Source of the DNA: Clostridiales bacterium CCNA10
GTDB lineage: Bacteria > Bacillota > Clostridia > Oscillospirales > Oscillospiraceae
DNA length: 64,000 nt
Assembly (NCBI GenBank): GCA_003573975.1
Contig: AP018533.1
Span: 124,001-188,000, forward strand
Reading direction: 5' to 3'
In this document: in pieces, positions 1 to 64,000 of the stretch
How the letters are laid out: each line of letters opens with the position of its first letter
How positions within the stretch are numbered: position 1 is the first letter of the stretch
Made by a program: the position numbers and the translations under genes
Notes under the pieces: generated by a model
What the model was told of the DNA's origin: nothing
The model's input: the letters and a program-made list of their open reading frames with translations, nothing else
Databases searched by the model: none

Positions 1-156
1 TATGCGCTGTCGGTGGCTGACGCCCTGGTGTCGGAGGGTGTGGAGCAGATCTACACAGGCCACTGCACCGGCCAGGCAGCCCTTGCGCTGTTGCAGGACC
101 GCCTGGGTGAGAGGATCCAGGCCCTCACCACCGGCCTGTGTGTGACACTGGAATAA
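1..156 (+). CDS. C-terminal end of an MBL-fold metallohydrolase (partial)
   Basis: The first 51 codons are open in frame 1 and end at TAA. The peptide contains YTGHCTG and ends GLCVTL, the pattern at the C-terminus of metallo-beta-lactamase-fold hydrolases, where the last His of the metal site lies in a T-G-H-C-T-G stretch. The rest of the gene is left of the window, so substrate and length cannot be judged. A bidirectional hairpin follows 12 bases after the stop. The family call rests on this short tail only. Confidence 0.6.
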   Translation, partial: YALSVADALVSEGVEQIYTGHCTGQAALALLQDRLGERIQALTTGLCVTLE

Positions 157-167
157 GGGGGCGCAAA

Positions 168-220
168 GAGCCGCTGTCCCTCCGGTCCAATGGAGGACCG
201 GAGGGACAGCGGCTCATTTT
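168..220. terminator. Bidirectional rho-independent terminator
   Basis: A perfect 21-bp inverted repeat (GAGCCGCTGTCCC...GGGACAGCGGCTC) around a 6-base loop is followed by a short T-run on the plus strand. It lies between the convergent ends of the MBL-fold gene and the TSCPD gene. Confidence 0.85.
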
Positions 221-265
221 GTCAAAAAAGTCTGCCAGAGCTTCACGTCCGGAAGCGTGATAGCC

Positions 266-511
266 TCAGCCCTGGGCCTGCTTCAGGGCCTGGGCCAGCT
301 GGTCTGGGCAGGAGGTGGCCTTGCTGCCGCAGCGGATGCCCTCCATCCGCCGGATGGCCTCCTCCACCGGCATCCCCTTCAGCAGCATGGAGATGCCCTG
401 GAGGTTGCCGCTGCACCCGCCCACTACCTGGACAGACTGGATGAGGCCGTCCTCCACCTGGATGGTGAAGGACCGGGAGCAGACCCCTCTGGGTGTGTAC
501 TGAATGGTCAT
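266..511 (-). CDS. TIGR03905-type TSCPD domain protein
   Basis: A protein of 81 residues made of one TSCPD domain. It has the pattern CSRSF...GGCSGN...GIRCG..ATSCPDQLA, as in the small stand-alone TIGR03905 proteins of Firmicutes. The domain also occurs at the C-terminus of ribonucleotide reductases; the role of the stand-alone proteins is unknown. I chose the ATG at 511 because AAGGAG lies about 9 bases upstream; a TTG eight codons earlier has no ribosome site. It appears to be a single-gene unit downstream of the spo0A-like gene on the same strand, about 100 bases away. Confidence 0.8.
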   Translation of the reverse strand: MTIQYTPRGVCSRSFTIQVEDGLIQSVQVVGGCSGNLQGISMLLKGMPVEEAIRRMEGIRCGSKATSCPDQLAQALKQAQG

Positions 512-610
512 ATCGAAACCGCTCCTTATGGACAAAAAATGGGGCCGGCGGACCGGCGTGCCACCATTATACCCGGAGCGGGGAAAAAAGACAAGGGGCG
601 GCTGGGCGGG

Positions 611-1372
611 TCAGCCCTCCTTCCGCTGAAGCTGAAGGCGGTCGGCGATCATGGCGATGAACTCGCTGTTGGTGGGCTTCCCCTTGACATTGGAGACGGT
701 GTAGCCGAAGTATTTTTGCAGTGTCTCCAGATCCCCGCGGTCCCAGGCCACCTCAATGGCGTGGCGGATGGCCCGCTCCACCCGGGAGGCCGTAGTACCG
801 AAGCGCTTGGCCACCTCGGGGTAGAGAACCTTGGTGACCGCGTTGATGACGTCGATGTCATCCACGGCGATGAGGATGGCCTCCCGCAGATACTGATAGC
901 CCTTGATGTGGGCAGGTACGCCCACCTCATGGATGATGGAGGTTACCATGGCCTCCAGACTGTGGGAGTGGTTCCTGTCCTGTTCCAGGGATTCGAAGGT
1001 GGTCAGCTGGCGGATGCGGGCACAGATCGTGCTGAACCGGCAGGGCTTGACCATGTAGTGGTCGGCGCCGTTGGCGGCGGCCAGGTCGGCAATGCTTCCC
1101 CGGACGTAGCTGGAGAGCACCAGGATCTTGGGATGGCGTTCCAGAGACAGGCCGCGCAGACGCTCCAGCACCTCCAGCCCGTCCAGTCCGGACAGCACCA
1201 TCTCCATCACGATCACATCAGGGAGCAGCTTCTGGGTCAGTTCCAGCAGCTGAAGGCCGTCTCCCGTCTCTCCAACGACCTCCATGTCCGGTTCGTTCTG
1301 AAAGGATTCCACCAGATGACAGCGAAACTCCTGGCTCGCGTCCGCGACCAGCAAGCGTTTGACACATTCCAT
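611..1372 (-). CDS. Spo0A-like sporulation response regulator with altered phospho-acceptor
   Basis: A protein of 253 residues: receiver domain (about 1-125), linker, and a very well conserved Spo0A DNA-binding domain (about 140-253) with [27 protein letters not shown] and [10 protein letters not shown], the helices that read 0A boxes. The receiver is degenerate. Aligned with Bacillus Spo0A, the phospho-acceptor Asp in the LDIIMP motif is Glu57 (VMEMVL), and the second residue of the acidic pair is Ala (VADAS). Lys109 (MVKP) and a Ser at the switch position remain. The family is the master regulator of sporulation. Here phosphorelay control is doubtful, and Glu could mimic phosphate. The usual spoIVB neighbour is absent, so this is probably a second Spo0A copy. 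An AAGGAG site precedes the ATG. Confidence 0.9.
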
Positions 1373-1817
1373 TTACCTCTCTCCTTCTGAACATCCATAT
1401 CATTGCGCCGATCGGGACGGGGTGGATCGACTTGGTAAATGTAACATATTCTGACGGGATATGCAAGGATGTAATTTCAAAAATTTGGAAAAACAGTTCG
1501 TCAGTATATGACAAAAATGGGTGGGATACCTCAGAGAAATCAGGGGAAACTATACAGAACAAAGGTGAAAGTGTCGATATACGTAGAAAATATGACGAAA
1601 TAGACAGCCGTTTTTCTTCCAGTTCGGCAGGGTGCGAGGGGCAGAATCTGAGAAAGAGAGAACAACAAAATGACAGGATGCGGCAAGATGTTGGAGAATG
1701 CGGGGCCCCCCCGCAGAAAAAATTGCGGTGGGAGGGAACTTTTTTACGCGGCCGCCGTCTATCTCTACAGGATCCCATCCAAACAAAAGGCTGACCGCCT
1801 GCTTGAAGGAGTGTTGT
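1373..1817. other. Divergent intergenic region without a convincing gene
   Basis: These 445 bases separate the spo0A-like gene from the divergent secreted-protein gene. They are AT-richer than the flanks in the left half. Open frames here have no protein-like composition. TTCGTCA near 1498 is a one-mismatch match to the inverted 0A box, but no clear -35/-10 pair stands out. Confidence 0.5.
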
Positions 1818-2915
1818 ATGATGAAACGAACCCTGTCTGCTCTGATGCTCAGCGGCGCGCTGCTGTGCGCTCTGTCCGTCCCCGCCCTGGCTGCGGAGCC
1901 CGCTGCGCCCCAGACTGATACGTCCCTGACCCAGGAGGAGACCCTCCCGGACAGCGTGCTGTACTACGGCACTGTAACGGAGGTAGTCCGGGATGAGGCG
2001 GGGACGGTCTCCCGCCTGGCCCTGTCCTCTGAGCGGTATGGTGACTATGTGATGAACCTCTCCGCGGATACTGTGTGGGTGGATGCCGGGAAGCGCGCCG
2101 CCTCCGATCCCTCCGACCTGGAGGCTGGCGAAGCTGTCTATGTGTTCCACAGCCCGGTCTCTACCCGCTCCCTGCCGCCCCAGTCCGCCGCCTATGCGGT
2201 GGTCCGGAATATGCCCCAGGATATGGGCTGCTCCATGTACCACGAGGTAGAGGCGGTGACGGAGCAGGATGGCCGCCTTACGATCACCACGGACAACGGC
2301 GGATTGCTGCTCCATGTGGGAGAGGAGACCCAGTGTGTGGACTACGCCACAGGAGAGGCCGTTGACCTCTCCCAGCTGAAGGCTGGCGGCCGGGTGATGG
2401 CCTGGTACGACGCCGTGATGGAGAGCTACCCCGGTCAGGCGGCGCCCCACTGTCTGATGCTTCTGCCTCCGGTGGAGGATCAGTCCGGTGAGCAGACCCA
2501 GCTGGAGCAGCCTGATGAGGCCGCCGAGCTGGCGGACGGGACTGCCCTAAGCATTGTTCTGGAGGGAGATATGGTGCTCCCGATGAAGGGCAGCTATGAG
2601 AACGGGGCCGCCATGATGCCCGTGGCCGCGGCTGCCCAGGCGCTGGGCTATGAGGTGACCTACACCCCCGGCAAGGACGGGGCCCCCGCCCTGGTCACGG
2701 TGGAGAGCGAGACCTTCCGGGTCAACCTCACCATTGGACAGGAGCAGATTACTGGTGTCACCAAGATCGAGGGCGCGGCGGGTATGACCTCTCCCATGAA
2801 GTACGGAGCCGCCCCCCGCATCGAGGCGCCCGGAACGACTTGGGCTCCCGCACAGCTGTTTGAGATGCTGGGCCGCACCGTCACCCTGGAGGGGGACACC
2901 CTTTCCATCCAGTAA
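1818..2915 (+). CDS. Secreted protein with copper-amine-oxidase-N-like C-terminal domain
   Basis: A protein of 365 residues. A Sec signal peptide (MMKRTLSALML..., cleavage after about residue 25 at ALA-AEP) is followed by a region of about 210 residues with no recognised family. Residues about 255-365 match the copper amine oxidase N-terminal-like beta domain of many Firmicute surface proteins (pattern M.P....A.ALGYEVTY...V.V), ending WAPAQLFEMLGR. In Clostridia this module is a wall-associated accessory domain, not an oxidase. GAAGGAG lies 6 bases before the ATG at 1818. The function is unknown; extracellular location is inferred. A terminator follows. Confidence 0.75.
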   Translation: MMKRTLSALMLSGALLCALSVPALAAEPAAPQTDTSLTQEETLPDSVLYYGTVTEVVRDEAGTVSRLALSSERYGDYVMNLSADTVWVDAGKRAASDPSDLEAGEAVYVFHSPVSTRSLPPQSAAYAVVRNMPQDMGCSMYHEVEAVTEQDGRLTITTDNGGLLLHVGEETQCVDYATGEAVDLSQLKAGGRVMAWYDAVMESYPGQAAPHCLMLLPPVEDQSGEQTQLEQPDEAAELADGTALSIVLEGDMVLPMKGSYENGAAMMPVAAAAQALGYEVTYTPGKDGAPALVTVESETFRVNLTIGQEQITGVTKIEGAAGMTSPMKYGAAPRIEAPGTTWAPAQLFEMLGRTVTLEGDTLSIQ

Positions 2916-2954
2916 GTGCCTCCACCTCCTCCAACCGGTCAGAACAAAAGAGAA

Positions 2955-2990
2955 CCCCCTGTGCCGTGCAGGCACAGGGGGATGTTTTTT
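2955..2990. terminator. Rho-independent terminator
   Basis: An 11-bp stem CCCCCTGTGCC/GGCACAGGGGG with a 5-base loop and TTTTTT on the plus strand. It serves the secreted-protein gene and lies just before the convergent end of the reductase gene. Confidence 0.9.
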
Positions 2991-3004
2991 GGATAAGGCT
3001 GGAT

Positions 3005-4594
3005 TCAGCGGGCGGAGACATACTTGTGCAGGGTCTTGCGCACCGCACCGGGGCCGGCGAACAACTCGGCGGCCATGGCCTCGATCTTCTCGCCCAGCCC
3101 GGCCTCGTACAGGTCCAGGCCGAATACATCCTTCCGGGTGTAGAGCTGCTTCAGGCAGCTCATGTCCTGGGCGCCCTCCCGGATCTCCAGGGGGGCTACG
3201 ATGGCCTGAAGCTCCTCCAGCAGGGGGTCGGGGGAGGGCTCGAAGGGCTTCCCGGCGTCATTCACGCCCTTGAGGTAGCGGGCGTAGCCGGCCAGAACCA
3301 GGGGGATGAGGACCAGCTCGTCCATGTTCAGGCCCTTGGCCTGATAGGCCTTGATGGTCTCACCGAAGCGGATGGACAGCTTCTGGGAGGTGTCGGTGGC
3401 GATGCGCTGGGGGGCGTCCGGCATGAAGGGGTTGGGCAGACGCTTGTTCAGCACCGCGCCGATAAAGTCGGCGGGCTTGAGCACACCGGGATCCACCACC
3501 ACGGGCATGGCCTCGATGTAGCCCATCTTGGTGATGAGGCCGCACAGATCCTCGTCCTTCATCTCGGCGGAGATGAGGGTGTAGTCCAGCAGGCAGCCAT
3601 AGATGGACATGGCGGTATGCAGGGGGTTCAGGCAGGTGCACACCTTCATCTTCTCCACCTTGTCCACCGTCTCCCGGTCGGCGTACAGCACGCCGCCCTG
3701 CTCCAGAGGAGGCCGTCCATTGGTGTACTGGTCCTCGATGACCAGGTACTCGGTCTCCTCCGCGTTGACGAAGGGGGCGGTATAGGTGTGGCGGTCGGTG
3801 ATGATGGTGTAGTTGTCCTCAAAGCCGTCCTCTTCCAGCATCTTCTGCACCTTGGCGTCGGGCCGGGGGGTGATCTTGTCGATCATGCTCCAGGGGAAGG
3901 AGACCTTGCTCTCATCCTTCAGGTACTCCAGGAAGTCCTGGGGCACCAGGCCGGCCTTCACCCACGTCTCGGCATAGGCCATGGCGGCGCTGCGCACCTT
4001 ATCGCCGTTGTGGGAGCAGTTGTCCATGCTCTGCACCGTGATGGGCAGGGCCCCCGCCTGATAGCGCTCGTACAGCAGGGCGGTGACCTTGCCCATGATG
4101 AGCTGGGGCTCCGCCCCGCGCTCCAGGTCGGCGGGGGAGACGGAATACCCCTTCTCGGTGATGGTGAAGCTCACCATCTGGAGAGAGGGCTTGCGGAAAA
4201 TCTCCACCAGGCGGTCCCAATCAGCGCCGAACTGGGGGTCGGCCTTTAGGCTCTCGGTGACGGAGGCCACCACCCGCTTCTCAATGGAGCCGTCGGACTT
4301 GAGCAGCACCAGCAGGCTCATGTTGTCATAGGGGCGGTAGGCCTTATCGATGATCTCATAGTCAAAGCCCTCGGCCACAATGACGCCCCGGTCATAGGCA
4401 CCCGCGTCCAGCACCCGCTGGAGCAGGGCGGCGGGGAAGGCGCGGAAGATGTTGCCCGCGCCGAAGTGGATCCAGGTGGGTTCGTCGTGGGTCTTCTGGC
4501 GGACGGCCTCCAGGTCGAACTTGGGCAGTTCATAGCCCTTGTCCGCCCAAGCCTGGACGTCGCAGCCCTCAGATCGGATCTCAGAAAGTTTCAT
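3005..4594 (-). CDS. uxuB: D-fructuronate reductase (mannitol dehydrogenase family)
   Basis: A protein of 529 residues, typical for the long-chain mannitol dehydrogenase family. The N-terminal Rossmann half has WIHFGAGNIFRAF. The C-terminal half contains the family Lys-Asn-His region (KVCTCLNPLHTAM). Next to mannonate dehydratase it is best read as fructuronate reductase, which interconverts D-fructuronate and D-mannonate with NAD(H) in the cytoplasm. Mannitol or tagaturonate activity cannot be excluded by sequence. I chose the ATG at 4594, preceded by AGAGGG; an upstream TTG is less likely. It is the last gene of the leftward sugar-acid operon. Confidence 0.85.
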   Translation of the reverse strand: MKLSEIRSEGCDVQAWADKGYELPKFDLEAVRQKTHDEPTWIHFGAGNIFRAFPAALLQRVLDAGAYDRGVIVAEGFDYEIIDKAYRPYDNMSLLVLLKSDGSIEKRVVASVTESLKADPQFGADWDRLVEIFRKPSLQMVSFTITEKGYSVSPADLERGAEPQLIMGKVTALLYERYQAGALPITVQSMDNCSHNGDKVRSAAMAYAETWVKAGLVPQDFLEYLKDESKVSFPWSMIDKITPRPDAKVQKMLEEDGFEDNYTIITDRHTYTAPFVNAEETEYLVIEDQYTNGRPPLEQGGVLYADRETVDKVEKMKVCTCLNPLHTAMSIYGCLLDYTLISAEMKDEDLCGLITKMGYIEAMPVVVDPGVLKPADFIGAVLNKRLPNPFMPDAPQRIATDTSQKLSIRFGETIKAYQAKGLNMDELVLIPLVLAGYARYLKGVNDAGKPFEPSPDPLLEELQAIVAPLEIREGAQDMSCLKQLYTRKDVFGLDLYEAGLGEKIEAMAAELFAGPGAVRKTLHKYVSAR

Positions 4595-4632
4595 TGTACG
4601 GTCCCTCTTTCCGGTCAATCACAGTTTGCGCT

Positions 4633-4661
4633 CCGCCCCGGCTCTGACCGAACCGGGGCGG
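4633..4661 (-). other. Intercistronic hairpin between uxuA and uxuB
   Basis: CCGCCCCGG pairs with CCGGGGCGG over an 11-base loop in the 90-base spacer. There is no T-run, so it looks like an mRNA-processing or stabilising hairpin rather than a terminator. Confidence 0.5.
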
Positions 4662-4684
4662 GCGGATGGATGGATAAAACGGGC

Positions 4685-5779
4685 TTATCTGCCCTTCTTC
4701 TCCGCGTCCAGCTTGTCCAGCATGTCCCAGATGCCCCACATATACATGATGCCCAGAGCGCGGTCATACAGGCCGTAGCCGGGACGGCAGGTGCCGGGGC
4801 CCTCGCCCCACAGCTGGCGGCCGTGGTCGGGGCGGATGTAGCCCTCGAAGCCGCAGTCGTGGTAGGCCTTCACGATGTCCAGGATACCGGTGTCGCCGTC
4901 GCAGTCCCGGTGGGAGGCCTCGCTGAAGTCGCCGTTGGGGAAGTGCTTGACGTTGCGGATGTGGGCGAAGGCGATGCGGTCGCAGTGCTTGCGCACGATC
5001 TCGGCCACGTTGTTCTTGGGGTTGGCGCCCAGGCTGCCGGAGCACAGGGTCAGGCAGTTATAGGGGTCGTCCACCATGGACAGGAAGCGGTCGATGGCCT
5101 CGGCGTCCACCAGCAGGCGGGGCAAGCCGAAGATGTCCCAGGGGGGATCGTCCATGTGGATAGCCATCTTGATGTCGCACTCGTGGCACACCGGCATCAG
5201 CTTCTCCAGGAAGTACTTCAGGTTCTCCCAAAGCTTCTCCTTGGTCACGGGGCGGTACATCTCGAACAGCTCGTCCAGGCGGGCCATACGCTCCGGCTCC
5301 CAGCCGGGGAAGGTCATGCCGTTCAGGTTCTTCAGGATATAGTCCGCCATGGCACGGGGGTCATCCTGGATCAGGTCCTTCTCATAGAACAGGGCGGTGG
5401 AGCCGTCGGGCAGGGGGTGGAACAGGTCGGTGCGGGTCCAGTCGAAGACGGGCATGAAGTTGTAGCAGATCACCTTCACGCCGAACTCCTTCAGGTTCCG
5501 CATGGTCTGGATGTAGTTCTCAATGTACTGGTCCCGGGTGGGCAGGCCCACCTTGATGTCATCGTGGACGTTGACGGATTCCACCACGTCCATGTTGAAG
5601 CCGTAGGGCTCCAGCTGCTTCTGGACCTGGGCGATCTCCTCTTTCTCCCAGACCTCGCCGGGCTGCTTGTGGTGCAGGGCCCAGACGATGCTGGTCACGC
5701 CAGGGATCTGCTTGATGTCAGACAGCTTGATGCTGTCGTTGCCCTCGCCGTACCAGCGAAAGCCCATCTGCATAGGCAT
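4685..5779 (-). CDS. uxuA: Mannonate dehydratase
   Basis: A protein of 364 residues, full length for UxuA. It shows the hallmark start (MGFRWYGEGND), GVTSIVWALH, the metal-binding AIHMDDPPWDIFG region, CSGSLGANP, and HIRNVKHFPNGDFSE. It removes water from D-mannonate to give 2-keto-3-deoxygluconate, using Mn or Fe, in the cytoplasm. GAGGAGGT lies 6 bases before the ATG. It is downstream of the TRAP genes and upstream of uxuB in one leftward operon. The later steps, KDG kinase and aldolase, are not in the window. Confidence 0.93.
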   Translation of the reverse strand: MPMQMGFRWYGEGNDSIKLSDIKQIPGVTSIVWALHHKQPGEVWEKEEIAQVQKQLEPYGFNMDVVESVNVHDDIKVGLPTRDQYIENYIQTMRNLKEFGVKVICYNFMPVFDWTRTDLFHPLPDGSTALFYEKDLIQDDPRAMADYILKNLNGMTFPGWEPERMARLDELFEMYRPVTKEKLWENLKYFLEKLMPVCHECDIKMAIHMDDPPWDIFGLPRLLVDAEAIDRFLSMVDDPYNCLTLCSGSLGANPKNNVAEIVRKHCDRIAFAHIRNVKHFPNGDFSEASHRDCDGDTGILDIVKAYHDCGFEGYIRPDHGRQLWGEGPGTCRPGYGLYDRALGIMYMWGIWDMLDKLDAEKKGR

Positions 5780-5819
5780 AAATAAACCTCCTCATTCTTA
5801 CACACGGGAGAGGCGGGGA

Positions 5820-5838
5820 TGGGGAGCCGCACTCCCCA
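5820..5838 (-). other. Small hairpin in the dctM-uxuA spacer
   Basis: TGGGGAG/CTCCCCA stem in the 159-base gap between dctM and uxuA. No T-run follows. It is probably a processing or stability element within the operon transcript. Confidence 0.35.
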
Positions 5839-5938
5839 CCGGCCGCGCCCTCAGGTCACGTCCATCCCGGTCTGCACATCCCCGAAGGGGAGGCGGCGCA
5901 CCGGGAGACGTGGGAATTTGACAGGAAAAAGCGTCCGA

Positions 5939-7237
5939 TCAGCCGCCGAACCACTTCAGAGGCACCTCGACCAGCGGCGGGAAAATAGCCAGCAGGAAGC
6001 ACAGGGCCGTCTGGGTCAGGAAGTAGGGCATGGTGGGCGGAATGATCTTGTCCATCTTCACGTTGCCGGCGGCGCAGGCCACGTTCAGCACGGGACCCAC
6101 CGGGGGAGAGGTCAGGCCCAGCACGTTCATCAGCACGAAGCACACGCCGAAGTAGACGGGGCTGATGCCGGCGGCCTTGACCAGGGGCAGCATGATGGGG
6201 GTAAGGATCAGGATGCTGGGGGTGACGTCCATGGCCAGGCCGACCACCACCACGATGAGCATCAGCACGATCATCAGGAGAGTGGGGCTGTCCACCAGAC
6301 CCTCCAGGCCGGCGGTCAGCAGCTGGGGAATGCGGGAGACCGTCATGTAGTAGGCGGCCACGTTGGCGGCGGCGGCCAGGAACATGACCACCGCGGAGGT
6401 CTTGGCAGCGGACACAAAGACGGGGCCCAGGTCCTTCAGCTTCATCTCGCGGTAGACCAGCAGGCCCACCAGGATGGCATAGACACAGGCGATAACGCCG
6501 GCCTCAGTGGCGGTGAACTTGCCGGAGTGCAGGCCGACCAGGATGATCACGGGGAGCAGCAGGGCCCACAGGCCGCCCAAGAAGATCCGGACCGCCTCCT
6601 TGGGGGTGGGGGCCTTGAAGTCCTCCACGCTGGGGACCACGCCCTCCTTGCGGGTGCGGAGGAACCACACCACACAGGCGATGATGGTCAGGTACACGGC
6701 GGGAGCGATGCCGGCCATGAACATAGACTTGATGGAGACGCCGGCGGACACGCCGTAAACGATCATGGGCACAGAGGGGGGCATGATGGGGGCCACCAGG
6801 TTGGCGCTGGCCACCAGGGCGGAGGACTCCTCCCGGTTGTAGCCGGAACGGACCATCATGGGGATCAGGATGGCGCCCAGGGCGGCGCAGGCCGCCACAG
6901 CGGAGCCAACCAGAGCGGCGAACATCAGGCAGGCGAAGATGGTGACATAGCCCAGTCCGCCCCGGATGCGGCCCAGGAAGACATCGCAGAAGGCGATGAT
7001 CCGCTTGGTCAGGCCGCCGCGGTTCATGATCTCGCCGGCCAGCACAAAGAAGGGCAGGGCCATCATGGTAACGGAGTCAGAGCCCTGCATCAGGGTGCGG
7101 GCGATGATGGTGGGGTTGGCGTCGCCGCCGCCCATGGCCAGCGCGGTGCAGACGGCGCACAGCAGCAGGGCCATGGCGATGGGAAGCCCGATGCCGATGC
7201 CGATGAGCATCGTGGCGATAAATACGGCAATGATCAC
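5939..7237 (-). CDS. dctM: TRAP transporter large permease (DctM)
   Basis: A protein of 432 residues, almost all hydrophobic, consistent with about 12 membrane segments. Family features include GLPIAMALLL near the start, MALPFFVLAGEIMNRGG, NLVAPIMPPSVPMIVYG, and LTSPPVGPVLNVA. It is the large Na+-coupled translocating subunit of a tripartite TRAP importer. It overlaps the small subunit gene by 4 bases, so translation is coupled. With DctQ and DctP it should bring the operon's sugar acid across the membrane. Confidence 0.93.
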   Translation of the reverse strand: MIIAVFIATMLIGIGIGLPIAMALLLCAVCTALAMGGGDANPTIIARTLMQGSDSVTMMALPFFVLAGEIMNRGGLTKRIIAFCDVFLGRIRGGLGYVTIFACLMFAALVGSAVAACAALGAILIPMMVRSGYNREESSALVASANLVAPIMPPSVPMIVYGVSAGVSIKSMFMAGIAPAVYLTIIACVVWFLRTRKEGVVPSVEDFKAPTPKEAVRIFLGGLWALLLPVIILVGLHSGKFTATEAGVIACVYAILVGLLVYREMKLKDLGPVFVSAAKTSAVVMFLAAAANVAAYYMTVSRIPQLLTAGLEGLVDSPTLLMIVLMLIVVVVGLAMDVTPSILILTPIMLPLVKAAGISPVYFGVCFVLMNVLGLTSPPVGPVLNVACAAGNVKMDKIIPPTMPYFLTQTALCFLLAIFPPLVEVPLKWFGG

Positions 7238-7806
7238 TGCAGGCCGCCTCCTTCCTTGGCAATGGGGTCTTCTCCGTCATCGGCCTTGTGGCCGGTGAGC
7301 AGCTCGATGACGGGCTCCTTCAGAACAAACATACGGTACAGATTCACCAGAGAGATGATGATGACGGACGCGCCCAGCAGCACGCCGGCGAAGTGGACCA
7401 GGAACACCGGGAAGTGGGTGGCGACCCAGAAGTCGTTGCGGTTGTTCCAGGCGTTCAGGAACGCGCCGTTGGTCAGGATCCACATCAGCCAGATGATCAG
7501 ACCCTGGATGATGACATACAGGACCTTCTGGCCCAGCGGGGGCAACTTGCAGATCAGGGTGTCGATCATCAGGTGCTGGTTCTCCCGGGCGGCGATAATA
7601 GCGCCCAGGTAGATCAGATAAATAAAGCAGATCCGGGCGATCTCCTCACTCCAGGGGAAGCCGATCCCGAATTGGCGCAGGATGACGTTCATGAAGGTGA
7701 AGAAGATCATCGCGCCCAGGAAAATAGCGATCAGGATCTCAATGCCGCGGAAGAGCTTGTCTACCGCCGCGCCGATCCCGTGAGATTTGCGACTGCTGTC
7801 GGACAT
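7234..7806 (-). CDS. dctQ: TRAP transporter small permease (DctQ)
   Basis: A protein of 190 residues with four predicted membrane helices and the DctQ pattern FMNVILRQFG.GFPWSEEIARICFIY and AREN.H..ID. It pairs with DctM in the membrane. GAGGAGG precedes the ATG at 7806. Its end overlaps the start of dctM. Confidence 0.92.
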   Translation of the reverse strand: MSDSSRKSHGIGAAVDKLFRGIEILIAIFLGAMIFFTFMNVILRQFGIGFPWSEEIARICFIYLIYLGAIIAARENQHLMIDTLICKLPPLGQKVLYVIIQGLIIWLMWILTNGAFLNAWNNRNDFWVATHFPVFLVHFAGVLLGASVIIISLVNLYRMFVLKEPVIELLTGHKADDGEDPIAKEGGGLQ

Positions 7807-7830
7807 AGAGAAACCTCCTCATTCAGGGTG

Positions 7831-7860
7831 AGACCGCGCCCCCGGAGGGGGCACGGTCTT
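7831..7860 (-). other. Hairpin between dctP and dctQ
   Basis: GACCGTGCCCCC pairs with GGGGGCGCGGTC around a 3-base loop in the 68-base spacer, with no T-run. Such hairpins after binding-protein genes commonly protect the upstream mRNA and let the binding protein outnumber the permease. That role is inferred. Confidence 0.6.
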
Positions 7861-7874
7861 TGGGGATAGGTTGA

Positions 7875-8891
7875 TTACTGAACGGCCTCGATCTTCTCAA
7901 TCAGAGCGGGAGCCCAGTCGTTGGCGGCCAGCAGCTCGTTCAGAGTGGGCTGGATCTTCTCAATCATCTTGGCGCGCTCGGCCTCGGTCATCTGGGTGAC
8001 GGTCACACCGGCGGCCTCGATGGTCTCACGATCGGTATCCACGGAGGCGATGTAGTCCTCCCAGGCCTGCTCAGCGGTGGCCTTGGCGGCGTCGCGGACG
8101 ATCTGCTGCTGCTCCTCGGTGAGCTTGCTCATGGCGTCCTTGTTGCCGATGATCTCCAGGGTGGCGACGATGTGGTTGGTCTCGTACAGGTACTTCTGGA
8201 CCTCCTGGAAGCTCTGAGCCACCACGGTCACCATGCCGTTGTCCTGGCCGTCCACAGTGCCGGTCTCCAGGGCGGTGAACAGCTCGCCCAGGGAGATGAC
8301 CTGAGCGGAGGCGCCCAGATCCTCCACGATGCCGATGTGGATGGGGTTGTTGGGCATACGGAACTTCTGGCCGGCGAAGTCGTCCACGCAGGTCAGCTGC
8401 TTATTGGAGGTAAAGGTACGGGCGGAGTTGGGGCCCCAGGACAGCATCTCCACCTCGGGGAACTTCTCGTTGAAGGCGGCACTCACCTCGTCGGCCACAT
8501 CGCCGGTCCACACGTTCATGGCGTGCTCCAGGTCGCGGTACAGGAAGGGCCAGTCGGAGATCAGCATCATGGGGAACTCCTGGTTCATGGGGGTGCCCAC
8601 CACGGTGAAGTCCACAGAGCCGTCGCGGACGCCCTGCCACAGGGCGGCCTCGTCGCCCAGCAGACCGTCGTGATAGACCTCGACCTTCACGGCGCCGCCG
8701 GTCTGCTCCTCGATCTGGGTCTTAAAGACGGTGTCCAGGGCGGCGGCCATGGGATGGGTGGCACCCCAGTTGTCGCCGATCTTCAGGGTGACAGAGTCGC
8801 TGCCGCCCTCGCCGCTGCCGCCGCAGCCGGCCAGCAGAGAGGCGGACAGAGCCGCTGCAAGAGCCACAGAAGCAATTTTCTTCATGTTCAT
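7875..8891 (-). CDS. dctP: TRAP transporter substrate-binding lipoprotein (DctP)
   Basis: A protein of 338 residues. A lipoprotein signal ends in the lipobox LLAGC (Cys23), so it is anchored outside the membrane. The mature part is a DctP-type binding protein: HPMAAALDTVFK, RTFTSNKQL, FAGQKFRMPNNP and GTVDGQDNGM are family features, including the Arg that pairs with the substrate carboxylate. Three ATGs are clustered. The one at 8891 sits 9 bases from AGGAGG; the one at 8897 is only 3 bases away, so 8891 is preferred. The ligand is probably an aldonate or hexuronate, judged from the neighbours. Confidence 0.9.
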   Translation of the reverse strand: MNMKKIASVALAAALSASLLAGCGGSGEGGSDSVTLKIGDNWGATHPMAAALDTVFKTQIEEQTGGAVKVEVYHDGLLGDEAALWQGVRDGSVDFTVVGTPMNQEFPMMLISDWPFLYRDLEHAMNVWTGDVADEVSAAFNEKFPEVEMLSWGPNSARTFTSNKQLTCVDDFAGQKFRMPNNPIHIGIVEDLGASAQVISLGELFTALETGTVDGQDNGMVTVVAQSFQEVQKYLYETNHIVATLEIIGNKDAMSKLTEEQQQIVRDAAKATAEQAWEDYIASVDTDRETIEAAGVTVTQMTEAERAKMIEKIQPTLNELLAANDWAPALIEKIEAVQ

Positions 8892-8976
8892 GTTCATTTT
8901 CCTCCTAGTAATCTCGTTTCTCACAAAATTCTTTAACGTCAGCGCGTGGGCTGAACAGTTAAATATGGGGGGTGGC

Positions 8977-10017
8977 TCACTCTCCATCAAAGAGAATGAC
9001 CATCTTCTTCATGTCCTTCGGGGGATGGATGATGTTTTCAAAGACCTGGTCCACCTGGTCGAAGGGGATGTAGTGGCTCACCATGCCGTCCAGCTGGAAC
9101 TCATGGCGTGCAAAGCGCTCGATGGTGGGCTGGAACTGGTTGCAGGACATCCGGGTGCCGATGATGGACAGCTCACGGGTGTTGATCATGGCCTGGGTGA
9201 TGCCCTCCTGGGCGGTGCAGAAGCCCATCGGTACGATGGTGGCCCCGTTGGCAGGGATGCCCATCTCCAGCAGAGCGGTGAGGGAACCGGGGTAGCAGGC
9301 GGAGTCAAAGATGACATCCACGCCGGCGCCGTTGGTGAACTCCTGAACGGCCTGCTTCAGATCCTGCTCCTTGGTGTTGACGATGGCGTCGGCGCCATAG
9401 CCCCGGGCGCGCTCCAGGGAGCTGGGGTTGATGTCGGCGCACATGACGCGGCAGCCCTTGACCTTCAGGGTCTGGAGGATGACGGCGCCGATGGTGCCGC
9501 TGCCCAGGACCAGGACCGTCTCGCCGCCCTGGATGTTGGCGCGGGCGGTGCAGTGGCCGCCGATGGCGAAGGGCTCGATCAGGGCCGCGTCCCGGAAGGG
9601 GAGCTCCTTGGGCATGACATAGACCTCATGCTCCGGAACGGCGAAGTACTCTCTCCAGCCGCCGTCGATGGCGGAGCCGCGGGCCTTTACCTGGCGGCAT
9701 ACGTTGCGGCGGCCGGCCCGGCACTGGGGGCACTCGCCGCAGGCAACCACCAGGTCCACCACCACATGGTCGCCCACCTTGACGTTCTTGACGTCCTTGC
9801 CGACCTCCACGATGACGCCGGCGTTCTCATGGCCGGGGACGCGGGGAAACACAGCGTTGGGGTTCTCGCCCAGAAACTGATGCACATCGGAGCCGCACAC
9901 GCCGGCCGCCTTCATCTGGATCAGCACCTCGTTGTCCGCGGGCTTGGGCACGGGAACTTCCCGGACCTCAAACTGCTTCGGGCCAATGATGACAACTTCC
10001 TTCATGGTTTCTTTCAT
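8977..10017 (-). CDS. Zinc-dependent alcohol dehydrogenase, probable L-gulonate or L-galactonate dehydrogenase
   Basis: A medium-chain dehydrogenase of 346 residues. Catalytic zinc ligands are Cys41 (GVCGSD) and His63-Glu64 (GHE). Structural zinc ligands are Cys93, 96, 99 and 107 (CGECPQCRAGRRNVC). The NAD site is LGSGTIGA (about 171-178). It is the first gene of the operon with TRAP, uxuA and uxuB. Enzymes of this subgroup (RspB, LgoD types) oxidise L-gulonate to D-fructuronate or L-galactonate to D-tagaturonate. Fructuronate would feed UxuB directly, so L-gulonate is the better guess. Specificity is inferred from context only. Confidence 0.8.
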   Translation of the reverse strand: MKETMKEVVIIGPKQFEVREVPVPKPADNEVLIQMKAAGVCGSDVHQFLGENPNAVFPRVPGHENAGVIVEVGKDVKNVKVGDHVVVDLVVACGECPQCRAGRRNVCRQVKARGSAIDGGWREYFAVPEHEVYVMPKELPFRDAALIEPFAIGGHCTARANIQGGETVLVLGSGTIGAVILQTLKVKGCRVMCADINPSSLERARGYGADAIVNTKEQDLKQAVQEFTNGAGVDVIFDSACYPGSLTALLEMGIPANGATIVPMGFCTAQEGITQAMINTRELSIIGTRMSCNQFQPTIERFARHEFQLDGMVSHYIPFDQVDQVFENIIHPPKDMKKMVILFDGE

Positions 10018-10115
10018 CTCTTGTGACCACCCTTCTCAGCTTGGACCGGGGGCGCTTCCTTCTGCCGCCCCGTCTGGGATGCATACTGCCGCCCGGTCTC
10101 TGTCTCACTGACACT

Positions 10116-10145
10116 ATTCTACAATACTTGTATACTAGAACACAA
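10116..10145 (-). promoter_or_regulatory. Operon promoter with GntR operator in its spacer
   Basis: On the minus strand TTGTGT (10145-10140) and TAGAAT (10121-10116) are 18 bases apart, and the transcript leads to the dehydrogenase start about 100 bases on. Between them, at 10128-10137, is TTGTATACTA, which fits the TNGTATACNA operator of FCD-type GntR repressors such as UxuR/ExuR. A bound repressor would block RNA polymerase directly. Confidence 0.65.
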
Positions 10146-10219
10146 GGTGGGGAATTAACAAAGATTCATGTTCTTTTTTATGCAAATCATAAAAAGCTTT
10201 GGAAATTTATTTGAAAGAC

Positions 10220-10942
10220 TTAGAATTTGTTTCCTGCTTCTGTTTCCCTGGCTGATGAGGGGGGCTGCTTGAAATACTGTGGGAATTCCGCCTGGATCTT
10301 CAATGCATCAAATTTATAACGGCTCAGGTGGGTCTCCATCTGCTGCCGGGCCATCTCCGCATTCCCCAGGCGGATCTGCCGGGTGATCTCCTCGTGGTCC
10401 TGGACCGCCGCCTGCTGGCTCTCTACGGAGACCAGGGACATACTGCGCACCCGGTCAAAATGGATGGAGATGTTCTGGATGAGGCTGTGTATCTGGGATT
10501 TGCGGGCGATCCGGAACAAATTCTCATGGAATTTGTTGTCCAGCCACATGAGATTTTCTGGGTCGTAGTTGTCCAGATAGAAGTTTTGAAGGCGCACATT
10601 CTCCTCCAGGGCCTGAAGGTCTGCCGGAGTGACAAGCTCACAGACCTGCTCCACGATGGCGCACTCCAGCACATCCCGCATGAATCGGGACTCGTCTACC
10701 AGATCGTAATCGATGAGGGAGACGACGCTCTTCCTCTGGGGGTAGGTTTCAATGATCTTCACCTTGGCCAGCTCGATCAGCGCCTCCCGCACCGGCGTGC
10801 GGGAGAGGCCCATCTCGGTGGCCAGCTCATTTTCACTGATCTGGCTGCCGGGCTCCAGGCGAAGGGAGATGATGTTGTCCTTGATGATCCGCAGGGCGTA
10901 GTCGCGGCTGCTTTCCCGGGGAAGTCGTTCTGAGATATGCAC
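10220..10942 (-). CDS. GntR-family (FCD subfamily) transcriptional regulator
   Basis: A protein of 240 residues. A winged helix-turn-helix (about 15-75) contains LEPGSQISENELATEMGLSR and PVREALI, the GntR signature. Residues about 90-220 form the all-helical FCD effector domain with LMWLDNKFHENLF and a late metal-site His (METHLSRYKF). Family members sense sugar acids and usually repress neighbouring genes. It sits directly upstream of, and on the same strand as, the sugar-acid operon but has its own promoter. Matching operator sequences lie before both. Repression relieved by a pathway acid is the likely mode. Confidence 0.88.
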   Translation of the reverse strand: MHISERLPRESSRDYALRIIKDNIISLRLEPGSQISENELATEMGLSRTPVREALIELAKVKIIETYPQRKSVVSLIDYDLVDESRFMRDVLECAIVEQVCELVTPADLQALEENVRLQNFYLDNYDPENLMWLDNKFHENLFRIARKSQIHSLIQNISIHFDRVRSMSLVSVESQQAAVQDHEEITRQIRLGNAEMARQQMETHLSRYKFDALKIQAEFPQYFKQPPSSARETEAGNKF

Positions 10943-11000
10943 GGGTGTCCTCCTAAAATATTTCAGATCTTCCGGCCCACGCAGGGGACGAGATTGATCG

Positions 11001-11093
11001 GCTTTGACCGGCCTGAGCGCCCGGAAGTCCGGTCAAAGCTGTGGTCTGATTTTATTGTGGCACATTGCGCACGAATTGTCTACTAGCATACTA
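11001..11093 (-). promoter_or_regulatory. gntR leader: promoter, operator-like palindrome and 11-bp inverted repeat
   Basis: Minus-strand TAGACA (11082-11077) and CACAAT (11059-11054), 17 bases apart, form a plausible promoter. Overlapping the -35 is CTAG-CATA-CTAG (11083-11094), including TAGCATACTA, close to the operator before the dehydrogenase gene, so autoregulation is likely. Within the leader, GCTTTGACCGG (11001-11011) and CCGGTCAAAGC (11029-11039) form a perfect inverted repeat with a 17-base loop and no T-run. Confidence 0.5.
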
Positions 11094-11136
11094 GCAACAA
11101 ATTCTGATGTTTTTTTGGCAGAAATGTCAACGGAAT

Positions 11137-11178
11137 GAAAAACAGCTGTGAGCGGCTCACAAGGAGGCTCACAGCTGT
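11137..11178 (-). terminator. Terminator of the membrane glycosyltransferase gene
   Basis: An 11-bp stem CAGCTGTGAGC/GCTCACAGCTG followed by TTTTT on the minus strand, just downstream of the glycosyltransferase stop. Confidence 0.85.
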
Positions 11179-11204
11179 GGATGCCGGAAAAGATCTGTTG
11201 GAGA

Positions 11205-12491
11205 TCAGGCGGCCTTGCCCAGGGACTGGCGGCTGCCGGTGTGGTAGATGGGTTTCCACTCCACCTTTTTTACCAGAGCGGCCAGAGAGATGGGGATGTA
11301 AGTAAACATAAAGAGCGGGAAGGTAAAGACGTAGAGGAACTTTTTCCCTGTGGGGATTTGGATCTGATCCCACTCGCACAGGACGGTGAGGATCCCATAG
11401 AGGAGCAGGCCCAGGTAGAAGCTGGCCACAGTGGACAGCAGGAAACTGCCGGATACGGAGAGGATCTCCCTTACAATATAGGAGGGCTGTCCCCAGCAGG
11501 CCAGGCACACCACCAGGTTGAAGGCGATGGTGACCAAGGTGAGCAGCATCCCGGGGGCCACGGTCATAAACATATCGTAGCAGGACCAGCTTTTCCAGCT
11601 GGGCTTTTGGCAGAAGCCGCGGACCAGGTCGCCGCTGTAATTGGCATTGACCTGATAGAAGCCCTTGGACCAGCGCAGCCGCTGATCCCAGGACTGCCGG
11701 AAGGCGGTGGGCTGCTCATCATAGATGACTGCCTTGTCGCAGTAGCCGATGCGGCGGCCCTTCAGGGCACAGCTGACAGAAAACTCGATGTCCTCGGTGA
11801 GCAGGTGATAGGGCCAGCCGCCGTTCTCCCGGATCACATCGGCGGAGATGAGGAAGCCGGTGCCCGAAACGTGGCAGTTGCTGCCCAGCAGCATCCGGGG
11901 GAAGTTGAGGAAGCGGGCCTCCCGCAGGAACCAGATGGCATAACCGGCGGAGATCCAGTTGGCGCCGAAGTTCCGGGAGTTGCGGTAGCAGGTGATAGCT
12001 CCGTAGTTCCCGCTGTCAAACACCTTGTTCATCTCCGACACAAAGTTGGGGTCCACCAAGTTGTCGGCGTCAAAGATCAAATAGCCGTCATACTGGTCCC
12101 GGCCCTCGTGGGCCAGGGTGCGGAATAGGTAATCCAGGGCGTAGCCCTTCCCCTTCTTGTGCTGGTTGAAGCGCTCATACACGATGGCGCCCGCCCGGCG
12201 GGACACCTGGGCCGTGTCATCGGTGCAGTTGTCCGCCACCACATAGACATCCAGCAGGTCTGTGGGGTAGTTCTGTTGTTTTAGAGTGTGGATCAGTTCG
12301 CCGATCACTCCCGCTTCGTTCCGGGCGGAGATCACCGCGGCGTAGCGGTGGAGCTGTGCCGCCTCCGGCTGCTTCCAGTGCTTCCGCCGGATCAGCCCTA
12401 GAAAGAGATAGACCAGCTGATAGGCATAGGCCAGAGTGAACAGGACAGCCAGAAACAGGTTAAATGCTTCGACCATTCGGATCATATTCAT
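11205..12491 (-). CDS. Membrane-bound family 2 glycosyltransferase (exopolysaccharide synthase type)
   Basis: A protein of 428 residues. An N-terminal membrane helix (about 6-28) precedes a GT-A catalytic domain with VVADNCTDDT, the metal-binding DADN, GTGFLISADV, TEDIEFS and QRLRWSKGF, the Q-x-x-R-W motif of processive synthases. Three or four membrane helices follow (about 310-400). The set resembles PgaC/IcaA and cellulose-synthase-like enzymes that make a polymer at the membrane, but no partner genes are adjacent and the product is unknown. I chose the ATG at 12491 with AAGGTG 8 bases upstream; a longer open frame runs through the leader. It has its own promoter and terminator. Confidence 0.8.
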   Translation of the reverse strand: MNMIRMVEAFNLFLAVLFTLAYAYQLVYLFLGLIRRKHWKQPEAAQLHRYAAVISARNEAGVIGELIHTLKQQNYPTDLLDVYVVADNCTDDTAQVSRRAGAIVYERFNQHKKGKGYALDYLFRTLAHEGRDQYDGYLIFDADNLVDPNFVSEMNKVFDSGNYGAITCYRNSRNFGANWISAGYAIWFLREARFLNFPRMLLGSNCHVSGTGFLISADVIRENGGWPYHLLTEDIEFSVSCALKGRRIGYCDKAVIYDEQPTAFRQSWDQRLRWSKGFYQVNANYSGDLVRGFCQKPSWKSWSCYDMFMTVAPGMLLTLVTIAFNLVVCLACWGQPSYIVREILSVSGSFLLSTVASFYLGLLLYGILTVLCEWDQIQIPTGKKFLYVFTFPLFMFTYIPISLAALVKKVEWKPIYHTGSRQSLGKAA

Positions 12492-12658
12492 AAGAAAACA
12501 CCTTTTTGAGCGTCCGGGTCTGCTTTGCGCACCCACCTGAACAGAAGAGGAGAGGGGAGCAACCCGGCTTTTGTTGATACGGATCGGTTTTTGCGCACCC
12601 CTGGTCAGGGACTTCTTTGGGGTACGCACCATGATAGCACGCTTTTGAAATATTACAA
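12492..12658 (-). promoter_or_regulatory. Promoter and long structured leader of the glycosyltransferase gene
   Basis: Minus-strand TTGTAA (12658-12653) and TATCAT (12636-12631), 16 bases apart, would start transcription near 12624 and leave about 130 bases of leader. The leader holds two copies of GGGTGCGCAAA, a CCCTG/CAGGG hairpin, and a CCGGGT/ACCCGG pairing that encloses the second copy. It matches no riboswitch class that I can name; c-di-GMP class I was considered and does not fit. Confidence 0.5.
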
Positions 12659-12784
12659 GATTGTTTCGTGAGTCTTAATAAAAAGTTAAGAGTTCGTTCA
12701 TAATTTAGCGCAAAGACAGGGACAAAACAGAGAGGTTATGCGGAAATAAAGTGGGAAAAGTTGTTTATTTGTTAAAAAAGAAAA

Positions 12785-12811
12785 AGCGCCCCTGTTTCGG
12801 GGCGCTTTTTG
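12785..12811. terminator. Bidirectional terminator after rubrerythrin
   Basis: AGCGCCCC/GGGGCGCT stem, 6-base loop, T-runs on both strands. It ends the rubrerythrin transcript on the minus strand. Confidence 0.85.
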
Positions 12812-12832
12812 GATTTAATACTTTTGTAATAA

Positions 12833-13450
12833 TTAGCGGATAGATCCCCCCCGGAAAGGGGTCAGCTCTGCCCGAATGAAGTACCCCTGGGGATGGCGGC
12901 ACACAGGGCAGTTGGCGGGGGCAACGGTGGCGTCCACCACATAGCCGCAGTGCAGGCACATCCATGCCTCCTTCACGTCGGAGACGAACAGCTGCTCCTG
13001 TTCCAGCAGATCGGCGTACCGACCGAAGCGGTCTCCATGGAGCTTCTCTACCCCGGCAATATTTTCAAACAGCTTGCCCACCAGGGGGAAGCCCTCCTCC
13101 ATGGCGGTACGGGCGAAGGCGGCGTAGTCGTGTTCCCACTCCTGATACTCGTTGTGCTGGGCGGCCCGGAGATAGTCCAGCAGATCGGTGTACAGGTCCA
13201 CCGGATAGGTGCCGTCCACCCGCACCGTCTGGCCGCTCAGGTCGTGGAGCTGGCGGTAAAACTGCTTGGCATGGGTCTTTTCCTGTTCCGCGGTAAACAG
13301 AAACAGGCCCTGGATCACGGCCAGGCCGCTTTTGTGGGCGATCCCGGCGGCAATGGTATAGCGGCTGCGGGCTTGGCTCTCCCCGGCGAAGGCGCGCATC
13401 AGGTTCTCTCTGGTCTGGCTGGCGGCAAAGGCTTTGGCTTGATCTGGCAT
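12833..13450 (-). CDS. Rubrerythrin
   Basis: A protein of 205 residues. The N-terminal ferritin-like four-helix bundle carries the diiron ligands in LMRAFAGESQARSRY, EQEKTHAKQF and GVEKLHGDRF. A C-terminal rubredoxin-like domain has CLHCGYV and CPVCRHPQGYF binding one iron. Rubrerythrin reduces hydrogen peroxide in the cytoplasm of anaerobes, taking electrons through its rubredoxin centre. The ATG at 13450 follows AGGGAGGAA by 6 bases. It is a single-gene unit with its own terminator. Confidence 0.93.
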   Translation of the reverse strand: MPDQAKAFAASQTRENLMRAFAGESQARSRYTIAAGIAHKSGLAVIQGLFLFTAEQEKTHAKQFYRQLHDLSGQTVRVDGTYPVDLYTDLLDYLRAAQHNEYQEWEHDYAAFARTAMEEGFPLVGKLFENIAGVEKLHGDRFGRYADLLEQEQLFVSDVKEAWMCLHCGYVVDATVAPANCPVCRHPQGYFIRAELTPFRGGSIR

Positions 13451-13551
13451 GGAAAATTCCTCCCTTGCATCATTTGGATTCTGTTCCAGTATGCCCGAAA
13501 ACAAACCTGTCATTCTCTTTGCGGAAAATTTACAAAAGAGACTGCTTCTCC

Positions 13552-13608
13552 TTGCCTTTTTCCTGTGGGCCTAGTATAATGGAGGCAATTTAGGGTGTCA
13601 TGTCACCC
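13552..13608 (+). promoter_or_regulatory. pncB promoter with palindrome at the transcript start
   Basis: TTGCCT (13552-13557) and a consensus TATAAT (13575-13580) are exactly 17 bases apart. The palindrome GGGTG-TCATGT-CACCC (13593-13608) lies just inside the predicted transcript. It could be an operator for an NAD-responsive repressor or a small RNA hairpin; no regulator gene is nearby. Confidence 0.7.
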
Positions 13609-13630
13609 ACGCGAGGAGGATACCTCAGAG

Positions 13631-15079
13631 ATGAAAGCGAAGACAAATCTGACCATGCTCTGCGATTTTTATGAGCTGACCATGGGAAACGGCTATTTCC
13701 AGACCGGTCTGGCCGACCGCGTATGCTATTTCGATGTGTTTTACCGCTCCGTCCCGGACCGGGGCGGCTTCGCCATTGCGGCGGGCCTGGCCCAGGTGGT
13801 GGAGTATATCGAAAACCTGCGCTTTGACGAGGAGGACATCGCGTACCTCCGGTCAAAGGGCTGTTTTTCCGAGGAGTTTTTGGAATATTTGAGCGGATTT
13901 TCCTTTACCGGCGATATTTGGGCCGTTCCGGAGGGGACGCCCATCTTCCCAGGCGAGCCCATTCTGACGGTGCGCGCGCCGGCCATCCAGGCACAGTTTA
14001 TCGAGACCTTCGTGCTCCTCTGCCTCAACCACCAGTGCCTGATCGCCACCAAGTCCAACCGCATCGTCCGGGCGGCGGAGGGCCGTCCGGTGGCGGAGTT
14101 CGGCTCCCGTCGGGCCCATGGGCCGGATGGGGCCCTGCTGGGCGCCCGGGCCTCCTACATCGCGGGCTGTGCCGCCACCGCCTGCACCATGGCCGACCAG
14201 CATTACGGTTCCCCCGCCACGGGGACCATGGCCCACTCCTGGGTGCAGATGTTCCCCGACGAGTACACCGCCTTCAAGACCTACTGTGAGCTGTATCCCA
14301 CCAACGCGACCCTGCTGGTAGATACCTATAACGTGCTCAAGTCCGGCGTGCCCAACGCCATCCGCGCCTTCAAAGAGGTACTGGCTCCCATGGGGATCAC
14401 CAAGTGTGGCATCCGGCTGGACTCCGGCGACCTGACCTATCTGTCCCAGAAGGCCCGGGAGATGCTGGATGAGGCCGGCCTGACAGAGTGCAAGGTCATT
14501 GCCTCCAACGCCCTGGACGAGTATATCATCCGGGACCTGGTGCGCCAGGGGGCCCGCATCGACTCCTTCGGCGTGGGAGAGCGGCTGATCACCTCCCGCA
14601 GTGAGCCGGTGTTTGGCGGCGTGTACAAGCTGGTGGCCATTGAGGACGACGAGGGGAACATCATCCCCAAGATCAAGATCAGTGAGAACGCCGCCAAGAT
14701 CACCACCCCCCATTTCAAAAAGGTCTACCGAATCTTCTCCCGGGACACCGGCAAGGCGGAGGCCGACCTGATCTGCCTGCGGGACGAGGAGATCGACTTC
14801 ACCCAGCCGCTGGAGCTGTTTGATCCCAGCGCCACCTGGAAGCGCAAGGTGTACACCAACATCGAGGCCAAGGAGCTGCTGGTCCCCATCTTCCTGAACG
14901 GGAAGCGGGTGTACGAGGTACCGGAGCTTCAGGTCAGCCGGGCCTACTGCCAGCGGCAGGTGGACGCCCTGTGGGATGAGGTAAAGCGCTTTGAGAATCC
15001 CCACAATTACTATGTGGACCTGAGCCAGAAGCTGTGGGACATCAAGCAGTCCTTGCTGAACAGCCATGATATGAATTAA
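13631..15079 (+). CDS. pncB: Nicotinate phosphoribosyltransferase
   Basis: A protein of 482 residues, full length. It starts TMLCDFYELTMGNGYF and has FGSRRAHGPDGAL with the phosphorylated His, GTMAHSWVQMF, LLVDTYNVL, GIRLDSGDLTYLS and DSFGVGERLITS, all typical of the long bacterial type. It joins nicotinate to PRPP, coupled to ATP hydrolysis, giving nicotinate mononucleotide for NAD salvage in the cytoplasm. GAGGAGG lies 11 bases upstream of the ATG. It faces nudC across a shared terminator, so two NAD-metabolism genes converge here. Confidence 0.95.
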   Translation: MKAKTNLTMLCDFYELTMGNGYFQTGLADRVCYFDVFYRSVPDRGGFAIAAGLAQVVEYIENLRFDEEDIAYLRSKGCFSEEFLEYLSGFSFTGDIWAVPEGTPIFPGEPILTVRAPAIQAQFIETFVLLCLNHQCLIATKSNRIVRAAEGRPVAEFGSRRAHGPDGALLGARASYIAGCAATACTMADQHYGSPATGTMAHSWVQMFPDEYTAFKTYCELYPTNATLLVDTYNVLKSGVPNAIRAFKEVLAPMGITKCGIRLDSGDLTYLSQKAREMLDEAGLTECKVIASNALDEYIIRDLVRQGARIDSFGVGERLITSRSEPVFGGVYKLVAIEDDEGNIIPKIKISENAAKITTPHFKKVYRIFSRDTGKAEADLICLRDEEIDFTQPLELFDPSATWKRKVYTNIEAKELLVPIFLNGKRVYEVPELQVSRAYCQRQVDALWDEVKRFENPHNYYVDLSQKLWDIKQSLLNSHDMN

Positions 15080-15122
15080 AAAACGGTGAGCCGCGGGCAC
15101 TGCCTGCGGCTCACCGTTTTTT
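15080..15122. terminator. Bidirectional terminator between pncB and nudC
   Basis: A 15-bp stem AAAACGGTGAGCCGC/GCGGCTCACCGTTTT with T-runs on both strands, serving both convergent genes. Confidence 0.92.
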
Positions 15123-15128
15123 CAGGGA

Positions 15129-15974
15129 TCAGACCGGCCCCTGACGGAAGCGCTCGATCATCTCATGGGTCAGGGAGATGGAAGAGCCGCCCTCCGGCAG
15201 CTCAGAGCGGTCGAACCAGGTGCCCTCACCCAGCTCGTCTTCCTGAAGGGTCACAGTCTCGTCCTCCGTGTCCAGGTCACAGTAAAACCCGGACAGAAGG
15301 CTGCTGGAGAAGCTCCAGGGCTGACTCTTATAGAACCGGATGTTTTTGACCGGCAGACCGACTTCCTCCATGACCTCCCGGCGGACCGTGCCCTCCAGAG
15401 GCTCGCCGATCTCTGCGAAGCCGGCGATGAGGGCATAGTTACGGACTGTGCCCGGCCGGGCGGTCTGGGAATACTTGGTGAGCAGCAGGCGGTCACCGTG
15501 GGTCACTGCCACGATCACCGCCGGGGAGATGGTGGGATAGACCAGACCGCCGCAGGCGGGACAACGCATGGCGCGCTCCACGGCGTCCTGCTGGGCCGGA
15601 GCGCCGCACCGGCCGCAGAACTGGTGGTTGTGGTACCAGTCATACAGCTGGCTGGCGGTGATGCAGGCGAAAGCCAGCCAGCCGGGCTGCATATCCCGGA
15701 ACTGTCCGTTTTTGGCCGGAACAGCGGCGTCCAGAATGGCCGAGGGCACCACATGGCACCAGTGAAAAGCGATGTCATCGATGGAAAAGAAATAGGTACA
15801 GGGCAGTGCAGAGAGATCGGCGCAGGCGTTTGCCTCTTCCCAGGTGAACGGGAGCCCGCTCTCGCGGCTGAGAAGGGTGCTCCCGTCCTGATAGAAGAAG
15901 ACACGGTCCCCGTCCTTTGGCTGGGTAGGATGGTAGGCGTTGTCATACCGGTGGGGTGCAATATCCTGGATCAT
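15129..15974 (-). CDS. nudC: NADH pyrophosphatase (NudC type)
   Basis: A protein of 281 residues. A variable N-terminal domain is followed by a zinc ribbon (FCGRCGAP...CPACGGLVYP, about 135-165). The C-terminal Nudix fold has a complete Nudix box starting GFAEIGEPLE and ending REVMEEVGL, then SQPWSFSSSL, the SQPWPFPxS motif that marks NADH-specific members. It splits NADH into NMNH and AMP; family members also remove NAD caps from RNA. AAAGGA precedes the ATG at 15974. Confidence 0.92.
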   Translation of the reverse strand: MIQDIAPHRYDNAYHPTQPKDGDRVFFYQDGSTLLSRESGLPFTWEEANACADLSALPCTYFFSIDDIAFHWCHVVPSAILDAAVPAKNGQFRDMQPGWLAFACITASQLYDWYHNHQFCGRCGAPAQQDAVERAMRCPACGGLVYPTISPAVIVAVTHGDRLLLTKYSQTARPGTVRNYALIAGFAEIGEPLEGTVRREVMEEVGLPVKNIRFYKSQPWSFSSSLLSGFYCDLDTEDETVTLQEDELGEGTWFDRSELPEGGSSISLTHEMIERFRQGPV

Positions 15975-16174
15975 AGCAGTTAGGGTCCTTTCTGATCAAA
16001 TTTTGTCGTTGCATCTATTATGAAGGCTTTTCTGACCACTGTCAACTGCCGCCGCCATCCCAGGGCAAAGGAGACCATCCAACAGGGCGGGCCCCCACGC
16101 GGAACGAAAATTTCCCAAAACCGGCGGGTGGAGCACGTCCTGCCTCTGCGTGTGCCGTGAACAGGCTTTTTCCA

Positions 16175-16501
16175 TCAGGGCGCCTCCCGGAGTTCGTCCA
16201 GCAGATGGGCTGCGCCATAGCGCAGGCACCGCTGGAGACGCCGCTCCCCCCGCTTGATGGTGCGGGAGACAGTGGACTTGTCTACGCCCATCTGCTCCCC
16301 GATCTCCCGCATATTGTAGCCCTCCGCATAGTACAGCAGAAGCGCTGTCCGCTGCTTCTCGGTGACGTCCTCCCGCAGGGCACGGATCAGGTTGTGTCGG
16401 AGGCGGCTGATCTCCCGGCTGTTGTCCGCCGACATCTGCCGGGAGTAGACGGCCATGTCCGCGGCGTACAGCTTGCCGCGCCTATATCGTGTATTTGACA
16501 T
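16175..16501 (-). CDS. Small sigma-70 region-4-like DNA-binding protein
   Basis: A protein of 108 residues. The C-terminal half is a sigma-factor region 4 helix-turn-helix (TEKQRTALLLYYAEGYNMREIG then MGVDKSTVSRTIKRGERRL). There is no region 2, so it is unlikely to be a complete sigma factor. Proteins of this size are common regulators in mobile and prophage-like modules of this family. GAGAGGGGG precedes the ATG at 16501. Its start overlaps the 77-residue gene upstream by 20 bases, which suggests coupling. Confidence 0.65.
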   Translation of the reverse strand: MSNTRYRRGKLYAADMAVYSRQMSADNSREISRLRHNLIRALREDVTEKQRTALLLYYAEGYNMREIGEQMGVDKSTVSRTIKRGERRLQRCLRYGAAHLLDELREAP

Positions 16502-16715
16502 TCCGGCGGTACCCCCTCTCATAGTAGCGCTCGGTAAGCACTGCCAGTTCCCGGGCCTCACGAAACATGGTAGACAGCATTCGGATCCGCTCTGCCAGCA
16601 GACAGCGTTCCTCCTCGTCCTCCGTCCGGTCCAGTACCGCCTGGAGCTGGCAAATGCGGAAGTCCAGCGCCCTGGCGTGGGCGCGGTATTCCACAGAAAG
16701 CTCTTGCAGGGTCAT
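16482..16715 (-). CDS. Small helical protein of unknown function (77 aa)
   Basis: Begins MTLQELSVEYRAHARALDF and is almost wholly helical and charged, with a probable coiled coil (about 5-60). I recognise no family. AGAGGAGGA lies 10 bases upstream of the ATG at 16715. That ATG overlaps the TGA of an upstream zinc-ribbon frame (ATGA), and the end overlaps the start of the sigma-like gene, so the three look translationally coupled. Confidence 0.6.
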   Translation of the reverse strand: MTLQELSVEYRAHARALDFRICQLQAVLDRTEDEEERCLLAERIRMLSTMFREARELAVLTERYYERGYRRNVKYTI

Positions 16716-16936
16716 TGTGCACATTCCTCCTCTTGTTCTGCCTCCCGCCGTCTGCGGCCGCCCCGCCGTCCCGCCGCGCAGCGGGTGCAGAGGATGCGGC
16801 CGTTCCGCCGGATCAGGGGGTCCAGCCGGTACAGCTCCCCGCCGCACTGGGCGCACAGCGCGGCAGGAGCGGCCAGCTGGACATCCCGGAGGGGCGGGAG
16901 CAGACCGGAGACACATTCGTATCCCGTGAGTGAGAC
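16712..16936 (-). CDS. Zinc-ribbon small protein without a standard start codon
   Basis: This frame of about 74 codons encodes ALCAQCGGELYRL followed by GRILCTRC, two C-x2-C knuckles with normal spacing, then an Arg/Glu-rich tail. It ends in a TGA overlapping the ATG of the next gene. AAAGGAG lies at its head, but the codon where a start is expected is GTC (16936), and no ATG, GTG or TTG occurs in frame between there and the first Cys pair. Either a start codon has mutated or a rare start is used; the true 5' end is uncertain. Confidence 0.45.
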   Translation of the reverse strand, partial: VSLTGYECVSGLLPPLRDVQLAAPAALCAQCGGELYRLDPLIRRNGRILCTRCAAGRRGGRRRREAEQEEECAQ

Positions 16937-17081
16937 GCTCCTTTCTTCTCTCCCGGCCGGGGCCGGGGCTCTTGGTGTGGATCTGCGGATTTTTCTGCGC
17001 CCCGTCCCCGGATGAGAACAGAGGCGCAGGAAAAACCTCTTGGGGTCTGTAAAATAAAATGAGAAAAATCAAATATTTCTA

Positions 17082-17110
17082 TTGACAAGACTCGCTTTCT
17101 CTGTTAAAAT
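17082..17110 (+). promoter_or_regulatory. tRNA operon promoter
   Basis: Consensus TTGACA (17082-17087), 17-base spacer and TAAAAT (17105-17110), about 32 bases before the first tRNA. Confidence 0.85.
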
Positions 17111-17141
17111 AACACCTGCTGTTGGACAGCACTCTTGATAC

Positions 17142-17217
17142 GCTGGTGTAGCTCAGCCGGTAGAGCAGCTGATTTGTAATCAGCAGGTCGGGGGTTCGAA
17201 TCCGTCCACCAGCTCCA
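17142..17217 (+). tRNA. tRNA-Thr (anticodon TGT)
   Basis: A complete cloverleaf with acceptor GCTGGTG/CACCAGC, D-arm AGCTCAGCCGGTAGAGC, anticodon loop TTTGTAA, T-loop TTCGAAT and encoded CCA. Confidence 0.95.
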
Positions 17218-17228
17218 CAATTCAATAT

Positions 17229-17313
17229 GGAGGAGTTCCCGAGTGGCCAAAGGGGGCAGACTGTAAATCTGTTGCGTTTCGCTTCGGTGGTTCGAATCCA
17301 CCCTCCTCCACCA
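17229..17313 (+). tRNA. tRNA-Tyr (anticodon GTA)
   Basis: An 85-base tRNA with a long variable arm, acceptor GGAGGAG/CTCCTCC, anticodon loop CTGTAAA and encoded CCA. It follows tRNA-Thr by 11 bases and shares its promoter. Confidence 0.95.
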
Positions 17314-17314
17314 C

Positions 17315-17351
17315 GTCGGAGTAAACGTCACATCGTTTGCTCCGACTTTTT
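17315..17351 (+). terminator. tRNA operon terminator
   Basis: A 13-bp stem GTCGGAGTAAACG/CGTTTGCTCCGAC followed by TTTTT directly after tRNA-Tyr. Confidence 0.88.
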
Positions 17352-17394
17352 CATCAAAAGTCAGAACGCACTTATTTTGTTGCTCCTCCTTTCC

Positions 17395-17451
17395 AAATCA
17401 CAACCGCTGCGCTGGGTTGTGATTTGCTGTCGCCGCCTTGCGGCGTTTTTT
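17395..17451 (+). terminator. Second hairpin pair with terminator
   Basis: AAATCACAACC/GGTTGTGATTT forms a stem with a 9-base loop. A CGCCGC/GCGGCG hairpin and TTTTTT follow (17431-17451). It may be a back-up terminator for the tRNA operon or the end of a small RNA; no coding frame lies between it and the first terminator. Confidence 0.6.
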
Positions 17452-17616
17452 GATTGTGGGAAAAGATCGGGGTTGAACGGAGCATGCAGAAAACGGTGGT
17501 CCCAAACGGGATCGCAGTTTTCTTTTCAGCGGGAACGGCGGCCTTTTGCCGGAGCGCCGGTGGCAGGGCGGCCTGTGCGGGGAGATGGACACAGGCAGCG
17601 GCCTTTTGGGAGAAAA

Positions 17617-17681
17617 AGCCGTAAATAGAACGTACGTTCTATTTACGGCTCTACTATACCGCGAAACTGCGCCCTTGTCAA
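17617..17681 (-). promoter_or_regulatory. Orphan strong promoter with LexA-type palindrome
   Basis: On the minus strand TTGACA (17681-17676), 17 bases, then TATAGT (17658-17653). Two bases further on starts a perfect 34-bp palindrome (17617-17650) with GAACGTACGTTC at its centre, a fit to the Firmicute LexA box (GAAC-N4-GTTC). TTTTT follows. No plausible gene lies downstream before the tRNA region. The other sequence between 17452 and 17835 holds no gene. Confidence 0.65.
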
Positions 17682-17770
17682 GGGGGAAATTGGCGGTTTT
17701 TCAAAAATTATGTCTACCGCAGACATACTGCACATGGATTCCTCTGTTTTTCATGCAGAGCTGGCACAGA

Positions 17771-17816
17771 AAAAGCGCGCCGCCTCCCACAGGGAAGGCA
17801 GCGCGCCGGTGCTTTT
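17771..17816 (-). terminator. Terminator of the P-loop gene
   Basis: An imperfect stem GCGCGCCGCCT/AGGCAGCGCGC flanked by A/T-runs, just downstream of the P-loop gene stop. Confidence 0.75.
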
Positions 17817-17835
17817 ATGGATCCGAATGGAACGC

Positions 17836-18246
17836 TTAGAAATACTGCTTGATGCCCTCGGGGGCCAGGTCGGGCTCATCACTGATGGTGATGGTGAACT
17901 TGATGTCGTGATTCTCGCCGAAGTCGTTCAGCCACTTCAGGAAGTCCTCAGTCTCGTTGTAGCCGTCGGAGGGGACGATCTTGGTCAGACTATCAATAAA
18001 GACATGGGTAATGTCATAGTTGCCGGCGTACAGGCCGCTGATGAAGCCTCTCATGGCAGCGTAGTCCGCTACATCGTACTGGCTGGAATCCACCAGGCGG
18101 ATCTGATAGTTGATGTCGAAGCGGAGCTTGTCGCCCTTTTCGATGCAGACCACGTTGCCGTGCTCGCTCTGTACCGCCTGGTTAATCATGTCGATCATCT
18201 GCTTGGTCTTGCCGGTGCCCTTTTTACCCATGATGACTCGAATCAT
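17836..18246 (-). CDS. P-loop NTPase-like protein of unknown function
   Basis: A protein of 136 residues beginning with a clear Walker A motif (MGKKGTGKT, residues 6-14). A hydrophobic strand ending in Asp (THVFIDSLTK, about 81-90) could serve as Walker B. It is shorter than most P-loop domains and has no partner domain. GAAGGAG precedes the ATG. It is a single gene downstream of pgi on the same strand, separated by 130 bases. ATP binding is likely; no role is assigned. Confidence 0.7.
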   Translation of the reverse strand: MIRVIMGKKGTGKTKQMIDMINQAVQSEHGNVVCIEKGDKLRFDINYQIRLVDSSQYDVADYAAMRGFISGLYAGNYDITHVFIDSLTKIVPSDGYNETEDFLKWLNDFGENHDIKFTITISDEPDLAPEGIKQYF

Positions 18247-18377
18247 GTTAAATCACTCCTTCATGGATGTTACCAGGGACGCTGGTCCCTTGTGTTGTAT
18301 TAACTTTACCATATTGCGGCGGGATTTTCAACCGGAAGATTGTGAATTTTTTGCCGCACCGGAAAGTATTTTTTCCC

Positions 18378-19703
18378 TTACAGGCGGGCCTCCAGCTCGG
18401 CCTGCCGGGCCTCGTAGCCGGGCTTGCCCAGAAGGGCGAACATATTGCTCTTATAGGCCTCCACGCCGGGCTGGTTGAAGGGGTTGATCTCCAGCAGATG
18501 GCCGGACAGGCCGCATACATACTCAAAGAAGTAGATCAGGAAGCCCACGCTGGTCTCGCTGATGGCGGGCATCTGGATGAGCACATTGGGCACACCGCCG
18601 TCCACATGGGCCAGCATCACGCCCCGCATGGCCTTCTCCGCCACAAAGGAGAGAGGCTTGCCAGCCAGGAAGTTCAGGCCGTCAATGTTCTCAGGGTCGT
18701 TGGGGATCAGAAACTCGCCCTTGGGAGCGAAATCGACCACGGTCTCGCACATGAGGCGCTGGCCCTCCTGGATATACTGGCCCATGGAGTGCAGGTCTGC
18801 GGTGTACTCCAGGCTGGCGGGGAACAGGCCCTTGCCCTCCTTGCCCTCGCTCTCGCCGTAGAGCTGTTTCCACCACTCGGCGAAGAAGCGGAAGCTGGGC
18901 TCGTAGCCGGCCAGCATCTCCACCTTTTTGCCGCTCTCGTGCAGGGCGTGGCGGGCGGCGGCGTACCGCCATGCGGGGTTGTCCAGTCCGGGGACGGCCA
19001 GCTCCGTCATGGCCTGGGCCGCGCCGTCCATCAGAGCCTGGATGTCGATCCCGGCCACAGCGATGGGCAGCAGGCCCACAGCGGTGAGGACAGAGTACCG
19101 GCCGCCGATGGCGTCGGGCACCACGAACTCCTCATAGCCCTCGGCATCCGCCAGGCCCTTCAGCGCGCCCCGGGATTTGTCAGTGGTGGCATAGATGCGC
19201 TCCCGGGCGCCCTCCTTGCCGTACTTCTCCTCCAGCATCCCCTTGAAAATGCGGAAGGCGATGGCGGACTCGGTGGTAGTGCCGGACTTGGAGATCACGT
19301 TGACAGAAAAGTCCCGGTCACCGATGAGGGAGATGGTCTCCAGCAGGGCGTCAGTGGACAGTCCGTTTCCGGTGAAGAAGACGTCGGGGGTGTCCTTCTT
19401 TTTCAGATTGTAGTGGGGGGAGCGCAGCAGCTCGATGACCGCGCGGGCGCCCAGATAGGAACCGCCAATGCCAATGACCACCAGCACCTGGGACTGCTTC
19501 TGGATCTTCCGGGCAGCCGCCTGGATCCGGGCGAACTCCTCTTTGTCATGGTCCCGGGGCAGCGTCACCCAGCCGGTGAAATCACCGCCGGGTCCGCTGT
19601 GGGTGGCCAGCATCTCCGCCGCCTGCTCCAAGCGGGGCTTCCGGCTGGTCAAATAATCCTGGGGAAGGAAGCTGTCTGCATTGGTCAGATTGAGTGTCAG
19701 CAT
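18378..19703 (-). CDS. pgi: Glucose-6-phosphate isomerase
   Basis: A protein of 441 residues, the short form usual in Firmicutes. It shows VVIGIGGSYLGARA, VISKSGTTTE with the phosphate-binding loop, DAIGGRYSVL, catalytic Glu in HSMGQYIQEG, and EINPFNQPGVEAYK with the catalytic Lys region. It interconverts glucose 6-phosphate and fructose 6-phosphate in glycolysis. AAAGGAGG precedes the ATG at 19703. Confidence 0.97.
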   Translation of the reverse strand: MLTLNLTNADSFLPQDYLTSRKPRLEQAAEMLATHSGPGGDFTGWVTLPRDHDKEEFARIQAAARKIQKQSQVLVVIGIGGSYLGARAVIELLRSPHYNLKKKDTPDVFFTGNGLSTDALLETISLIGDRDFSVNVISKSGTTTESAIAFRIFKGMLEEKYGKEGARERIYATTDKSRGALKGLADAEGYEEFVVPDAIGGRYSVLTAVGLLPIAVAGIDIQALMDGAAQAMTELAVPGLDNPAWRYAAARHALHESGKKVEMLAGYEPSFRFFAEWWKQLYGESEGKEGKGLFPASLEYTADLHSMGQYIQEGQRLMCETVVDFAPKGEFLIPNDPENIDGLNFLAGKPLSFVAEKAMRGVMLAHVDGGVPNVLIQMPAISETSVGFLIYFFEYVCGLSGHLLEINPFNQPGVEAYKSNMFALLGKPGYEARQAELEARL

Positions 19704-19741
19704 AGAAAAATCCTCCTTTGAGAATTGAATTTTACCCCTCT

Positions 19742-19747
19742 AGTATA
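19742..19747 (-). promoter_or_regulatory. Extended -10 of pgi
   Basis: Minus-strand TGC-TATACT with the upstream TG of an extended -10 element; the -35 match is weak. The transcript would begin about 30 bases before pgi. Confidence 0.5.
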
Positions 19748-19837
19748 GCATAGATCCCGAAGTTTTTCACCGTGAAAGCCGCTTTTTTTCACCAGACATT
19801 TCCACCAAGAAAAAACAAAAATTTTTGAAAAAAAGAA

Positions 19838-19866
19838 TTGACTATTCAGCTGCTCTGTGGTATCAT
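19838..19866 (+). promoter_or_regulatory. tRNA-Val promoter
   Basis: TTGACT (19838-19843), 17-base spacer, TATCAT (19861-19866), 14 bases before the tRNA. Confidence 0.8.
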
Positions 19867-19880
19867 GAATAACGTCGTTT

Positions 19881-19956
19881 GGACGATTAGCTCAGCTGGT
19901 AGAGCATCCGCTTGACGTGCGGGAGGTCACAGGTTCAAGTCCTGTATCGTCCACCA
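19881..19956 (+). tRNA. tRNA-Val (anticodon GAC), attachment site of the island
   Basis: A 76-base cloverleaf with acceptor GGACGAT/ATCGTCC, anticodon loop TTGACGT, T-loop TTCAAGT and encoded CCA. Its 3' 46 bases recur at 33642-33687, so this is the attL copy of an integrated island, and the tRNA 3' half here is part of the att site. Confidence 0.95.
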
Positions 19957-19958
19957 TC

Positions 19959-19994
19959 AAAACCGCTGTTTTCAAAAGAAAACAGCGGTTTTTC
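19959..19994 (+). terminator. Terminator after tRNA-Val
   Basis: A 15-bp stem AAAACCGCTGTTTTC/GAAAACAGCGGTTTT with a 4-base loop and T-run, three bases inside the island. Confidence 0.88.
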
Positions 19995-20060
19995 TTAACT
20001 TTTTTGCGACATTTTCGGATTCAAGTCAACCGCTGACCACAGAACAAGCCACAGACAGAG

Positions 20061-20099
20061 AAAAAGGCCGCCCTTCTGGAATTACTCCCGAAGGGCGGT
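20061..20099 (-). terminator. Terminator of the integrase transcript
   Basis: CCGCCCTTC/GAAGGGCGG stem followed by TTTTT on the minus strand, between the integrase remnant and attL. Confidence 0.8.
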
Positions 20100-20108
20100 T
20101 TTCGTTCT

Positions 20109-20510
20109 TCAGCCTGCCTTTCTCCCGGCTCTCAGCGGAGCCAATTCCTTTTTCATGGCGGCGATCAGCTCCGCCAGTTTTTCCTCACATTCTTCTTCGG
20201 TAGCGGCGTAGATATTCCGGGCGATGCGTTTTCCGTTGACCTTGGGGGAATAGCGGCCTTCCCAGAGGTGGTCATTGATTTGGGTGACACACCCGGTTCC
20301 CGGCTTCCGGTATTTCCCCTTGACCGCCTGGAAAGTGGATGAGCCTGGTTTAGATTCGGCGTGCTTTGAGGATGGTTCCGCACCGGCGATCCCCCGGTCG
20401 ATGCAGTCGGCGGCCTTCTGCCGCATCTCATCGGTCACATGGGCGTAGACATTTAGCGTCGTGGCACTGGAGACATGGCCGATGATGGTGGACAGAGTCT
20501 TGATAGGTGT
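20109..20510 (-). pseudogene. C-terminal remnant of a second tyrosine integrase
   Basis: After a TAG at 20513 this frame reads IKTLSTIIGHVSSATTLNV, then YAHVTDEMRQKAADCIDRG and a tail with WEGRYSPKVNGKR. The first part is the His box and catalytic Tyr region of a different integrase lineage, and the tail is that lineage's usual C-terminal extension. No start codon precedes it apart from a GTG inside the HVT motif (20438). It overlaps the 3' end of the intact integrase in another frame. It looks like what is left after recombination between two integrase genes; independent translation as a 109-residue protein is possible but not supported. Confidence 0.65.
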
Positions 20511-21582
20511 CTACTGTGAAGCTGGCCTTAGTATGACCAAGGATTCCGGACAGGGTCTTGGCGTCCACTCCGTTCGCCAGCGCATGGGTGGCAAAGGTAT
20601 GGCGCAGATCGTGAAACCGAAGGTCAGGCAGGCCAGTTTCCTCCAGGATGGCCTTTAAGCGCCGATAGGCACTTCCCGGACTGACTGGCCGCTCTGGGCG
20701 TAGGGGATCCGGAAAGATCCACTGTGTTACCGCAGATCGTTTTCGCTCACGCAGAAGGTTGTCTGTGCTGGATGGGAGCAGGATGGTTCGGGTCCCAGCA
20801 TAGGTTTTGGTGGCCCCCTCCTCCACTCCGCCGCCTTTCTTGGCTCGGATCGTGCGGCATATTTTCAGCGTTCCGGCTGCTTCGTCAAAGTCCTCCCATT
20901 TTAATCCGCACAGTTCACCCCGCCGCAGCCCGGTGGTCAGCTCTGTGAGGAAGAAGTCACACCATATCTCATCCCGCTTGACCGCAGACTTTAGGATTTC
21001 CAACTGTTCATGGTTCAGGATGGTCTTTGCTTTATGCGTTACCTTGGGTGGGGTGACCGAGGCTGCCGGGTCCACCGGCAGCAACCCTTCCTCCACAGCC
21101 GTTTTTAGAGCATGATGTAGCGTGTTATGGACGCCGCGCACCGTGGTCGGACTTAATCCGGTACCATGCTCGCTGCCTTTGTTCCGGTTCCCACGCTCCA
21201 TCAGCGTCTGGTAGAGAGACCGCAGATCTTCCGCCGAAAGTTTCAGCAGAGGTTTTTCGCCAATGTAAGGCTTGACATGGTTATCCAAATCTCTGCGGTA
21301 GACGTCCATAGTGGTGGATCGGATTCTGCCTGCCATATACTCCTCCAGCCAACGGTCCAGCCACTCCGAGAGGGTCATCCTGCACTCCTCCGTCAGATCC
21401 ACACCTTGATAGGCGGTGATATTCTGCCGGAGCTTGGCGGTCAGCTCTTTTTGGGTTTCGGCGTAGAGGTAGCGGAAGATGGGATCGCCGTTTTCCTTGT
21501 GGCCGATGACGATGCGCCCCTCCCAGCGGCCATCCTCCCGCTTGCGGACCATGCCATCACCAGATGGTCTTCGCTTTGCCAT
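20428..21582 (-). CDS. int: Tyrosine recombinase integrase with aberrant C-terminal tail
   Basis: A protein of 384 residues. An N-terminal arm-binding domain, a SAM-like core-binding domain (about 65-165) and a catalytic domain are present. Catalytic residues are Arg in TTGLRRGELCGL, the His-x-x-Arg of FHDLRHTFATHAL, His in ILGHTKAS, and Tyr in FTVDTY. Directly after the Tyr the usual THVT motif is missing; a 19-residue Cys/His-rich tail (QDSVHHHRPCLQCH...) replaces it because the sequence switches to another integrase in a different frame. The active site is complete, but the tail that normally swaps between subunits is lost. It sits next to attL, as expected for the island's own integrase. 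Confidence 0.85.
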   Translation of the reverse strand: MAKRRPSGDGMVRKREDGRWEGRIVIGHKENGDPIFRYLYAETQKELTAKLRQNITAYQGVDLTEECRMTLSEWLDRWLEEYMAGRIRSTTMDVYRRDLDNHVKPYIGEKPLLKLSAEDLRSLYQTLMERGNRNKGSEHGTGLSPTTVRGVHNTLHHALKTAVEEGLLPVDPAASVTPPKVTHKAKTILNHEQLEILKSAVKRDEIWCDFFLTELTTGLRRGELCGLKWEDFDEAAGTLKICRTIRAKKGGGVEEGATKTYAGTRTILLPSSTDNLLRERKRSAVTQWIFPDPLRPERPVSPGSAYRRLKAILEETGLPDLRFHDLRHTFATHALANGVDAKTLSGILGHTKASFTVDTYQDSVHHHRPCLQCHDAKCLRPCDR

Positions 21583-21603
21583 GTTTTTTTCACCTCCGAG
21601 GTT

Positions 21604-21975
21604 TTATCTTTGATTTGCATCGCAGGACTTGCGTGGCCTACCGGATGGGTAGCTGCTTTGTTTCCCTCTCCATTCATCTCTGCGGAGCAGTTCCACCAGA
21701 CTGCCATCGTCCTCGTCCAGCGCTTCCAGAATCAGACGCATTCCCAGACGGAAGCCCAGGATGAAATTCTCCAGAGCCAGCGTGCTGCCGATCTCGTTTT
21801 CCGCGTTGATGAGCCGCAGCAGCAGACTGTGGGCTTCGCCCTCCAGCAGCTTGGTGAGTTGCTCCTCGCACTCCTGAGACTGCTCCATCGCTTTCATCAG
21901 GGACGTGCCGGAACGGATCTGGCGGTCGTATGGCGTGATGTTCCCGTAGTACAGATCTTCCAGTGTTTCTCGCAT
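21604..21975 (-). CDS. DUF6809-type small protein
   Basis: A helical protein of 123 residues beginning MRETLEDLYYGNITPYDRQI, the pattern of the DUF6809 family found in mobile elements of Clostridia. It may regulate element functions, but no activity is known. The C-terminal 25 residues are basic and look disordered. It is 21 bases upstream of the integrase on the same strand. Confidence 0.6.
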   Translation of the reverse strand: MRETLEDLYYGNITPYDRQIRSGTSLMKAMEQSQECEEQLTKLLEGEAHSLLLRLINAENEIGSTLALENFILGFRLGMRLILEALDEDDGSLVELLRRDEWRGKQSSYPSGRPRKSCDANQR

Positions 21976-22489
21976 GATGTGTACCTCCTCTCCTTGTCAG
22001 CAACACACCATACCACAGAAACGGAAAATAGCCACTGGAACCTCGTTTTATTATCAGAACATTCACAATTTTAAACAGTGCTGAAATCGGCTCAAAACGG
22101 GCCAATATCCCCGCGGTGACCCCCGCAGGTGCACCTCCGAACCGCTTGGTTTCAGCGGACTTGCGGGATTTCCTCCTCCATTCCGGCCACCTGTGACGCC
22201 CGAATTGATCCAAACCGACCACCTATGCCCCCCGCCTCCGAAGACCCGCGATCCCTTGTGCCGCCCCGCTTTGCGGGACGGTGTGACCGGCTGAAGGGGC
22301 GCTTGCGACCCCCTGCCTTTATCCTGCACTAAAATCGACCGGCTGCTGCACCCGAACATTTTGGTTTGGGAGAGCCGGACGCTTGGGGCACACAGCCCGC
22401 ACACCGCGCCCTGCATCTTGGACGGGATTGTACCCCACCGGCACCGTCATCGCCGCACACAACTCATCACAGGCTGCACAGCGGCGTGG
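21976..22489. other. Non-coding, GC-rich stretch of the island
   Basis: These 514 bases contain no frame with protein-like composition. They are rich in G and C with several short dyads, and lie between the initiator-like gene and the DUF6809 gene. Position suggests a replication or transfer origin, but I found no nick-site consensus or iterons. Confidence 0.35.
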
Positions 22490-22933
22490 TCACGCGCTCT
22501 GCTCCTTGTCCGATGGAAGGAACTCCACGCCGGACTTCTCCGCTCGCTGCTGCGCTCGCTGTCGAGTTGTTGCTTGTTCTAGCGCGGACAGCTGCCGCTC
22601 GTGATAGAGAGCAATCGCGTTTTGGATCGGCAGGATGGTGTACCGGAGACATCCGTTGCGCCTGAGTCCGTCCCGGGTGATGACGTCGGTGCGCTCCGTG
22701 GTGATGAGACCGTGTTCCTCCAGTAGTCCCACATACTTGGCCACGGTGTTGACTGAGATCCCCAGCTTGTCCGCGATGGTGGGATAGCTGACCACGCACT
22801 GCCAGGTCCGCCGGTCCTCGATCCGCAGCAGGTAGGCGTAGATGGCCAGCTCATACACGTGGAGCCCTAACTCGAACACCGCGTTAGGGAACATGAAGAA
22901 ATATTTCTTCACATCTCGCTTCTGATTTCCCAT
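22490..22933 (-). CDS. Helix-turn-helix protein, possible replication initiator
   Basis: A protein of 147 residues. The first 100 form a winged helix of the kind seen in RepA and DnaD N-termini: YFFMFPNAVFEL, LAIYAYLLR, YPTIADKLGISVNTVAKYVG, LLEEHGLITTERT. The rest is a basic Gln/Arg-rich tail. The ATG at 22933 overlaps the stop of the excisionase gene (TGATG), and GGGAGG lies upstream. In similar islands such proteins start replication of the excised circle or regulate excision; which applies here is not visible. Confidence 0.65.
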   Translation of the reverse strand: MGNQKRDVKKYFFMFPNAVFELGLHVYELAIYAYLLRIEDRRTWQCVVSYPTIADKLGISVNTVAKYVGLLEEHGLITTERTDVITRDGLRRNGCLRYTILPIQNAIALYHERQLSALEQATTRQRAQQRAEKSGVEFLPSDKEQSA

Positions 22934-23145
22934 CAGCCCTGTCCTCCCTTCGTGTGTGCAGAGATCCATCTCCGCAGTTCCTCCTTGGGGACTACGATGC
23001 GCTTGCCGATGCGCAGAGAGGGGAAGTCCTCCTCCTGGACCAGCTCATAGGCGCTGGCATCTGAGATACCAAGAAGATCCGAGAGCTGCTTCATGTTCAG
23101 CATCAGCGGCAGTTCGTCGTAGCTTTTGTAGATCGATTTTTTCAT
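22933..23145 (-). CDS. xis: Excisionase-like MerR/Xis helix-turn-helix protein
   Basis: A protein of 70 residues with the excisionase pattern MKQLSDLLGISDASAYELV then FPSLRIGKRIVVPKEELRRW. Such proteins bend att DNA and steer integrase toward excision. AGGTAACC precedes the ATG. It is coupled to the initiator-like gene. Confidence 0.75.
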   Translation of the reverse strand: MKKSIYKSYDELPLMLNMKQLSDLLGISDASAYELVQEEDFPSLRIGKRIVVPKEELRRWISAHTKGGQG

Positions 23146-23284
23146 TCAGGTTACCTCCTCTTTTTTCTTCTCTGCATGATTTCTGCGGTTCTGCAATCTT
23201 GACCTGCACCTCCTCTCTGACCGGCGTTTGGACAACTTCTTGCTGCTCGGGCACGGACAAAGACGCTTCTGAGAAAAATAAAAA

Positions 23285-23358
23285 CCGGGCACATGAGAAC
23301 AACTCGACACTTGGCAGGAACCTACCTGCCTTGTTTCGTATGTTTCTCATGCGCCCGG
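23285..23358. repeat. Nested inverted repeat upstream of xis
   Basis: CCGGGC-A-CATGAGAA pairs with TTTCTCATG-C-GCCCGG, enclosing an inner GGCAGG/CCTGCC hairpin. Both lie in the 448-base gap between hsdR and xis (23146-23593), which otherwise has no gene. There is no T-run; it could be an origin structure, an attenuator before xis, or a terminator of the opposite strand. Confidence 0.6.
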
Positions 23359-23593
23359 CGATTCGGTGGAGACTTTTCATTCTACGCTGACTGGCTGCCA
23401 GCGCACCCCTTTGCTCGGTGCAGCATTTTGCGACTATTCAGATTGTGATTTCATTCTACCAGAACAGGTGTTCTGTGTCAATGCCTTTATAGAAAATTTG
23501 TTCGAATCGCTTTAGCGCAGAGGATGTTGGATTAAGACAACAGATTCGACCTAAAGGCTACATCCGTTATCCTCATTTATTATGGGTACAATT

Positions 23594-26500
23594 TTACGCC
23601 GCGGCGTTGGCGTTGATCCGGTCAATCACGCTCTTGATTCCAGCCCACAGGGACAGGTCTGTGAATATCTCTACGATACTTCCCCGATCTGTGAAGGGCG
23701 GTTCCTGAAGCACAGACAGATCCTTCATGACCCCGTTATGGACGATGTACTCCACAATTTGGTTGACGAAGTAGATCTGCCGGCTGTCCAGGTTGACATC
23801 GCTTAAGTACTGGGCAAATGCCTCCTTAGCGGCATTCATATCCATACCCACGATCTCCCGAACAAACTCACCCAGGGGCTTGGCTCCCAGTTCCGCCTCA
23901 TAGTCCTCCCGGGAGCCCACTTCACTCCAGAGGATGGTCTCCAGTTCCTTTACATCTTCCGCCGTCAGTGGCACATTGGAGCGCAGCTTGGCGATAGCGG
24001 GCTTATCCTGGTGCTGGCGCACATAGAACTCCGCCTTGGCCTTGTAGTTCTTCAGATCGTCGTTCTCCAGCTCCGACTCCTTCCACTCTACGGAGAGGAT
24101 ATCATCTGTAAAGTTGGTATTGTAAATGGCGCCATCATGAGGCAGATACTTCATCAGGTTCCGCAAGCACTCCCGGATGTGCTCAAACTCGTTGATTCCG
24201 GCGTTGTCCAGGTAATCAGTATGCAGGATCTTCTCGATGAGTTCCGATTGCGCCCGGATCTCCGGGATGTTTGCCACGCTGGCCACGCCGCTGACCTTCT
24301 TCACCAGATCCTTCCGGGCTTTCTTATAGGTCTTTCCAACCAGGTAGGCAAGTTCAATGCCATACATCAGTGCATCAAACCGCACGGCACTGGCCTCGTC
24401 CATATCCGGTTGGAGGAGTGGGGCAACCTCGTCCCGCAGGTAGAGCGTATCCTCATATCTGAGGGCCTGGTAGCTCGCCGAGTCAGCGAACTTCTCTACA
24501 TACCGCAGGTGCTGCCGCACAGCAAAATTCGCCCGATCCAGTTGCTGCACTTTGGAGAGCATTTCATCTACCAGCTTCTCTCGAAAGGGGATCAGTTCCT
24601 CAGTCTGGTAGGCCAGATCCTGGAGCTTGTAGACAATTTGAGCTTTCAGATAGAAGATGGCACTTTGCAGGGCCATCTGGTTGGCAGTGGCCTTGCCTTT
24701 GTTCATGCGGAAAAACTCGAAGTTGCCGCATAGATCGAAGATGTAGAACTTGCTTTTGTTCTCCCCGTCCACCAGTCCCGTACACAGACGGGTACCCCGA
24801 CCGATCATCTGCCAGAATTTTGCACGGCTCTGTACCTTCTTGAAGAACACCAGGTTCAGCACCTCGGGTACATCAATGCCGGTATCCAGCATATCCACGG
24901 AGATGGCAATCTGGGGCAGCTTTTTCGGGTCGGAGAATTCGTCGATGGCACTCTGGGCGTAGGTCATGTAGTTGTCGATGACCTTGGCGTAACCAGGCAG
25001 ATGGGGGTACTCCTTGCCGAACACCTCCAGAATTTTCTCAGCGTGGCGGTGATTCTTGGCAAAGATGATGGTCTTGCCCAGCTTCTCTCCGTAGTCAATT
25101 TTCAGGCCGTTGGTCATCAGCAGATTCAGAGCCAGGCGGATGGTATCCTCGTTGAACAGCCACTCGTTGAGGGCAGAGGACTCGATCCGCTCGGGCAACT
25201 CCCCATTCTCATCGGTGAAGGTGGCCTCATACTCCGCCTGTTCCTCCTCGGACAGATCGGCGTAGGAGATGCCCTCCTCCATGAATTTCAGCTTGCTCTC
25301 CACCGTGAGGAAGTCCACCAGAAAGCCGTCCTTCACCGCCTGGGCCAGTTCGTAGCCGTAGGTAGGCACACCGCTCTCCAGTTCAAAGATCTCGTAAGTG
25401 TTCTTGTCGATCTCATCCTTTGGGGTGGCTGTGAGACCCACCAGGGGTGCGTCAAAGTAGTTGAAAATATCCCGATACTTATTGTAGATGGAGCGGTGGG
25501 CCTCGTCGCAGATGACCAAATCGAAGTGGCCTACAGTGAACAGCTTTCCCTCTCCGTCCTCAACCGAGTCGATGCAGTTCATCATGGTCTGGTAGGTAGA
25601 AAAGACGCAGTGGGCCGTGTAATTGTCCTTCTCCTCGCACAGGTTGGTCACGGAGAGATTGGGCAGCAGATTCACAAAGCTGCGCTTGGCCTGGGTGACC
25701 AGAGAGTTTCGGTCGGCCAGGAAGAGGACATTTTTCACCCAACCGTGCTGGAGGAGTACATCCACCAGAGCGATGACCGTGCGGGTCTTGCCCGAGCCGG
25801 TGGCCATGACCAGCAGGGCCTTCCGGCGGTTCTGGGCCAAAGCCTGACAGGTGGCCTTGATGGCCCCCTCCTGGTAGTAGCGGCCGGCAATGTTGTGGTC
25901 CACCTGGATGTACTTGAGGCTTGTCCGCATGGCCCGAAGGTTGAAGAACTTCTCCAGGTCCCTCTTGGAGTAGAAGGCGGCCACCCGCCGCTCCGGGTAG
26001 GCTCCGTCGTCGATCCGGGTGTCAAAGCCGTTGGTGAGGAAGATCACCGGGCGGCGGCCATATTTCTGCTCCAGCAGGTCGGCGTACAGCTTGGCCTGCT
26101 GGCGGCCCTTGGCTGGGTCCACACAGGTGCGCTTGGCCTCGATGACGGCCAGGGGGCGGTGGGCGTCATCATAGAGCACATAGTCGGCATAGCCCACCTC
26201 GCTCTGGTTGGGCATACCGGGCAGCTCCACCTCGTTCAGCCAGTCCTTCCCTTCCGTCCAGCCCGCGTCGGTGAGCATGGCGTCAATGTATAGCTTGCGG
26301 GTCTTGTACTCGGACAGGTCCAGGGGCTTGGGGGTGTAACTGGGCTGCTGAGTCTCACGGCGGGCGGTGAGTTCTGCCCTCAGGGCCTCGTTCTCCGCCA
26401 TGAGGGCGGCCAGATCCACCTCGGGCGCGGGAGCGGGAGCCGGAGCGGCGGTCTGCTGCTCCAGCAGGGCTGGGTCAAATTCTCCGGCCGTGTAAGTCGT

Positions 26501-26878
26501 GCCATAACAACAGGCAATAAAGTCCATGAAGTACCAGAGGTTTTCCAGACATAACTGGGCCTGCTCCTTGGTGATCTTCTTTCCGGTGTGGGCGGCGGCG
26601 TTGCCCGTCTGGCGGATGTACTTGAGGCGCTGCCAAAGGTCCCGGTCCACGATGGCCCGGAAGTCCTCAGTGTCCATGAGGCTGGCCAGCCGGTCATCGT
26701 AGGGCATGACCAACCCACCGTCCACGGAGTACATCCATTTGACGGCAAACTCCATACACCGGCGGCAGTTGAGCACGCAGGCTGCCGGGTCGATAGTATA
26801 GATTCTTTCCGCCGCAACGGCAACCTCTCCGAATGTGGTGAGCTGGGGGTCAGAGAGGAGAAAATTAAAGTTGGTCAT
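23594..26878 (-). CDS. hsdR: Type I restriction enzyme, motor and nuclease subunit HsdR
   Basis: A protein of 1,094 residues. It starts with a DUF4145 domain (about 1-130; RQTGNAAAH, itself HEPN-like). The nuclease domain follows with the PD-(D/E)xK core AVIEAKRT near residue 242. The SF2 helicase motor has Walker A MATGSGKTRT near 357, DEAH near 455, GLTATPK near 478 and QMIGRGTRL near 690. The EcoEI-type C-terminal domain ends the protein. With HsdM and HsdS it translocates and cuts unmethylated DNA. GAGGTGATACC precedes the ATG, 9 bases after the HEPN-motif gene. All motifs look intact. Confidence 0.93.
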   Translation of the reverse strand: MTNFNFLLSDPQLTTFGEVAVAAERIYTIDPAACVLNCRRCMEFAVKWMYSVDGGLVMPYDDRLASLMDTEDFRAIVDRDLWQRLKYIRQTGNAAAHTGKKITKEQAQLCLENLWYFMDFIACCYGTTYTAGEFDPALLEQQTAAPAPAPAPEVDLAALMAENEALRAELTARRETQQPSYTPKPLDLSEYKTRKLYIDAMLTDAGWTEGKDWLNEVELPGMPNQSEVGYADYVLYDDAHRPLAVIEAKRTCVDPAKGRQQAKLYADLLEQKYGRRPVIFLTNGFDTRIDDGAYPERRVAAFYSKRDLEKFFNLRAMRTSLKYIQVDHNIAGRYYQEGAIKATCQALAQNRRKALLVMATGSGKTRTVIALVDVLLQHGWVKNVLFLADRNSLVTQAKRSFVNLLPNLSVTNLCEEKDNYTAHCVFSTYQTMMNCIDSVEDGEGKLFTVGHFDLVICDEAHRSIYNKYRDIFNYFDAPLVGLTATPKDEIDKNTYEIFELESGVPTYGYELAQAVKDGFLVDFLTVESKLKFMEEGISYADLSEEEQAEYEATFTDENGELPERIESSALNEWLFNEDTIRLALNLLMTNGLKIDYGEKLGKTIIFAKNHRHAEKILEVFGKEYPHLPGYAKVIDNYMTYAQSAIDEFSDPKKLPQIAISVDMLDTGIDVPEVLNLVFFKKVQSRAKFWQMIGRGTRLCTGLVDGENKSKFYIFDLCGNFEFFRMNKGKATANQMALQSAIFYLKAQIVYKLQDLAYQTEELIPFREKLVDEMLSKVQQLDRANFAVRQHLRYVEKFADSASYQALRYEDTLYLRDEVAPLLQPDMDEASAVRFDALMYGIELAYLVGKTYKKARKDLVKKVSGVASVANIPEIRAQSELIEKILHTDYLDNAGINEFEHIRECLRNLMKYLPHDGAIYNTNFTDDILSVEWKESELENDDLKNYKAKAEFYVRQHQDKPAIAKLRSNVPLTAEDVKELETILWSEVGSREDYEAELGAKPLGEFVREIVGMDMNAAKEAFAQYLSDVNLDSRQIYFVNQIVEYIVHNGVMKDLSVLQEPPFTDRGSIVEIFTDLSLWAGIKSVIDRINANAAA

Positions 26879-26887
26879 GGTATCACC

Positions 26888-28327
26888 TCAATTCTTTTTC
26901 TTCTCTTTTTCCTTTGCTGCTTTATCCGAAATCTCTACGAGCAGTGTTTGCAATTCCATAATTCCATCGAGCGAATCTTGCACTGTGTCTTTGTTAACAA
27001 TACTATTCTCACCGTGAGCCGTGCTGTTTCTAAGCTGGTCAGCTCTTATTTTTAAAAGAAGACGGCGCATTTTTTTAGCATCTTCTTTTGTGATACATTT
27101 CTTTTTATAGAAGAAATCAATGTTAGCAAAAATCGATGGAGGCATCCCGTCATAAGGCTTTTTTGCTGTTTGACTTGAAAAATATTCGCAAGTATCGCAT
27201 TTTGACAATTTTTTGTTCCTGAAGATGCTGTATTCCTCTCTGATAGAATTGTTTTTTGCAATTTCATCAAACCAATGATAAATCATTCCTTCAGCGCAAG
27301 AACACAATAGCGAAAAAGATTCCAAATAGAACCCTGCTGAGAACAAATTTGTAGCATGGTGGTATGTTGTAACAAATGACTTGTTTTTATATGTTCCAAT
27401 TATGTGCCTATTCAGCTCAACCATCTCAGTATCTGTAAATTGATGCCAGAGTGCGTTTCCACCTACCCAGTCAGATGTAAAATCTGTGGCTGTTATAGTC
27501 CCACCTAACACGGTTTCCTTTTCGTCCCATCGATACTGAAACATAGATGCTGTGCTTACTTGGTTAATGCTGTACGGCATAACCATTTTCCCAGGCGAGG
27601 CCTTGACTGCCAGGAGCAGCATCATGTTTGTGATTTCCAAGGATTTTCTGATAGGCGGACTCTTCTCTCGAGTTTCCCATTTGGGCCCTCTCCACCAGGT
27701 ATCCGGCTTTATCAACCCGTATGCCTTGAATTTAAAACTTGTATAGTTATCTTTTTCACGCGGAACCTTTTTCACTTCGAGAGAAATATACGGGTAACAG
27801 GGGGTTAAATCAAACATATAGTCTTTTACAACTGGTTCAAATGGATATAGATATTCAACGGTATAAATCGGTAACTTCCCAACTTTGTAGTCTTCATATA
27901 AATTTCTTAATTCAGTTTGTCGTTTGGAGTATAATGTACTGCACTCTTGGAGCAAGTTATCTTGGAAGGAAATTACTTTCTCGATCTTTTCAGGAATGTC
28001 ATATTTGATTCCGAGATTTTCTGACTCATTATTGTATAGGCAGTACAGCAGAGATTCCAAAGCAAAATCCAGAATGATAATAAGGCTCTGTTTATTTCGA
28101 CTTACATGCTTTAGAGGCAGAATTTGATTGTATTTCTCCAATATATCGAGGTAGTTGCAATAGTAGCCGCATTGTTGACACGCGGCAAGCAAATGGTAAA
28201 GTAAATCTAAATTTTTTCTATTCTTTTGGGAATCATGGGATGGATATATTTTATATCCCTGCTCTAAGTATTGATCAACTAAGTCAAAAAAGCGCCCACG
28301 AGAAAACAATTCTTGCATGCTTTCCAT
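26888..28327 (-). CDS. HEPN-motif protein inserted in the R-M operon, function unknown
   Basis: A protein of 479 residues. The N-terminal 130 residues are helical and repeat-like (LYHLLAACQQCGYYCNYLDIL). A middle region of about 250 residues has no recognised family. A C-terminal helical domain has a CDTCEYF knuckle and R433-N-S-T-A-H438, the R-N-x3-H signature of HEPN ribonucleases. The gene is AT-rich, unlike the GC-rich hsd genes on both sides, so it was acquired separately. It sits 9 bases before hsdR and 85 bases after a broken hsdR 5' copy. GGGGGAG precedes the ATG at 28327. An RNase-type back-up defence is a reasonable guess; no homologue is recognised. Confidence 0.7.
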   Translation of the reverse strand: MESMQELFSRGRFFDLVDQYLEQGYKIYPSHDSQKNRKNLDLLYHLLAACQQCGYYCNYLDILEKYNQILPLKHVSRNKQSLIIILDFALESLLYCLYNNESENLGIKYDIPEKIEKVISFQDNLLQECSTLYSKRQTELRNLYEDYKVGKLPIYTVEYLYPFEPVVKDYMFDLTPCYPYISLEVKKVPREKDNYTSFKFKAYGLIKPDTWWRGPKWETREKSPPIRKSLEITNMMLLLAVKASPGKMVMPYSINQVSTASMFQYRWDEKETVLGGTITATDFTSDWVGGNALWHQFTDTEMVELNRHIIGTYKNKSFVTTYHHATNLFSAGFYLESFSLLCSCAEGMIYHWFDEIAKNNSIREEYSIFRNKKLSKCDTCEYFSSQTAKKPYDGMPPSIFANIDFFYKKKCITKEDAKKMRRLLLKIRADQLRNSTAHGENSIVNKDTVQDSLDGIMELQTLLVEISDKAAKEKEKKKN

Positions 28328-28412
28328 TTTTTCATTTCTCCCCCAATATTGCAACCAAATGTGTTGATGCGGTATACAACGAACTCTTGCTCTGGATTTT
28401 ACCACCTGGCCT

Positions 28413-28595
28413 TCAGCAGGGTACAGCCAACTTGCCGTCCACGAAGTATATCCATTTGACAGCAAACTCCACACAGCGGCAGCAGTTCAGCACGCAGGCC
28501 ACCGGGTCGATGTCATAGATTTTTTCCGCTGAGACGGCCATCTCCCTGAAAGTGGTGAATTGGGGATCAGAGAGGAGAAAATCGAAGTTGGTCAT
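28413..28595 (-). pseudogene. Truncated duplicate of the hsdR 5' end
   Basis: Sixty codons whose product (MTNFDFLLSDPQFTTF...) aligns with the first 60 residues of the intact HsdR at roughly 75-80% identity, then stops at TGA. The ribosome site and the 9-base gap to the upstream gene also match those of the intact copy. The DNA differs at many positions, so it is a diverged allele rather than a recent tandem copy. Confidence 0.85.
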
Positions 28596-28604
28596 GGTGA
28601 CACC

Positions 28605-29390
28605 TCATTGTCTTAAAACATTTCCATCGACTTCACTATCATCTACTTCTTTGATTTCTATGGAATTATCACGAAGCTCTCTAATATGCCCAATGTGGAA
28701 CCAACTCAAAGGCTTTATTGACGCGACAAAGTGATGGTCATTTTCTCCTATCAATGGAGCACCATTCGATACAAGAATGATTCTCCACTCATTTTGCCAC
28801 TGATAGGACAAATCTTTTTTAAAAAACACATTATATTGATTTCTATTTTCATCGTTCAGAATTTCAATATGATATTCTGAGTGTATATCAACATAAGAAA
28901 CTGCCCCCCATTTTCCTCCAAGTTGATTGTCATCTATGTAATCAAGCATATTTTGCAGAAATTCAACTTTACTAAAAATGGCATAATAAGAGCCAAATTG
29001 CTCCATTTCAGATATAAACTCTTCTTTAAATTTTAAAGAAAATTCGGTTTCTTTCCGAAGAATATGTTCAGATAGTTGAGAGCAGCAATAAAGTGGGATC
29101 TTATTATCACCTTTAAATCCGACCGTAAAATTCTGTATGAAGTCAAGAGGTATCTTTATTCGCTCTTCTGGTGATTCCTCTGGACCTAATTCCATGAATT
29201 CACCTGTATGATTTTCAAAAGAGATGACACATTTTCCGTCAAATTTGTCGCCTCGGTAAGTATCTTCAAGTTTTCTAAAATATCCACTTTCGTTCATGTA
29301 AACTTTTCCGGCGCACAAATCTTCAAGATATTTGCGATTGTTACTGACCTTTATTAACATGTCCGGAAATTCATATTGGAATACTTTCAT
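28605..29390 (-). CDS. Unknown cargo gene, DUF2971-like pattern
   Basis: An acidic protein of 261 residues with an AT-rich gene. Visible features are KVYMNESGYFRKLED..RGDKFDG near the start and YQWQNEWRIIL near residue 215. The spacing recalls DUF2971 proteins (an early F/Y-x-R region and a late W-x-x-E-W-R), but the match is weak. No signal peptide or membrane segment is seen. It lies 9 bases after hsdS and 9 before the broken hsdR copy, so it is co-transcribed with the R-M genes. An accessory defence role is inferred from location only. Confidence 0.55.
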   Translation of the reverse strand: MKVFQYEFPDMLIKVSNNRKYLEDLCAGKVYMNESGYFRKLEDTYRGDKFDGKCVISFENHTGEFMELGPEESPEERIKIPLDFIQNFTVGFKGDNKIPLYCCSQLSEHILRKETEFSLKFKEEFISEMEQFGSYYAIFSKVEFLQNMLDYIDDNQLGGKWGAVSYVDIHSEYHIEILNDENRNQYNVFFKKDLSYQWQNEWRIILVSNGAPLIGENDHHFVASIKPLSWFHIGHIRELRDNSIEIKEVDDSEVDGNVLRQ

Positions 29391-29399
29391 GGCATAATC

Positions 29400-30494
29400 T
29401 CACCCAAAATATTGCTGCATCAAGGCTTTTTTCAATACTTCCAGTTTATCAAGGCTCTGCTGAATCGTCAATTTTGATTTGTTCGCCTGTTCCACAAGAA
29501 ATGAAAATTGTTTCTGTAACCCCAAAGGTGGCAGAATGATTGTAAATGCCTTTATGTCGCCAACATTGATATGTGGCGACGCTGATCCACTGACACCACC
29601 CAGTGCTTTTCGCAAAAAGGATTCAAAATTCATAGCAACACTCAAAAACTGTGGTAAGCATTTTGTAGTATCTGGGGATAGTAACATTGACCTCTGTCCA
29701 AGTGCTACATTGCAATCTCGGTCTATCATTGCCGCAATACCAAGGATAGCTCCTTCTCTTGTATATACAATATCACCCTTTTCGGGGCGTTTGCGCTGGA
29801 TTCGCTGATAATATTCACGTTCGGGTATGTACTCGATATCATCCCACATAATACGATTCTTCTTAACAATTGATGTTCTGATACACATATATCCAGTATT
29901 ATCACTTGTATAGTTCGGAGTTGAATGAGGACAATCTACTATAGTTTTGCACACACTATCCAGCGGCCACATCTGCCATTTGTGGTCATTCTCTACCGGG
30001 TCCCCAAACATCTCCACAAACCGGGCTTTGACCAGCAGGTCCAGTTTGTTCAGCTGCACCCGGCGCTTGGCGATCAGGTCGCTGACCTTGTCCAGCTGGA
30101 CGGCAATGAGGCGCTGTTCTTCCAATGGTGGGAGAGGAAGTTCCTCCTTTTGATAGTCTTTAAAGTATATGTGTGGAATCGTTGCGCCGGTATAGTATTT
30201 TGCAAGGTTCATATTTTCCATGGCATAGGCCAAGTAGCCAATATCTACATTTTTGCCCGGAATAATATATTGCATAGTTCCAATGACAGAGGACTTTGCG
30301 GGTAATTTCATAACGCGACCAACACCCGCGCCATCTTTTACAACTGCAATATATGGGCTTTCTTGCTGATAAAAATCAACCGCTTTGATGAGACCACTCG
30401 CACCATAAATCGGATACTCACCATGCCGTCCATCTAAATCTTTCTGCGCAATATTTGAAGTCGCTTTGCTGCAAACATCCCCCAATTTCGCCAT
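29400..30494 (-). CDS. hsdS: Type I restriction-modification specificity subunit HsdS
   Basis: A protein of 364 residues with two target-recognition domains. TRD1 (about 1-120) is followed by a conserved helical spacer (LPPLEEQRLIAVQLD...ARFVEMFGDP, about 122-170). TRD2 (about 175-320) is followed by the second spacer (LPPLGLQKQF...LEVLKKALMQQYFG). The two half-sites it reads cannot be deduced. The second TRD is clearly AT-richer than the spacer DNA, a sign of domain exchange. The ATG at 30494 overlaps the hsdM stop (TGATG). Confidence 0.92.
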   Translation of the reverse strand: MAKLGDVCSKATSNIAQKDLDGRHGEYPIYGASGLIKAVDFYQQESPYIAVVKDGAGVGRVMKLPAKSSVIGTMQYIIPGKNVDIGYLAYAMENMNLAKYYTGATIPHIYFKDYQKEELPLPPLEEQRLIAVQLDKVSDLIAKRRVQLNKLDLLVKARFVEMFGDPVENDHKWQMWPLDSVCKTIVDCPHSTPNYTSDNTGYMCIRTSIVKKNRIMWDDIEYIPEREYYQRIQRKRPEKGDIVYTREGAILGIAAMIDRDCNVALGQRSMLLSPDTTKCLPQFLSVAMNFESFLRKALGGVSGSASPHINVGDIKAFTIILPPLGLQKQFSFLVEQANKSKLTIQQSLDKLEVLKKALMQQYFG

Positions 30495-31990
30495 CACACC
30501 ATCTCCTCCAGCTCCGCCAGGCCCTTGGTGATCTCCAGCTCCAGCTCCTTGAGGTCCGTCAGAATCTCCTGGGTGGATGGGTACTCCACGGGGACATACT
30601 CCATCTTCTTGTACTTGTTGATGGAGAGGTCATAGCCGTTCTGGGCGATCTCCTCCCTGGGCACCAGGAAGGACTGCTCGGTGCGCTCCCGCGCCTTTTC
30701 CCCCTCACGGTTGTGGAATCGGGCCACGATGTCGGGGATGTTGCTTTCCTTGATCTCCACACGCTTGTCGTCCAGGGTGAAGCCATCGGCCTTCATGTCG
30801 TAAAACCACACCTCATCCGTGCCGCCGTGGCCTGTCTTGGTGAACACCAGCACCGCCGTGGACACCCCGGCGTAGGGCTTGAACACCCCAGGGGGCATAG
30901 AGATCACCGCCTCCAGCCGGTTGCCCTCCACGATCTCCTTGCGGATGTCCTTATGAGCCTTGGAGGAACCGAACAGCACCCCGTCGGGTACGATGACGGC
31001 GCACCGCCCGCCTACCTTCAGCATCCGCAGGAAGAGGGCCAGGAACAACAGCTCGGTCTTCTTGGTCTTGCAAACCTTCAGCAGGTCGGCGGACACGATG
31101 TCCGCGTCCAGGCTCCCCTTGAAGGGGGGATTGGCCAGAATGAGGGTGTACTTCTCCCGGTCGGTGTTCTGGTCGCTGAGGCTGTCCCGATACTCAATGT
31201 AGGGGTTGTCGATGCCGTGGGTCATCATGTTCATGGCCCCGATGCGCAGCATAGTGCGGTCCATATCGTAGCCGTTGAACATATGGTTCATATAATGGTC
31301 TTTCTTCTGACGGTCGAAGAAGATTTCTTCTTTCCTGTTCTCCTTCAAATACTCGCCGGCCGCCACCAGGAAGCCGCCGGTGCCGCAGGCCGGGTCGCAA
31401 ATCACATCGTCCGCCCGAGGGGCCATCAGGTCCACCATCATGCGGATGATGTGCCGGGGGGTGCGGAACTGGCCGTTGACCCCGGCGGTGGCGATTTTGG
31501 ACAGGAGGTATTCGTAGATGTCGCCCCGGACATCAGTATCGTGGAGCTGCTCCGCCTGGGCGTAAATTTCGTCCATGGCGGTGACGATCTTATCCAGCAT
31601 CAGAGGCGTGGGGATCTTGAAAATGGCGTCTCCCATGTACTTGGCGTAGGCGCTGTCCTTGTCGGCGTGGAGGTTCTTGATGAAGGGGAACACCCACTCC
31701 TGCATGACGGAATACATCTGTCCGGCGGGAAAGTCGTGGAACACCGACCATTTGAGCTGGCTACCCGGGATGGTCCGCTCCCCCACCTGTACCTCACCGG
31801 CAAAGATGCTCTTATGAGGCAGGCCCAGCATGGCACTCTCCTTGGCCCGCTGGTTATCGGCGGCATCCAGGTCGTGGATGAACATGAGGTAGGTCATCTG
31901 TTCCACCACATCCAGGGGATTCGTTATGCCGCCGGTCCAGAAGGTCTCCCAGAGGCGGTCAATTTTATTTTTCAGTTCGCCAGTGATCAT
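30494..31990 (-). CDS. hsdM: Type I DNA adenine methyltransferase subunit HsdM
   Basis: A protein of 498 residues. The N-terminal helical domain (ELKNKIDRLWETFW...YLMFIHDLD) precedes the catalytic domain with SAM motif I DPACGTGGF near residue 198 and catalytic motif IV NPPF near 287, the order of N6-adenine methylases. It modifies the host's own sites and is needed with HsdS and HsdR for cutting. Its start is six bases after the fic stop. Confidence 0.95.
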   Translation of the reverse strand: MITGELKNKIDRLWETFWTGGITNPLDVVEQMTYLMFIHDLDAADNQRAKESAMLGLPHKSIFAGEVQVGERTIPGSQLKWSVFHDFPAGQMYSVMQEWVFPFIKNLHADKDSAYAKYMGDAIFKIPTPLMLDKIVTAMDEIYAQAEQLHDTDVRGDIYEYLLSKIATAGVNGQFRTPRHIIRMMVDLMAPRADDVICDPACGTGGFLVAAGEYLKENRKEEIFFDRQKKDHYMNHMFNGYDMDRTMLRIGAMNMMTHGIDNPYIEYRDSLSDQNTDREKYTLILANPPFKGSLDADIVSADLLKVCKTKKTELLFLALFLRMLKVGGRCAVIVPDGVLFGSSKAHKDIRKEIVEGNRLEAVISMPPGVFKPYAGVSTAVLVFTKTGHGGTDEVWFYDMKADGFTLDDKRVEIKESNIPDIVARFHNREGEKARERTEQSFLVPREEIAQNGYDLSINKYKKMEYVPVEYPSTQEILTDLKELELEITKGLAELEEMV

Positions 31991-31996
31991 GTTCTC

Positions 31997-33055
31997 TTAC
32001 TCCTTTTCCCGGTTCCAGATATAGGCGGTATAGCGTCCGCCGCTGAGTTTTAGAATTTCCCCGCTCTTCTGCAGGTCGGCCAAAGTGCGCTGTATCGTGA
32101 TTTTACTAATATCGGGGCACTGCTGGATGATCTCCGCCTTGGTAACCTTCCCAAGGGTGCCCTTGATGATCTCCCGGATACGGTCCGGCTTGCTCATGCC
32201 ACTGACGGCCAGGACTTGCACACGGGCGGAAAAGTTCCGGTAGGCCGCCGCTACCACGCCCAAGGTATAGCGCACAAAAGGGGCGTAGTCATTGGCTTCC
32301 TCGTGCCACCTGTGGGAGCTCTGCTGGAGAACCTCATAGTAGGTTTCCTTGCTCTCCTCAATGAGTTTTTCAATACTGATATATTTGCCCACGATATAGC
32401 CTGCCCGGTAGAGCAGCAGCAGGGTCAGCAGGCGGCTCATACGGCCGTTACCGTCGTTAAAGGGATGAATACAGAGAAAGTCCAGAATGAACATAGGGAT
32501 CAGCAGCAACGGATCCATGTCACCCTTCCCCACAGCCTCCTCGTAGGCCCGGCAGAGGCTGTCCACCGCCTCCGGCGTCTCCCAGGCCGGGAGAGGTTGA
32601 AAGCGAATCGTTTTGTTTCCTTGTTCGTCCTCCTCTGTAATCACATTGTCCAAGGTTTTATAATGTCCACCGTAGGACGCGCCGCTAAATTTATAGAGGT
32701 CCCGGTGGAGCTGCAGGATCATAGATGCTTTTGGCGGGATATAGTCAAAGCTCTCATGAATGGTGGCCAGTACATCCCGGTAACCGGCGATCTCCTGCTC
32801 GTTCCGGGTATGGGGGGTAGTTTTGTCCTGCACCAGCTTTTTCAGGCGCTCGTTCGAAGTATAAATACCCTCGATTTTGTTGGAGGCCTCGGTGCTTTGG
32901 ATCTTGGCGATTTCCACCAGTTTAGTCAGGGTATCGGCTTTGGCCTCGATAAACAGGGCCTGTTCTCCTTTGTATTCATGGATCTGAGTCAGCAGGGCCA
33001 CGATATCTGGGGCAAGCAGCTTCTCATAGTTTTTGGCAAAATCGTAGGTGCGCAT
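31997..33055 (-). CDS. fic: Fic-domain protein with C-terminal winged helix
   Basis: A protein of 352 residues. The Fic core contains HPFNDGNGRMSR near residue 196, a complete AMP-transfer motif. An N-terminal helix carries SNKIEG (about 62-67), the inhibitory (S/T)xxxE(G/N) motif that clamps the active site, so this is a self-inhibited class II Fic. The last 80 residues form a winged helix (KVTKAEIIQQ...TIQRTLADLQKSGEILKL) that may bind DNA. It is the first gene of the R-M operon and may autoregulate it through repeated sites at the promoter. The ATG at 33055 has GAGGT 5 bases upstream. Confidence 0.9.
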   Translation of the reverse strand: MRTYDFAKNYEKLLAPDIVALLTQIHEYKGEQALFIEAKADTLTKLVEIAKIQSTEASNKIEGIYTSNERLKKLVQDKTTPHTRNEQEIAGYRDVLATIHESFDYIPPKASMILQLHRDLYKFSGASYGGHYKTLDNVITEEDEQGNKTIRFQPLPAWETPEAVDSLCRAYEEAVGKGDMDPLLLIPMFILDFLCIHPFNDGNGRMSRLLTLLLLYRAGYIVGKYISIEKLIEESKETYYEVLQQSSHRWHEEANDYAPFVRYTLGVVAAAYRNFSARVQVLAVSGMSKPDRIREIIKGTLGKVTKAEIIQQCPDISKITIQRTLADLQKSGEILKLSGGRYTAYIWNREKE

Positions 33056-33097
33056 CCTGTACCTCACTTCAGGTCAATTTTATCGTTTTTCTTATAA

Positions 33098-33182
33098 TGA
33101 TATAATTAAACTATATCAAGTAAACTTGATTGTGTCAAGGGTCAACTATATCATTTTTATCGAAATGATATAGTTGACCCTT
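33098..33182 (-). promoter_or_regulatory. R-M operon promoter with four operator repeats
   Basis: Minus-strand TTGACA (33138-33133), 17 bases, then TATAGT (33115-33110). The 10-mer AACTATATCA occurs at 33109 and 33144 and inverted at 33166 and, with one change, at 33098. These form two palindromes: a 21-bp one over the -10 (33098-33118) and a 20-bp-arm inverted repeat upstream of the -35 (33137-33182). This is a strong sign of repressor control. Confidence 0.75.
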
Positions 33183-33641
33183 CGGGGTATAGCAATACCG
33201 CCCCGAGAATATTTCGAGGCGGCATTGTTGTGATTCGTTTTCAGTTTCATGTATTCAATACGATTCTCTCTACTGTCTATGAGGTTCAATAGCGGATTTG
33301 CTCCAGCCTATTCTCCCGCAACTTCCGTGCCCCGCACCGCCTTTGATTCAACTTGACATGGCTCAGAAATCACACCGAGTCATCTGGTGTTCTTTGATTC
33401 AGCATAGCATCTCTTGCATCTGCCTAATAGTGGAGGTGCCTTTTGTAATCCTTACAAAGCACAAAATCGTAATAGAGGGCCGCCAAATTCATCAATGGGC
33501 CTACTTTCTGACCACATAACCAGCCACAGACGGCGGTGGAATATATGGAACTAGCACGGCGAAAGAGTGACAGAAAGTATATTGTTTCAAAAGGAAAGCG
33601 CTAAAAAGAACGAAAAAGATTAGAAAAAATATCAAGCCGGC
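33183..33641. other. Right end of the island without a gene
   Basis: These 459 bases between the R-M promoter and attR have no ribosome-site-linked frame with convincing composition. A 73-codon plus-strand frame (33298-33519) lacks a ribosome site. Base composition becomes AT-rich in the last 100 bases before attR. Confidence 0.5.
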
Positions 33642-33687
33642 CTTGACGTGTGGGAGGTCACAGGTTCAAGTCCTGTATCGTCCACCA
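33642..33687 (+). repeat. attR, partial tRNA-Val copy
   Basis: A 46-bp repeat of the 3' end of tRNA-Val from the anticodon stem to CCA, with one difference (GTGT for GTGC). It marks the right end of the island. Confidence 0.9.
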
Positions 33688-33691
33688 AATG

Positions 33692-33730
33692 AATCCCTTA
33701 GAGCCACAAGGCTTTGAGGGATTTTTTCTT
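33692..33730 (+). terminator. Terminator after attR
   Basis: AATCCCT/AGGGATT with inner GAGCC/GGCTTT pairing, then a run of T. It probably belonged to the original tRNA-Val gene before integration. Confidence 0.75.
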
Positions 33731-33893
33731 TTTTAAAAAATTCAGAATGTTCCTTGTATGGGTTGTGTTTCTTGCTTTTAAACGCACAAAATCGTTCTTG
33801 CCGGTCCATGTTCCGAAAAAGGCCTCTCTGCGGTGAACTGCCCCAGATTATGCAGACAGTACAAAAAAGAGCCCTGGTAGGAAATATCGAGTT

Positions 33894-34752
33894 TTAGTAG
33901 GAGAGGCGTCGCGCAAGCGGCGCCTCTCCAGTCTTTAACTGGATGCGCTCATGGTTATAAAAATGAATATAGCGGTCGATCATTTCGTTGGCTTCCGGGA
34001 AGGTAGCCGGTTTGTGGCGGTAAATGCACTCCGTTTTGAGGATGGAGAAGAAATTTTCCGCCATGGCGTTGTCATATGGATTTCCCTTTCTTGACATGGA
34101 CGGTGTAATGCCGTATGCTTGAGTCAGGTTGAAGTATGCTCGCGAGGTGTACTGAAATCCCTGGTCGCTGTGGAGGTGGAGTTCTGCAGCGACCTTCTTT
34201 TTCTCTCGCTTCATTGCCAGACGAATGGTGTCCAGAACCAGACCCACCGTCTGTTCCGTTCCGGTTTTGTAAGCCACAATACTGTTGTCGTAGAGATCCC
34301 GGATCATGGATAGGTACAGTACGCCCTGCTTGGTGTGGATGTAGGAGATGTCCGTTACCCATTTTCTGTTTGGCCCATCTGCGTGAAATCCTCTGTTCAG
34401 CAGATTCTCATACCTGTGGACCTGCTGCCCCATCTGCTGCCATTTCCTGCGGCGGCGGATCTCTGACAGCAGATCATATTTTTTCATGATTCGCAGCACA
34501 GTTTTAGGATTACAGAAAATGTTCTGGCTTTTCAGCCATAGCCACATCCGCCGGTAGCCATAGGTACGGAAGCTGCGTTCCCGCTGCTGTGCGATAACTT
34601 TTGCAAGAGCGGCATCCTTCTCCGGCCTGTCCAGACGGTGGACAAACGCATAGTAGCCGCTTCTGGATACTGCAAAAAACGTGCACATGACGGATATTGG
34701 ATATTCCTCTCTGTGACGATAGTATGATGTGGTATTTTACCCTTGCCCTCAC
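33894..34752 (-). pseudogene. IS3-family transposase orfB, frameshifted near its start
   Basis: The catalytic protein with an rve integrase fold: DDE residues lie in WVTDISYI, LHLHSDQGFQYTS and NPYDNAMAENFFS. A GTG at 34752 overlaps the orfA stop and begins VRARVKYHII. After that the frame must shift by one to continue YRHREEYPISVMCTFF. An extra C on the minus strand at about 34722 causes this, and no start codon restores the early part. The later frame is open to its end. Either the copy is dead or the base is a sequencing error; the element's usual orfA-orfB fusion would be blocked. Confidence 0.8.
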
Positions 34753-35063
34753 TTCCTTCCTGTGGACCGCAGAAAATCCCGCAGCAATTTGTTCTCCATC
34801 TGCAAGCGATGGATCTCATACGCCTGCTCTGCCACAATGTTTCTTGGTGCGGCATCTTTCCTCGGTCGTCCTTTGGGCCGTGGAAGGATTCCGGCTTCCA
34901 GCTTGCGTTCTTTTCTCCGCTCACGCTCAAGCAGCCTTTTTACCACCTGCTTATCCCGAAAGCCGTAGTGTTCTGCAACTTCCCGCTGGGTTTTCCCCTC
35001 TGCCAGCATGGCTTTGATCTCAGGCAACAGCGCTTGAATGTGTGTGTAGTTCCGTTTCTCCAT
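34749..35063 (-). CDS. IS3-family transposase orfA
   Basis: A protein of 104 residues. The N-terminal helix-turn-helix (AEGKTQREVAEHYGFRDKQVV) recognises the ends. A basic region and a C-terminal leucine-zipper-like helix (EQAYEIHRLQMENKLLRDFL) follow, which is typical OrfA. Its ribosome site GGGGGG lies in one arm of the hairpin at 35067-35109. Confidence 0.88.
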   Translation of the reverse strand: MEKRNYTHIQALLPEIKAMLAEGKTQREVAEHYGFRDKQVVKRLLERERRKERKLEAGILPRPKGRPRKDAAPRNIVAEQAYEIHRLQMENKLLRDFLRSTGRK

Positions 35064-35066
35064 AAT

Positions 35067-35109
35067 AAGCCCCCCTGATGTAGTCTATTTTCCTACATCA
35101 GGGGGGCTT
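35067..35109. other. Hairpin at the IS transposase start
   Basis: A 17-bp perfect stem AAGCCCCCCTGATGTAG/CTACATCAGGGGGGCTT, 9-base loop. On incoming minus-strand transcripts the G-run ribosome site of orfA is paired. On the plus strand it ends in TTTT and resembles a terminator. Confidence 0.75.
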
Positions 35110-35193
35110 TTGTCACTGTCCGTTTTTACTGGACCGGTTCACGGAAAGATCTGCAGAGAGGCCTTTTCTATCCAGGAAATGCGGTCCATGAGT

Positions 35194-36501
35194 TCAATTC
35201 TGCAAGCAGCGCTGGAGGTTTTCCGTGATCCGCCGGGAAAAGGCCAGGTATTCCGACCGCTCCTCTGGGGTGAAGCCCGCCAGATGGTCCGCAAGGGCAT
35301 CCTCCTGAGCCGCCTCCAGGTCGGCGATCACAGAACCTGCCTCGGGTGTCAGGACGGGCTTGCGCATGTCCAGATAGCCGGGGGGCTCGCTCTCCAGCAG
35401 GCCCTTAGAGGACAGTCGTTGCAGGGCGAGGGCGAGGGAGGCCCGGGAGAGCCCGGAAAAGTCTGCTAGTTCCCGGCGGGTACAGGGCCCGTGCAGCTGA
35501 TGCAGGGACAGCAGGATCTGGGCCTCCTGGAGGGAGAGCCCGTTTTTCAGCGCGGCGGTCTCCAGATGGGATTCCAGAAGCCGCCGCTCCCGGTAGGCGT
35601 CGCAGAGGGGGCCGCTTCCCATCACACCGGCCTGAAAGGCCCGCACACGCTCGTCGCCCAGCCGCTGGCTGGTGGGGAGCAGGGGCGGCACCGCGCCATC
35701 TCCGGCGGCGTCCAGAAGAAAACGGTACACCTTCGCCCGGCACCGCTCATAGCTCTCCTCATCCAGCACCTCCTTATAAAACTGGTGATAGGACTCAAAG
35801 ATCATCAGCTTCATCTTGACCGTCCTGGAAATGCTCAGGCTCTGGGACGCCAGGGACCCCTTGGTCTTGACATAGTAGTAGATCGGGACAGACAGGGCGT
35901 AGAACCGCTCCGCCCGGCGGATGTACTCCAGATTGAATAAAAAGTCCTCGCACCAGCTGATCTCCGGGTCCATCCGCAGATGGTACCGCTCCACCAGCTC
36001 CCTGCGGTACAGCTTATTCCACAGGACGCCGTAATAAAAGTCCGCTGGATTTTCCATCATGTGGGCGGCGTATTCCTCCCGGGTGAGGAGGCTGTCCTCG
36101 TCGATGTCGCCCTTTCGGGAGAGACGCTCGCCGACCACCCGGTAGAAGTCCGCGATCACCAGATCGCAGCGATGGGCCTCTGCGGCCCGGACCAGAGAGC
36201 GGGTGGCGTCTGGGGTGATCCAGTCATCACTGTCCAGAAACTGGAGATAGACGCCCTGAGCCAGATCCAGGGCATGGTTGCGGGCGGCGGAGACCCCGGC
36301 GTTTTTCTGGTGGATCGCAGTCACCCTGGCATCCCGGGCGGCAAATTCATCGCAGATCGCGCCGGAGCCGTCGGTGCTGCCGTCGTCCACCAGAAGCAGC
36401 TCCAGGTCGGTAAACTGCTGGTCCAGGATGCTGGCCACACAGCGCCGGATGGTCTGTTCCGCATTGTAAACCGGCACAATGACGCTGACCATTGGTTTCA
36501 T
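35194..36501 (-). CDS. Family 2 glycosyltransferase fused to a MarR-like winged helix
   Basis: A protein of 435 residues in one uninterrupted frame. Residues about 4-230 are a GT2 domain: VSVIVPVYNAEQTI, LLVDDGSTDGS, NAGVSAARNHAL, FLDSDDW with the metal-binding DxD, and EDFLFNLEYI. A helical linker (about 230-320) follows. Residues about 325-430 read as a MarR-type regulator: LSLQEAQILLSLHQLHGPC, TRRELADFSGLSRASLALAL, LSSKGLLE, LTPEAGSVI. GT2 proteins usually end in helices or a second sugar-binding region; a DNA-binding tail is unexpected. No membrane segment is seen. No sugar substrate can be named. Confidence 0.8.
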   Translation of the reverse strand: MKPMVSVIVPVYNAEQTIRRCVASILDQQFTDLELLLVDDGSTDGSGAICDEFAARDARVTAIHQKNAGVSAARNHALDLAQGVYLQFLDSDDWITPDATRSLVRAAEAHRCDLVIADFYRVVGERLSRKGDIDEDSLLTREEYAAHMMENPADFYYGVLWNKLYRRELVERYHLRMDPEISWCEDFLFNLEYIRRAERFYALSVPIYYYVKTKGSLASQSLSISRTVKMKLMIFESYHQFYKEVLDEESYERCRAKVYRFLLDAAGDGAVPPLLPTSQRLGDERVRAFQAGVMGSGPLCDAYRERRLLESHLETAALKNGLSLQEAQILLSLHQLHGPCTRRELADFSGLSRASLALALQRLSSKGLLESEPPGYLDMRKPVLTPEAGSVIADLEAAQEDALADHLAGFTPEERSEYLAFSRRITENLQRCLQN

Positions 36502-36661
36502 TTCAGCAACTCCTTATTTTGAGGGATTAGGGATGGTGAGGTTGGGATATGGGGTAGTTTATCACGGCTTTGTGCCAGCGTCAAATCGAGAACAGCTTCA
36601 TGTTTTCTGCGGATGCGGAGATGATATGTGAACGGGGGGAGTACTGTATAGCTGACAAGGA

Positions 36662-36698
36662 ACAGAAGGGGGACCGGCACAGCCGGTCCCCCTTCTGT
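36662..36698. terminator. Hairpin terminator after the rraA remnant
   Basis: A perfect 17-bp stem ACAGAAGGGGGACCGGC/GCCGGTCCCCCTTCTGT with a 3-base loop, directly downstream of the rraA remnant on the minus strand. T-runs are short. Confidence 0.7.
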
Positions 36699-36718
36699 CA
36701 AAAGCCGATATGGGAAGA

Positions 36719-36976
36719 TCAATCGACATACTCCACGCCGATCTGCTCCAGGATCTGGTCCACGAAGGGGCGGGGAAAGCCCTTGCCGGCATGGATCCCG
36801 GCCAGCTGCCCCTCCTCTTTCAACTTGACGGCGGCGGCGGCTTTGGCCAGTTCCCCGGCATCCTCAGGCTTGATGACCAGGATGCTGTCGCCATCGCCCA
36901 CCAGGATGTCGCCCGGGCAGATGACCTGTCCGCCCACGCTGACCGGGAAGTTGATCTCGCCGGGGCCGTTCTTATA
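36719..36976 (-). pseudogene. C-terminal remnant of an RraA-family protein
   Basis: About 86 codons with the end of an RraA/dimethylmenaquinone-methyltransferase-fold protein: GPGEINFPVSVGGQVICPGD, ILVGDGDSILVI and RPFVDQILEQIG. The frame closes at a TGA immediately upstream of the junction, so the first half, with the catalytic site, is deleted. Such proteins act as oxaloacetate decarboxylases or aldolases in acid catabolism. Confidence 0.75.
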
Positions 36977-36990
36977 AGGGAGTTGAAATC

Positions 36991-37083
36991 ATGGTTGAGA
37001 AGAAACGAAAGAGCTTTGTAAAGCGCATGGTAACAGCCTTGATCCTGGGCGTGATCCTGGCTATACCAAAATCGCCACCGTGA
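36991..37083 (+). pseudogene. Start of a membrane protein gene, cut off by a deletion
   Basis: ATG with GGGAG 8 bases upstream encodes MVEKKRKSFVKRMVTALILG, a basic head plus a first membrane helix, like the start of a transporter. After about 23 codons it runs into the pxpC remnant out of frame and stops. The deletion joint lies near 37059. Which transporter it was cannot be told. Confidence 0.55.
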
Positions 37084-37340
37084 TCACCGCAGATCTGCCG
37101 GTCATCAGCCAGTGCCGGCCAGGCGACGCCACCCGCTTCCAGTCAATCCCTGTCTCCCAGGCACACCAGCTGTGGCGGGAGATGCAGGAGCGCCTCAACG
37201 ATCTGGACCGGAGACTGAACGCCCCGGCTGCTCAGCCGCAAGCCCAGCCCCAAGCCGGAAGGCCGGGACCTGTGCGCCGCTACCGCATTACAGTCAATGG
37301 AAAAGTCTATGAGACCTCCATCCAGATGGTCTCCCAGTAA
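37059..37340 (+). pseudogene. pxpC: C-terminal remnant of 5-oxoprolinase subunit C
   Basis: In frame from GGC at 37059 the product begins GYTKIATVITADLPVISQCR and has PGDATRFQSIPVSQAH, the conserved end of the PxpC/KipA carboxyltransferase-like family. The tail then has a Gln/Pro/Ala linker and RYRITVNGKVYETSIQ, the start of a biotin-carrier-like segment. About nine tenths of the gene is missing. Confidence 0.7.
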
Positions 37341-37358
37341 CAGAAAGAGGTGTGTTTC

Positions 37359-38113
37359 ATGTATACCATCGATTTGAACAGCGACATGGGTGAGAGCTTC
37401 GGCGCTTACCGCATCGGAAACGACGAGGGTATCATCCAGCATATCACCTCCACCAACGTGGCCTGCGGCTACCACGCCGGGGGCCCCATGGTGATGGACA
37501 AGGTGGTGCGCATGGCCAAGGAGCGGGGCGTGGCCGTGGGCGCGCACCCCGGCTACCCTGATTTGATGGGGTTCGGCCGCCGGAAGATGACGCTGTCTGT
37601 GGACGAGGTCAAAAATTACATGCAGTATCAGATCGGGGCTCTCATGGCGTTCACCCAGAGCTATGGTCTGAAGCTGCAGCACGTGGCGCCCCACGGCGCA
37701 CTGGGCAACCTGTGCCAGTATGACCGGGAGACCTCCCGAGCCATCTGCGAGGCGGTGTATGAGATCGATCCATCCGCATCTTCTACTGCGCGGGGGCCGT
37801 CCTGGGGGAGGAAGCCCAGAAGATGGGTCTGAAAACGGCGGCGGAGATCTTTGCCGACCGCGCTTATATGGAGGACCTGTCCCTGGTCCCCTGGAAGCAG
37901 TCCGGTGCCATGATCACAGATGAGGATCTGGCGGTGGAACGGTGCATCAAGATGATCAAGGAGCACAAGGTCACCGCGATCACTGGCAAGGAGATCGAGA
38001 TCCAGGGCGATACTCTGTGCGTCCACGGAGACGGGGCCAAGGCGCTGGCCTTTGTAGAGCGGATAAAAAAAGAATTCCAGCAGGAGGGGATCCAGATCAG
38101 GAACTTCTTGTGA
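37359..38113 (+). pseudogene. pxpA: 5-oxoprolinase subunit A (LamB/YcsF), frameshifted
   Basis: The first 140 codons give YTIDLNSDMGESFGAYRIGN, STNVACGYHAGGP, VGAHPGYPDLMGFGRR and QHVAPHGAL, all LamB/YcsF hallmarks. Near 37770 the frame breaks: after AVYEID the protein continues in another frame as SIRIFYCAGAVLGEEA, then AAEIFADRAYM to the normal end. Together the two parts give the family length of about 250 residues, so a single-base indel is the only visible defect. PxpA cleaves 5-oxoproline together with PxpB and PxpC; PxpB is absent and PxpC is a fragment. GAGGTG precedes the ATG. Confidence 0.85.
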
Positions 38114-38156
38114 CCCCGCGTTCCGCCTGCCCGCACACGGCGGACGCGGAAGCGCT

Positions 38157-38190
38157 GCCCCCATCGGCCGGCTGCGGCCGGTGGGGGCTT
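38157..38190 (+). terminator. Terminator-like hairpin after pxpA
   Basis: GCCCCCA-TCGGCCG pairs with CGGCCGG-TGGGGGC around a 4-base loop; the following T-run is weak. Confidence 0.65.
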
Positions 38191-38237
38191 CTGTCTGTCA
38201 ACATCGGGCAGATGAATGCGGAACGGACAGGTTTTCG

Positions 38238-38266
38238 TTGACAGAGTGAAGGGAAGAGGATAAAAT
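38238..38266 (+). promoter_or_regulatory. Promoter of the tRNA-Arg cluster
   Basis: Consensus TTGACA (38238-38243), 17 bases, TAAAAT (38261-38266), 34 bases before the first tRNA-like sequence. Confidence 0.85.
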
Positions 38267-38300
38267 AAAAGGACAGAGCGGCAAGCCGCTCTGCATCTCT

Positions 38301-38370
38301 GCGCCAGTAGCTCAATCGGATAGAGCGCACTCCTCCTAAAAATCGAATCGTTCGAATCCTGGAGCCCTGC
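38301..38370 (+). pseudogene. Degenerate tRNA-Arg-like sequence
   Basis: An acceptor GCGCCAG/CTGGAGC (6 of 7 pairs), a D-arm and a CTCCTAA anticodon loop are recognisable. The anticodon 3' stem and variable region are missing and no CCA is present. Confidence 0.7.
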
Positions 38371-38393
38371 AAAAGTGAATATTTTCTGTATAA

Positions 38394-38461
38394 GCCCCCG
38401 TAGCTCAGTTGGATAGAGCGGTCGCCTCCTAAGGTTGTGCTCTACCAGCTGCCTTACGGGG
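38394..38461 (+). pseudogene. tRNA half joined to an inverted tRNA half
   Basis: The first 41 bases are a tRNA-Arg(CCT) 5' half. The rest, read on the other strand, is the 5' half of another tRNA (CCCCGTAAGGCAGCTGGTAG). The ends CCCCGTA and TTACGGGG therefore pair. Confidence 0.65.
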
Positions 38462-38495
38462 AAAAGTGATCGTTGCCAGTCTCAATTTAATATAA

Positions 38496-38572
38496 GTCTC
38501 TGTAGCTCAGCAGGATAGAGCGTTCGCCTCCTAAGCGAAAGGCCGTGGGTTCGAATCCCGCCAGGGACGCCA
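38496..38572 (+). tRNA. tRNA-Arg (anticodon CCT)
   Basis: A 77-base cloverleaf, acceptor GTCTCTG/CAGGGAC with one G-T pair, anticodon loop CTCCTAA, T-loop TTCGAAT and encoded CCA. It is the probable attachment site of the element whose integrase starts 350 bases on. Confidence 0.93.
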
Positions 38573-38580
38573 GCAAACAC

Positions 38581-38617
38581 GCCGAAAACCTTTGATTTAT
38601 CAGGGTTTTCGGCTTTT
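38581..38617 (+). terminator. Terminator after tRNA-Arg
   Basis: GCCGAAAACC/GGGTTTTCGGC stem followed by TTTTCTT. Confidence 0.85.
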
Positions 38618-38660
38618 CTTATTTCTGCGGCTTTTGTGGCTTTTTTGCAAAAAACCTTGG

Positions 38661-38835
38661 TTTGCTAACATTTGCTAACGAGATTTGGCCTTTTGCTAAG
38701 AAAGGCGGTAAGTCAGAGGTTCGATTTTTACCAAAGGAACTTGCAAACATTTGTTAGCAGAAATTAGAGGAAGTTGCAAACAAAATCGCGAATTTGCTAA
38801 CATCGCTCAAAAATGCTTTCAGAACCTTGCTAACA
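38661..38835. repeat. TTTGCTAAC repeats, probable integrase arm sites
   Basis: TTTGCTAAC or a close variant occurs at 38661, 38671, 38691 (TTTTGCTAAG), 38793 and 38826, and inverted at 38751. They lie in the otherwise gene-free 350 bases between tRNA-Arg and the integrase stop, where tyrosine integrases bind arm sites. Confidence 0.7.
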
Positions 38836-38880
38836 AAAAAAGTGTTTGGTCACTGTGCAAAGTGGTTCAAACGAAGAAAA

Positions 38881-38899
38881 CCTCTCACAAAGTGAGAGG
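38881..38899 (-). terminator. Integrase terminator
   Basis: CCTCTCAC/GTGAGAGG stem with a 3-base loop, followed by TTTTC on the minus strand. Confidence 0.75.
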
Positions 38900-38920
38900 C
38901 GTTCTTCTGAGGGAGGGACT

Positions 38921-40312
38921 TTATAAAGCTTTTGCCAGCTGCTTGAGCAGTGCGGCAGTTTCGGGATTTTTAAGCAGTTCCAGTATCTTCGCTGCATCAC
39001 TTTCATCACTTTCAGTGACGGCAGTATCCGCAGTTTTAGGCTCTGTATCTTCAACAGGGTCAGGAGTCTTGGATGAGTAAAATGCTTCCTCCAATCGCTG
39101 AGCGTTTATGCAGCGATCCTCGTCGATGATGTGAGAGTAGACATCTGCAACCATTTTTACCTGAGCATGACCAGAGTCGCCCTGGACGGATTTCATATCG
39201 CCACCATTGAGTTTCAGCTTGTAGGTGATACTGGAGTGACGGAGAGAATGGAATACAACATGAGGCAGTCCGTTTTCTTTGATAAGTTTATTGAAAGCAC
39301 GGTTAATCACCTGGCTTTCCATCGGACGGCCATTGCTGGAGCAAAAGACCAGGTTATTGTCGATGTATTCATCTCCAAACAGATCCATCAGCTCATCAAT
39401 TTCTTTTTTTCTCTCTACCAGCATATAGGCAACTGTTTTCGGCAGGTACACGCGGCGAATACTGGTTTTGGTTTTAGGCTCTTTCAGGATCAGAGCAGTA
39501 TGGGTACTGGCTATGCAAGGTGGAAACTTCTTAATAACACCTTTGTCGCTCAAATCGTCCAATGCACCTCGTGTAACCCGTTGCAGCTCTTTGTTGACGA
39601 ATATATAAGCTGAACCATTTTCTATGCTCTGTGGTGCAATATCAATGCAGTCCCAGGTAAGGCCCAGCATTTCACCAATGCGTAAAGAGCAGGAGAACGC
39701 CAGATTTAAGGCAAGGGAGAGGATAGGATCATCACAGACTTCCATAGCCTTGCTCAGCGTTTCGGCAGTCCATATATCCCGTTCTTTATGTTCTTCTTTG
39801 GGAAGTGTCGCATTCAGGACAGGGTTACGGCTGATTAGTTCCCAACGCACCGCCTGATTAAAGGCACTGCGAAGTAGCTTGTGAATTTCTCTTACTGTAT
39901 GCGGGGTCAGATATTCGCTTGTGGGTTTGCGGTTGTTGACGCTTACCGTTTTCACAGAGAGCAGATCACGGTAATACTTATCCATCATCCTTGGAGTGAT
40001 GTCGGATAGTAACATATCTCCGATAATAGGAGTTATGTAGTTTCTCGCCAGACCACGGCGGCTTTCATATGTTGACATTGCCCAGGTATTTACACCATAG
40101 ATGGACATATATTCATCGAGCAGATCGTTCAGGGTCTTTGCCGTAGGAATAAAGAAGGTTCCAGAGTCCTGCTCATACTCAATTTGCTTTTTTCGTTTTT
40201 TTGCTTCTGCATTTGTGCTGAAGGTTTCCCAACGCTGTCTGCGTTTTCCGTTTTCATCTGTGTAATCATACACCACAGAATATTTGCTTTTACGCTTCAC
40301 GATAGATGCCAT
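38921..40312 (-). CDS. int: Tyrosine recombinase integrase of the second element
   Basis: A protein of 463 residues. The arm-binding N-terminus (KRKSKYSVVYDYTDENGKRR), core-binding domain (about 70-180) and catalytic domain are complete: Arg in CSLRIGEMLGL, His-x-x-Arg in FHSLRHSSITYKL, His in GDSGHAQVKM and Tyr in VADVYSHI. A charged tail of about 60 residues follows the Tyr. The ATG at 40312 has AAAGGAG 8 bases upstream; an earlier ATG is too close. It overlaps the upstream double-HTH gene by 23 bases. Confidence 0.92.
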   Translation of the reverse strand: MASIVKRKSKYSVVYDYTDENGKRRQRWETFSTNAEAKKRKKQIEYEQDSGTFFIPTAKTLNDLLDEYMSIYGVNTWAMSTYESRRGLARNYITPIIGDMLLSDITPRMMDKYYRDLLSVKTVSVNNRKPTSEYLTPHTVREIHKLLRSAFNQAVRWELISRNPVLNATLPKEEHKERDIWTAETLSKAMEVCDDPILSLALNLAFSCSLRIGEMLGLTWDCIDIAPQSIENGSAYIFVNKELQRVTRGALDDLSDKGVIKKFPPCIASTHTALILKEPKTKTSIRRVYLPKTVAYMLVERKKEIDELMDLFGDEYIDNNLVFCSSNGRPMESQVINRAFNKLIKENGLPHVVFHSLRHSSITYKLKLNGGDMKSVQGDSGHAQVKMVADVYSHIIDEDRCINAQRLEEAFYSSKTPDPVEDTEPKTADTAVTESDESDAAKILELLKNPETAALLKQLAKAL

Positions 40313-40727
40313 TTTCATTGCTCCTTTCTGAGATTTTCACATAATGAGTTTGCTTTTGATACCAGGCTTCAAAACTGCTGGTAATGATACGAATTCTTCG
40401 ATCAATCAAGGTCGTCTCAAAATAGCCCCTTTTAACAAGGTCATAAGCTGTGCCAGATTTCAGCCCCAAAAGATCCGCCATTTCCGGAACTGACATCGTA
40501 GTATGCCTCCATTTCTCTCCGGGCGGTGTACCATCCACTTTTTTATAGTGGAACTGGCCGGCATACCAATCTTCAAAGCTATCCAGCATAACTCTCATTC
40601 GTCCGGCCACTTGAATTGTTTTGAAATAGTTCTTTTTAACCAACCAGTAGGATTCTACTTTACCAAGCCCAAGCATTTTGCCCATCTCTGGTACAGACAT
40701 ACTGGTCTTTACTCTTTGTTTTTGCAT
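40290..40727 (-). CDS. Protein with two tandem excisionase-type HTH domains
   Basis: A protein of 145 residues that is an internal duplication. Residues about 8-62 (TSMSVPEMGKMLGLGK..SYWLVKK.YFKTIQVAGRMRV) and 76-132 (TTMSVPEMADLLGLKSGTAYDLVKRGYFETTLIDRRIRI) share the same pattern, including a final aromatic YxKQTHY motif. Single copies are MerR/Xis-like DNA-binding domains, so this one could bind two sites at once. It overlaps the integrase start. Confidence 0.75.
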   Translation of the reverse strand: MQKQRVKTSMSVPEMGKMLGLGKVESYWLVKKNYFKTIQVAGRMRVMLDSFEDWYAGQFHYKKVDGTPPGEKWRHTTMSVPEMADLLGLKSGTAYDLVKRGYFETTLIDRRIRIITSSFEAWYQKQTHYVKISERSNENGIYREA

Positions 40728-40831
40728 GGCTTTTGCCTCCTCTATAAAGTTTTTCTTGCTATGGCCTCATTGTAAGAGAAAGCAGAAAAAAAGTTAAGGA
40801 TGTCGATTTGGAGATCGGCATCCTTGACAAA

Positions 40832-41059
40832 TCATTCATCTGCGTGATCCAGCCAGTCATCAAAGCTCTTTTTGGAAATGCGGATATGACCGCCGACTCT
40901 GACGCTGTGGAATACACCCTGTTTTACCAGATTATATGCTGTGGGACGACTGATACCCAGAATGTCCTGAATCTCATCGACCGTATAGGTTCTTTTGTCA
41001 TAGCTGACAGGATTTTGTTCATTAAAGCGGTTCAATTCCGCAATTCTTGCTTCAAACAT
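40832..41059 (-). CDS. xis: Excisionase-like HTH protein
   Basis: A protein of 75 residues with YTVDEIQDILGISRPTAYNL and VRVGGHIRISKKSFDDWL, the DNA-binding excisionase pattern. GGAGGCG precedes the ATG. It is probably the Xis of this element or an activator of excision. Confidence 0.78.
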   Translation of the reverse strand: MFEARIAELNRFNEQNPVSYDKRTYTVDEIQDILGISRPTAYNLVKQGVFHSVRVGGHIRISKKSFDDWLDHADE

Positions 41060-41089
41060 AAAAACGCCTCCTTTATCCGGTAAGTGGCC

Positions 41090-41470
41090 TTACGGAGCCT
41101 CCATTTCCTCCGGAATATGAATATCTAAACTAACTTGCAGAGCATCATCAATCGCTCTCATTTCTTCGCGAGATACGCGCCCAATGTACGATAAAACACG
41201 CCTTTTATCAATCGTTTTAATTTGCTCCAGCAGAACAACAGATTTCAGTCCAAGCTCTGGAACGCTCTCCAGTGCATAGTGTGTGGGCAGCTCCTTTTTC
41301 TTAATCCATTTACTGGTGAGTGGAGCTACGATCAAAGTGGGGCAGAAAAAATTCCCCACATTGTTTTGAAGAACCAGGACAGGACGGGTGCCGCCTTGCT
41401 CTGATCCAAAATAAGGGTTCAAATTGGCATAATATAAATCCCCACGCTTATAAATCCAATCTTCTTTCAT
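41090..41470 (-). CDS. mazF: MazF/PemK-type mRNA interferase
   Basis: A protein of 126 residues with the toxin core KRGDLYYANLNPYFGSEQGG then TRPVLVLQN, VAPLTSK and SVVLLEQIKTIDKRRV. MazF cleaves single-stranded RNA at short sequence motifs. The active-site Arg and Thr are present. No mazE-like antitoxin gene overlaps it; upstream is only a 33-codon gene and downstream the excisionase. The ATG at 41470 has GGAGG 6 bases upstream. Many mobile elements carry such lone copies, either with trans antitoxins or with a tamed activity. Confidence 0.88.
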   Translation of the reverse strand: MKEDWIYKRGDLYYANLNPYFGSEQGGTRPVLVLQNNVGNFFCPTLIVAPLTSKWIKKKELPTHYALESVPELGLKSVVLLEQIKTIDKRRVLSYIGRVSREEMRAIDDALQVSLDIHIPEEMEAP

Positions 41471-41561
41471 GTTCATCCTCCTATGTTTTGAGATTTGATT
41501 ATGTAAGAAGGAGGCTCTGCAAATTACAGAGTCTCCTTCAATTTAGCGCCTGTTTTATCCC

Positions 41562-41663
41562 TTACTTGTCCACGACACCCCAGGGATTTGGGTAATCATT
41601 AAGCCGCAGGTGGCTGGCCTGCTTCTCAGGAGTTTCACCTCCACTTCGTTTGGTCTTACCCAT
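41562..41663 (-). CDS. Small protein of 33 residues
   Basis: An ATG frame encoding MGKTKRSGGETPEKQASHLR followed by LNDYPNPWGVVDK and TAA. It is basic, then polar, with a terminal PNPWG turn, and looks protein-like despite its size. A ribosome site is weak (GCAGG close to the ATG). I recognise no family. It lies upstream of mazF on the same strand, 91 bases away. The surrounding 41471-41957 has no other gene. Confidence 0.5.
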   Translation of the reverse strand: MGKTKRSGGETPEKQASHLRLNDYPNPWGVVDK

Positions 41664-41913
41664 GGCCTGCGACGGTTATTATCACGCTCGGACTATGGCT
41701 GTAAGAGAGCTTTCCTCCTTGTTATGCCATGACCGGATGCCATCCGATGTATTCCAGCCTGATATATTTCTGATAAACCGAAAACTCATCTATACAGCAA
41801 AAATGGGTTGGCCTGTTATGCGAGTGGCAGCTCTCAGAAAATATACCGCTGATGTAGCGGCTATTACGCCCAAAGAGGATCAAACTTAATGATTCGTATA
41901 TGAGGTTGTCAAG

Positions 41914-41944
41914 GTGCAAGTGAAAGGATTTCCCTCTCACTTGC
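41914..41944 (-). other. Hairpin downstream of the sigma-like gene
   Basis: GCAAGTGA pairs with TCACTTGC over a 15-base loop, 14 bases after the stop of the 182-residue gene. It has no T-run, so it is a weak terminator or processing site. The rest of 41664-41957 shows nothing else. Confidence 0.45.
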
Positions 41945-41957
41945 TACTGCCACTTTT

Positions 41958-42506
41958 TTAGAAAATCGCAACCAACTTTTTTATTTTTTCTTCAATTTTT
42001 TTCAATCGCTTATCTGCGGCTTGCCGAGTAATACCATATCGTTGGGCTAAACAAGTTGCATTTGGTATTTTCATTTCATAATAGGACAATATAAAATCTC
42101 GTTCTGCTGGACTCAGTTTCAATAGAGCTTGGTGTAAATCCTCAAGAAGTAAATTCTGAATAGCTTGTTCCGCAGTATCAACAGATTCATCCACAAACAA
42201 ATCTGTATCCTGATAACCTTCCTCTGTGCCGTCACGATCTCCCACATGAGAAGCCGGGAATATAGAGCGACTTTTCTCATGTTCCTGGAGATAGCGGCTG
42301 TGGCGGTCCTCCTGTTGGTATTTTTCAAAATCTTTGCGAGAACATTCCATGATAATGCGGTCATCTTCATCACGGAACATTTTGACTGTTTCAACAAAAA
42401 AGCGCCCAGTAAAGCAACCATTGCGGCGTGCCTTACTGAACGCTGAAAAACTGATTTCCTCCCATTCCTGTGGGCTGTTATTTTTCCAAATGAATACTCT
42501 CGTCAT
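41958..42506 (-). CDS. Sigma region-4-like regulator of the element
   Basis: A protein of 182 residues. The N-terminal part (FIWKNNSPQEWEEISFSAFSK) and acidic middle are common in clostridial conjugative-element regulators. The C-terminal part is a sigma region 4 HTH: ALLKLSPAERDFILSYYEMK, CLAQRYGITRQAADKRLKKI. No region 2 is present. GGAGGAAAGG precedes the ATG at 42506. Confidence 0.7.
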   Translation of the reverse strand: MTRVFIWKNNSPQEWEEISFSAFSKARRNGCFTGRFFVETVKMFRDEDDRIIMECSRKDFEKYQQEDRHSRYLQEHEKSRSIFPASHVGDRDGTEEGYQDTDLFVDESVDTAEQAIQNLLLEDLHQALLKLSPAERDFILSYYEMKIPNATCLAQRYGITRQAADKRLKKIEEKIKKLVAIF

Positions 42507-42788
42507 ATCCTTTCCTCCGTTCAAATTCTTGGTAGTCAGCGAATTTGAACGGTGTCATGGATATTTTGCTATGTACGCCTCCCAGCGCATACCGGCCTCC
42601 TAATACCGGGCAAAGAAAAAGGCCGGAAGTGTTTTCACCTCCAGCCATGTTCCTGCCGCCATATTGCAGCAGGAATGAAAAAAGCCCGGTTAATGCCGGG
42701 CCTTATGTAGAAAAGTATTCAATTTAGCGCATTCCTGCCACTATAACAAGTATAGCAGGTCGGAAGTCGGAAGGGAGTAGGGATTAGG

Positions 42789-42838
42789 TCGGGGATTTGT
42801 CGGGATTTAGTCGGGATTTAGTCGGGATTTAGTCGGGG
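42789..42838. repeat. Short tandem repeat, 11-bp unit
   Basis: TCGGGATTTAG three times in a row (42800-42832), with an imperfect fourth copy before and a partial one after. The stop codon of the next gene lies inside it. Confidence 0.85.
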
Positions 42839-43354
42839 CAGCTCCTCCAGGACTTCTGGAATAGAATATCCAAACAAGCAAACAGAAAATAAATAGATGG
42901 CTTCTCGTTTTCGGTCATAAAAGACACTGCGCTCTATATTTAGTTCTTCCAGCAATTCTTTCTCTGTACTGTTGAACCGATAGATAAATTGCTTAGTCAA
43001 AATTTCATAGTAAAGTTCTCCTCGATCCGGATACCGTTTCAGACGAAGGAGTGCACGGTCAATAATATTGACTAGCATTTGATTTTGAACAAGGCAGCAA
43101 ACTTTTTCTTCAAAGGCTTGCAGTTCAATATCTGGTGCAAAATTTTCAAGATAGCAGAGGCCAGACTCTATATCTTGTTCTCCCATAATCCAAGCAGTTT
43201 CTTGTAATTCTTCTGCCCGTTCACTCAGAACCCAGACTACATCACGGTAAATCTTTAGAATCAGCTTACTTCTATGAAACGCAGCGTCGCTGTTAAGCCC
43301 CAAAGCTGTTAGCCTGCTGTTACATTTTTGGATTGTTGTGCTTTCTTTTCTCAT
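42818..43354 (-). CDS. Element regulatory protein of unknown family
   Basis: A helical protein of 178 residues (NSRLTALGLNSDAAFHRSKL near the start; ELLEELNIERSVFYDRKREA, about 133-152, reads as a helix-turn-helix). It resembles ArpU/DUF1492-type phage regulators but I cannot place it firmly. Its last codons and stop fall within an 11-bp tandem repeat, so its C-terminus changes with repeat number. GGAGGGA precedes the ATG. Confidence 0.55.
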   Translation of the reverse strand: MRKESTTIQKCNSRLTALGLNSDAAFHRSKLILKIYRDVVWVLSERAEELQETAWIMGEQDIESGLCYLENFAPDIELQAFEEKVCCLVQNQMLVNIIDRALLRLKRYPDRGELYYEILTKQFIYRFNSTEKELLEELNIERSVFYDRKREAIYLFSVCLFGYSIPEVLEELPRLNPD

Positions 43355-43458
43355 AGAACATCCCTCCTTGTTCGCAATATTGCGAACATATTAGGTACAA
43401 AATAGCATAGCAGAGGAGCGTGAGAGAGGGCAGTGCCTCTCTCTATTCCCCCATTTGG

Positions 43459-44073
43459 CTATATCAGGTTTCTGGATTTTAGACGAATCTGCATTGCTTG
43501 CTTGGAAACCTCAAAAATATTTGCCATTTCAGCAATGAGCTGTTCATCTGTCCGGCCTATTTTAAGCCGGTAAAAACATTTTTTGATCTGCGGTAAAGGC
43601 ATCAGCAGAGCAGAAGCCAGAGTATCCGCCTGACGCTCAATTATGCCATGACTTTCGTCGGAAGAAACATTTCCGTTATAAGCAGCAACATCTCCAGTAC
43701 CAGAGTACAACTTCTTATGTAGTACCCAATGAGCCAGCTCATGGGCACAGGTAAAACGGAGCCGCCCTAATTTTGACGGATCACAAAGCCGTTCATCAAT
43801 TAAGATTGTACCGGCTCTTACTGCAATCATTCGATACTGTCTCTGTATCTGGTCATATAAGACAACAGCACCGTCATCGAAAATTGTTTCCCCTAATATC
43901 TTGGGGTTTTTTCTTAGTGTATGAAACTCCAGGATTAGATCAAACTTTGTCTCGATAATGGTTTCGATTGGCACAGGACATGGTTGCCCGGATAGCAGAG
44001 AGGGATCATATTCCATCAGGATTTTTCGCCCTACTGCCTCGATTGCTTCTGTACGGATTTGTGGAATTGACAA
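43459..44073 (-). CDS. immA: ImmA/IrrE-type metallopeptidase
   Basis: A protein of 204 residues with the zinc motif H-E-x-x-H in FTCAHELAHWVLH (about 108-120) and a downstream Glu in ERQADTLASALLMP. In ICEBs1-type systems ImmA cuts the element's repressor to switch on excision after DNA damage. The Xre-like repressor gene lies immediately upstream, the usual pairing. The start appears to be a TTG at 44073 behind GGGGGGAG. Confidence 0.88.
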   Translation of the reverse strand: MSIPQIRTEAIEAVGRKILMEYDPSLLSGQPCPVPIETIIETKFDLILEFHTLRKNPKILGETIFDDGAVVLYDQIQRQYRMIAVRAGTILIDERLCDPSKLGRLRFTCAHELAHWVLHKKLYSGTGDVAAYNGNVSSDESHGIIERQADTLASALLMPLPQIKKCFYRLKIGRTDEQLIAEMANIFEVSKQAMQIRLKSRNLI

Positions 44074-44084
44074 AGCTCTCCCCC

Positions 44085-44453
44085 CTATCGTTTACGCTCC
44101 TTTAGCATTTTCATAAATGTCTGCCATTCTTCATCGGTAGCATCTACTTCTTTTGCCACACGCAAGGCTGCCCGAACAATATCTTTTTCCATGATATAGT
44201 CTGGCAAATCAGCAGATACTGTATTGCGTGATTTTGCAGCCAGATCCAAAAGCAACTCATGTTCTGATTTATCCAAATTCAGAAAGGCAGAGATGCGTTC
44301 CACAAAATCTCCATTGGGTGCAGGACGGCGGCTTTGCTCAATATCACACAGATAACCGTAAGCAATATTCAAATGCTTGGCTGTATCGCGTAAATTGAAT
44401 TTGTGCGCCTTGCGTTTCTCGGCTATAAATGATCCAAAAGTTATATTGCCCAC
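44085..44453 (-). CDS. Xre-family repressor, partner of ImmA
   Basis: A protein of 122 residues. The N-terminal HTH reads FNLRDTAKHLNIAYGYLCDIE and continues with an SRRPAPNGDFVERISAFL helix. It is probably the lysogeny-type repressor of the element, inactivated by the ImmA/IrrE protease encoded 11 bases downstream. I chose the GTG at 44453 because GAGAGG lies 8 bases before it. Confidence 0.82.
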   Translation of the reverse strand: MGNITFGSFIAEKRKAHKFNLRDTAKHLNIAYGYLCDIEQSRRPAPNGDFVERISAFLNLDKSEHELLLDLAAKSRNTVSADLPDYIMEKDIVRAALRVAKEVDATDEEWQTFMKMLKERKR

Positions 44454-44584
44454 AGCATTCACCTCTCATTTGTTCGACGAACTGCGAACATCTTGCTTAT
44501 ATTGTATATCGAACATCTGTTCACTTCAAGGATAAAAATTTCATTTGAAAAGAGGTGTTAAAAATCAATAACACCTCTTTTGCG

Positions 44585-45546
44585 CTATATAAATTCCTGA
44601 GCGATTTGCTGCATTTCCGTAATGCACTCTTTGGGAGAGAGAATTTTTATTTTCCCTTTGAATTTGAATATCCAGCCATAAAAAGTTCCACTGGGGTTCA
44701 CTTCAATTTTGGCTGTGAAGTGTGTATCATCATACCTATCAACAGCAGCATCTTCTCCATAATGATCTATGATTACTCTCATCAATTCGTTTTCACATAG
44801 AAGGGTTACTTCCTTCGATGACTCCGATGTAAACATATCAACCATTTTATTTGTATAGGAGGCTACATCAAATCCCTCTATCGGCATAAAGTAAGTTTCC
44901 AGATTTTCTACACTTGTTAGCCGATCTACACGGAAGTGAGCAATTTTCTGATGCTTCAGAGAAAATCCAATCAAATAGTAATGGTCATTTTTCCATTCAA
45001 GCGCATAAGGATTTACGACATAATAATATCCATCATGCTTTAAGATTTTTTTTTTTCTTGAGTATATTCATAGTATTGGAACCGAATTTGCTGATGGTTT
45101 CCAATCGCTGTTTGGATATTGTCAATGATGTAGTAAACCTTTTCATTATGCGGTTTGACACGGCTGGATAAAGCAGCAAATTTTTGAAGCTGCTTTGCCT
45201 GATGTAGACTGGTCAGACGGCATAATTTCTGCACCAGCTCCTCAGACTTCTTGGCAGAAATGATCTTCGAGGATGCTACTGCGTCTGTCAGCATTTTCAG
45301 TTCTGGATACTCAAACAGGCGGTTTCCCATAAAATATTGGTTTTGGGTACTCTTAACCACCACAATATCAATCCCCGCATCGATCAGCGCATTGGTATCT
45401 GCGTAAACAGTCTGCCGCACTGCCTGAATTCCTTTTCCATTCAGATGGGCAATGATGTCAGATACTGTGGCGGGATGGTTTTCATCGGTCCGCTCATAGA
45501 GAAACCGGAGTAATTCCAGTATCCGCATATTTGTTGAATTCTGCAT
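44585..45546 (-). pseudogene. WYL-domain transcriptional regulator, split at an A11 tract
   Basis: The first part (45546-45040) has a DeoR-like HTH and linker, running to YYEYTQEKKKS and a stop. The second part continues with DGYYYVVNPYALEWKNDHYY and LIGFSLKHQK, the core of a WYL domain, ending in WIFKFKGKIKILSPKECI. The two frames meet at 11 consecutive A on the minus strand (T-run 45046-45056); 9 or 12 would restore the frame. Full length would be about 320 residues. WYL proteins sense small ligands or nucleic acid and often control defence genes. Polymerase slippage could still make some full-length protein. Confidence 0.75.
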
Positions 45547-45574
45547 ACTTCACCTCCTCGATTCTTAAAATGGC

Positions 45575-45715
45575 CTATTTTGTATGGTGTCCAGCCCCAA
45601 AGACCAGAAGCAGGGCGACAGCACAGAGAAGCAGGCCGATCCAATTTCGATCTATAATCAGCTTGATCACCGCCACAAGCAGAAGTCCGCCTACCAGGAG
45701 CACAACGCCATTCAT
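45575..45715 (-). CDS. Small membrane protein (46 aa)
   Basis: MNGVVLLVGGLLLVAVIKLI (helix 1), then IDRNWIG and LLLCAVALLLVFGAG (helix 2). Two short membrane segments with a polar turn and little else. It starts one base after the stop of the DUF4261 gene, so it is translationally coupled. No family is recognised. Confidence 0.65.
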   Translation of the reverse strand: MNGVVLLVGGLLLVAVIKLIIDRNWIGLLLCAVALLLVFGAGHHTK

Positions 45716-46594
45716 TCAGCGTCCTCCCGAAGCATAGTTTCCCATGTTGATGTCCAGCACCCCTCTGGGCGGCTGGATCAAGGCATCTTCATATTGGCAC
45801 TTCCACTGGATCTCCCGGCACATCTGGCCATCCGCCACGCCGTCTATGGTTTCCCCATCCTCAATGGGGTTATCATGCTCCAGAATATAGGACGCTGCAT
45901 TATAGGCGTGGTTTACCACCCAGTTGGGGTCCATGCCGTGGAAGTGGTACTGGAGATCCGGCAAAAACAGGGTGCTCATGCCCACCGTGTCGATGAGCAT
46001 ATCCTCCGTGCCCTCGATGTTGAAGAAACGGACATTGACGCCAAAGCGGATGAACCGATCCGGCCCCTCAATCTGATGGGAGCGCACATCCTCTGCCAGA
46101 AACAGCTTGCCGCAGTTCTGGAAATAGAACGCCTCACAGGTGGGGTACAGCTCTGCCAGAGCCTCCAGAAAGTCGGCATCCAGGTTGGCACGCTCCAGCG
46201 CTGGAAGCGCCGCAGTCAGCATATCGGTGGCCACCACCTGATATTTGCACTCCCGGAAGATCCGGTCACGGTCCTCCTGGCAGTCCCACATCTGGCTCAT
46301 CAGAAAGGCATCAAAGCCTTTGCCCTTGAACTTGTCGCATTTCATCACCATCAGCTGTACCGGGCACTTGCCGTCCTGAAATTCCGCGACATGATCCAGG
46401 GCGGCAAAGCCGGCCATTTTCTTATCATAACAGAAGCACTCTGTTGATCCGATGTGCTTCTCCATTATGGCAGTCATTTTTTCTTTATCCGGCATTTCTA
46501 CCGGCTCTTTGAACAGCATCTGAATGAGATAGGGACCTCCGGGCTGGGGGCCTTTTTTGTCGTCCAGATTTTGCTGGAAAGCTTTATTGCTCAT
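45716..46594 (-). CDS. DUF4261 immunity-type protein
   Basis: A protein of 292 residues. The C-terminal half carries the DUF4261 signature (MSTLFLPDLQYHF, DPNWVVNHAYNAASYI, NPIEDGETIDG). The N-terminal half has a conserved body of the same clan (GGPYLIQMLFKEP). These proteins occur beside polymorphic-toxin and immunity clusters and are thought to bind and neutralise a toxin. The same module is repeated inside the 2,232-residue protein of this array. GGAGG precedes the ATG at 46594. Confidence 0.78.
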   Translation of the reverse strand: MSNKAFQQNLDDKKGPQPGGPYLIQMLFKEPVEMPDKEKMTAIMEKHIGSTECFCYDKKMAGFAALDHVAEFQDGKCPVQLMVMKCDKFKGKGFDAFLMSQMWDCQEDRDRIFRECKYQVVATDMLTAALPALERANLDADFLEALAELYPTCEAFYFQNCGKLFLAEDVRSHQIEGPDRFIRFGVNVRFFNIEGTEDMLIDTVGMSTLFLPDLQYHFHGMDPNWVVNHAYNAASYILEHDNPIEDGETIDGVADGQMCREIQWKCQYEDALIQPPRGVLDINMGNYASGGR

Positions 46595-47466
46595 TTGGTT
46601 TCCTCCTTCTTTTCTGGGAACAGTTTCCACCGAAACTCCAGCTCTTTCTGGACAAACTCTTTCGGCAGGCCGCGGGGGGTGGCGATGAGATACCATACCC
46701 GAAAGGTGCGCTTCTTCGGATCTGTTTCCTGCCGGTAGAGCTGATAGCCCGCCTCATCCTCCTGTGTCCACTGTCCTGTCTGCCGCTTGGCCTGCACAAA
46801 GGGTTCCACCACCTGGTCCAGTTCCTCTCTGGTGCGGCTTGAGGCCCAGGCTTGATCCACATCATTGGCGTGGGATAGGTGGAATAACATCGAACCCATC
46901 CAGTTCTTTGCCTTGTGTCCAGGCGTTCCGCGCAATTCCGCCTGACGGCGGTACTCCTCCATCTGCTCCGCCGTTCCGTACCGTTCCACCATCTGCTCCC
47001 GCACATAGATGAACCAGCTGTAGTCCTCCGCCTCGGTGAAGGGGGCGCAGACCGGCTGTAATGCCTCCACGGGGTCTGCCTCGAAGCGGTCGATGAAGTC
47101 GAGGTAGTTGGCTTTGACCAGGGGCAGAAAGGTGTCCAGCAGCCCGGTGTTCAGCCGCAGGTCCTCTGTCAGCATCCGAAAGAATGAACCGCCTGTTGTC
47201 GGTTCTATTTTGAAAGAGTAGAGACAATCATCTCCCTGCTTTATGATACAGGTGAAGCCCACCTCAACATTTCCATGGCCGATTTCGTAGTCTATGTAGT
47301 TGTAGCGGCTCCGATCAAACCAGATCAGGTAGGTCAGGCCGTTTTTTGTTCTCTTTTTGAAGTCGCCCTTTTTCAGCCGCTTCCAGCCCTTTTCCTCCAG
47401 GCCCAGGCCGTTCCATAGGTAGTCCAGAAGCTCCTGAAATATATCTGCCGGCCGTTTTTGTTCCAC
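46591..47466 (-). CDS. DUF4304-like protein of the immunity array
   Basis: A protein of 291 residues. The first 150 resemble DUF4304 (FQELLDYLWNGLGLEEKGW, KKGDFKKR, LIWFDRSRYN) with a predicted alpha/beta fold; the rest is helical. The last codons overlap the start of the DUF4261 gene. The start is a GTG at 47466, 8 bases after AGGAGG. The immunity role is inferred from the array. Confidence 0.55.
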   Translation of the reverse strand: MEQKRPADIFQELLDYLWNGLGLEEKGWKRLKKGDFKKRTKNGLTYLIWFDRSRYNYIDYEIGHGNVEVGFTCIIKQGDDCLYSFKIEPTTGGSFFRMLTEDLRLNTGLLDTFLPLVKANYLDFIDRFEADPVEALQPVCAPFTEAEDYSWFIYVREQMVERYGTAEQMEEYRRQAELRGTPGHKAKNWMGSMLFHLSHANDVDQAWASSRTREELDQVVEPFVQAKRQTGQWTQEDEAGYQLYRQETDPKKRTFRVWYLIATPRGLPKEFVQKELEFRWKLFPEKKEETK

Positions 47467-47492
47467 GGTCTCCACCTCCTGACGAATTCTCT

Positions 47493-48272
47493 TTAATAGT
47501 CAAGCAGGATAGGCACCTGCTGCTCCTCGGCAAACCGCATGGCCCGCCAGAACACGGAGAAGGCAAACTTGGCCAAGGATTGGGTGTCATACTGGGTGTG
47601 TTCCGGGATGTCTGCCTTGCTGTACTGTCCATCTGAGTCTACGGTTCCGTCTACCGGGTATCCCTCCGTGTCTGCCCAACCAAGGATAGTGTCCTCATCG
47701 GCCTGCCATGCCAGCTGGTTCAGCTTTTCCAGCTCCTTCCGCAGTCCGCCCAAGGTGGCGATCATCGTCTGATCATCGGTGGGCAGAGGGCCTTGGAATA
47801 GAAAGCTGTCGGTGAGGGGAAGCCACCAAGTCGCGCCCCGAAGCAGGGACCACACCCGCTCCTCGTCCGATGCAAGGCGGGCAATCAGGGGATGCTCCCC
47901 GAAGTCCCAGTCCTTCTCCACGGTGAGAGGCACCGGTTCCTCGTATGTATGACAGGCAGCCACCAGCAGCATAGCGCCAAAGGCATCCCAATCCGGCTTA
48001 TCGGTGTAATAGGGCCGCTCGTTGTCCTCCGGCCATGGAGTGTAGTGCGGCTGGTTCGGCTGGGAAATGGCGGCTAAGATCTGATCCCGCCAGTCCTCCA
48101 CTGCCGCCTGGATCTCAGCCGGGGACAGCTCCTCCTCGTTGTCGGCGGGTTCTCCATCCGGGGTGATCCGGTTAAAGGTGTATCCGTTTTCCTCCGCCCA
48201 CTGCTGAACAACAGTTTTCCAGTTGTGAGAATAGTACCGGGTCAGCGGCCCGGCGTAAATATCAAGTCCCAT
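47493..48272 (-). CDS. Immunity-array protein beginning MGLDIYAG
   Basis: An acidic protein of 259 residues that starts MGLDIYAGPLTRYYSHNWKT and contains YYTDKPDWDAFGAMLL and VEKDWDFGEHPLIARLASD. No named family recognised. The start pattern is typical of immunity-cluster proteins in Firmicutes. AAGGAG precedes the ATG. Likely cytoplasmic, no signal or membrane segment. Confidence 0.55.
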   Translation of the reverse strand: MGLDIYAGPLTRYYSHNWKTVVQQWAEENGYTFNRITPDGEPADNEEELSPAEIQAAVEDWRDQILAAISQPNQPHYTPWPEDNERPYYTDKPDWDAFGAMLLVAACHTYEEPVPLTVEKDWDFGEHPLIARLASDEERVWSLLRGATWWLPLTDSFLFQGPLPTDDQTMIATLGGLRKELEKLNQLAWQADEDTILGWADTEGYPVDGTVDSDGQYSKADIPEHTQYDTQSLAKFAFSVFWRAMRFAEEQQVPILLDY

Positions 48273-48299
48273 AGCAATGTCTCCTTTTCTGTTATGCAG

Positions 48300-48944
48300 T
48301 CATTCTTTTGCTGGAGCGAACATCTGGTCAATCTTCTCCAGATCGTATTCCAAAATCCAGTCATGAAATTGATGATAGAGAGGCAATAGCAGCTTCTGTG
48401 AGCCGCCCAGCACATCCAGCCCACGGTCATCGTACAAATGGTAGAGGAACGGCCCCGGCCCAGCCAGATAGACGCTGGACACAAAGCCGTTCCAGCCGCC
48501 GATGTCCCCCAGAATGATTTCCCGAAGAAGCAGCTCTGGTTGAAAGCTGATCTTGCTGAGATCCCAGTAAAACTGCACTTGTGCATGGGTATCCCCATCT
48601 TCATCCTGCTCTGTGGCCGAAAGTTGTTCATCGGGAACTGGGAGGCCCACTCGCTGCCGGATAACGGTCAGCAGGGACTCGGCGGGTTCTTCATCGGGAT
48701 ACCCGTCGATCCGCAGAAGGTCCGGCACCGCCGGAAGTGCCCGATAGATCGCGGCGGCTCGGTCCAGCGCCCCCTGAACATAAGCGGGGTTGGTTTTCAG
48801 CTTCGCCGCACGCCTATCCAGATAGATTGGTTCCTCCCCGCCGATCTTAAAACGAATGCCCACCGGTGCATGGTAGAACAGAGGGTGTTCCAGCCCAGCC
48901 ATGCCCAGATCATGTAAAATGTGTTCAAACCGCTTTGCCAGCAT
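48300..48944 (-). CDS. DUF3885 protein
   Basis: A protein of 214 residues. The C-terminus has the DUF3885 pattern YHLYDDRGLDVLG, LYHQFHDWILEYD and DQMF, and the front has PLFYHAPVGIRFKIGG. The family is found in immunity arrays; its action is not known. GGAGGGA precedes the ATG. Confidence 0.75.
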   Translation of the reverse strand: MLAKRFEHILHDLGMAGLEHPLFYHAPVGIRFKIGGEEPIYLDRRAAKLKTNPAYVQGALDRAAAIYRALPAVPDLLRIDGYPDEEPAESLLTVIRQRVGLPVPDEQLSATEQDEDGDTHAQVQFYWDLSKISFQPELLLREIILGDIGGWNGFVSSVYLAGPGPFLYHLYDDRGLDVLGGSQKLLLPLYHQFHDWILEYDLEKIDQMFAPAKE

Positions 48945-48959
48945 GGTATCCCTCCGTTC

Positions 48960-49319
48960 TCATGTCATTTCATACAGCAGAGCAGCATCGCCCTGCACCA
49001 GTTCCAGATGGGAGCGCAGCGTATTAAGCCCGCTTTGCACCGCCTCGGTGGGCAGATCCCAGTCCGGGGCAATTTCAGCGGCCAGCTCCGGGAGATCCTG
49101 CTCCCGCAGAGCTGCCAGCAGTTGAGACGCCAGCTCTCCCTCCAGCAGAGCGCAGTCCAGGGTGTCTTCCGTCTGGGGAGCAGGAAAACGGACATCCAGA
49201 TCCAGTTCGCTCTCACACCAGTCCCAGATGGCCATATAGACCGCGCCGGAGCAGTCACCGTCGGACAACTCCTGCCGCTGGTTATTTTTTATCAGATAAA
49301 AGGACGCGATCTGTGACAT
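48960..49319 (-). CDS. Unknown small protein of the immunity array
   Basis: An acidic protein of 119 residues (SGAVYMAIWDWCESELDLD near residue 25; the second half is helical). No family is recognised. TTAGGAGGAA precedes the ATG. Gap of 15 bases to the DUF3885 gene. Confidence 0.55.
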   Translation of the reverse strand: MSQIASFYLIKNNQRQELSDGDCSGAVYMAIWDWCESELDLDVRFPAPQTEDTLDCALLEGELASQLLAALREQDLPELAAEIAPDWDLPTEAVQSGLNTLRSHLELVQGDAALLYEMT

Positions 49320-49330
49320 GGTGGTTCCTC

Positions 49331-49867
49331 CTAAATGTTATTCGCTTCCATCAGCCCTTCGGCCTGCAACCGGATCACATAGAAAGCCCGCACCCAGTCC
49401 AGTTCCTGCTCCATGGAGTCCTCCAAAGCCAGCAGGCGGCGCTTGCCAAGCCTGCGATCCAGAAGGGCAAAGATACGGACAAGGGGATTCTCGCTGACAA
49501 GGCTTTTCTCGATGCTCTGGTTGTCAAAGATCCCAAACGCCTCATAGAACACCTTTTGGTCAAAGGTGCCCTGCTCCAGCGCATAGGCATGAGCCTGATT
49601 GATGGCCTCTTTTGCGGAGTCGTGATCTTTCAGCGTGGCGGAGCGCAAGTGATGAAATTTCGTCCACACATTTTCAAAATAGGTGTAGTAGTTGCTCCGC
49701 AGCACTTCCACGCCGTCCACACGAATGGCGGCCCGGCCCTCATGGTCGGCGCTTTTGCTGTAACTGGTGGCAAAATACTGGATGTGGCCCCGGAGTGCCG
49801 GGCACAGGTAGTCATTCTCCAATTTGTTCCGGATTCCACTCCAAGTGGATACTCTACTGTTTGACAT
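49331..49867 (-). CDS. SF0329-type protein
   Basis: A protein of 178 residues beginning MSNSRVSTWSGIRNKLENDY, then LCPALRGHIQYFATSYSKS, the start of the SF0329 family found in Gram-positive and enteric immunity clusters. The second half is helical. AAAGGAAAC precedes the ATG at 49867. No biochemical role is known. Confidence 0.68.
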   Translation of the reverse strand: MSNSRVSTWSGIRNKLENDYLCPALRGHIQYFATSYSKSADHEGRAAIRVDGVEVLRSNYYTYFENVWTKFHHLRSATLKDHDSAKEAINQAHAYALEQGTFDQKVFYEAFGIFDNQSIEKSLVSENPLVRIFALLDRRLGKRRLLALEDSMEQELDWVRAFYVIRLQAEGLMEANNI

Positions 49868-49893
49868 AGGTGTTGTTTCCTTTCTGCTGATTC

Positions 49894-50445
49894 CTACTGC
49901 TTTTGGAGATACTCCCGGAAGCATTCGATGAACTCCCGATTCCGCTTAGGGACATCGAACCCCTTCCGATGGGGGAAGAACCCCTCCTGTTCCACATCGT
50001 CCAGCAGCTTGGGCAGATTGGAAAACCGGGCAAAGAATGGTAGTGCATAGTCCTGGATCTGCCCGGAAATTTCCTGGATAGAGCGTTCCCGCTCCAGCAG
50101 AGTAGATACCTCATAGCGGGGGAAGTCATCATACCGGTGGGTCAGCCGGGCGATGGAGGTACCCACGATACCATCATAGGTTTCCTCCGTCCCTTCCTGC
50201 TCACTGCGCCACTGGGCAATCACCGGGGAACTCACATCGAAGAAGGCAGTAAAAGTGGTGGAGCCAAAGCGGATGGAGGGGGAAAAGTAAAAGGAGAACA
50301 CAAAGATGCCGTCTTTTTTGTAGATGTCATTTTTGCTCTTGCGGTATTTGTAGCCCAGCGGGTTCAAAGGCTCCGCGATCCGCTCACAGGTATAGACGAA
50401 GATCTCACGGGGCTTGGTTCCCTTGGGAAAATCCTTCTTCCCCAT
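49894..50445 (-). CDS. DUF4304-like small immunity-array protein
   Basis: A protein of 183 residues with LNPLGYKYRKSKNDIYKKDG and FVFSFYFSPSIRFGS: strand-rich, as in DUF4304-like proteins. The C-terminal half is helical. GAGGTGG precedes the ATG. Family placement is tentative. Confidence 0.5.
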   Translation of the reverse strand: MGKKDFPKGTKPREIFVYTCERIAEPLNPLGYKYRKSKNDIYKKDGIFVFSFYFSPSIRFGSTTFTAFFDVSSPVIAQWRSEQEGTEETYDGIVGTSIARLTHRYDDFPRYEVSTLLERERSIQEISGQIQDYALPFFARFSNLPKLLDDVEQEGFFPHRKGFDVPKRNREFIECFREYLQKQ

Positions 50446-50454
50446 GTTGCCACC

Positions 50455-51318
50455 TCAATCAAAATCCATCCAGACCAGGTGTTTTCCGCAGTGGAGGCAC
50501 TGGAACAGATAGCATTGCAGATGCCCGCCATTGACAGATTCCCGGATCATTTCTTTTTGCTCATCGTCCCACATCGGATCGTCCAGTACCTCCTCCAGCA
50601 CACCCAGGGCCCGCAGTTCTCTGGCACCCACATGGCCCAGGTAGGCGCAGTAGTCGCCGCAGTGGGCGCGCCAGTATTCCTGCTGCCAGCCGGAGTAGCC
50701 GGGGGTGCGGTGGATCAGCTCGTCCAGCTTCTCCGGATCGTCTACACCATCATCCACAGAGAAATCATCTTGAAAACTACCGTCATATTTCCGGGCTGCT
50801 TCGCCGTTGGCGATGCACTCTGGGCACAGATATGCAATATCCTCCACGGCGTAAAAGGGGGCTGTATAGAAAATATGGGTCGTCTTGCCGCAGCAGTCGC
50901 AGACAACGCCGTCTGCGGATTCCTCAAAAGCCCCAGTTTCCAGAGGATTGGGGTGATACCGGAAGGCGGGCAGGCCCAGCTGGGCCTGCCGCTCCTTCTC
51001 TTTCTGCTTCTCCTCCGGCGTTTTGGGCCTGGGGAGGGCATAATGATTGCCCCAGTTTTCCGCATAGTCCTTCAAGATGCCCAGCCGCTTGAGGGTCTTC
51101 TTGTCGGAACGATTTCCGATTTGGCAGAGCAGTTCGTAGGCATCCTTCTTGAAGTCCAGCAGATCATACACATCCACCAGCACTTCCTTGGCCTGCTTGT
51201 CTTCCGACAGCTCCAGTTTCTCCTTGAAGGTATAGAGAGCACGGACACTGTCCGGATCTCCTTCTGTCTCCCGAAACTGCTTTTGGAGTTCAATATATTG
51301 CTTCAGGTATTCGTTCAT
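50455..51318 (-). CDS. CbrC-family protein
   Basis: A protein of 287 residues. After a helical N-terminus (about 1-100), residues about 117-285 match CbrC: LPAFRYHPNPLETGAF, VCDCCGKTT, AYLCPECIANGEAA, RTPGYSGWQQEYW, HCGDYCAYLG and a last CLHCGKH. The Cys pairs suggest bound zinc. CbrC of E. coli gives tolerance to colicin E2, so a toxin-protection role fits the array. The ATG at 51318 is preferred over a GTG two codons earlier. Confidence 0.82.
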   Translation of the reverse strand: MNEYLKQYIELQKQFRETEGDPDSVRALYTFKEKLELSEDKQAKEVLVDVYDLLDFKKDAYELLCQIGNRSDKKTLKRLGILKDYAENWGNHYALPRPKTPEEKQKEKERQAQLGLPAFRYHPNPLETGAFEESADGVVCDCCGKTTHIFYTAPFYAVEDIAYLCPECIANGEAARKYDGSFQDDFSVDDGVDDPEKLDELIHRTPGYSGWQQEYWRAHCGDYCAYLGHVGARELRALGVLEEVLDDPMWDDEQKEMIRESVNGGHLQCYLFQCLHCGKHLVWMDFD

Positions 51319-51333
51319 GGTCACAATCTCCCA

Positions 51334-54300
51334 TCAATCCCACCAGAGGTACCAGACGGTGGACTGCCGCAGCACATCCGCCAGATTGCCCACAGTGGGG
51401 TCATCTTGTTCTTGATCCACGATGTCCGGGCAGAAGCCGTACTGCTCTGTGGCAACTTCCATAGCCTGCTCCTGGGAAACAGGGGCAGGAAGCAGGAATT
51501 CCAGCTCATCGTGGCTCATGGCGGCAGGGATGGCACCATGCTGCTCGAACCAGTATTTCGCCACTGCCATCAGGTCCGGCGTGTCGGGGCACTCATTCCA
51601 ATTTCCAAAGGGCAGGTAGGCGAATATCTCCCAGGGGTTCTTGACCGGAATTTTGGCCAGAATGAGCGGATAGGTCATGTGGCTATCCGAATCCCAATAG
51701 CAGGAGAAGCGGTCATTGTCATAGCCGCCCTCCATCTCGCCCAGGACTTCCGCCTCCCAGTCCATGTCATCGTCCTCGGCTTCTTCCTTGCGCTGGCCGG
51801 TCAATTCCTCCAGAACCGCCTTTCCGTCCTTGATGGGAGCGGAGAGCATCTTCTTTCGATACTCCTCTACTGTTTTGAGGTCAAATTCGTAGAAGTCCGC
51901 ATTGTGCTCCGGATCGGCGTTCATCACCAGACACTCCAACAGCGTTTCATCATCCGCCTTGATGAGCACGGGAACAAAGCCCTCCCGTACCCCCAGCCGC
52001 TGGGCGTAGCTGTATGCCGACATGATGGGGTCATCATCTGCCATGGATGGGAAATAGGTACACTCGCGGTCCAGATACTCCATGATGGCCTGAGCAACCT
52101 CGGAAGGCTCCAGCGTATCCTCGTCGAAGTCCTGTCCCTGCCAGTTTTCAAACCGTTCCCCGATCACCTCTGCCATAGCCTGATAGTAGTCCTCGTCAAA
52201 GGGGATGAACAGGTATGCCTCCTGCTGGAACTCATTGGAGTGATACCGTTCCGGGCCGAAGAAGCGGAGGGCATTGTCGTCAATGTCGGCGGGATAGTAG
52301 GGACTGTCGCCCTCTCCGTAGTAATAGCCGGCAAAGGCGCGACCTTGCTGATTGAACAGCACAGAGAACAGGCAGCCGTCCAGCTCATCTTGGATGAATG
52401 CCCTCAGGTCTACGCTGGCAGGGTCGGCTTTGACCTGTTTGACCACTTCGCCGTGTTCTTTCAGGAAGTCCTCGCCCATCAGTTCGTGCTCCATGCACCA
52501 GCGCAGGTAGATGGCCATGTGGTTGTAGGCATTGATAGGATCAATAGGCAGTTCCTTTTCCTCAATGCTCTCAAGGTGATAGGAAGCGTCGTCCATCTCA
52601 CCGTCAAAATTATCATTGGAAAGGGTGCCACGGGTGATAGCATTCTGGCGAGTGGGGTTTACGACAAAACTGATCCCCCTCATCTTGTTCAGCAGGGCGT
52701 CTACATCATGTTCCAGTTTATAGTCCAACTCGTCTTCATAAAGCGGAATGACCTGATAGAAGTTGACCTCCTCGCCGCCCGGCAGAGTGCAGACCTCGCT
52801 GCCATCCTCCGTATCCTGGGGACCGATTAGGGTAGCAGTACACAGTTTGGTGTTGTCTGCAAATGGTTCCCGGTTCTCCACTGTATGACCATGCCCCAAC
52901 CAGCTGTCACAGTTGATGGGCAGACGGGCCAAGGATTTCAGCAGGCGGATGGGCCAGTACCACTTTTCGTCTTTCATGGACTCCTGATCCAACTTCCAGT
53001 CCGCAGGCAGCGCGATAGCCAGCTCCGCCCGCTCCAGCTTGTATTCCGCCAGTTCCTCCGGCACATTCATCCGGTGAGCACCCATACCCATGGTGACCAG
53101 GGTGTAATAGTCCCGCTCCTCAGTGGGCGGCACGATGCAGATGTCCACATGGATGTCCGGGGAGACCAACTCGTGGAACACATTCTCGACCTCGCCAAAA
53201 TACTGCTGGATGTGCCCCTCGACGGCTTCCATCTCATCCTCGGTGTAGACTTCGGGATTACTAAATTCTTCCTCATCCTGCGTGTCATCATTGTCTGAGT
53301 GGTCGCAGCTGTCATCCTCCGGATCTCCCTTTATAGGCTCGTAACCGATCTTCAGGGTCATCTGTTCCTCCGGCAGAGAGACGCCGGGGCTGCGGGTGAT
53401 GGTGTGCTTATCGTCCGCAGAAAAACCGATAGTCTCACCGTCTTGCAGCGTCACATCACACGCCAGCACATAGGAGGCAAGGCTTGCCAAAAAGTCCCGC
53501 AGTTCCTCCGGCTCGGCGTCGGTGTTCAGCACCTCCATTTCCTCCTTACCAAACACATCCATGCCGTAGGTGTAGCCGTTCAAGCCACCCTCGCTCCGGT
53601 ACAGGCCGAACCAGACCCAGTTGAAGATGGGTAGTTCGTCCTCTTTCATCATATCGGCAAGGCCCTCATAGAAACGAGGCTCAAATACCACACCGCTGGT
53701 ATATATGCCGGTGGCGTATTTCTGCTTGCAGCACACTGCCAGCGCCTTGGTGAACAGCTTACCCCGTTCCAGCAGTTTTTCCTCCTCGCCCAACACAGCC
53801 ACCATGATATGGGCCTTGTGCGCTTTGGCCGCTTCTATAGCTTCTGGCCACATATAGTTGTTTTCGGCGTTGATCTCCGCTTCATTGTCGGGGATATGGC
53901 CGTGGAAGAGTGTCGCAATCAGCATCATGTTGCCGATCCGCATTACCACAGCGTCATCGCTGTTCTCAACATCTTCGTCGCCCTCAGCCGGCTCATCGTC
54001 CACGATGCCCCATTCTTCCCGCAGATCTCGAATCAACTGCTCCTTGTCCCACTCTGCTTTGGAGAGGAGCACAGATCCGGCAAAGGAACCCTTATGGTCG
54101 GTTTCCTCCTCGTCGGCATCATCCTCAAGACCCTCTACATCTTCATCCGGATCATAGAGGGATTCATGCTCCAGTCCGCGGATAAATTCCTCAAAGCTAT
54201 CTGCCAGATGGGTAATTTTATAGTCATTTTCCTGATCCACATGGACTACCGCAGGCTCTCCCTGGGGACCGCAAGCCCGGTAGTCCAGGAAAATCATATC

Positions 54301-57300
54301 GTGTCCGGCGCTTGGACAGTCGCAGATGGCCACGCCGATGGCAGGATACTCCCACTCATCGATCATAAACTGGCTGCCCAGCTCTCCACAGAGGGAGCAG
54401 CTCTTTTCTCGTCCGATGCCGAAAATGCCGGTGATGGCCACATGATCATCTGACCAACAGGTAGGCTCATCGCAGGGATAGCAGGTGTTCACCGGAATGC
54501 CGCCGTTGTGCTGCTTCATCAGCCAGATGTAGGCAGCGGGCAGCTTGTAGCCCAGTTCCTCCTCCACGCTGGCAATCAGCTCATCGGAAGGCGGATCACT
54601 GACATATTCTTTCAGTGCATACCAATTATCATCCCAGAAGTTGGTGAGGTCGAAGCCCTCAAATGGGGTATCACCGGGCACGAATTTGGCCTTCTTCTTC
54701 CGGCTGCGCTGGCGTTTCCGGATCTCCGCCTTACACTCCCGAATTACTGCCGGGGCATTTTCGTCCTCGGGGTCCAGCTCCGCCCACCGCTCGGCGTAGG
54801 GGATGGCCTTTTCCTCCTGGCCGTAGAGATACTGATAGCCGTAGGCCATCCGCATATTCCACTCCGCCTTGTCCTGGCCTTCCTCCCGGACGGACTCCAG
54901 CACCTCGATGGCGCGGCACAGGGCCTTGTCTCCCTTATAGCGAGGGGTGCCCTCGTCGTGGTCCCCAATGATGGCATAGTTCTCCAGCGCCCGTGCCAGG
55001 GCGTAGGCGGTGCGGTAGTTCCTCCAGTCCTCCGGGATGGCATTCAGTGCCTGGATACAGCGGGTGTACTCATCCTCGTCGTTCCACTGCTCCAGCTGCT
55101 GGAAGAAGGATTCGGCGTTCTGCGGGGTGTAAGGAATATAGTCCATGCCCGTAAGCGTTTCATCCAACTCGTCATCCTGATTCTCAGTTTCTGTCCCATC
55201 ATCTTGTTGCTTTAGGGGTACAGAACCGGCTTCACGGCGGAAGGTGTGGAAGATAGCCCATGGGATGTCCGTGCCTTCAAAGAACTCTTTCGCCATGTTC
55301 AGCGCCTCTTGGATGTCCCAGGCGATGAAGTCCACATAGCCGCAGAAAAGGCCGGTGGCTCCGCCGGTGAGGGTGAGAACCTCCGGGCCGTCGCCGGTGG
55401 TGAACACTTCTTCCAGCTTGTCCCGGAAGTCGAAAATCTTATCCGTTCCTTCCTCCTCCCGCAGAGTATCCAGAGGATAGCAGAAGAAGCCCGCCACCGC
55501 GCCGTCGGCATGGAGAGCGTCCATGAAGTCATTGTCGGCATCCAGATAGCCGTTGATGAGCGGCACGCAGTTGGTGGAGCCGACCATCACATCCAGCCGC
55601 CAATCGGCATCCGGGTCCTTGTTGGGTTCCATTTTGTAGCCGAGGTAGCTGTTCAGATAGGCTTCCGGGTCAGTGGAGAGATTCGCTCCCTTTTCCTTCA
55701 GCTTGTCCGGCAGCTGGGACATGGGGATGGACGGCTCTGCCCTGGGGGCCTCCAGTACATCAAAACTGTCTATGTATCTCATATGGGGAATCTCGCCCAG
55801 CACTTGGTCGGTGAGGGTGGTGAGCATCCACCAGACCCGGCCCTCAGCCTCCCGGAGCATGGGCAGAAGCTTTTCGCAGTAGGCGGAGATGGCGAAGCTG
55901 TTTTCACCCTGTTCCTCCAGCCAGATCTGCACATCATCCCCAGAGATATTCCATCCGTCCTCGGTACGCAGGCCGATGTTCGGGAGGGGCTGACGGCCCA
56001 CAAGGATGTTCCAGTGCTCCAGCACCTCCTTTGAGGCGTGTTTCTGGAAGTAGACCAGCTCAAACAGCTTGACCTTGTCACCCTCCGGGGTGAGGATCAG
56101 CTCATGCTTTTTGCCGTTGAAGCCCATCTCGAAAGAGATCTCATCAAAGACCAGATTCAGGGTTTCCTGCATTTGGGCCACGAGTTCGGCACCGCGGGTG
56201 TGATCTTTGTCCTCATCCATCATCTGGCGCAATTCTGCTTCCATTTCCGCAAAGGTTTCCCACCAGTCCTCTGTCCGCTCCCGGAAGCACTCCCAGAACT
56301 GCGGCAGAGAAATACCCTTCTTGCACGAGTCAATTAGTTCCTCCATGTCCTGTCGGGTGTTGAGCTTAGGATCATCACCGGGATGCAGTTCCAGAGCTTT
56401 TTCAAAATGCCGCAGAGCGCGGCCCTCCTGATCCAGATAATAATAGGCATACCCCATACGGAAATTCCAGGAATAAGTATCTCCCAGTTCCTCCTCATGG
56501 GACTGCATCAGTTCCAGTGCCTGGTGAAGCAGCTTCCTTCCCTCCGGCTCGCTGGAGTCCGCCAGATTGTTGTAGGCGCGGGCCAGCTCCATATCCATTT
56601 CCGGGGTACGCTCCTCGGCAGAGATTGCCTCCAGTGCGTCAACGATTTTCTGGTGTTTGTCCTCCTCATGCCACTTCTGGCACTGCTTCAAAATATCCAT
56701 ATCAGGGTCCTCCTCGTCCTCATCTGGTTTCCAGTCTTTGATCTGCTGGAACACGCCATTTTCATCCCGCTCAAAGGCGCAGGGAGCGGGGGTGTTCAGC
56801 AAAGGGATGATGTCGGGATCGTCATTGCAGATCGTGTTCAGCTTGTAGATCCCGGCGTTGTTAGGGTCGTCCATGTACTCGTCGCTCTCATCACCGGCGG
56901 TAAAGCGCCAGCCGCTGTCCCAGCCACCGTCCGGCTCCTCCCTGTAGCAGTAGCCCACCTTGCGGCCCTCTACTGTGATGCGGTTGGTGGCGATGCAGCC
57001 ATCGGCACCCTTCCAGTCAGGGAGCAGAGATTTCACATCCTCCGCTTTCACATGGTAGTCCCGGTTGCGGCCAGCGGCCTCGTACAGTTCCTTCCGCAGC
57101 GCCTCCACATCCCGAGCCATCTCCTGGATCTCCTCGTTGTCCATCATCTCACTGAGGTCATATTCCAGCGGATTCTGGGCAAAATCCGCCAGTGCCTTGT
57201 TCATGGCGTCATGCTCCTCTGGCGTGACGGTGATGCGGATGCGGCGGGCAGGGGTGTTGTACTCGTCCAGATCCTGAAGGTTTACACTGCCGCTGACGCT

Positions 57301-58032
57301 GCACTCCAGTAGGATGGCGGCCAGATCAGTGACCACATCAATGGCGAAGTGGAAGTCCATCTCCACGCCATCGGAGTGTGTAAACTCCAGATACTCCACG
57401 GTCTGGCGGAAGTCCCAGTTTTGTTTGTCCAGCCCAATCTTGGCAAATATCTCGCTGAGGGGGATCTCCTCTTTCTTCTGGTCTTCCAAAAATGCCACAA
57501 GGTTCAGACTGTCATCGGAACCGCCAATAAAGTTGCCCCAGTATTTTTTGATATACATTTGTCGTGCCTCCTGTTCTGAATCCAGTCGATCAATGAGCTG
57601 ATTCAAGTGTTCCAACCACGCAGGAGCGATCTCACCGCTGTCCTCGTTCTTCCAAAGATCCACAATCTCACGGATGCCGTCCTCGTCCGGCACCTCGTTT
57701 TTGATGTCGGTGAGCTGCCGCAGCAGGAAAGCAAGGGCTTCTTTGGATGCTGTGAAACCGGTGACTTTATCCCATATAGCTTCTTCATGATCGTAGTCCA
57801 GCTTGCCATTATCCTTCCATTGGAAATACAGCTCCGCCAGAGCCATCGCAGTATTGTCAAAGAGGAAGTCGATTTGTGAGAAGTCAGCTCCCAGCATGAC
57901 TTCCTCTTTCATCAGTTCGATCATCTCGCCCAGATCCATTACCGGATGCTCCGGTACATATTCATTTTTGAGGATGTCCAGTACATCCAACCCTTCGTCA
58001 CGCTCTAATGCTTTTATGCCCCATGCTCCCAT
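51334..58032 (-). CDS. Giant 2,232-residue polyimmunity protein
   Basis: One continuous frame with many immunity-type modules. In order: DUF4259 (MGAWGIKALERDEGLDVLDI, about 1-160); an unnamed module (about 165-290); DUF2185/Imm33-like (GRKVGYCYREEPDGGWDSGW, about 330-425); TPR-like repeats (about 450-570); an unnamed module to about 960; more TPR-like repeats (about 980-1100); SUKH/SMI1-KNR4 (EEELGYKLPAAYIWLMKQHN, about 1130-1290); DUF4261 (about 1315-1565); suppressor-of-fused (about 1600-1800); a DUF7832-like module (YNHMAIYLRWCMEHEL, about 1835-1960); and DUF4253 ending in STVWYLWWD (about 2115-2232). Acidic linkers join them. No signal peptide. Each module probably neutralises a different toxin. 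All boundaries are estimates. Confidence 0.85.
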   Translation of the reverse strand: MGAWGIKALERDEGLDVLDILKNEYVPEHPVMDLGEMIELMKEEVMLGADFSQIDFLFDNTAMALAELYFQWKDNGKLDYDHEEAIWDKVTGFTASKEALAFLLRQLTDIKNEVPDEDGIREIVDLWKNEDSGEIAPAWLEHLNQLIDRLDSEQEARQMYIKKYWGNFIGGSDDSLNLVAFLEDQKKEEIPLSEIFAKIGLDKQNWDFRQTVEYLEFTHSDGVEMDFHFAIDVVTDLAAILLECSVSGSVNLQDLDEYNTPARRIRITVTPEEHDAMNKALADFAQNPLEYDLSEMMDNEEIQEMARDVEALRKELYEAAGRNRDYHVKAEDVKSLLPDWKGADGCIATNRITVEGRKVGYCYREEPDGGWDSGWRFTAGDESDEYMDDPNNAGIYKLNTICNDDPDIIPLLNTPAPCAFERDENGVFQQIKDWKPDEDEEDPDMDILKQCQKWHEEDKHQKIVDALEAISAEERTPEMDMELARAYNNLADSSEPEGRKLLHQALELMQSHEEELGDTYSWNFRMGYAYYYLDQEGRALRHFEKALELHPGDDPKLNTRQDMEELIDSCKKGISLPQFWECFRERTEDWWETFAEMEAELRQMMDEDKDHTRGAELVAQMQETLNLVFDEISFEMGFNGKKHELILTPEGDKVKLFELVYFQKHASKEVLEHWNILVGRQPLPNIGLRTEDGWNISGDDVQIWLEEQGENSFAISAYCEKLLPMLREAEGRVWWMLTTLTDQVLGEIPHMRYIDSFDVLEAPRAEPSIPMSQLPDKLKEKGANLSTDPEAYLNSYLGYKMEPNKDPDADWRLDVMVGSTNCVPLINGYLDADNDFMDALHADGAVAGFFCYPLDTLREEEGTDKIFDFRDKLEEVFTTGDGPEVLTLTGGATGLFCGYVDFIAWDIQEALNMAKEFFEGTDIPWAIFHTFRREAGSVPLKQQDDGTETENQDDELDETLTGMDYIPYTPQNAESFFQQLEQWNDEDEYTRCIQALNAIPEDWRNYRTAYALARALENYAIIGDHDEGTPRYKGDKALCRAIEVLESVREEGQDKAEWNMRMAYGYQYLYGQEEKAIPYAERWAELDPEDENAPAVIRECKAEIRKRQRSRKKKAKFVPGDTPFEGFDLTNFWDDNWYALKEYVSDPPSDELIASVEEELGYKLPAAYIWLMKQHNGGIPVNTCYPCDEPTCWSDDHVAITGIFGIGREKSCSLCGELGSQFMIDEWEYPAIGVAICDCPSAGHDMIFLDYRACGPQGEPAVVHVDQENDYKITHLADSFEEFIRGLEHESLYDPDEDVEGLEDDADEEETDHKGSFAGSVLLSKAEWDKEQLIRDLREEWGIVDDEPAEGDEDVENSDDAVVMRIGNMMLIATLFHGHIPDNEAEINAENNYMWPEAIEAAKAHKAHIMVAVLGEEEKLLERGKLFTKALAVCCKQKYATGIYTSGVVFEPRFYEGLADMMKEDELPIFNWVWFGLYRSEGGLNGYTYGMDVFGKEEMEVLNTDAEPEELRDFLASLASYVLACDVTLQDGETIGFSADDKHTITRSPGVSLPEEQMTLKIGYEPIKGDPEDDSCDHSDNDDTQDEEEFSNPEVYTEDEMEAVEGHIQQYFGEVENVFHELVSPDIHVDICIVPPTEERDYYTLVTMGMGAHRMNVPEELAEYKLERAELAIALPADWKLDQESMKDEKWYWPIRLLKSLARLPINCDSWLGHGHTVENREPFADNTKLCTATLIGPQDTEDGSEVCTLPGGEEVNFYQVIPLYEDELDYKLEHDVDALLNKMRGISFVVNPTRQNAITRGTLSNDNFDGEMDDASYHLESIEEKELPIDPINAYNHMAIYLRWCMEHELMGEDFLKEHGEVVKQVKADPASVDLRAFIQDELDGCLFSVLFNQQGRAFAGYYYGEGDSPYYPADIDDNALRFFGPERYHSNEFQQEAYLFIPFDEDYYQAMAEVIGERFENWQGQDFDEDTLEPSEVAQAIMEYLDRECTYFPSMADDDPIMSAYSYAQRLGVREGFVPVLIKADDETLLECLVMNADPEHNADFYEFDLKTVEEYRKKMLSAPIKDGKAVLEELTGQRKEEAEDDDMDWEAEVLGEMEGGYDNDRFSCYWDSDSHMTYPLILAKIPVKNPWEIFAYLPFGNWNECPDTPDLMAVAKYWFEQHGAIPAAMSHDELEFLLPAPVSQEQAMEVATEQYGFCPDIVDQEQDDPTVGNLADVLRQSTVWYLWWD

Positions 58033-58074
58033 GTCGGCACCTCTCTTTCTTTATTTCGTATCAAGCTTCTATTG

Positions 58075-59049
58075 TCAATCATAGTTCTCCAACCGAATGA
58101 TAGGCCGATAAAAGTCATAATCTCCGTTTAGTTCATTGTCCTCCTGCACTTCTGGCTTACAGTGGGGCGAACAGGGTAGGAAACCGAGAAATGGGCCCAG
58201 CCCACCGCAGATATTGCATCCGCCGTCACCGCCGCAGGTGGTAAGCCTATCAGCCTGCACCACTTCCCGCATATAGGGATCGTAGGCGATGGACAGGCCG
58301 AAGAAGTTGGGCTCCTCCATGTCATAGGGCCGGTTCTCATCCTCATCCATGTTCTCAAACCAGTGCAGACGCATGGAGTAGTCTAACCCATCTCCCCATG
58401 GAAACAGGGTCCGACACCCGCCGCCACACAGGTAGGCCCACTCGTCCGCCGTGGGCAGGGAGAAGCCCCTGTTTTCCAGCATGGCAAGAAGCGCATCGTA
58501 GTCTGTGTGGTTATAGATACAGATCTGAAAGCCCTTTTCCGTCCGCTCAATGCGGGCCGACTGATGCAAGGTAAGACTGCTGCTGTCACTCCAGGCAAAA
58601 TCACGGAATTCCTTCAGCCAGTCAGGGTGGACAGTCAGTCTGGGATCATCCATTTTGACTGGCTCCCAGTTAATTTCCTCCAGCTCCCGGCCCACCAGCA
58701 TGGGTCCAATGGCCGCCTGCCGAACAGGAGCCATGCTTTCCCGAATCATCTCCTCCGGGTCCCGCTCCATTTCCCATTCTCGGAACAGATACTCCAATTC
58801 CTCCCGGCTCTCCTGATTCAATCCCACGGCAAACTGCTCCCAGCCCAGGGTGACGGTATCGCCGGGGACAAAGACGAACTCCCGACCATCTTTCTTGAAG
58901 ATGCCGGTGGTGCAGCTCTGGCCCCAGCGGTCAAAAGTATGTAGACCGAGAAAGGTCATATCATAACGGGCAGCCAGGCTCTCCATCAGCACCTGCTTCT
59001 CGATGTTTTCCATTTGATTGAATTGGGTGCGGAATAGTCTTTTGTTCAT
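58075..59049 (-). CDS. FGE-sulfatase-fold-like protein of the array
   Basis: A protein of 324 residues. The central part has SLPTADEWAYLCGGGCRTLF then PWGDGL and EPNFFGLSIAYD, like the formylglycine-generating enzyme (SUMF1/EgtB) fold. The catalytic Cys pair of true FGE is not evident; Cys residues cluster in a late CGGDGGCNICGG run. AGGAGG precedes the ATG. An immunity or binding role fits the location better than an enzyme. Confidence 0.55.
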   Translation of the reverse strand: MNKRLFRTQFNQMENIEKQVLMESLAARYDMTFLGLHTFDRWGQSCTTGIFKKDGREFVFVPGDTVTLGWEQFAVGLNQESREELEYLFREWEMERDPEEMIRESMAPVRQAAIGPMLVGRELEEINWEPVKMDDPRLTVHPDWLKEFRDFAWSDSSSLTLHQSARIERTEKGFQICIYNHTDYDALLAMLENRGFSLPTADEWAYLCGGGCRTLFPWGDGLDYSMRLHWFENMDEDENRPYDMEEPNFFGLSIAYDPYMREVVQADRLTTCGGDGGCNICGGLGPFLGFLPCSPHCKPEVQEDNELNGDYDFYRPIIRLENYD

Positions 59050-59060
59050 AACAAGTCCTC

Positions 59061-59471
59061 CTACAGCCTATCCAGGTTTTCCTGTAAATCGCCCTGCATC
59101 AAGTGCTGGGCAATGGCTTGGTTCAGTGCCTTATGGGGGTGATAGGCTACCTGCTCTACATCGTGCAGGCACTCCTCCATCAATGCCTCCGGAGAAATGC
59201 CTTCCCGTTTGCCATAAAGATGGCCGAAGGCATAGCACACGGACTTGAGAAAGTCGAAAATATAGTCGTGATTTCCACGCATACTGGGCAGGTCGTTGAA
59301 CGAGCCCATACCTCCGTATGCCCGAAGATGGTGGGCAACCTCCCGCCGCTGGTTCCAGTCCTGAATGTCCCGCTCCAACCAGTCGATCCAGTTTTGGAAC
59401 TCTGGATGGTCTGCCAGAAGGATGGAGCGCAGACAGGTCAGAGCCTCGGTATAAATATCAGACTGTTTCAT
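59061..59471 (-). CDS. DUF6966-like helical protein
   Basis: A helical protein of 136 residues: KQSDIYTEALTCLRSILLAD, FQNWIDWLERDI, LRAYGGMGSFNDL. It is probably DUF6966, a small family seen in immunity arrays. The ATG at 59471 overlaps the stop of the upstream gene. Confidence 0.5.
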   Translation of the reverse strand: MKQSDIYTEALTCLRSILLADHPEFQNWIDWLERDIQDWNQRREVAHHLRAYGGMGSFNDLPSMRGNHDYIFDFLKSVCYAFGHLYGKREGISPEALMEECLHDVEQVAYHPHKALNQAIAQHLMQGDLQENLDRL

Positions 59472-60418
59472 TGGCCATCGCTCCCCCAAATACCTCCATA
59501 GAGCACACCATCTTTTCCAAGGAACAACATCCGGCTGCGAAGCAGGCTGCACTGCTCCACAGCGACCTTGTTTCCGTCACAGGTGGGAATAGCCTCCTGT
59601 TTTTTCCCAAGGTGATCACCATGAGCGGTAAGGAAGTAGAATTTATCCCGTTGCTGGTATCCGCCTTGAAACAGGAAGGTATTGCCGGACGGGGCAACAG
59701 AAAAAGCTCCGCTTCCTTCGATTGGCAGTTCAAATACAAAGTCCTCTTTGAAGTTCGTCCGCACCAGCCGGAATTCATCGTAATAATAAAACCACAGGTT
59801 TTCTTCTTCGTCCAGGCTGATGGCGTAGCAGTCATAGATGGAATAGTTCTCATTCTTCCAGAGAGGAGTTCCCTCCGATGTCCATGCAATCAGACCGCAA
59901 GCACCCAGAGGTTCATCCCAACCGTAATTACCAAATACACCTTCGTCAAAGTAGCTGGTAATGATGGTGCCATCTTTTTTTACCACACAGTCTTGAATGC
60001 CATCCCCCAGGCAGAAACGGGACAGCACAGCTCCGTCCCGGCTGACGATCCAGGCGTTCTGGTCGGGGCCGTTTTCCCGATAGGCGCATCTTGCCCCCAG
60101 CAGGAGGAAGTGATCACCTGCGGGCCGCAAATAATGAAACTGGAACTTCAAGAGGCCAAGAGGAAACAGCGTCGTTTCCAGCACCCGCTGTTCCGCCCAA
60201 TCCAGCTGGATTTCCACTGCGGTATAGGTGGAAGGAGTGCTGAGCCAGTCCTTACCCTGTGTTTCGGACGGCTGTTCCATGAGAAGATAGACTTTTCCAT
60301 CCCTTGCCGTGAAAAAGTCTGTCACTTCTGTGCCCTCCAGATGTTTTTCCCGGCGCAGCTGGTCCAGGTCAATGATGGAGAACAACGGCAGATTTTTGGC
60401 TTTTATAGATTTGTTCAT
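59468..60418 (-). CDS. Beta-propeller-like protein of unknown function
   Basis: A protein of 316 residues with regularly spaced short beta strands ending in aromatic or acidic turns (KVYLLMEQPS, HFLLLGARC, LIAWTSEGTPLW, NLWFYYYDEF, VLYGGIWGSD), as in a propeller of six or so blades. No catalytic motif. GGAGGAGA precedes the ATG. An immunity role is inferred from the array only. Confidence 0.5.
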   Translation of the reverse strand: MNKSIKAKNLPLFSIIDLDQLRREKHLEGTEVTDFFTARDGKVYLLMEQPSETQGKDWLSTPSTYTAVEIQLDWAEQRVLETTLFPLGLLKFQFHYLRPAGDHFLLLGARCAYRENGPDQNAWIVSRDGAVLSRFCLGDGIQDCVVKKDGTIITSYFDEGVFGNYGWDEPLGACGLIAWTSEGTPLWKNENYSIYDCYAISLDEEENLWFYYYDEFRLVRTNFKEDFVFELPIEGSGAFSVAPSGNTFLFQGGYQQRDKFYFLTAHGDHLGKKQEAIPTCDGNKVAVEQCSLLRSRMLFLGKDGVLYGGIWGSDGQ

Positions 60419-60433
60419 AGTGTCTCCTCCTGG

Positions 60434-60730
60434 CTACTTTAACGCTCCATCATAGGTGTGGCTTTCCCAGGCGGCCTCAAATTCCGCCTGCTCTATGACG
60501 CAGGCGTGGAACTCCTCACCCCAGACATGGGCGTTCAATTCCTCCACGGTGGGGATCGGCGTGATCTCGATGGCGCCGTCGTAAAGGTCAGGGATATTGC
60601 GGGTGCGGCCATCTGCAAAGATGTCAATGGAGTGGAGGGCCAGCCGCTCATTTTCTGTATCCACTTCATAGAGGATCACCGACGGTTCTCCCTCCGGTGC
60701 GTCCTCCCAAAAAAGCTTGATGTACTCCAT
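60434..60730 (-). CDS. DUF6881-like small protein
   Basis: An acidic protein of 98 residues with EYIKLFWEDAPEGEPSVILY, EVDTENERLALHSIDIFADG and a final FEAAWESHT, the DUF6881 pattern. Likely immunity-type, cytoplasmic. The ATG at 60730 is the second of two adjacent. Confidence 0.6.
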   Translation of the reverse strand: MEYIKLFWEDAPEGEPSVILYEVDTENERLALHSIDIFADGRTRNIPDLYDGAIEITPIPTVEELNAHVWGEEFHACVIEQAEFEAAWESHTYDGALK

Positions 60731-60743
60731 CATTCCATTTCCC

Positions 60744-61007
60744 TCATTTGAACCAATGCCACCCCGTCATGGTGCCGGTTACCTCATCTATCTGTATTGC
60801 AATATCATAATTGCCGCGACAGCCCAGCAAGGCCGCGAGATGATCGTTTTCCATAATCAAATCATAAAACTCAACCGCTATGTCTTGGAATTCCTTCGGA
60901 ATTTCCAGTGCAGAGAAGAAATCCACTAATTGAGCATTTTGGAAAAATTCAATGGCCGTTTTACTGCATTTTACTATAATCCCTGTTTGAGTGGTCAAAT
61001 CTTTCAT
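60744..61007 (-). CDS. Small unknown protein
   Basis: An 87-residue mixed alpha/beta protein, MKDLTTQTGIIVKCSKTAIE to GTMTGWHWFK. No family recognised. Its ATG overlaps the stop of the next gene upstream (ATGA), so translation is coupled to it. Confidence 0.5.
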   Translation of the reverse strand: MKDLTTQTGIIVKCSKTAIEFFQNAQLVDFFSALEIPKEFQDIAVEFYDLIMENDHLAALLGCRGNYDIAIQIDEVTGTMTGWHWFK

Positions 61008-61444
61008 GCTTTCGCAACCTCGCTCATGTTCAGATACATCCCCATCGTTTTTTCATTGTCACAGGCCGCCCGGATCATTTTGGACAGCAGCATCAAATCG
61101 TCGATGTATTGGGAGTACACGCAGAACACATCCTCGTCAGAGTCGAAGTGAAACAGATCCACGCCGCTGTTATTTTCCTCGAACTCCTGGATCACGCCCC
61201 GGACCAGCCGCTCCCAGTCTCCGCTGCTTCCAGTCAGTCCCAGCCGACGGAATACTTCCGTCCGGAATCCATTGTTGATTTTCAGAAGAAGGGAGAGCGC
61301 ATAGGGGTGGTGGGGAATGAGAAAGAATGGCGCAATCTGCTCCGGCTTCACCCAGATTTTGAAGGGCGGACGCGGGTCAGGTATCCAGGGCAAGATTTCC
61401 CATTCGTCCTCCGGCCGGTTTCCGTATTGGCAAAGGTCTTTCAT
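61004..61444 (-). CDS. Imm51-like immunity protein
   Basis: A protein of 146 residues. The second half reads GDWERLVRGVIQEFEEN, LFHFDSDEDVFCVYSQYIDD and LMLLSKMIRAACDN, which follows the Imm51 pattern (W-x-x-v....l.FDpe..mF..yS.d...L). Imm51 proteins protect against toxins of polymorphic systems. AGGAGAACACT precedes the ATG. The assignment is by pattern only. Confidence 0.55.
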   Translation of the reverse strand: MKDLCQYGNRPEDEWEILPWIPDPRPPFKIWVKPEQIAPFFLIPHHPYALSLLLKINNGFRTEVFRRLGLTGSSGDWERLVRGVIQEFEENNSGVDLFHFDSDEDVFCVYSQYIDDLMLLSKMIRAACDNEKTMGMYLNMSEVAKA

Positions 61445-61471
61445 AGTGTTCTCCTTTGTTCTGTCACATTT

Positions 61472-62203
61472 TTAATCCTGCTCTCGATAACTGGCTTCAA
61501 TGTCAATGAACCGCACATACACGGCGCAGATTTTGCCCTTGGCGTCATACCCGAAGTAGACAGGATAGTAACCATCCCCCCAGCCGGAGGCAAAGATGGG
61601 CAGGTTGCAGTCCGTGCCCGGCACTGTCCAGTTGAGCCAGTCGCCGCAGTCCCCCTGATATTTGGGGTAGGCTTTGGCGTTTTCTTCCAGAAGATCGCAG
61701 AACAGGTCGTTGTAGGGGTCGATGTCCGGGTCTTCTTCTAAACGCTTGGCCCAGTATGCCTTGAAGGCCGCCTGGGTCTGGATGTCCGCGACACAGCCCA
61801 TCCCGGCGTCTACGCCAAAGCCAAAATACTCGTCCTCTCCCAGTTCCTCGTCCAGATCCTCGTTGCCCACCATGCCCAGCTCATAGCGGACAGGCTTTTC
61901 CTGAGAAACCTCCACCTTGACGCAGGCATAGCGGTCGCCGTATTGTTCGCTGGGCACCACGCAGATTTTTACGGGATAAGTTCCGGCGGGGATCGTTTGA
62001 AGGAACGGCAGAGTGTCCTCCAGTTCCACCAGCGGATCACAGGCGAAAATCTGCCCGGTGGGGAAATGGACGGTGCCGATGTCCAGCACATCCACCGCCA
62101 TGTTCCCAATCACTTTCTCTGTGAAATGGGCCTCCAAGTCATCTTTACAGGTCAATTTATCCTTGATTGCTTCGTATTTGTTCAGCCATTCAGTTGTAGG
62201 CAT
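61472..62203 (-). CDS. DUF4241 protein
   Basis: A protein of 243 residues with VHFPTGQIFACDPLVELED, PAGTYPVKICVV, YFGFGVDAGMGCVAD and SGWGDGYYPVYFGYDAKG, the DUF4241 pattern. I chose the ATG at 62203 because AGGAGG lies 8 bases upstream, although the frame is open further and once joined a zinc-ribbon segment. A toxin-protection role is inferred. Confidence 0.7.
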   Translation of the reverse strand: MPTTEWLNKYEAIKDKLTCKDDLEAHFTEKVIGNMAVDVLDIGTVHFPTGQIFACDPLVELEDTLPFLQTIPAGTYPVKICVVPSEQYGDRYACVKVEVSQEKPVRYELGMVGNEDLDEELGEDEYFGFGVDAGMGCVADIQTQAAFKAYWAKRLEEDPDIDPYNDLFCDLLEENAKAYPKYQGDCGDWLNWTVPGTDCNLPIFASGWGDGYYPVYFGYDAKGKICAVYVRFIDIEASYREQD

Positions 62204-62418
62204 ATCAGTTTCCTCCTGTTGATTCTGTTTCTTGATGTACACACTCTTTGAGCCGTCCCAATAGCAGTTCACACACCGGCCATCCTGAAAATAATGGTCA
62301 CAATTCGGGTAGCCATAGAGAACATGGGCACATTCTGGCACAGCCCCATCATCTGTGAGGAGCCTTTGAAAAACAGGCTTCCGCACTCATCACAAAGGGC
62401 CAGTTCTTTTTCTGCCAT
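62204..62418 (-). pseudogene. Zinc-ribbon segment, frameshifted upstream of the DUF4241 gene
   Basis: From the ATG at 62418 the product is MAEKELALCDECGSLFFKGS and MMGLC; near 62338 the frame must shift by one base to continue PECAHVLYGYPNCDHYFQDG and CVNCYWDG into DUF4241. The Cys pairs form a zinc ribbon only if the shift is corrected. A missing C is the likely cause. Confidence 0.65.
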
Positions 62419-62423
62419 AGGGT

Positions 62424-62750
62424 TCACCAGTCCCGTTCCCGGATGGCCTCCTCGGTGTCAATGGGGATGCCAAACCACTCCAGAATGTAGGCCACGGTTG
62501 CCGCAATACATTCCCGCGCCACCGTTTCGATCTCGCTGTCGTTCTCGTCAAACTCCTCCTGGAGATCATTGATGCCGCAGACCGCCTCGTCCAGCGTTTC
62601 CTGCACCACTTCGGTGTCGGTTTCGCCGCTCTCCAACAGGTCGATGACCTTCTGAAGCTCGTCTTTTACCTTGTCCACCAGAAAAGTGGGATAGTAATTG
62701 TCCTGATACATCTCGTCCAGCAGTTTGTAATTGGGGTCAAATGTTTTCAT
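62424..62750 (-). CDS. DUF5713 protein
   Basis: An acidic helical protein of 108 residues with LLDEMYQDNYYPTFLVDKVK and FDENDSEIETVARECIAATV, the DUF5713 pattern. Common in immunity arrays; no known activity. GGAGC precedes the ATG, which overlaps the previous gene by 14 bases. Confidence 0.7.
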   Translation of the reverse strand: MKTFDPNYKLLDEMYQDNYYPTFLVDKVKDELQKVIDLLESGETDTEVVQETLDEAVCGINDLQEEFDENDSEIETVARECIAATVAYILEWFGIPIDTEEAIRERDW

Positions 62751-63030
62751 AGGGATTGCTCCTTTCTTCGTGCTCGGCAGTCATGCTCAACTCGATCTCA
62801 TCGTCGCTGTAAATTAAGTAGAGCCCATGAGGGGCCTTGCTATCGAAATGCAGTTCAATTTCATGATATTTGAGGATCAAAGGCTTCCCATCACTTCTCA
62901 TGGTGGAAACAGCATCGGGCTTACCGAAGATTTCTATGACCTCATCCTGTGACATACCAAATTTCAGCGGTGAAATGTTCTGGGGATTCTGCAATATTTG
63001 ATTGCGCCAAATCGTAAAGTCCTGTTTCAT
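62737..63030 (-). CDS. Unknown small protein with SmpA-like repeat pattern
   Basis: A protein of 97 residues: ISPLKFGMSQDEVIEIFGKP then DGKPLILKYHEIELHFD, the G-M-s-x-x-e-v....G.P pattern of a small alpha/beta two-layer fold seen in SmpA/BamE-like and immunity proteins. No signal peptide. The stop overlaps the start of the DUF5713 gene. Confidence 0.5.
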   Translation of the reverse strand: MKQDFTIWRNQILQNPQNISPLKFGMSQDEVIEIFGKPDAVSTMRSDGKPLILKYHEIELHFDSKAPHGLYLIYSDDEIELSMTAEHEERSNPYENI

Positions 63031-63581
63031 AGTTTTCCATCCAGTGCCTCAACCGTTTTCATGACAGCGGAATCAAAGGTGCACTGCCGCAGTTCCCGTT
63101 CGATCAGGGAAAACACATCCGGAAAGCACTCGATCTCGTCCTGATACTCATATTTCGCATACAGTTTCCCGTACTCGGAGATCCAGACCTCTGCCGGGTA
63201 GTAGTAGCCTATATGACCGATAGGCTGGCATTTTTCACCGGCAGCCTGTTCGATCTCTGCCAGTTCACAGCCGGACATATCCCGAAAATAGGCTTCTTCC
63301 AAATGGTTTTTAATCCCGTTGACCAGGTAAGGGAACAAAGCGAATTGGAAGTCAGCCGCCCAGCTCAGTTTTTTCTGCTCCAGATACCACTCACAGCACA
63401 GGCCGAAATACTTGCGGTAAAACCGCTGGGTGGTCTTCATCATTGGGACGCCATGATCGGCGTAATACTTCTCCGCAATGGAAATGTCCACTTTTCGCCC
63501 TTCCTGCCATCCGGCATACTCCATCAGCTGCTTGACCTTGCTTTTGAGATCGCCGGAAATGGAGATGCGTTCTTTGATCAT
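63027..63581 (-). CDS. SUKH-3 immunity protein
   Basis: A protein of 184 residues. LMEYAGWQEGRKVDISIAEK and RFYRKYFGLCCEW at the front and IGHIGYYYPAEVWISEYGKL and YAKY further on match the SUKH-3 branch of the SMI1/KNR4 superfamily, one of the commonest immunity folds against polymorphic toxins. GGAGGT precedes the ATG at 63581. The stop overlaps the ATG of the next gene. Confidence 0.78.
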   Translation of the reverse strand: MIKERISISGDLKSKVKQLMEYAGWQEGRKVDISIAEKYYADHGVPMMKTTQRFYRKYFGLCCEWYLEQKKLSWAADFQFALFPYLVNGIKNHLEEAYFRDMSGCELAEIEQAAGEKCQPIGHIGYYYPAEVWISEYGKLYAKYEYQDEIECFPDVFSLIERELRQCTFDSAVMKTVEALDGKL

Positions 63582-63613
63582 GGTGGTTACCTCCATTACC
63601 AGGTTTCAGACAT

Positions 63614-64000
63614 TTACAACTCTGCCGCAAACTCATAGGAAACCGCAATGATGTTGTAAACATCATCGTATGTAAACAGCCGATAGTGCCGATAGATGTC
63701 TTTATTAAAGTCCTCCCGCACCGGCAAAGACTTCAGCCAGGTGCTATCCTCGATTAAATCAAAAGAACTGCCATCCAGATGCCCCGTTTCAGCCAGATTT
63801 TCATAGGTGTCCAATTCACAGGCAAAATAGGTCAGCACCCGCCGGAAGGTGAGTGTGTAGGGAAACCAGTCTTTTTCGTCCCTGTGCTGAGAGATCAGAT
63901 GGCCATTGATGTCCCCCGTAAAAGTCAGATTGTTCAGAGCATCCTGTTTCACCTGATCCAGATAGATGCAGTCTCGTCCCTTCAAAACACCTAAGCAAGT
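63614..64000 (-). CDS. Unknown immunity-array protein, start beyond the window
   Basis: An open frame that reaches the right edge without a stop. The visible part contains GDINGHLISQHRDEKDW and FRRVLTYFACELDTYENL and ends YNIIAVSYEFAAEL. It is on the same strand as the array. No family recognised; a TTG at 63985 could be a start but has no ribosome site, so the gene probably begins outside. Confidence 0.5.
   Translation of the reverse strand, partial: TCLGVLKGRDCIYLDQVKQDALNNLTFTGDINGHLISQHRDEKDWFPYTLTFRRVLTYFACELDTYENLAETGHLDGSSFDLIEDSTWLKSLPVREDFNKDIYRHYRLFTYDDVYNIIAVSYEFAAEL

Follow-up and report, generated by a model that had tools for sequence, protein, structure and literature searches.

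A HEPN-motif gene and an hsdR stump in the cargo slot between hsdS and hsdR of a clostridial type I restriction operon

Our survey supports the reading of the hsdS-hsdR junction as a cargo slot of type I restriction operons, and the broken hsdR starts lying in some of these slots, often joined to the broken end of an hsdS gene, point to exchange between hsd operons, which we regard as probable. The window, i.e., the 64,000-nucleotide stretch of contig AP018533.1 from Clostridiales bacterium CCNA10 analysed here, carries such a slot with a gene for a HEPN-like protein, and acquisition of this gene by an exchange of slot contents between operons is the best explanation overall, one towards which we lean with some reserve.

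Results

The operon of the window lies on the minus strand in the order hsdM, hsdS, a gene for 261 amino acids, an hsdR stump, a gene for 479 amino acids and the intact hsdR. The type I methyltransferase gene hsdM (30494..31990; PADLOC MTase_I, E 8e-182; Pfam N6_Mtase, E 6e-67) precedes the gene for the specificity subunit, hsdS (29400..30497; Pfam Methylase_S, E 7e-24; PADLOC Specificity_I, E 6e-52), which is the left border of the slot; the right border is the intact hsdR for 1094 amino acids (23594..26878; PADLOC REase_I, E 5e-160; Pfam ResIII, EcoEI_R_C and DUF4145). The DUF4145 domain that opens this hsdR (Pfam E 1.1e-13) was absent from the first-pass annotation, as was the 261-aa gene between hsdS and the stump (28605..29390). 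The product of this first slot gene matched no family in Pfam, PADLOC and NCBIfam, and its two distant relatives in the 400 host-family genomes are 30% and 27% identical. In none of these genomes did the 261-aa gene turn up immediately ahead of hsdR, thus the window is left without a pre-insertion relative. The second slot gene (26888..28327) was correctly described as an AT-rich RNSTAH gene directly before hsdR, with R433 and H438 in the motif. Both slot genes are A+T-rich (34.0% G+C for the 261-aa gene and 37.7% for the 479-aa gene) compared with hsdR (57.0%) and hsdM (59.0%), the window as a whole having 54.3%.

On the strand of the operon, hsdR is closely followed (20428-23145) by genes for a tyrosine integrase (20428-21582), a DUF6809 protein, an HTH protein and an AlpA-like excisionase-type HTH protein (22933-23145); given these integrase and excisionase-type genes, the operon may reside on an integrative element. 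In the other direction, hsdM is closely preceded, on its own strand, by a Fic/DOC family gene (PADLOC SoFic-like, 31997-33067). Upstream of this gene, 33894-35063 encodes a small HTH protein and a transposase that has an rve integrase core, a pair that we take to resemble an IS3-type element.

The stump in the slot (28427..28595, minus strand) extends from the start codon to +169. Its beginning, read from 28595, is GAGGTGTCACCATG, and the intact hsdR begins with GAGGTGATACCATG; the ribosome site and its spacing are identical in the two. Local DNA alignment gave 157 identical columns out of 189, reaching from 19 bp ahead of the ATG as far as +169, which bears out the earlier description of a truncated hsdR 5' end with the same ribosome site and spacing. 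The stump protein is 74.6% identical to HsdR over 59 codons, with an E-value of 5e-23 in a tblastn search limited to the fetched loci and of 4e-27 in a search of the bacterium's own genome, therefore the likeness is not due to chance. Past the homology, the stump frame continues into unrelated sequence. The joint between the stump and the second slot gene (28328..28426) is without a significant hsdS 3' remnant, the best score being reached by 15 of 200 and 69 of 100 shuffles. Ranked by closeness to the stump among 54 hsdR starts, the intact hsdR of its own operon comes second. We consider it somewhat likely that the stretch 28427..28595 is the remnant of a former resident hsdR start.

Loci were collected with the first 320 residues of HsdR as the query. 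A match at E <= 1e-40 was found in 38 of 400 host-family genomes, and 38 loci were fetched from 37 of them, G144 being omitted with a match that begins at the contig edge. With the threshold set at E <= 1e-20, 24 of 245 genomes in the order matched; 18 of these belong to other families, and 15 of the 18 loci were fetched and three, whose match had no N-terminal part, were omitted. Together with L002, the survey comprised 54 distinct loci. The end of hsdS was identified in 46 of them, and more than 150 bp separate it from hsdR in 41 (less in the other five), so that the junction proposed as a cargo slot from the window alone holds cargo in most of these 46. L105 was counted as filled, though a second, partial hsdS precedes its hsdR, and L041, where the hsdS end was not identified, stands outside the 41 filled slots. 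Variable genes and, beside the cargo, hsdR 5' fragments occurred in other operons too, as the first-pass annotation had expected of its survey; its reading was to fall if the predicted structure lacked a HEPN fold and cargo were confined to this one operon, a combination that we did not find, cargo being present in other operons as well. Variable content and remnants of both border genes, which mark slot exchange, are both on record, the hsdS remnant in slots other than that of the window. Five regions on comparison plasmids from outside the phylum were varied: two from Acinetobacter have hsdR no more than about 30 bp behind hsdS, one has a DUF2569 gene of opposite strand between the two genes, another has transposases and a helicase gene there, and hsdR stands first on the plasmid of Escherichia coli.

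The slots of the host-family loci and L002 contain 65 ORFs, 50 of which were scanned together; the L002 copy of the 479-aa gene, the G210 pieces, the stump ORFs and otherwise mostly short ORFs were excluded. Among the 25 of 27 Pfam families listed for the 50 proteins are DUF559 and DUF2971 (four each), AbiH and DUF4062 (three each), AAA_21 (two), TIR (one) and a Swt1-type HEPN (one), and the 25 of 185 PADLOC matches listed include HEC-01A, HEC-01B, PtuA, AriA, AbiLi and candidate families. The slot contents thus range over AbiH, TIR, Septu-like, HEC-01-like and many unknown proteins, and cargo families recur beside distant hsdR lineages, e.g., AbiH in L048, L066 and L075. HEC-01A and HEC-01B are matched by two slot proteins each, with best E-values of 5e-167 and 1e-80, indicating that the slot draws on the pool of the HEC candidates; the HEPN-motif protein, unlike these, matches neither. 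No recombinase family was detected in 30 slot proteins scanned singly or among the 25 of 27 families listed for the 50 scanned jointly. In the slots of L045, L067, L072 and L075, proteins of the DUF559 family (Vsr/restriction-like) lie beside short repeated sequences and are perhaps a separate mobile unit.

A search of the slots with 12 full-length HsdR proteins identified seven hsdR 5' pieces in six of the 54 loci, i.e., L041, L057 (the window), L062 (two), L067, L071 and L074. All stumps start with codon 1 or 2 of hsdR, and none extends past codon 73 (codon 79 in L067 when its own hsdR is the query). At the DNA level the homology ends at +54, +71, +86, +115, +128, +169 and +211, and with seven differing ends the seam is not a fixed site. 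Probes of 300 bp from hsdR 1-300 matched in five of the 41 filled slots and those from hsdS 3' ends in four, and the probes from hsdM 5', hsdS 5', hsdR 601-900 and hsdR 901-1200 matched in none of the 41. Probes from hsdM 3' and hsdR 301-600 matched in L067 alone, coming from L072 and L068 and falling in short repeated places, which we have taken for a dispersed repeat. With the HsdM of the window as the query, no hsdM piece was found in the slots. Stumps were absent from all 15 loci that represent other families of the order, and the counts exclude a doubtful, degenerate piece of hsdR in L065 (E 1e-5).

In L062 (twice) and L067, an hsdS 3' end, readable to the hsdS C-terminus, lies directly behind the stump and before the next cargo gene, and a shorter remnant of about 27 bp is in the same place in L074. 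An hsdR start is therefore paired with an hsdS end at four of the seven seams. For each of these remnants, and for that of L101, the score was reached by none of 200 shuffles. In L071 a remnant was not supported (155 of 200 and 17 of 100 shuffles reached the score), and L041 gave no match. The nearest of the 54 hsdR starts is the intact hsdR of the same operon for five of the seven stumps; for the L041 stump it ranks 12. Among the open-licence papers listed by our searches, none describes paired hsdR/hsdS stumps in its title or in the opening of its abstract.

Several slots have features of their own. L062 (G004:C5:84000-90900) has two consecutive hsdR::hsdS seams between three cargo blocks, and two of its cargo proteins have sub-threshold HEPN matches. 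L101 (G440:C6) has its hsdS 3' remnant at 3160-3285 (oriented) in a slot without a preceding hsdR stump. The repeat in L071 (3844-3977 and 5456-5589, oriented) includes 48 bp before the hsdR start, and the genes before the stump and before the intact hsdR share their end codons (IRAMESE), which fits duplication of the target more readily than a donor from elsewhere.

In one pair of species, the slot holds a single cargo in one member and a second cargo besides in the other. Genome G022 (L079) has the order hsdS-DUF2971-hsdR with one cargo, and contig 57 of G182 (L080) is collinear with it from the hsdS end, through a 78% identical DUF2971 protein, to hsdR codon 42. In L080 a stretch of 722 bp comes next, in which two ORFs resemble portions of a DUF4062 protein, and it is followed by a complete hsdR, thus the first 126 bp of the G022 hsdR match twice in G182.

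The 479-aa gene begins at the ATG at 28327 and ends at 26888; a longer ORF of 528 aa begins within the stump. Its full-length relative, with 63% identity, lies in L002 from an uncultured Firmicutes, in the order hsdM-hsdS-gene-hsdR, with 6 bp from the hsdS stop to the gene start and no stump. A further relative in G210 comprises only about the last 142 codons (44% identical) directly before hsdR, on a contig beginning about 700 bp upstream, too near to show hsdS. All three copies found stand before hsdR, and the position between hsdS and hsdR on the same strand is seen in more than one genome, i.e., the window and L002. At E <= 0.01, five of 250 host-family genomes matched, namely the window, G210 and three weak matches (G245, G169, G008) that were not upheld on inspection; profile searches of the order (245 genomes) and the phylum (398 genomes) matched the window alone. 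Searches of phages, plasmids and viral contigs, the last of which finds close relatives only, gave no match to the HEPN-motif protein. Over 476 codons the identity to the full-length homologue is 72.5, 80.7 and 43.7% at the three codon positions, a bias of the divergence to the third position that is typical of a conserved protein.

The RNSTAH motif (residues 433-438, 27031-27014) is the sole Rx4-6H in the protein; it aligns with RNKTVH and RNKTTH of the two relatives, so that it is conserved in all three homologues, and it is unique within each. It belongs to a C-terminal HEPN-like domain (residues 316-469, 26921..27382). When this domain alone was compared with Pfam RiboL-PSP-HEPN (PF18735), it scored 22.2 bits (E 1.5e-4) against a cut-off of 28.4, and no curated HEPN profile exceeded its cut-off, either with the whole protein (Pfam) or with the domain alone. 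Residues 316-469 of the alignment-based model retrieved HEPN structures; the mean pLDDT is 50 and 55 for the two models, in which the stretch around the motif is of poor quality, and the model built from the single sequence retrieved helical bundles of other kinds. As far as these low-confidence models allow, the fold agrees with HEPN, and the HEPN identity of the predicted domain is supported by the motif in three out of three homologues, the sub-threshold Pfam match and the structure matches. With PF18735 and the HEPN structures 2hsb and 1wol the protein shares the Rx4-6H motif and a predicted helical C-terminal domain; it differs from them in scoring below the Pfam cut-off, in about 315 extra N-terminal and middle residues and in conserved C377-x2-C380 and C411 before the motif. 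These three cysteines are invariant in the three copies and perhaps form a metal site within the HEPN-like domain. That the slot gene does not encode a HEPN RNase, with motif and helices arising by chance or the domain serving another role, we hold to be rather unlikely: the protein exceeds no family cut-off in Pfam, PADLOC and NCBIfam, model confidence is low, Foldseek returned nothing at E <= 0.001 for the predicted models and the sequence search of solved structures a single row (E 0.36), but an invariant motif that is unique in each protein, the E-value of the Pfam match and the HEPN structures retrieved by the aligned model speak against it. Kinship with the DUF4145 domain of hsdR was also considered and rejected, the profile comparison not being significant (probability 0.5%, E 0.12).

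Discussion

The insertion by recombination at the hsdR 5' end that had been proposed for the window stands insofar as stumps recur, but hsdR alone as the target does not, because the hsdS 3' remnants behind four of seven stumps speak for exchange between hsd operons rather than insertion aimed at hsdR. A donor slot with its borders would recombine with a resident operon that already holds cargo, and the donor DNA would run from the hsdS 3' end, or from just before the cargo, through the cargo into hsdR. The right-hand join would be homologous and lie within hsdR, leaving it whole; the left-hand join would be ragged, by a one-sided illegitimate event, and on the donor side would fall in the hsdS end or inside a cargo gene, as the G210 copy suggests. 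Where it fell slightly inside the resident hsdR, the old cargo would be kept and a short hsdR 5' stump left at the seam, often with a short hsdS 3' stump behind it; joins further left would replace the old cargo without a scar, which would explain most slots without a stump. One homologous side and one ragged side define homology-facilitated illegitimate recombination, which our seams resemble in this respect, the end products alone being what is seen here. That five of seven stumps are nearest to their own hsdR suggests close relatives as exchange partners, or else duplication inside a single genome. The right-hand join should make hsdR itself a mosaic, of which sliding identities give only a hint.

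Against exchange stand the stumps themselves, which with codon 73 of about 1,095 as their limit end far nearer to the slot than random joins predict; our guesses are a later trimming deletion or harm by longer HsdR fragments. The joints of the window, L071 and L041 without a significant hsdS remnant and the 15 loci of other families without an hsdR stump also count against it. A deletion in tandem hsd operons, from the first hsdR into the second hsdS, would leave hsdS-cargo1-hsdR'::hsdS'-cargo2-hsdR, precisely the kind of paired seam found in L062, L067 and L074, and stumps close to their own hsdR fit copies within one lineage. We consider it unlikely, as no slot has the hsdM piece or longer hsdR piece expected of an intermediate, the G210 copy, cut inside the cargo gene, is not predicted, and tandem operons were not seen in the fetched stretches, which reach about 5.5 kb upstream of hsdR.

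It is quite improbable, in our estimate, that "hsdS end - cargo - hsdR start" is itself a cassette in an array of defence genes, integron-like but without an integrase, built on the gene ends of the operon and perhaps passing through a circular intermediate closed at the hsdR::hsdS seam, in which the stumps would serve as homology handles and which could be stacked (as the two seams of L062), lost or exchanged between hsd operons. A free cassette is not favoured, since outside hsd loci a search of 35 of the 38 host-family genomes with hsdR yielded a single 35% match to an hsdR start; this search found four of the seven known stumps and missed three. Site-specific elements at the hsdR start could bring a replacement 5' end, like integrative elements at gene ends, and every stump indeed begins at the hsdR start and an integrase gene (20428-21582) is near the operon; the seven different homology ends from +54 to +211, the hsdS remnants at four of seven seams and slot proteins without a recombinase among the 25 of 27 families listed in the joint scan make this very improbable. 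We give just as little credit to a stump kept for function, such as production of a short peptide from the HsdR N-terminus or a signal for translating the next gene: although the window copy retains the ribosome site and 60 open codons, the L067 stump is partly out of frame, homology in L041 ends at codon 18, lengths vary and 48 of 54 loci have no stump.

The cargo families and the place of the slot suggest defence for its genes. The acquired protein, with a helical N-terminal part, a middle part and the C-terminal HEPN-like domain, would cut RNA on sensing infection or the failure of restriction and thereby stop phage growth in the manner of PrrC, which acts from a similar position; judging from motif and place, we give RNA cutting and phage arrest an even chance, and the 479-aa gene as an RNase and a second line of defence is thus only plausible. 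PrrC has an ATPase part; in the window protein, by contrast, sequence profiles gave no NTPase family at E <= 1 for the whole protein or at E <= 10 for the parts scanned. The PrrC anticodon nuclease, embedded in EcoprrI, is described as a model for sensing the failure of restriction (PMC12707154), and an RNase-type effector within a type I operon is what we suspect in the window. DarTG2 in EPEC and an ATPase pair are embedded between hsdS and hsdR, a site already named there a potential recombination hotspot (PMC12255303), and TgvAB lies in a type I operon of Vibrio cholerae; in Campylobacter jejuni, RloF is flanked by hsdR and hsdS (PMC11411939). Like that of the window, where the defence role is putative, these operons hold unrelated defence genes; the portions of the accounts of DarTG2, TgvAB and RloF consulted mention no hsdR or hsdS remnants (PMC12255303, PMC11411939), and the window gene is of another family.

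It is already known that defence genes gather inside restriction operons and that embedded genes occur at the hsdS-hsdR site. The stumps add a readable record of the route of the cargo and point to cargo that travels as part of a slot between hsd operons. They also suggest a direction, with the old resident start on the left and the working hsdR on the right. The hsdR start joined to an hsdS end provides a sequence signature by which such events can be counted in genome collections, and the slot is a source of uncharacterised genes, among them the HEPN-motif gene that stands above the cut-off of no curated family.
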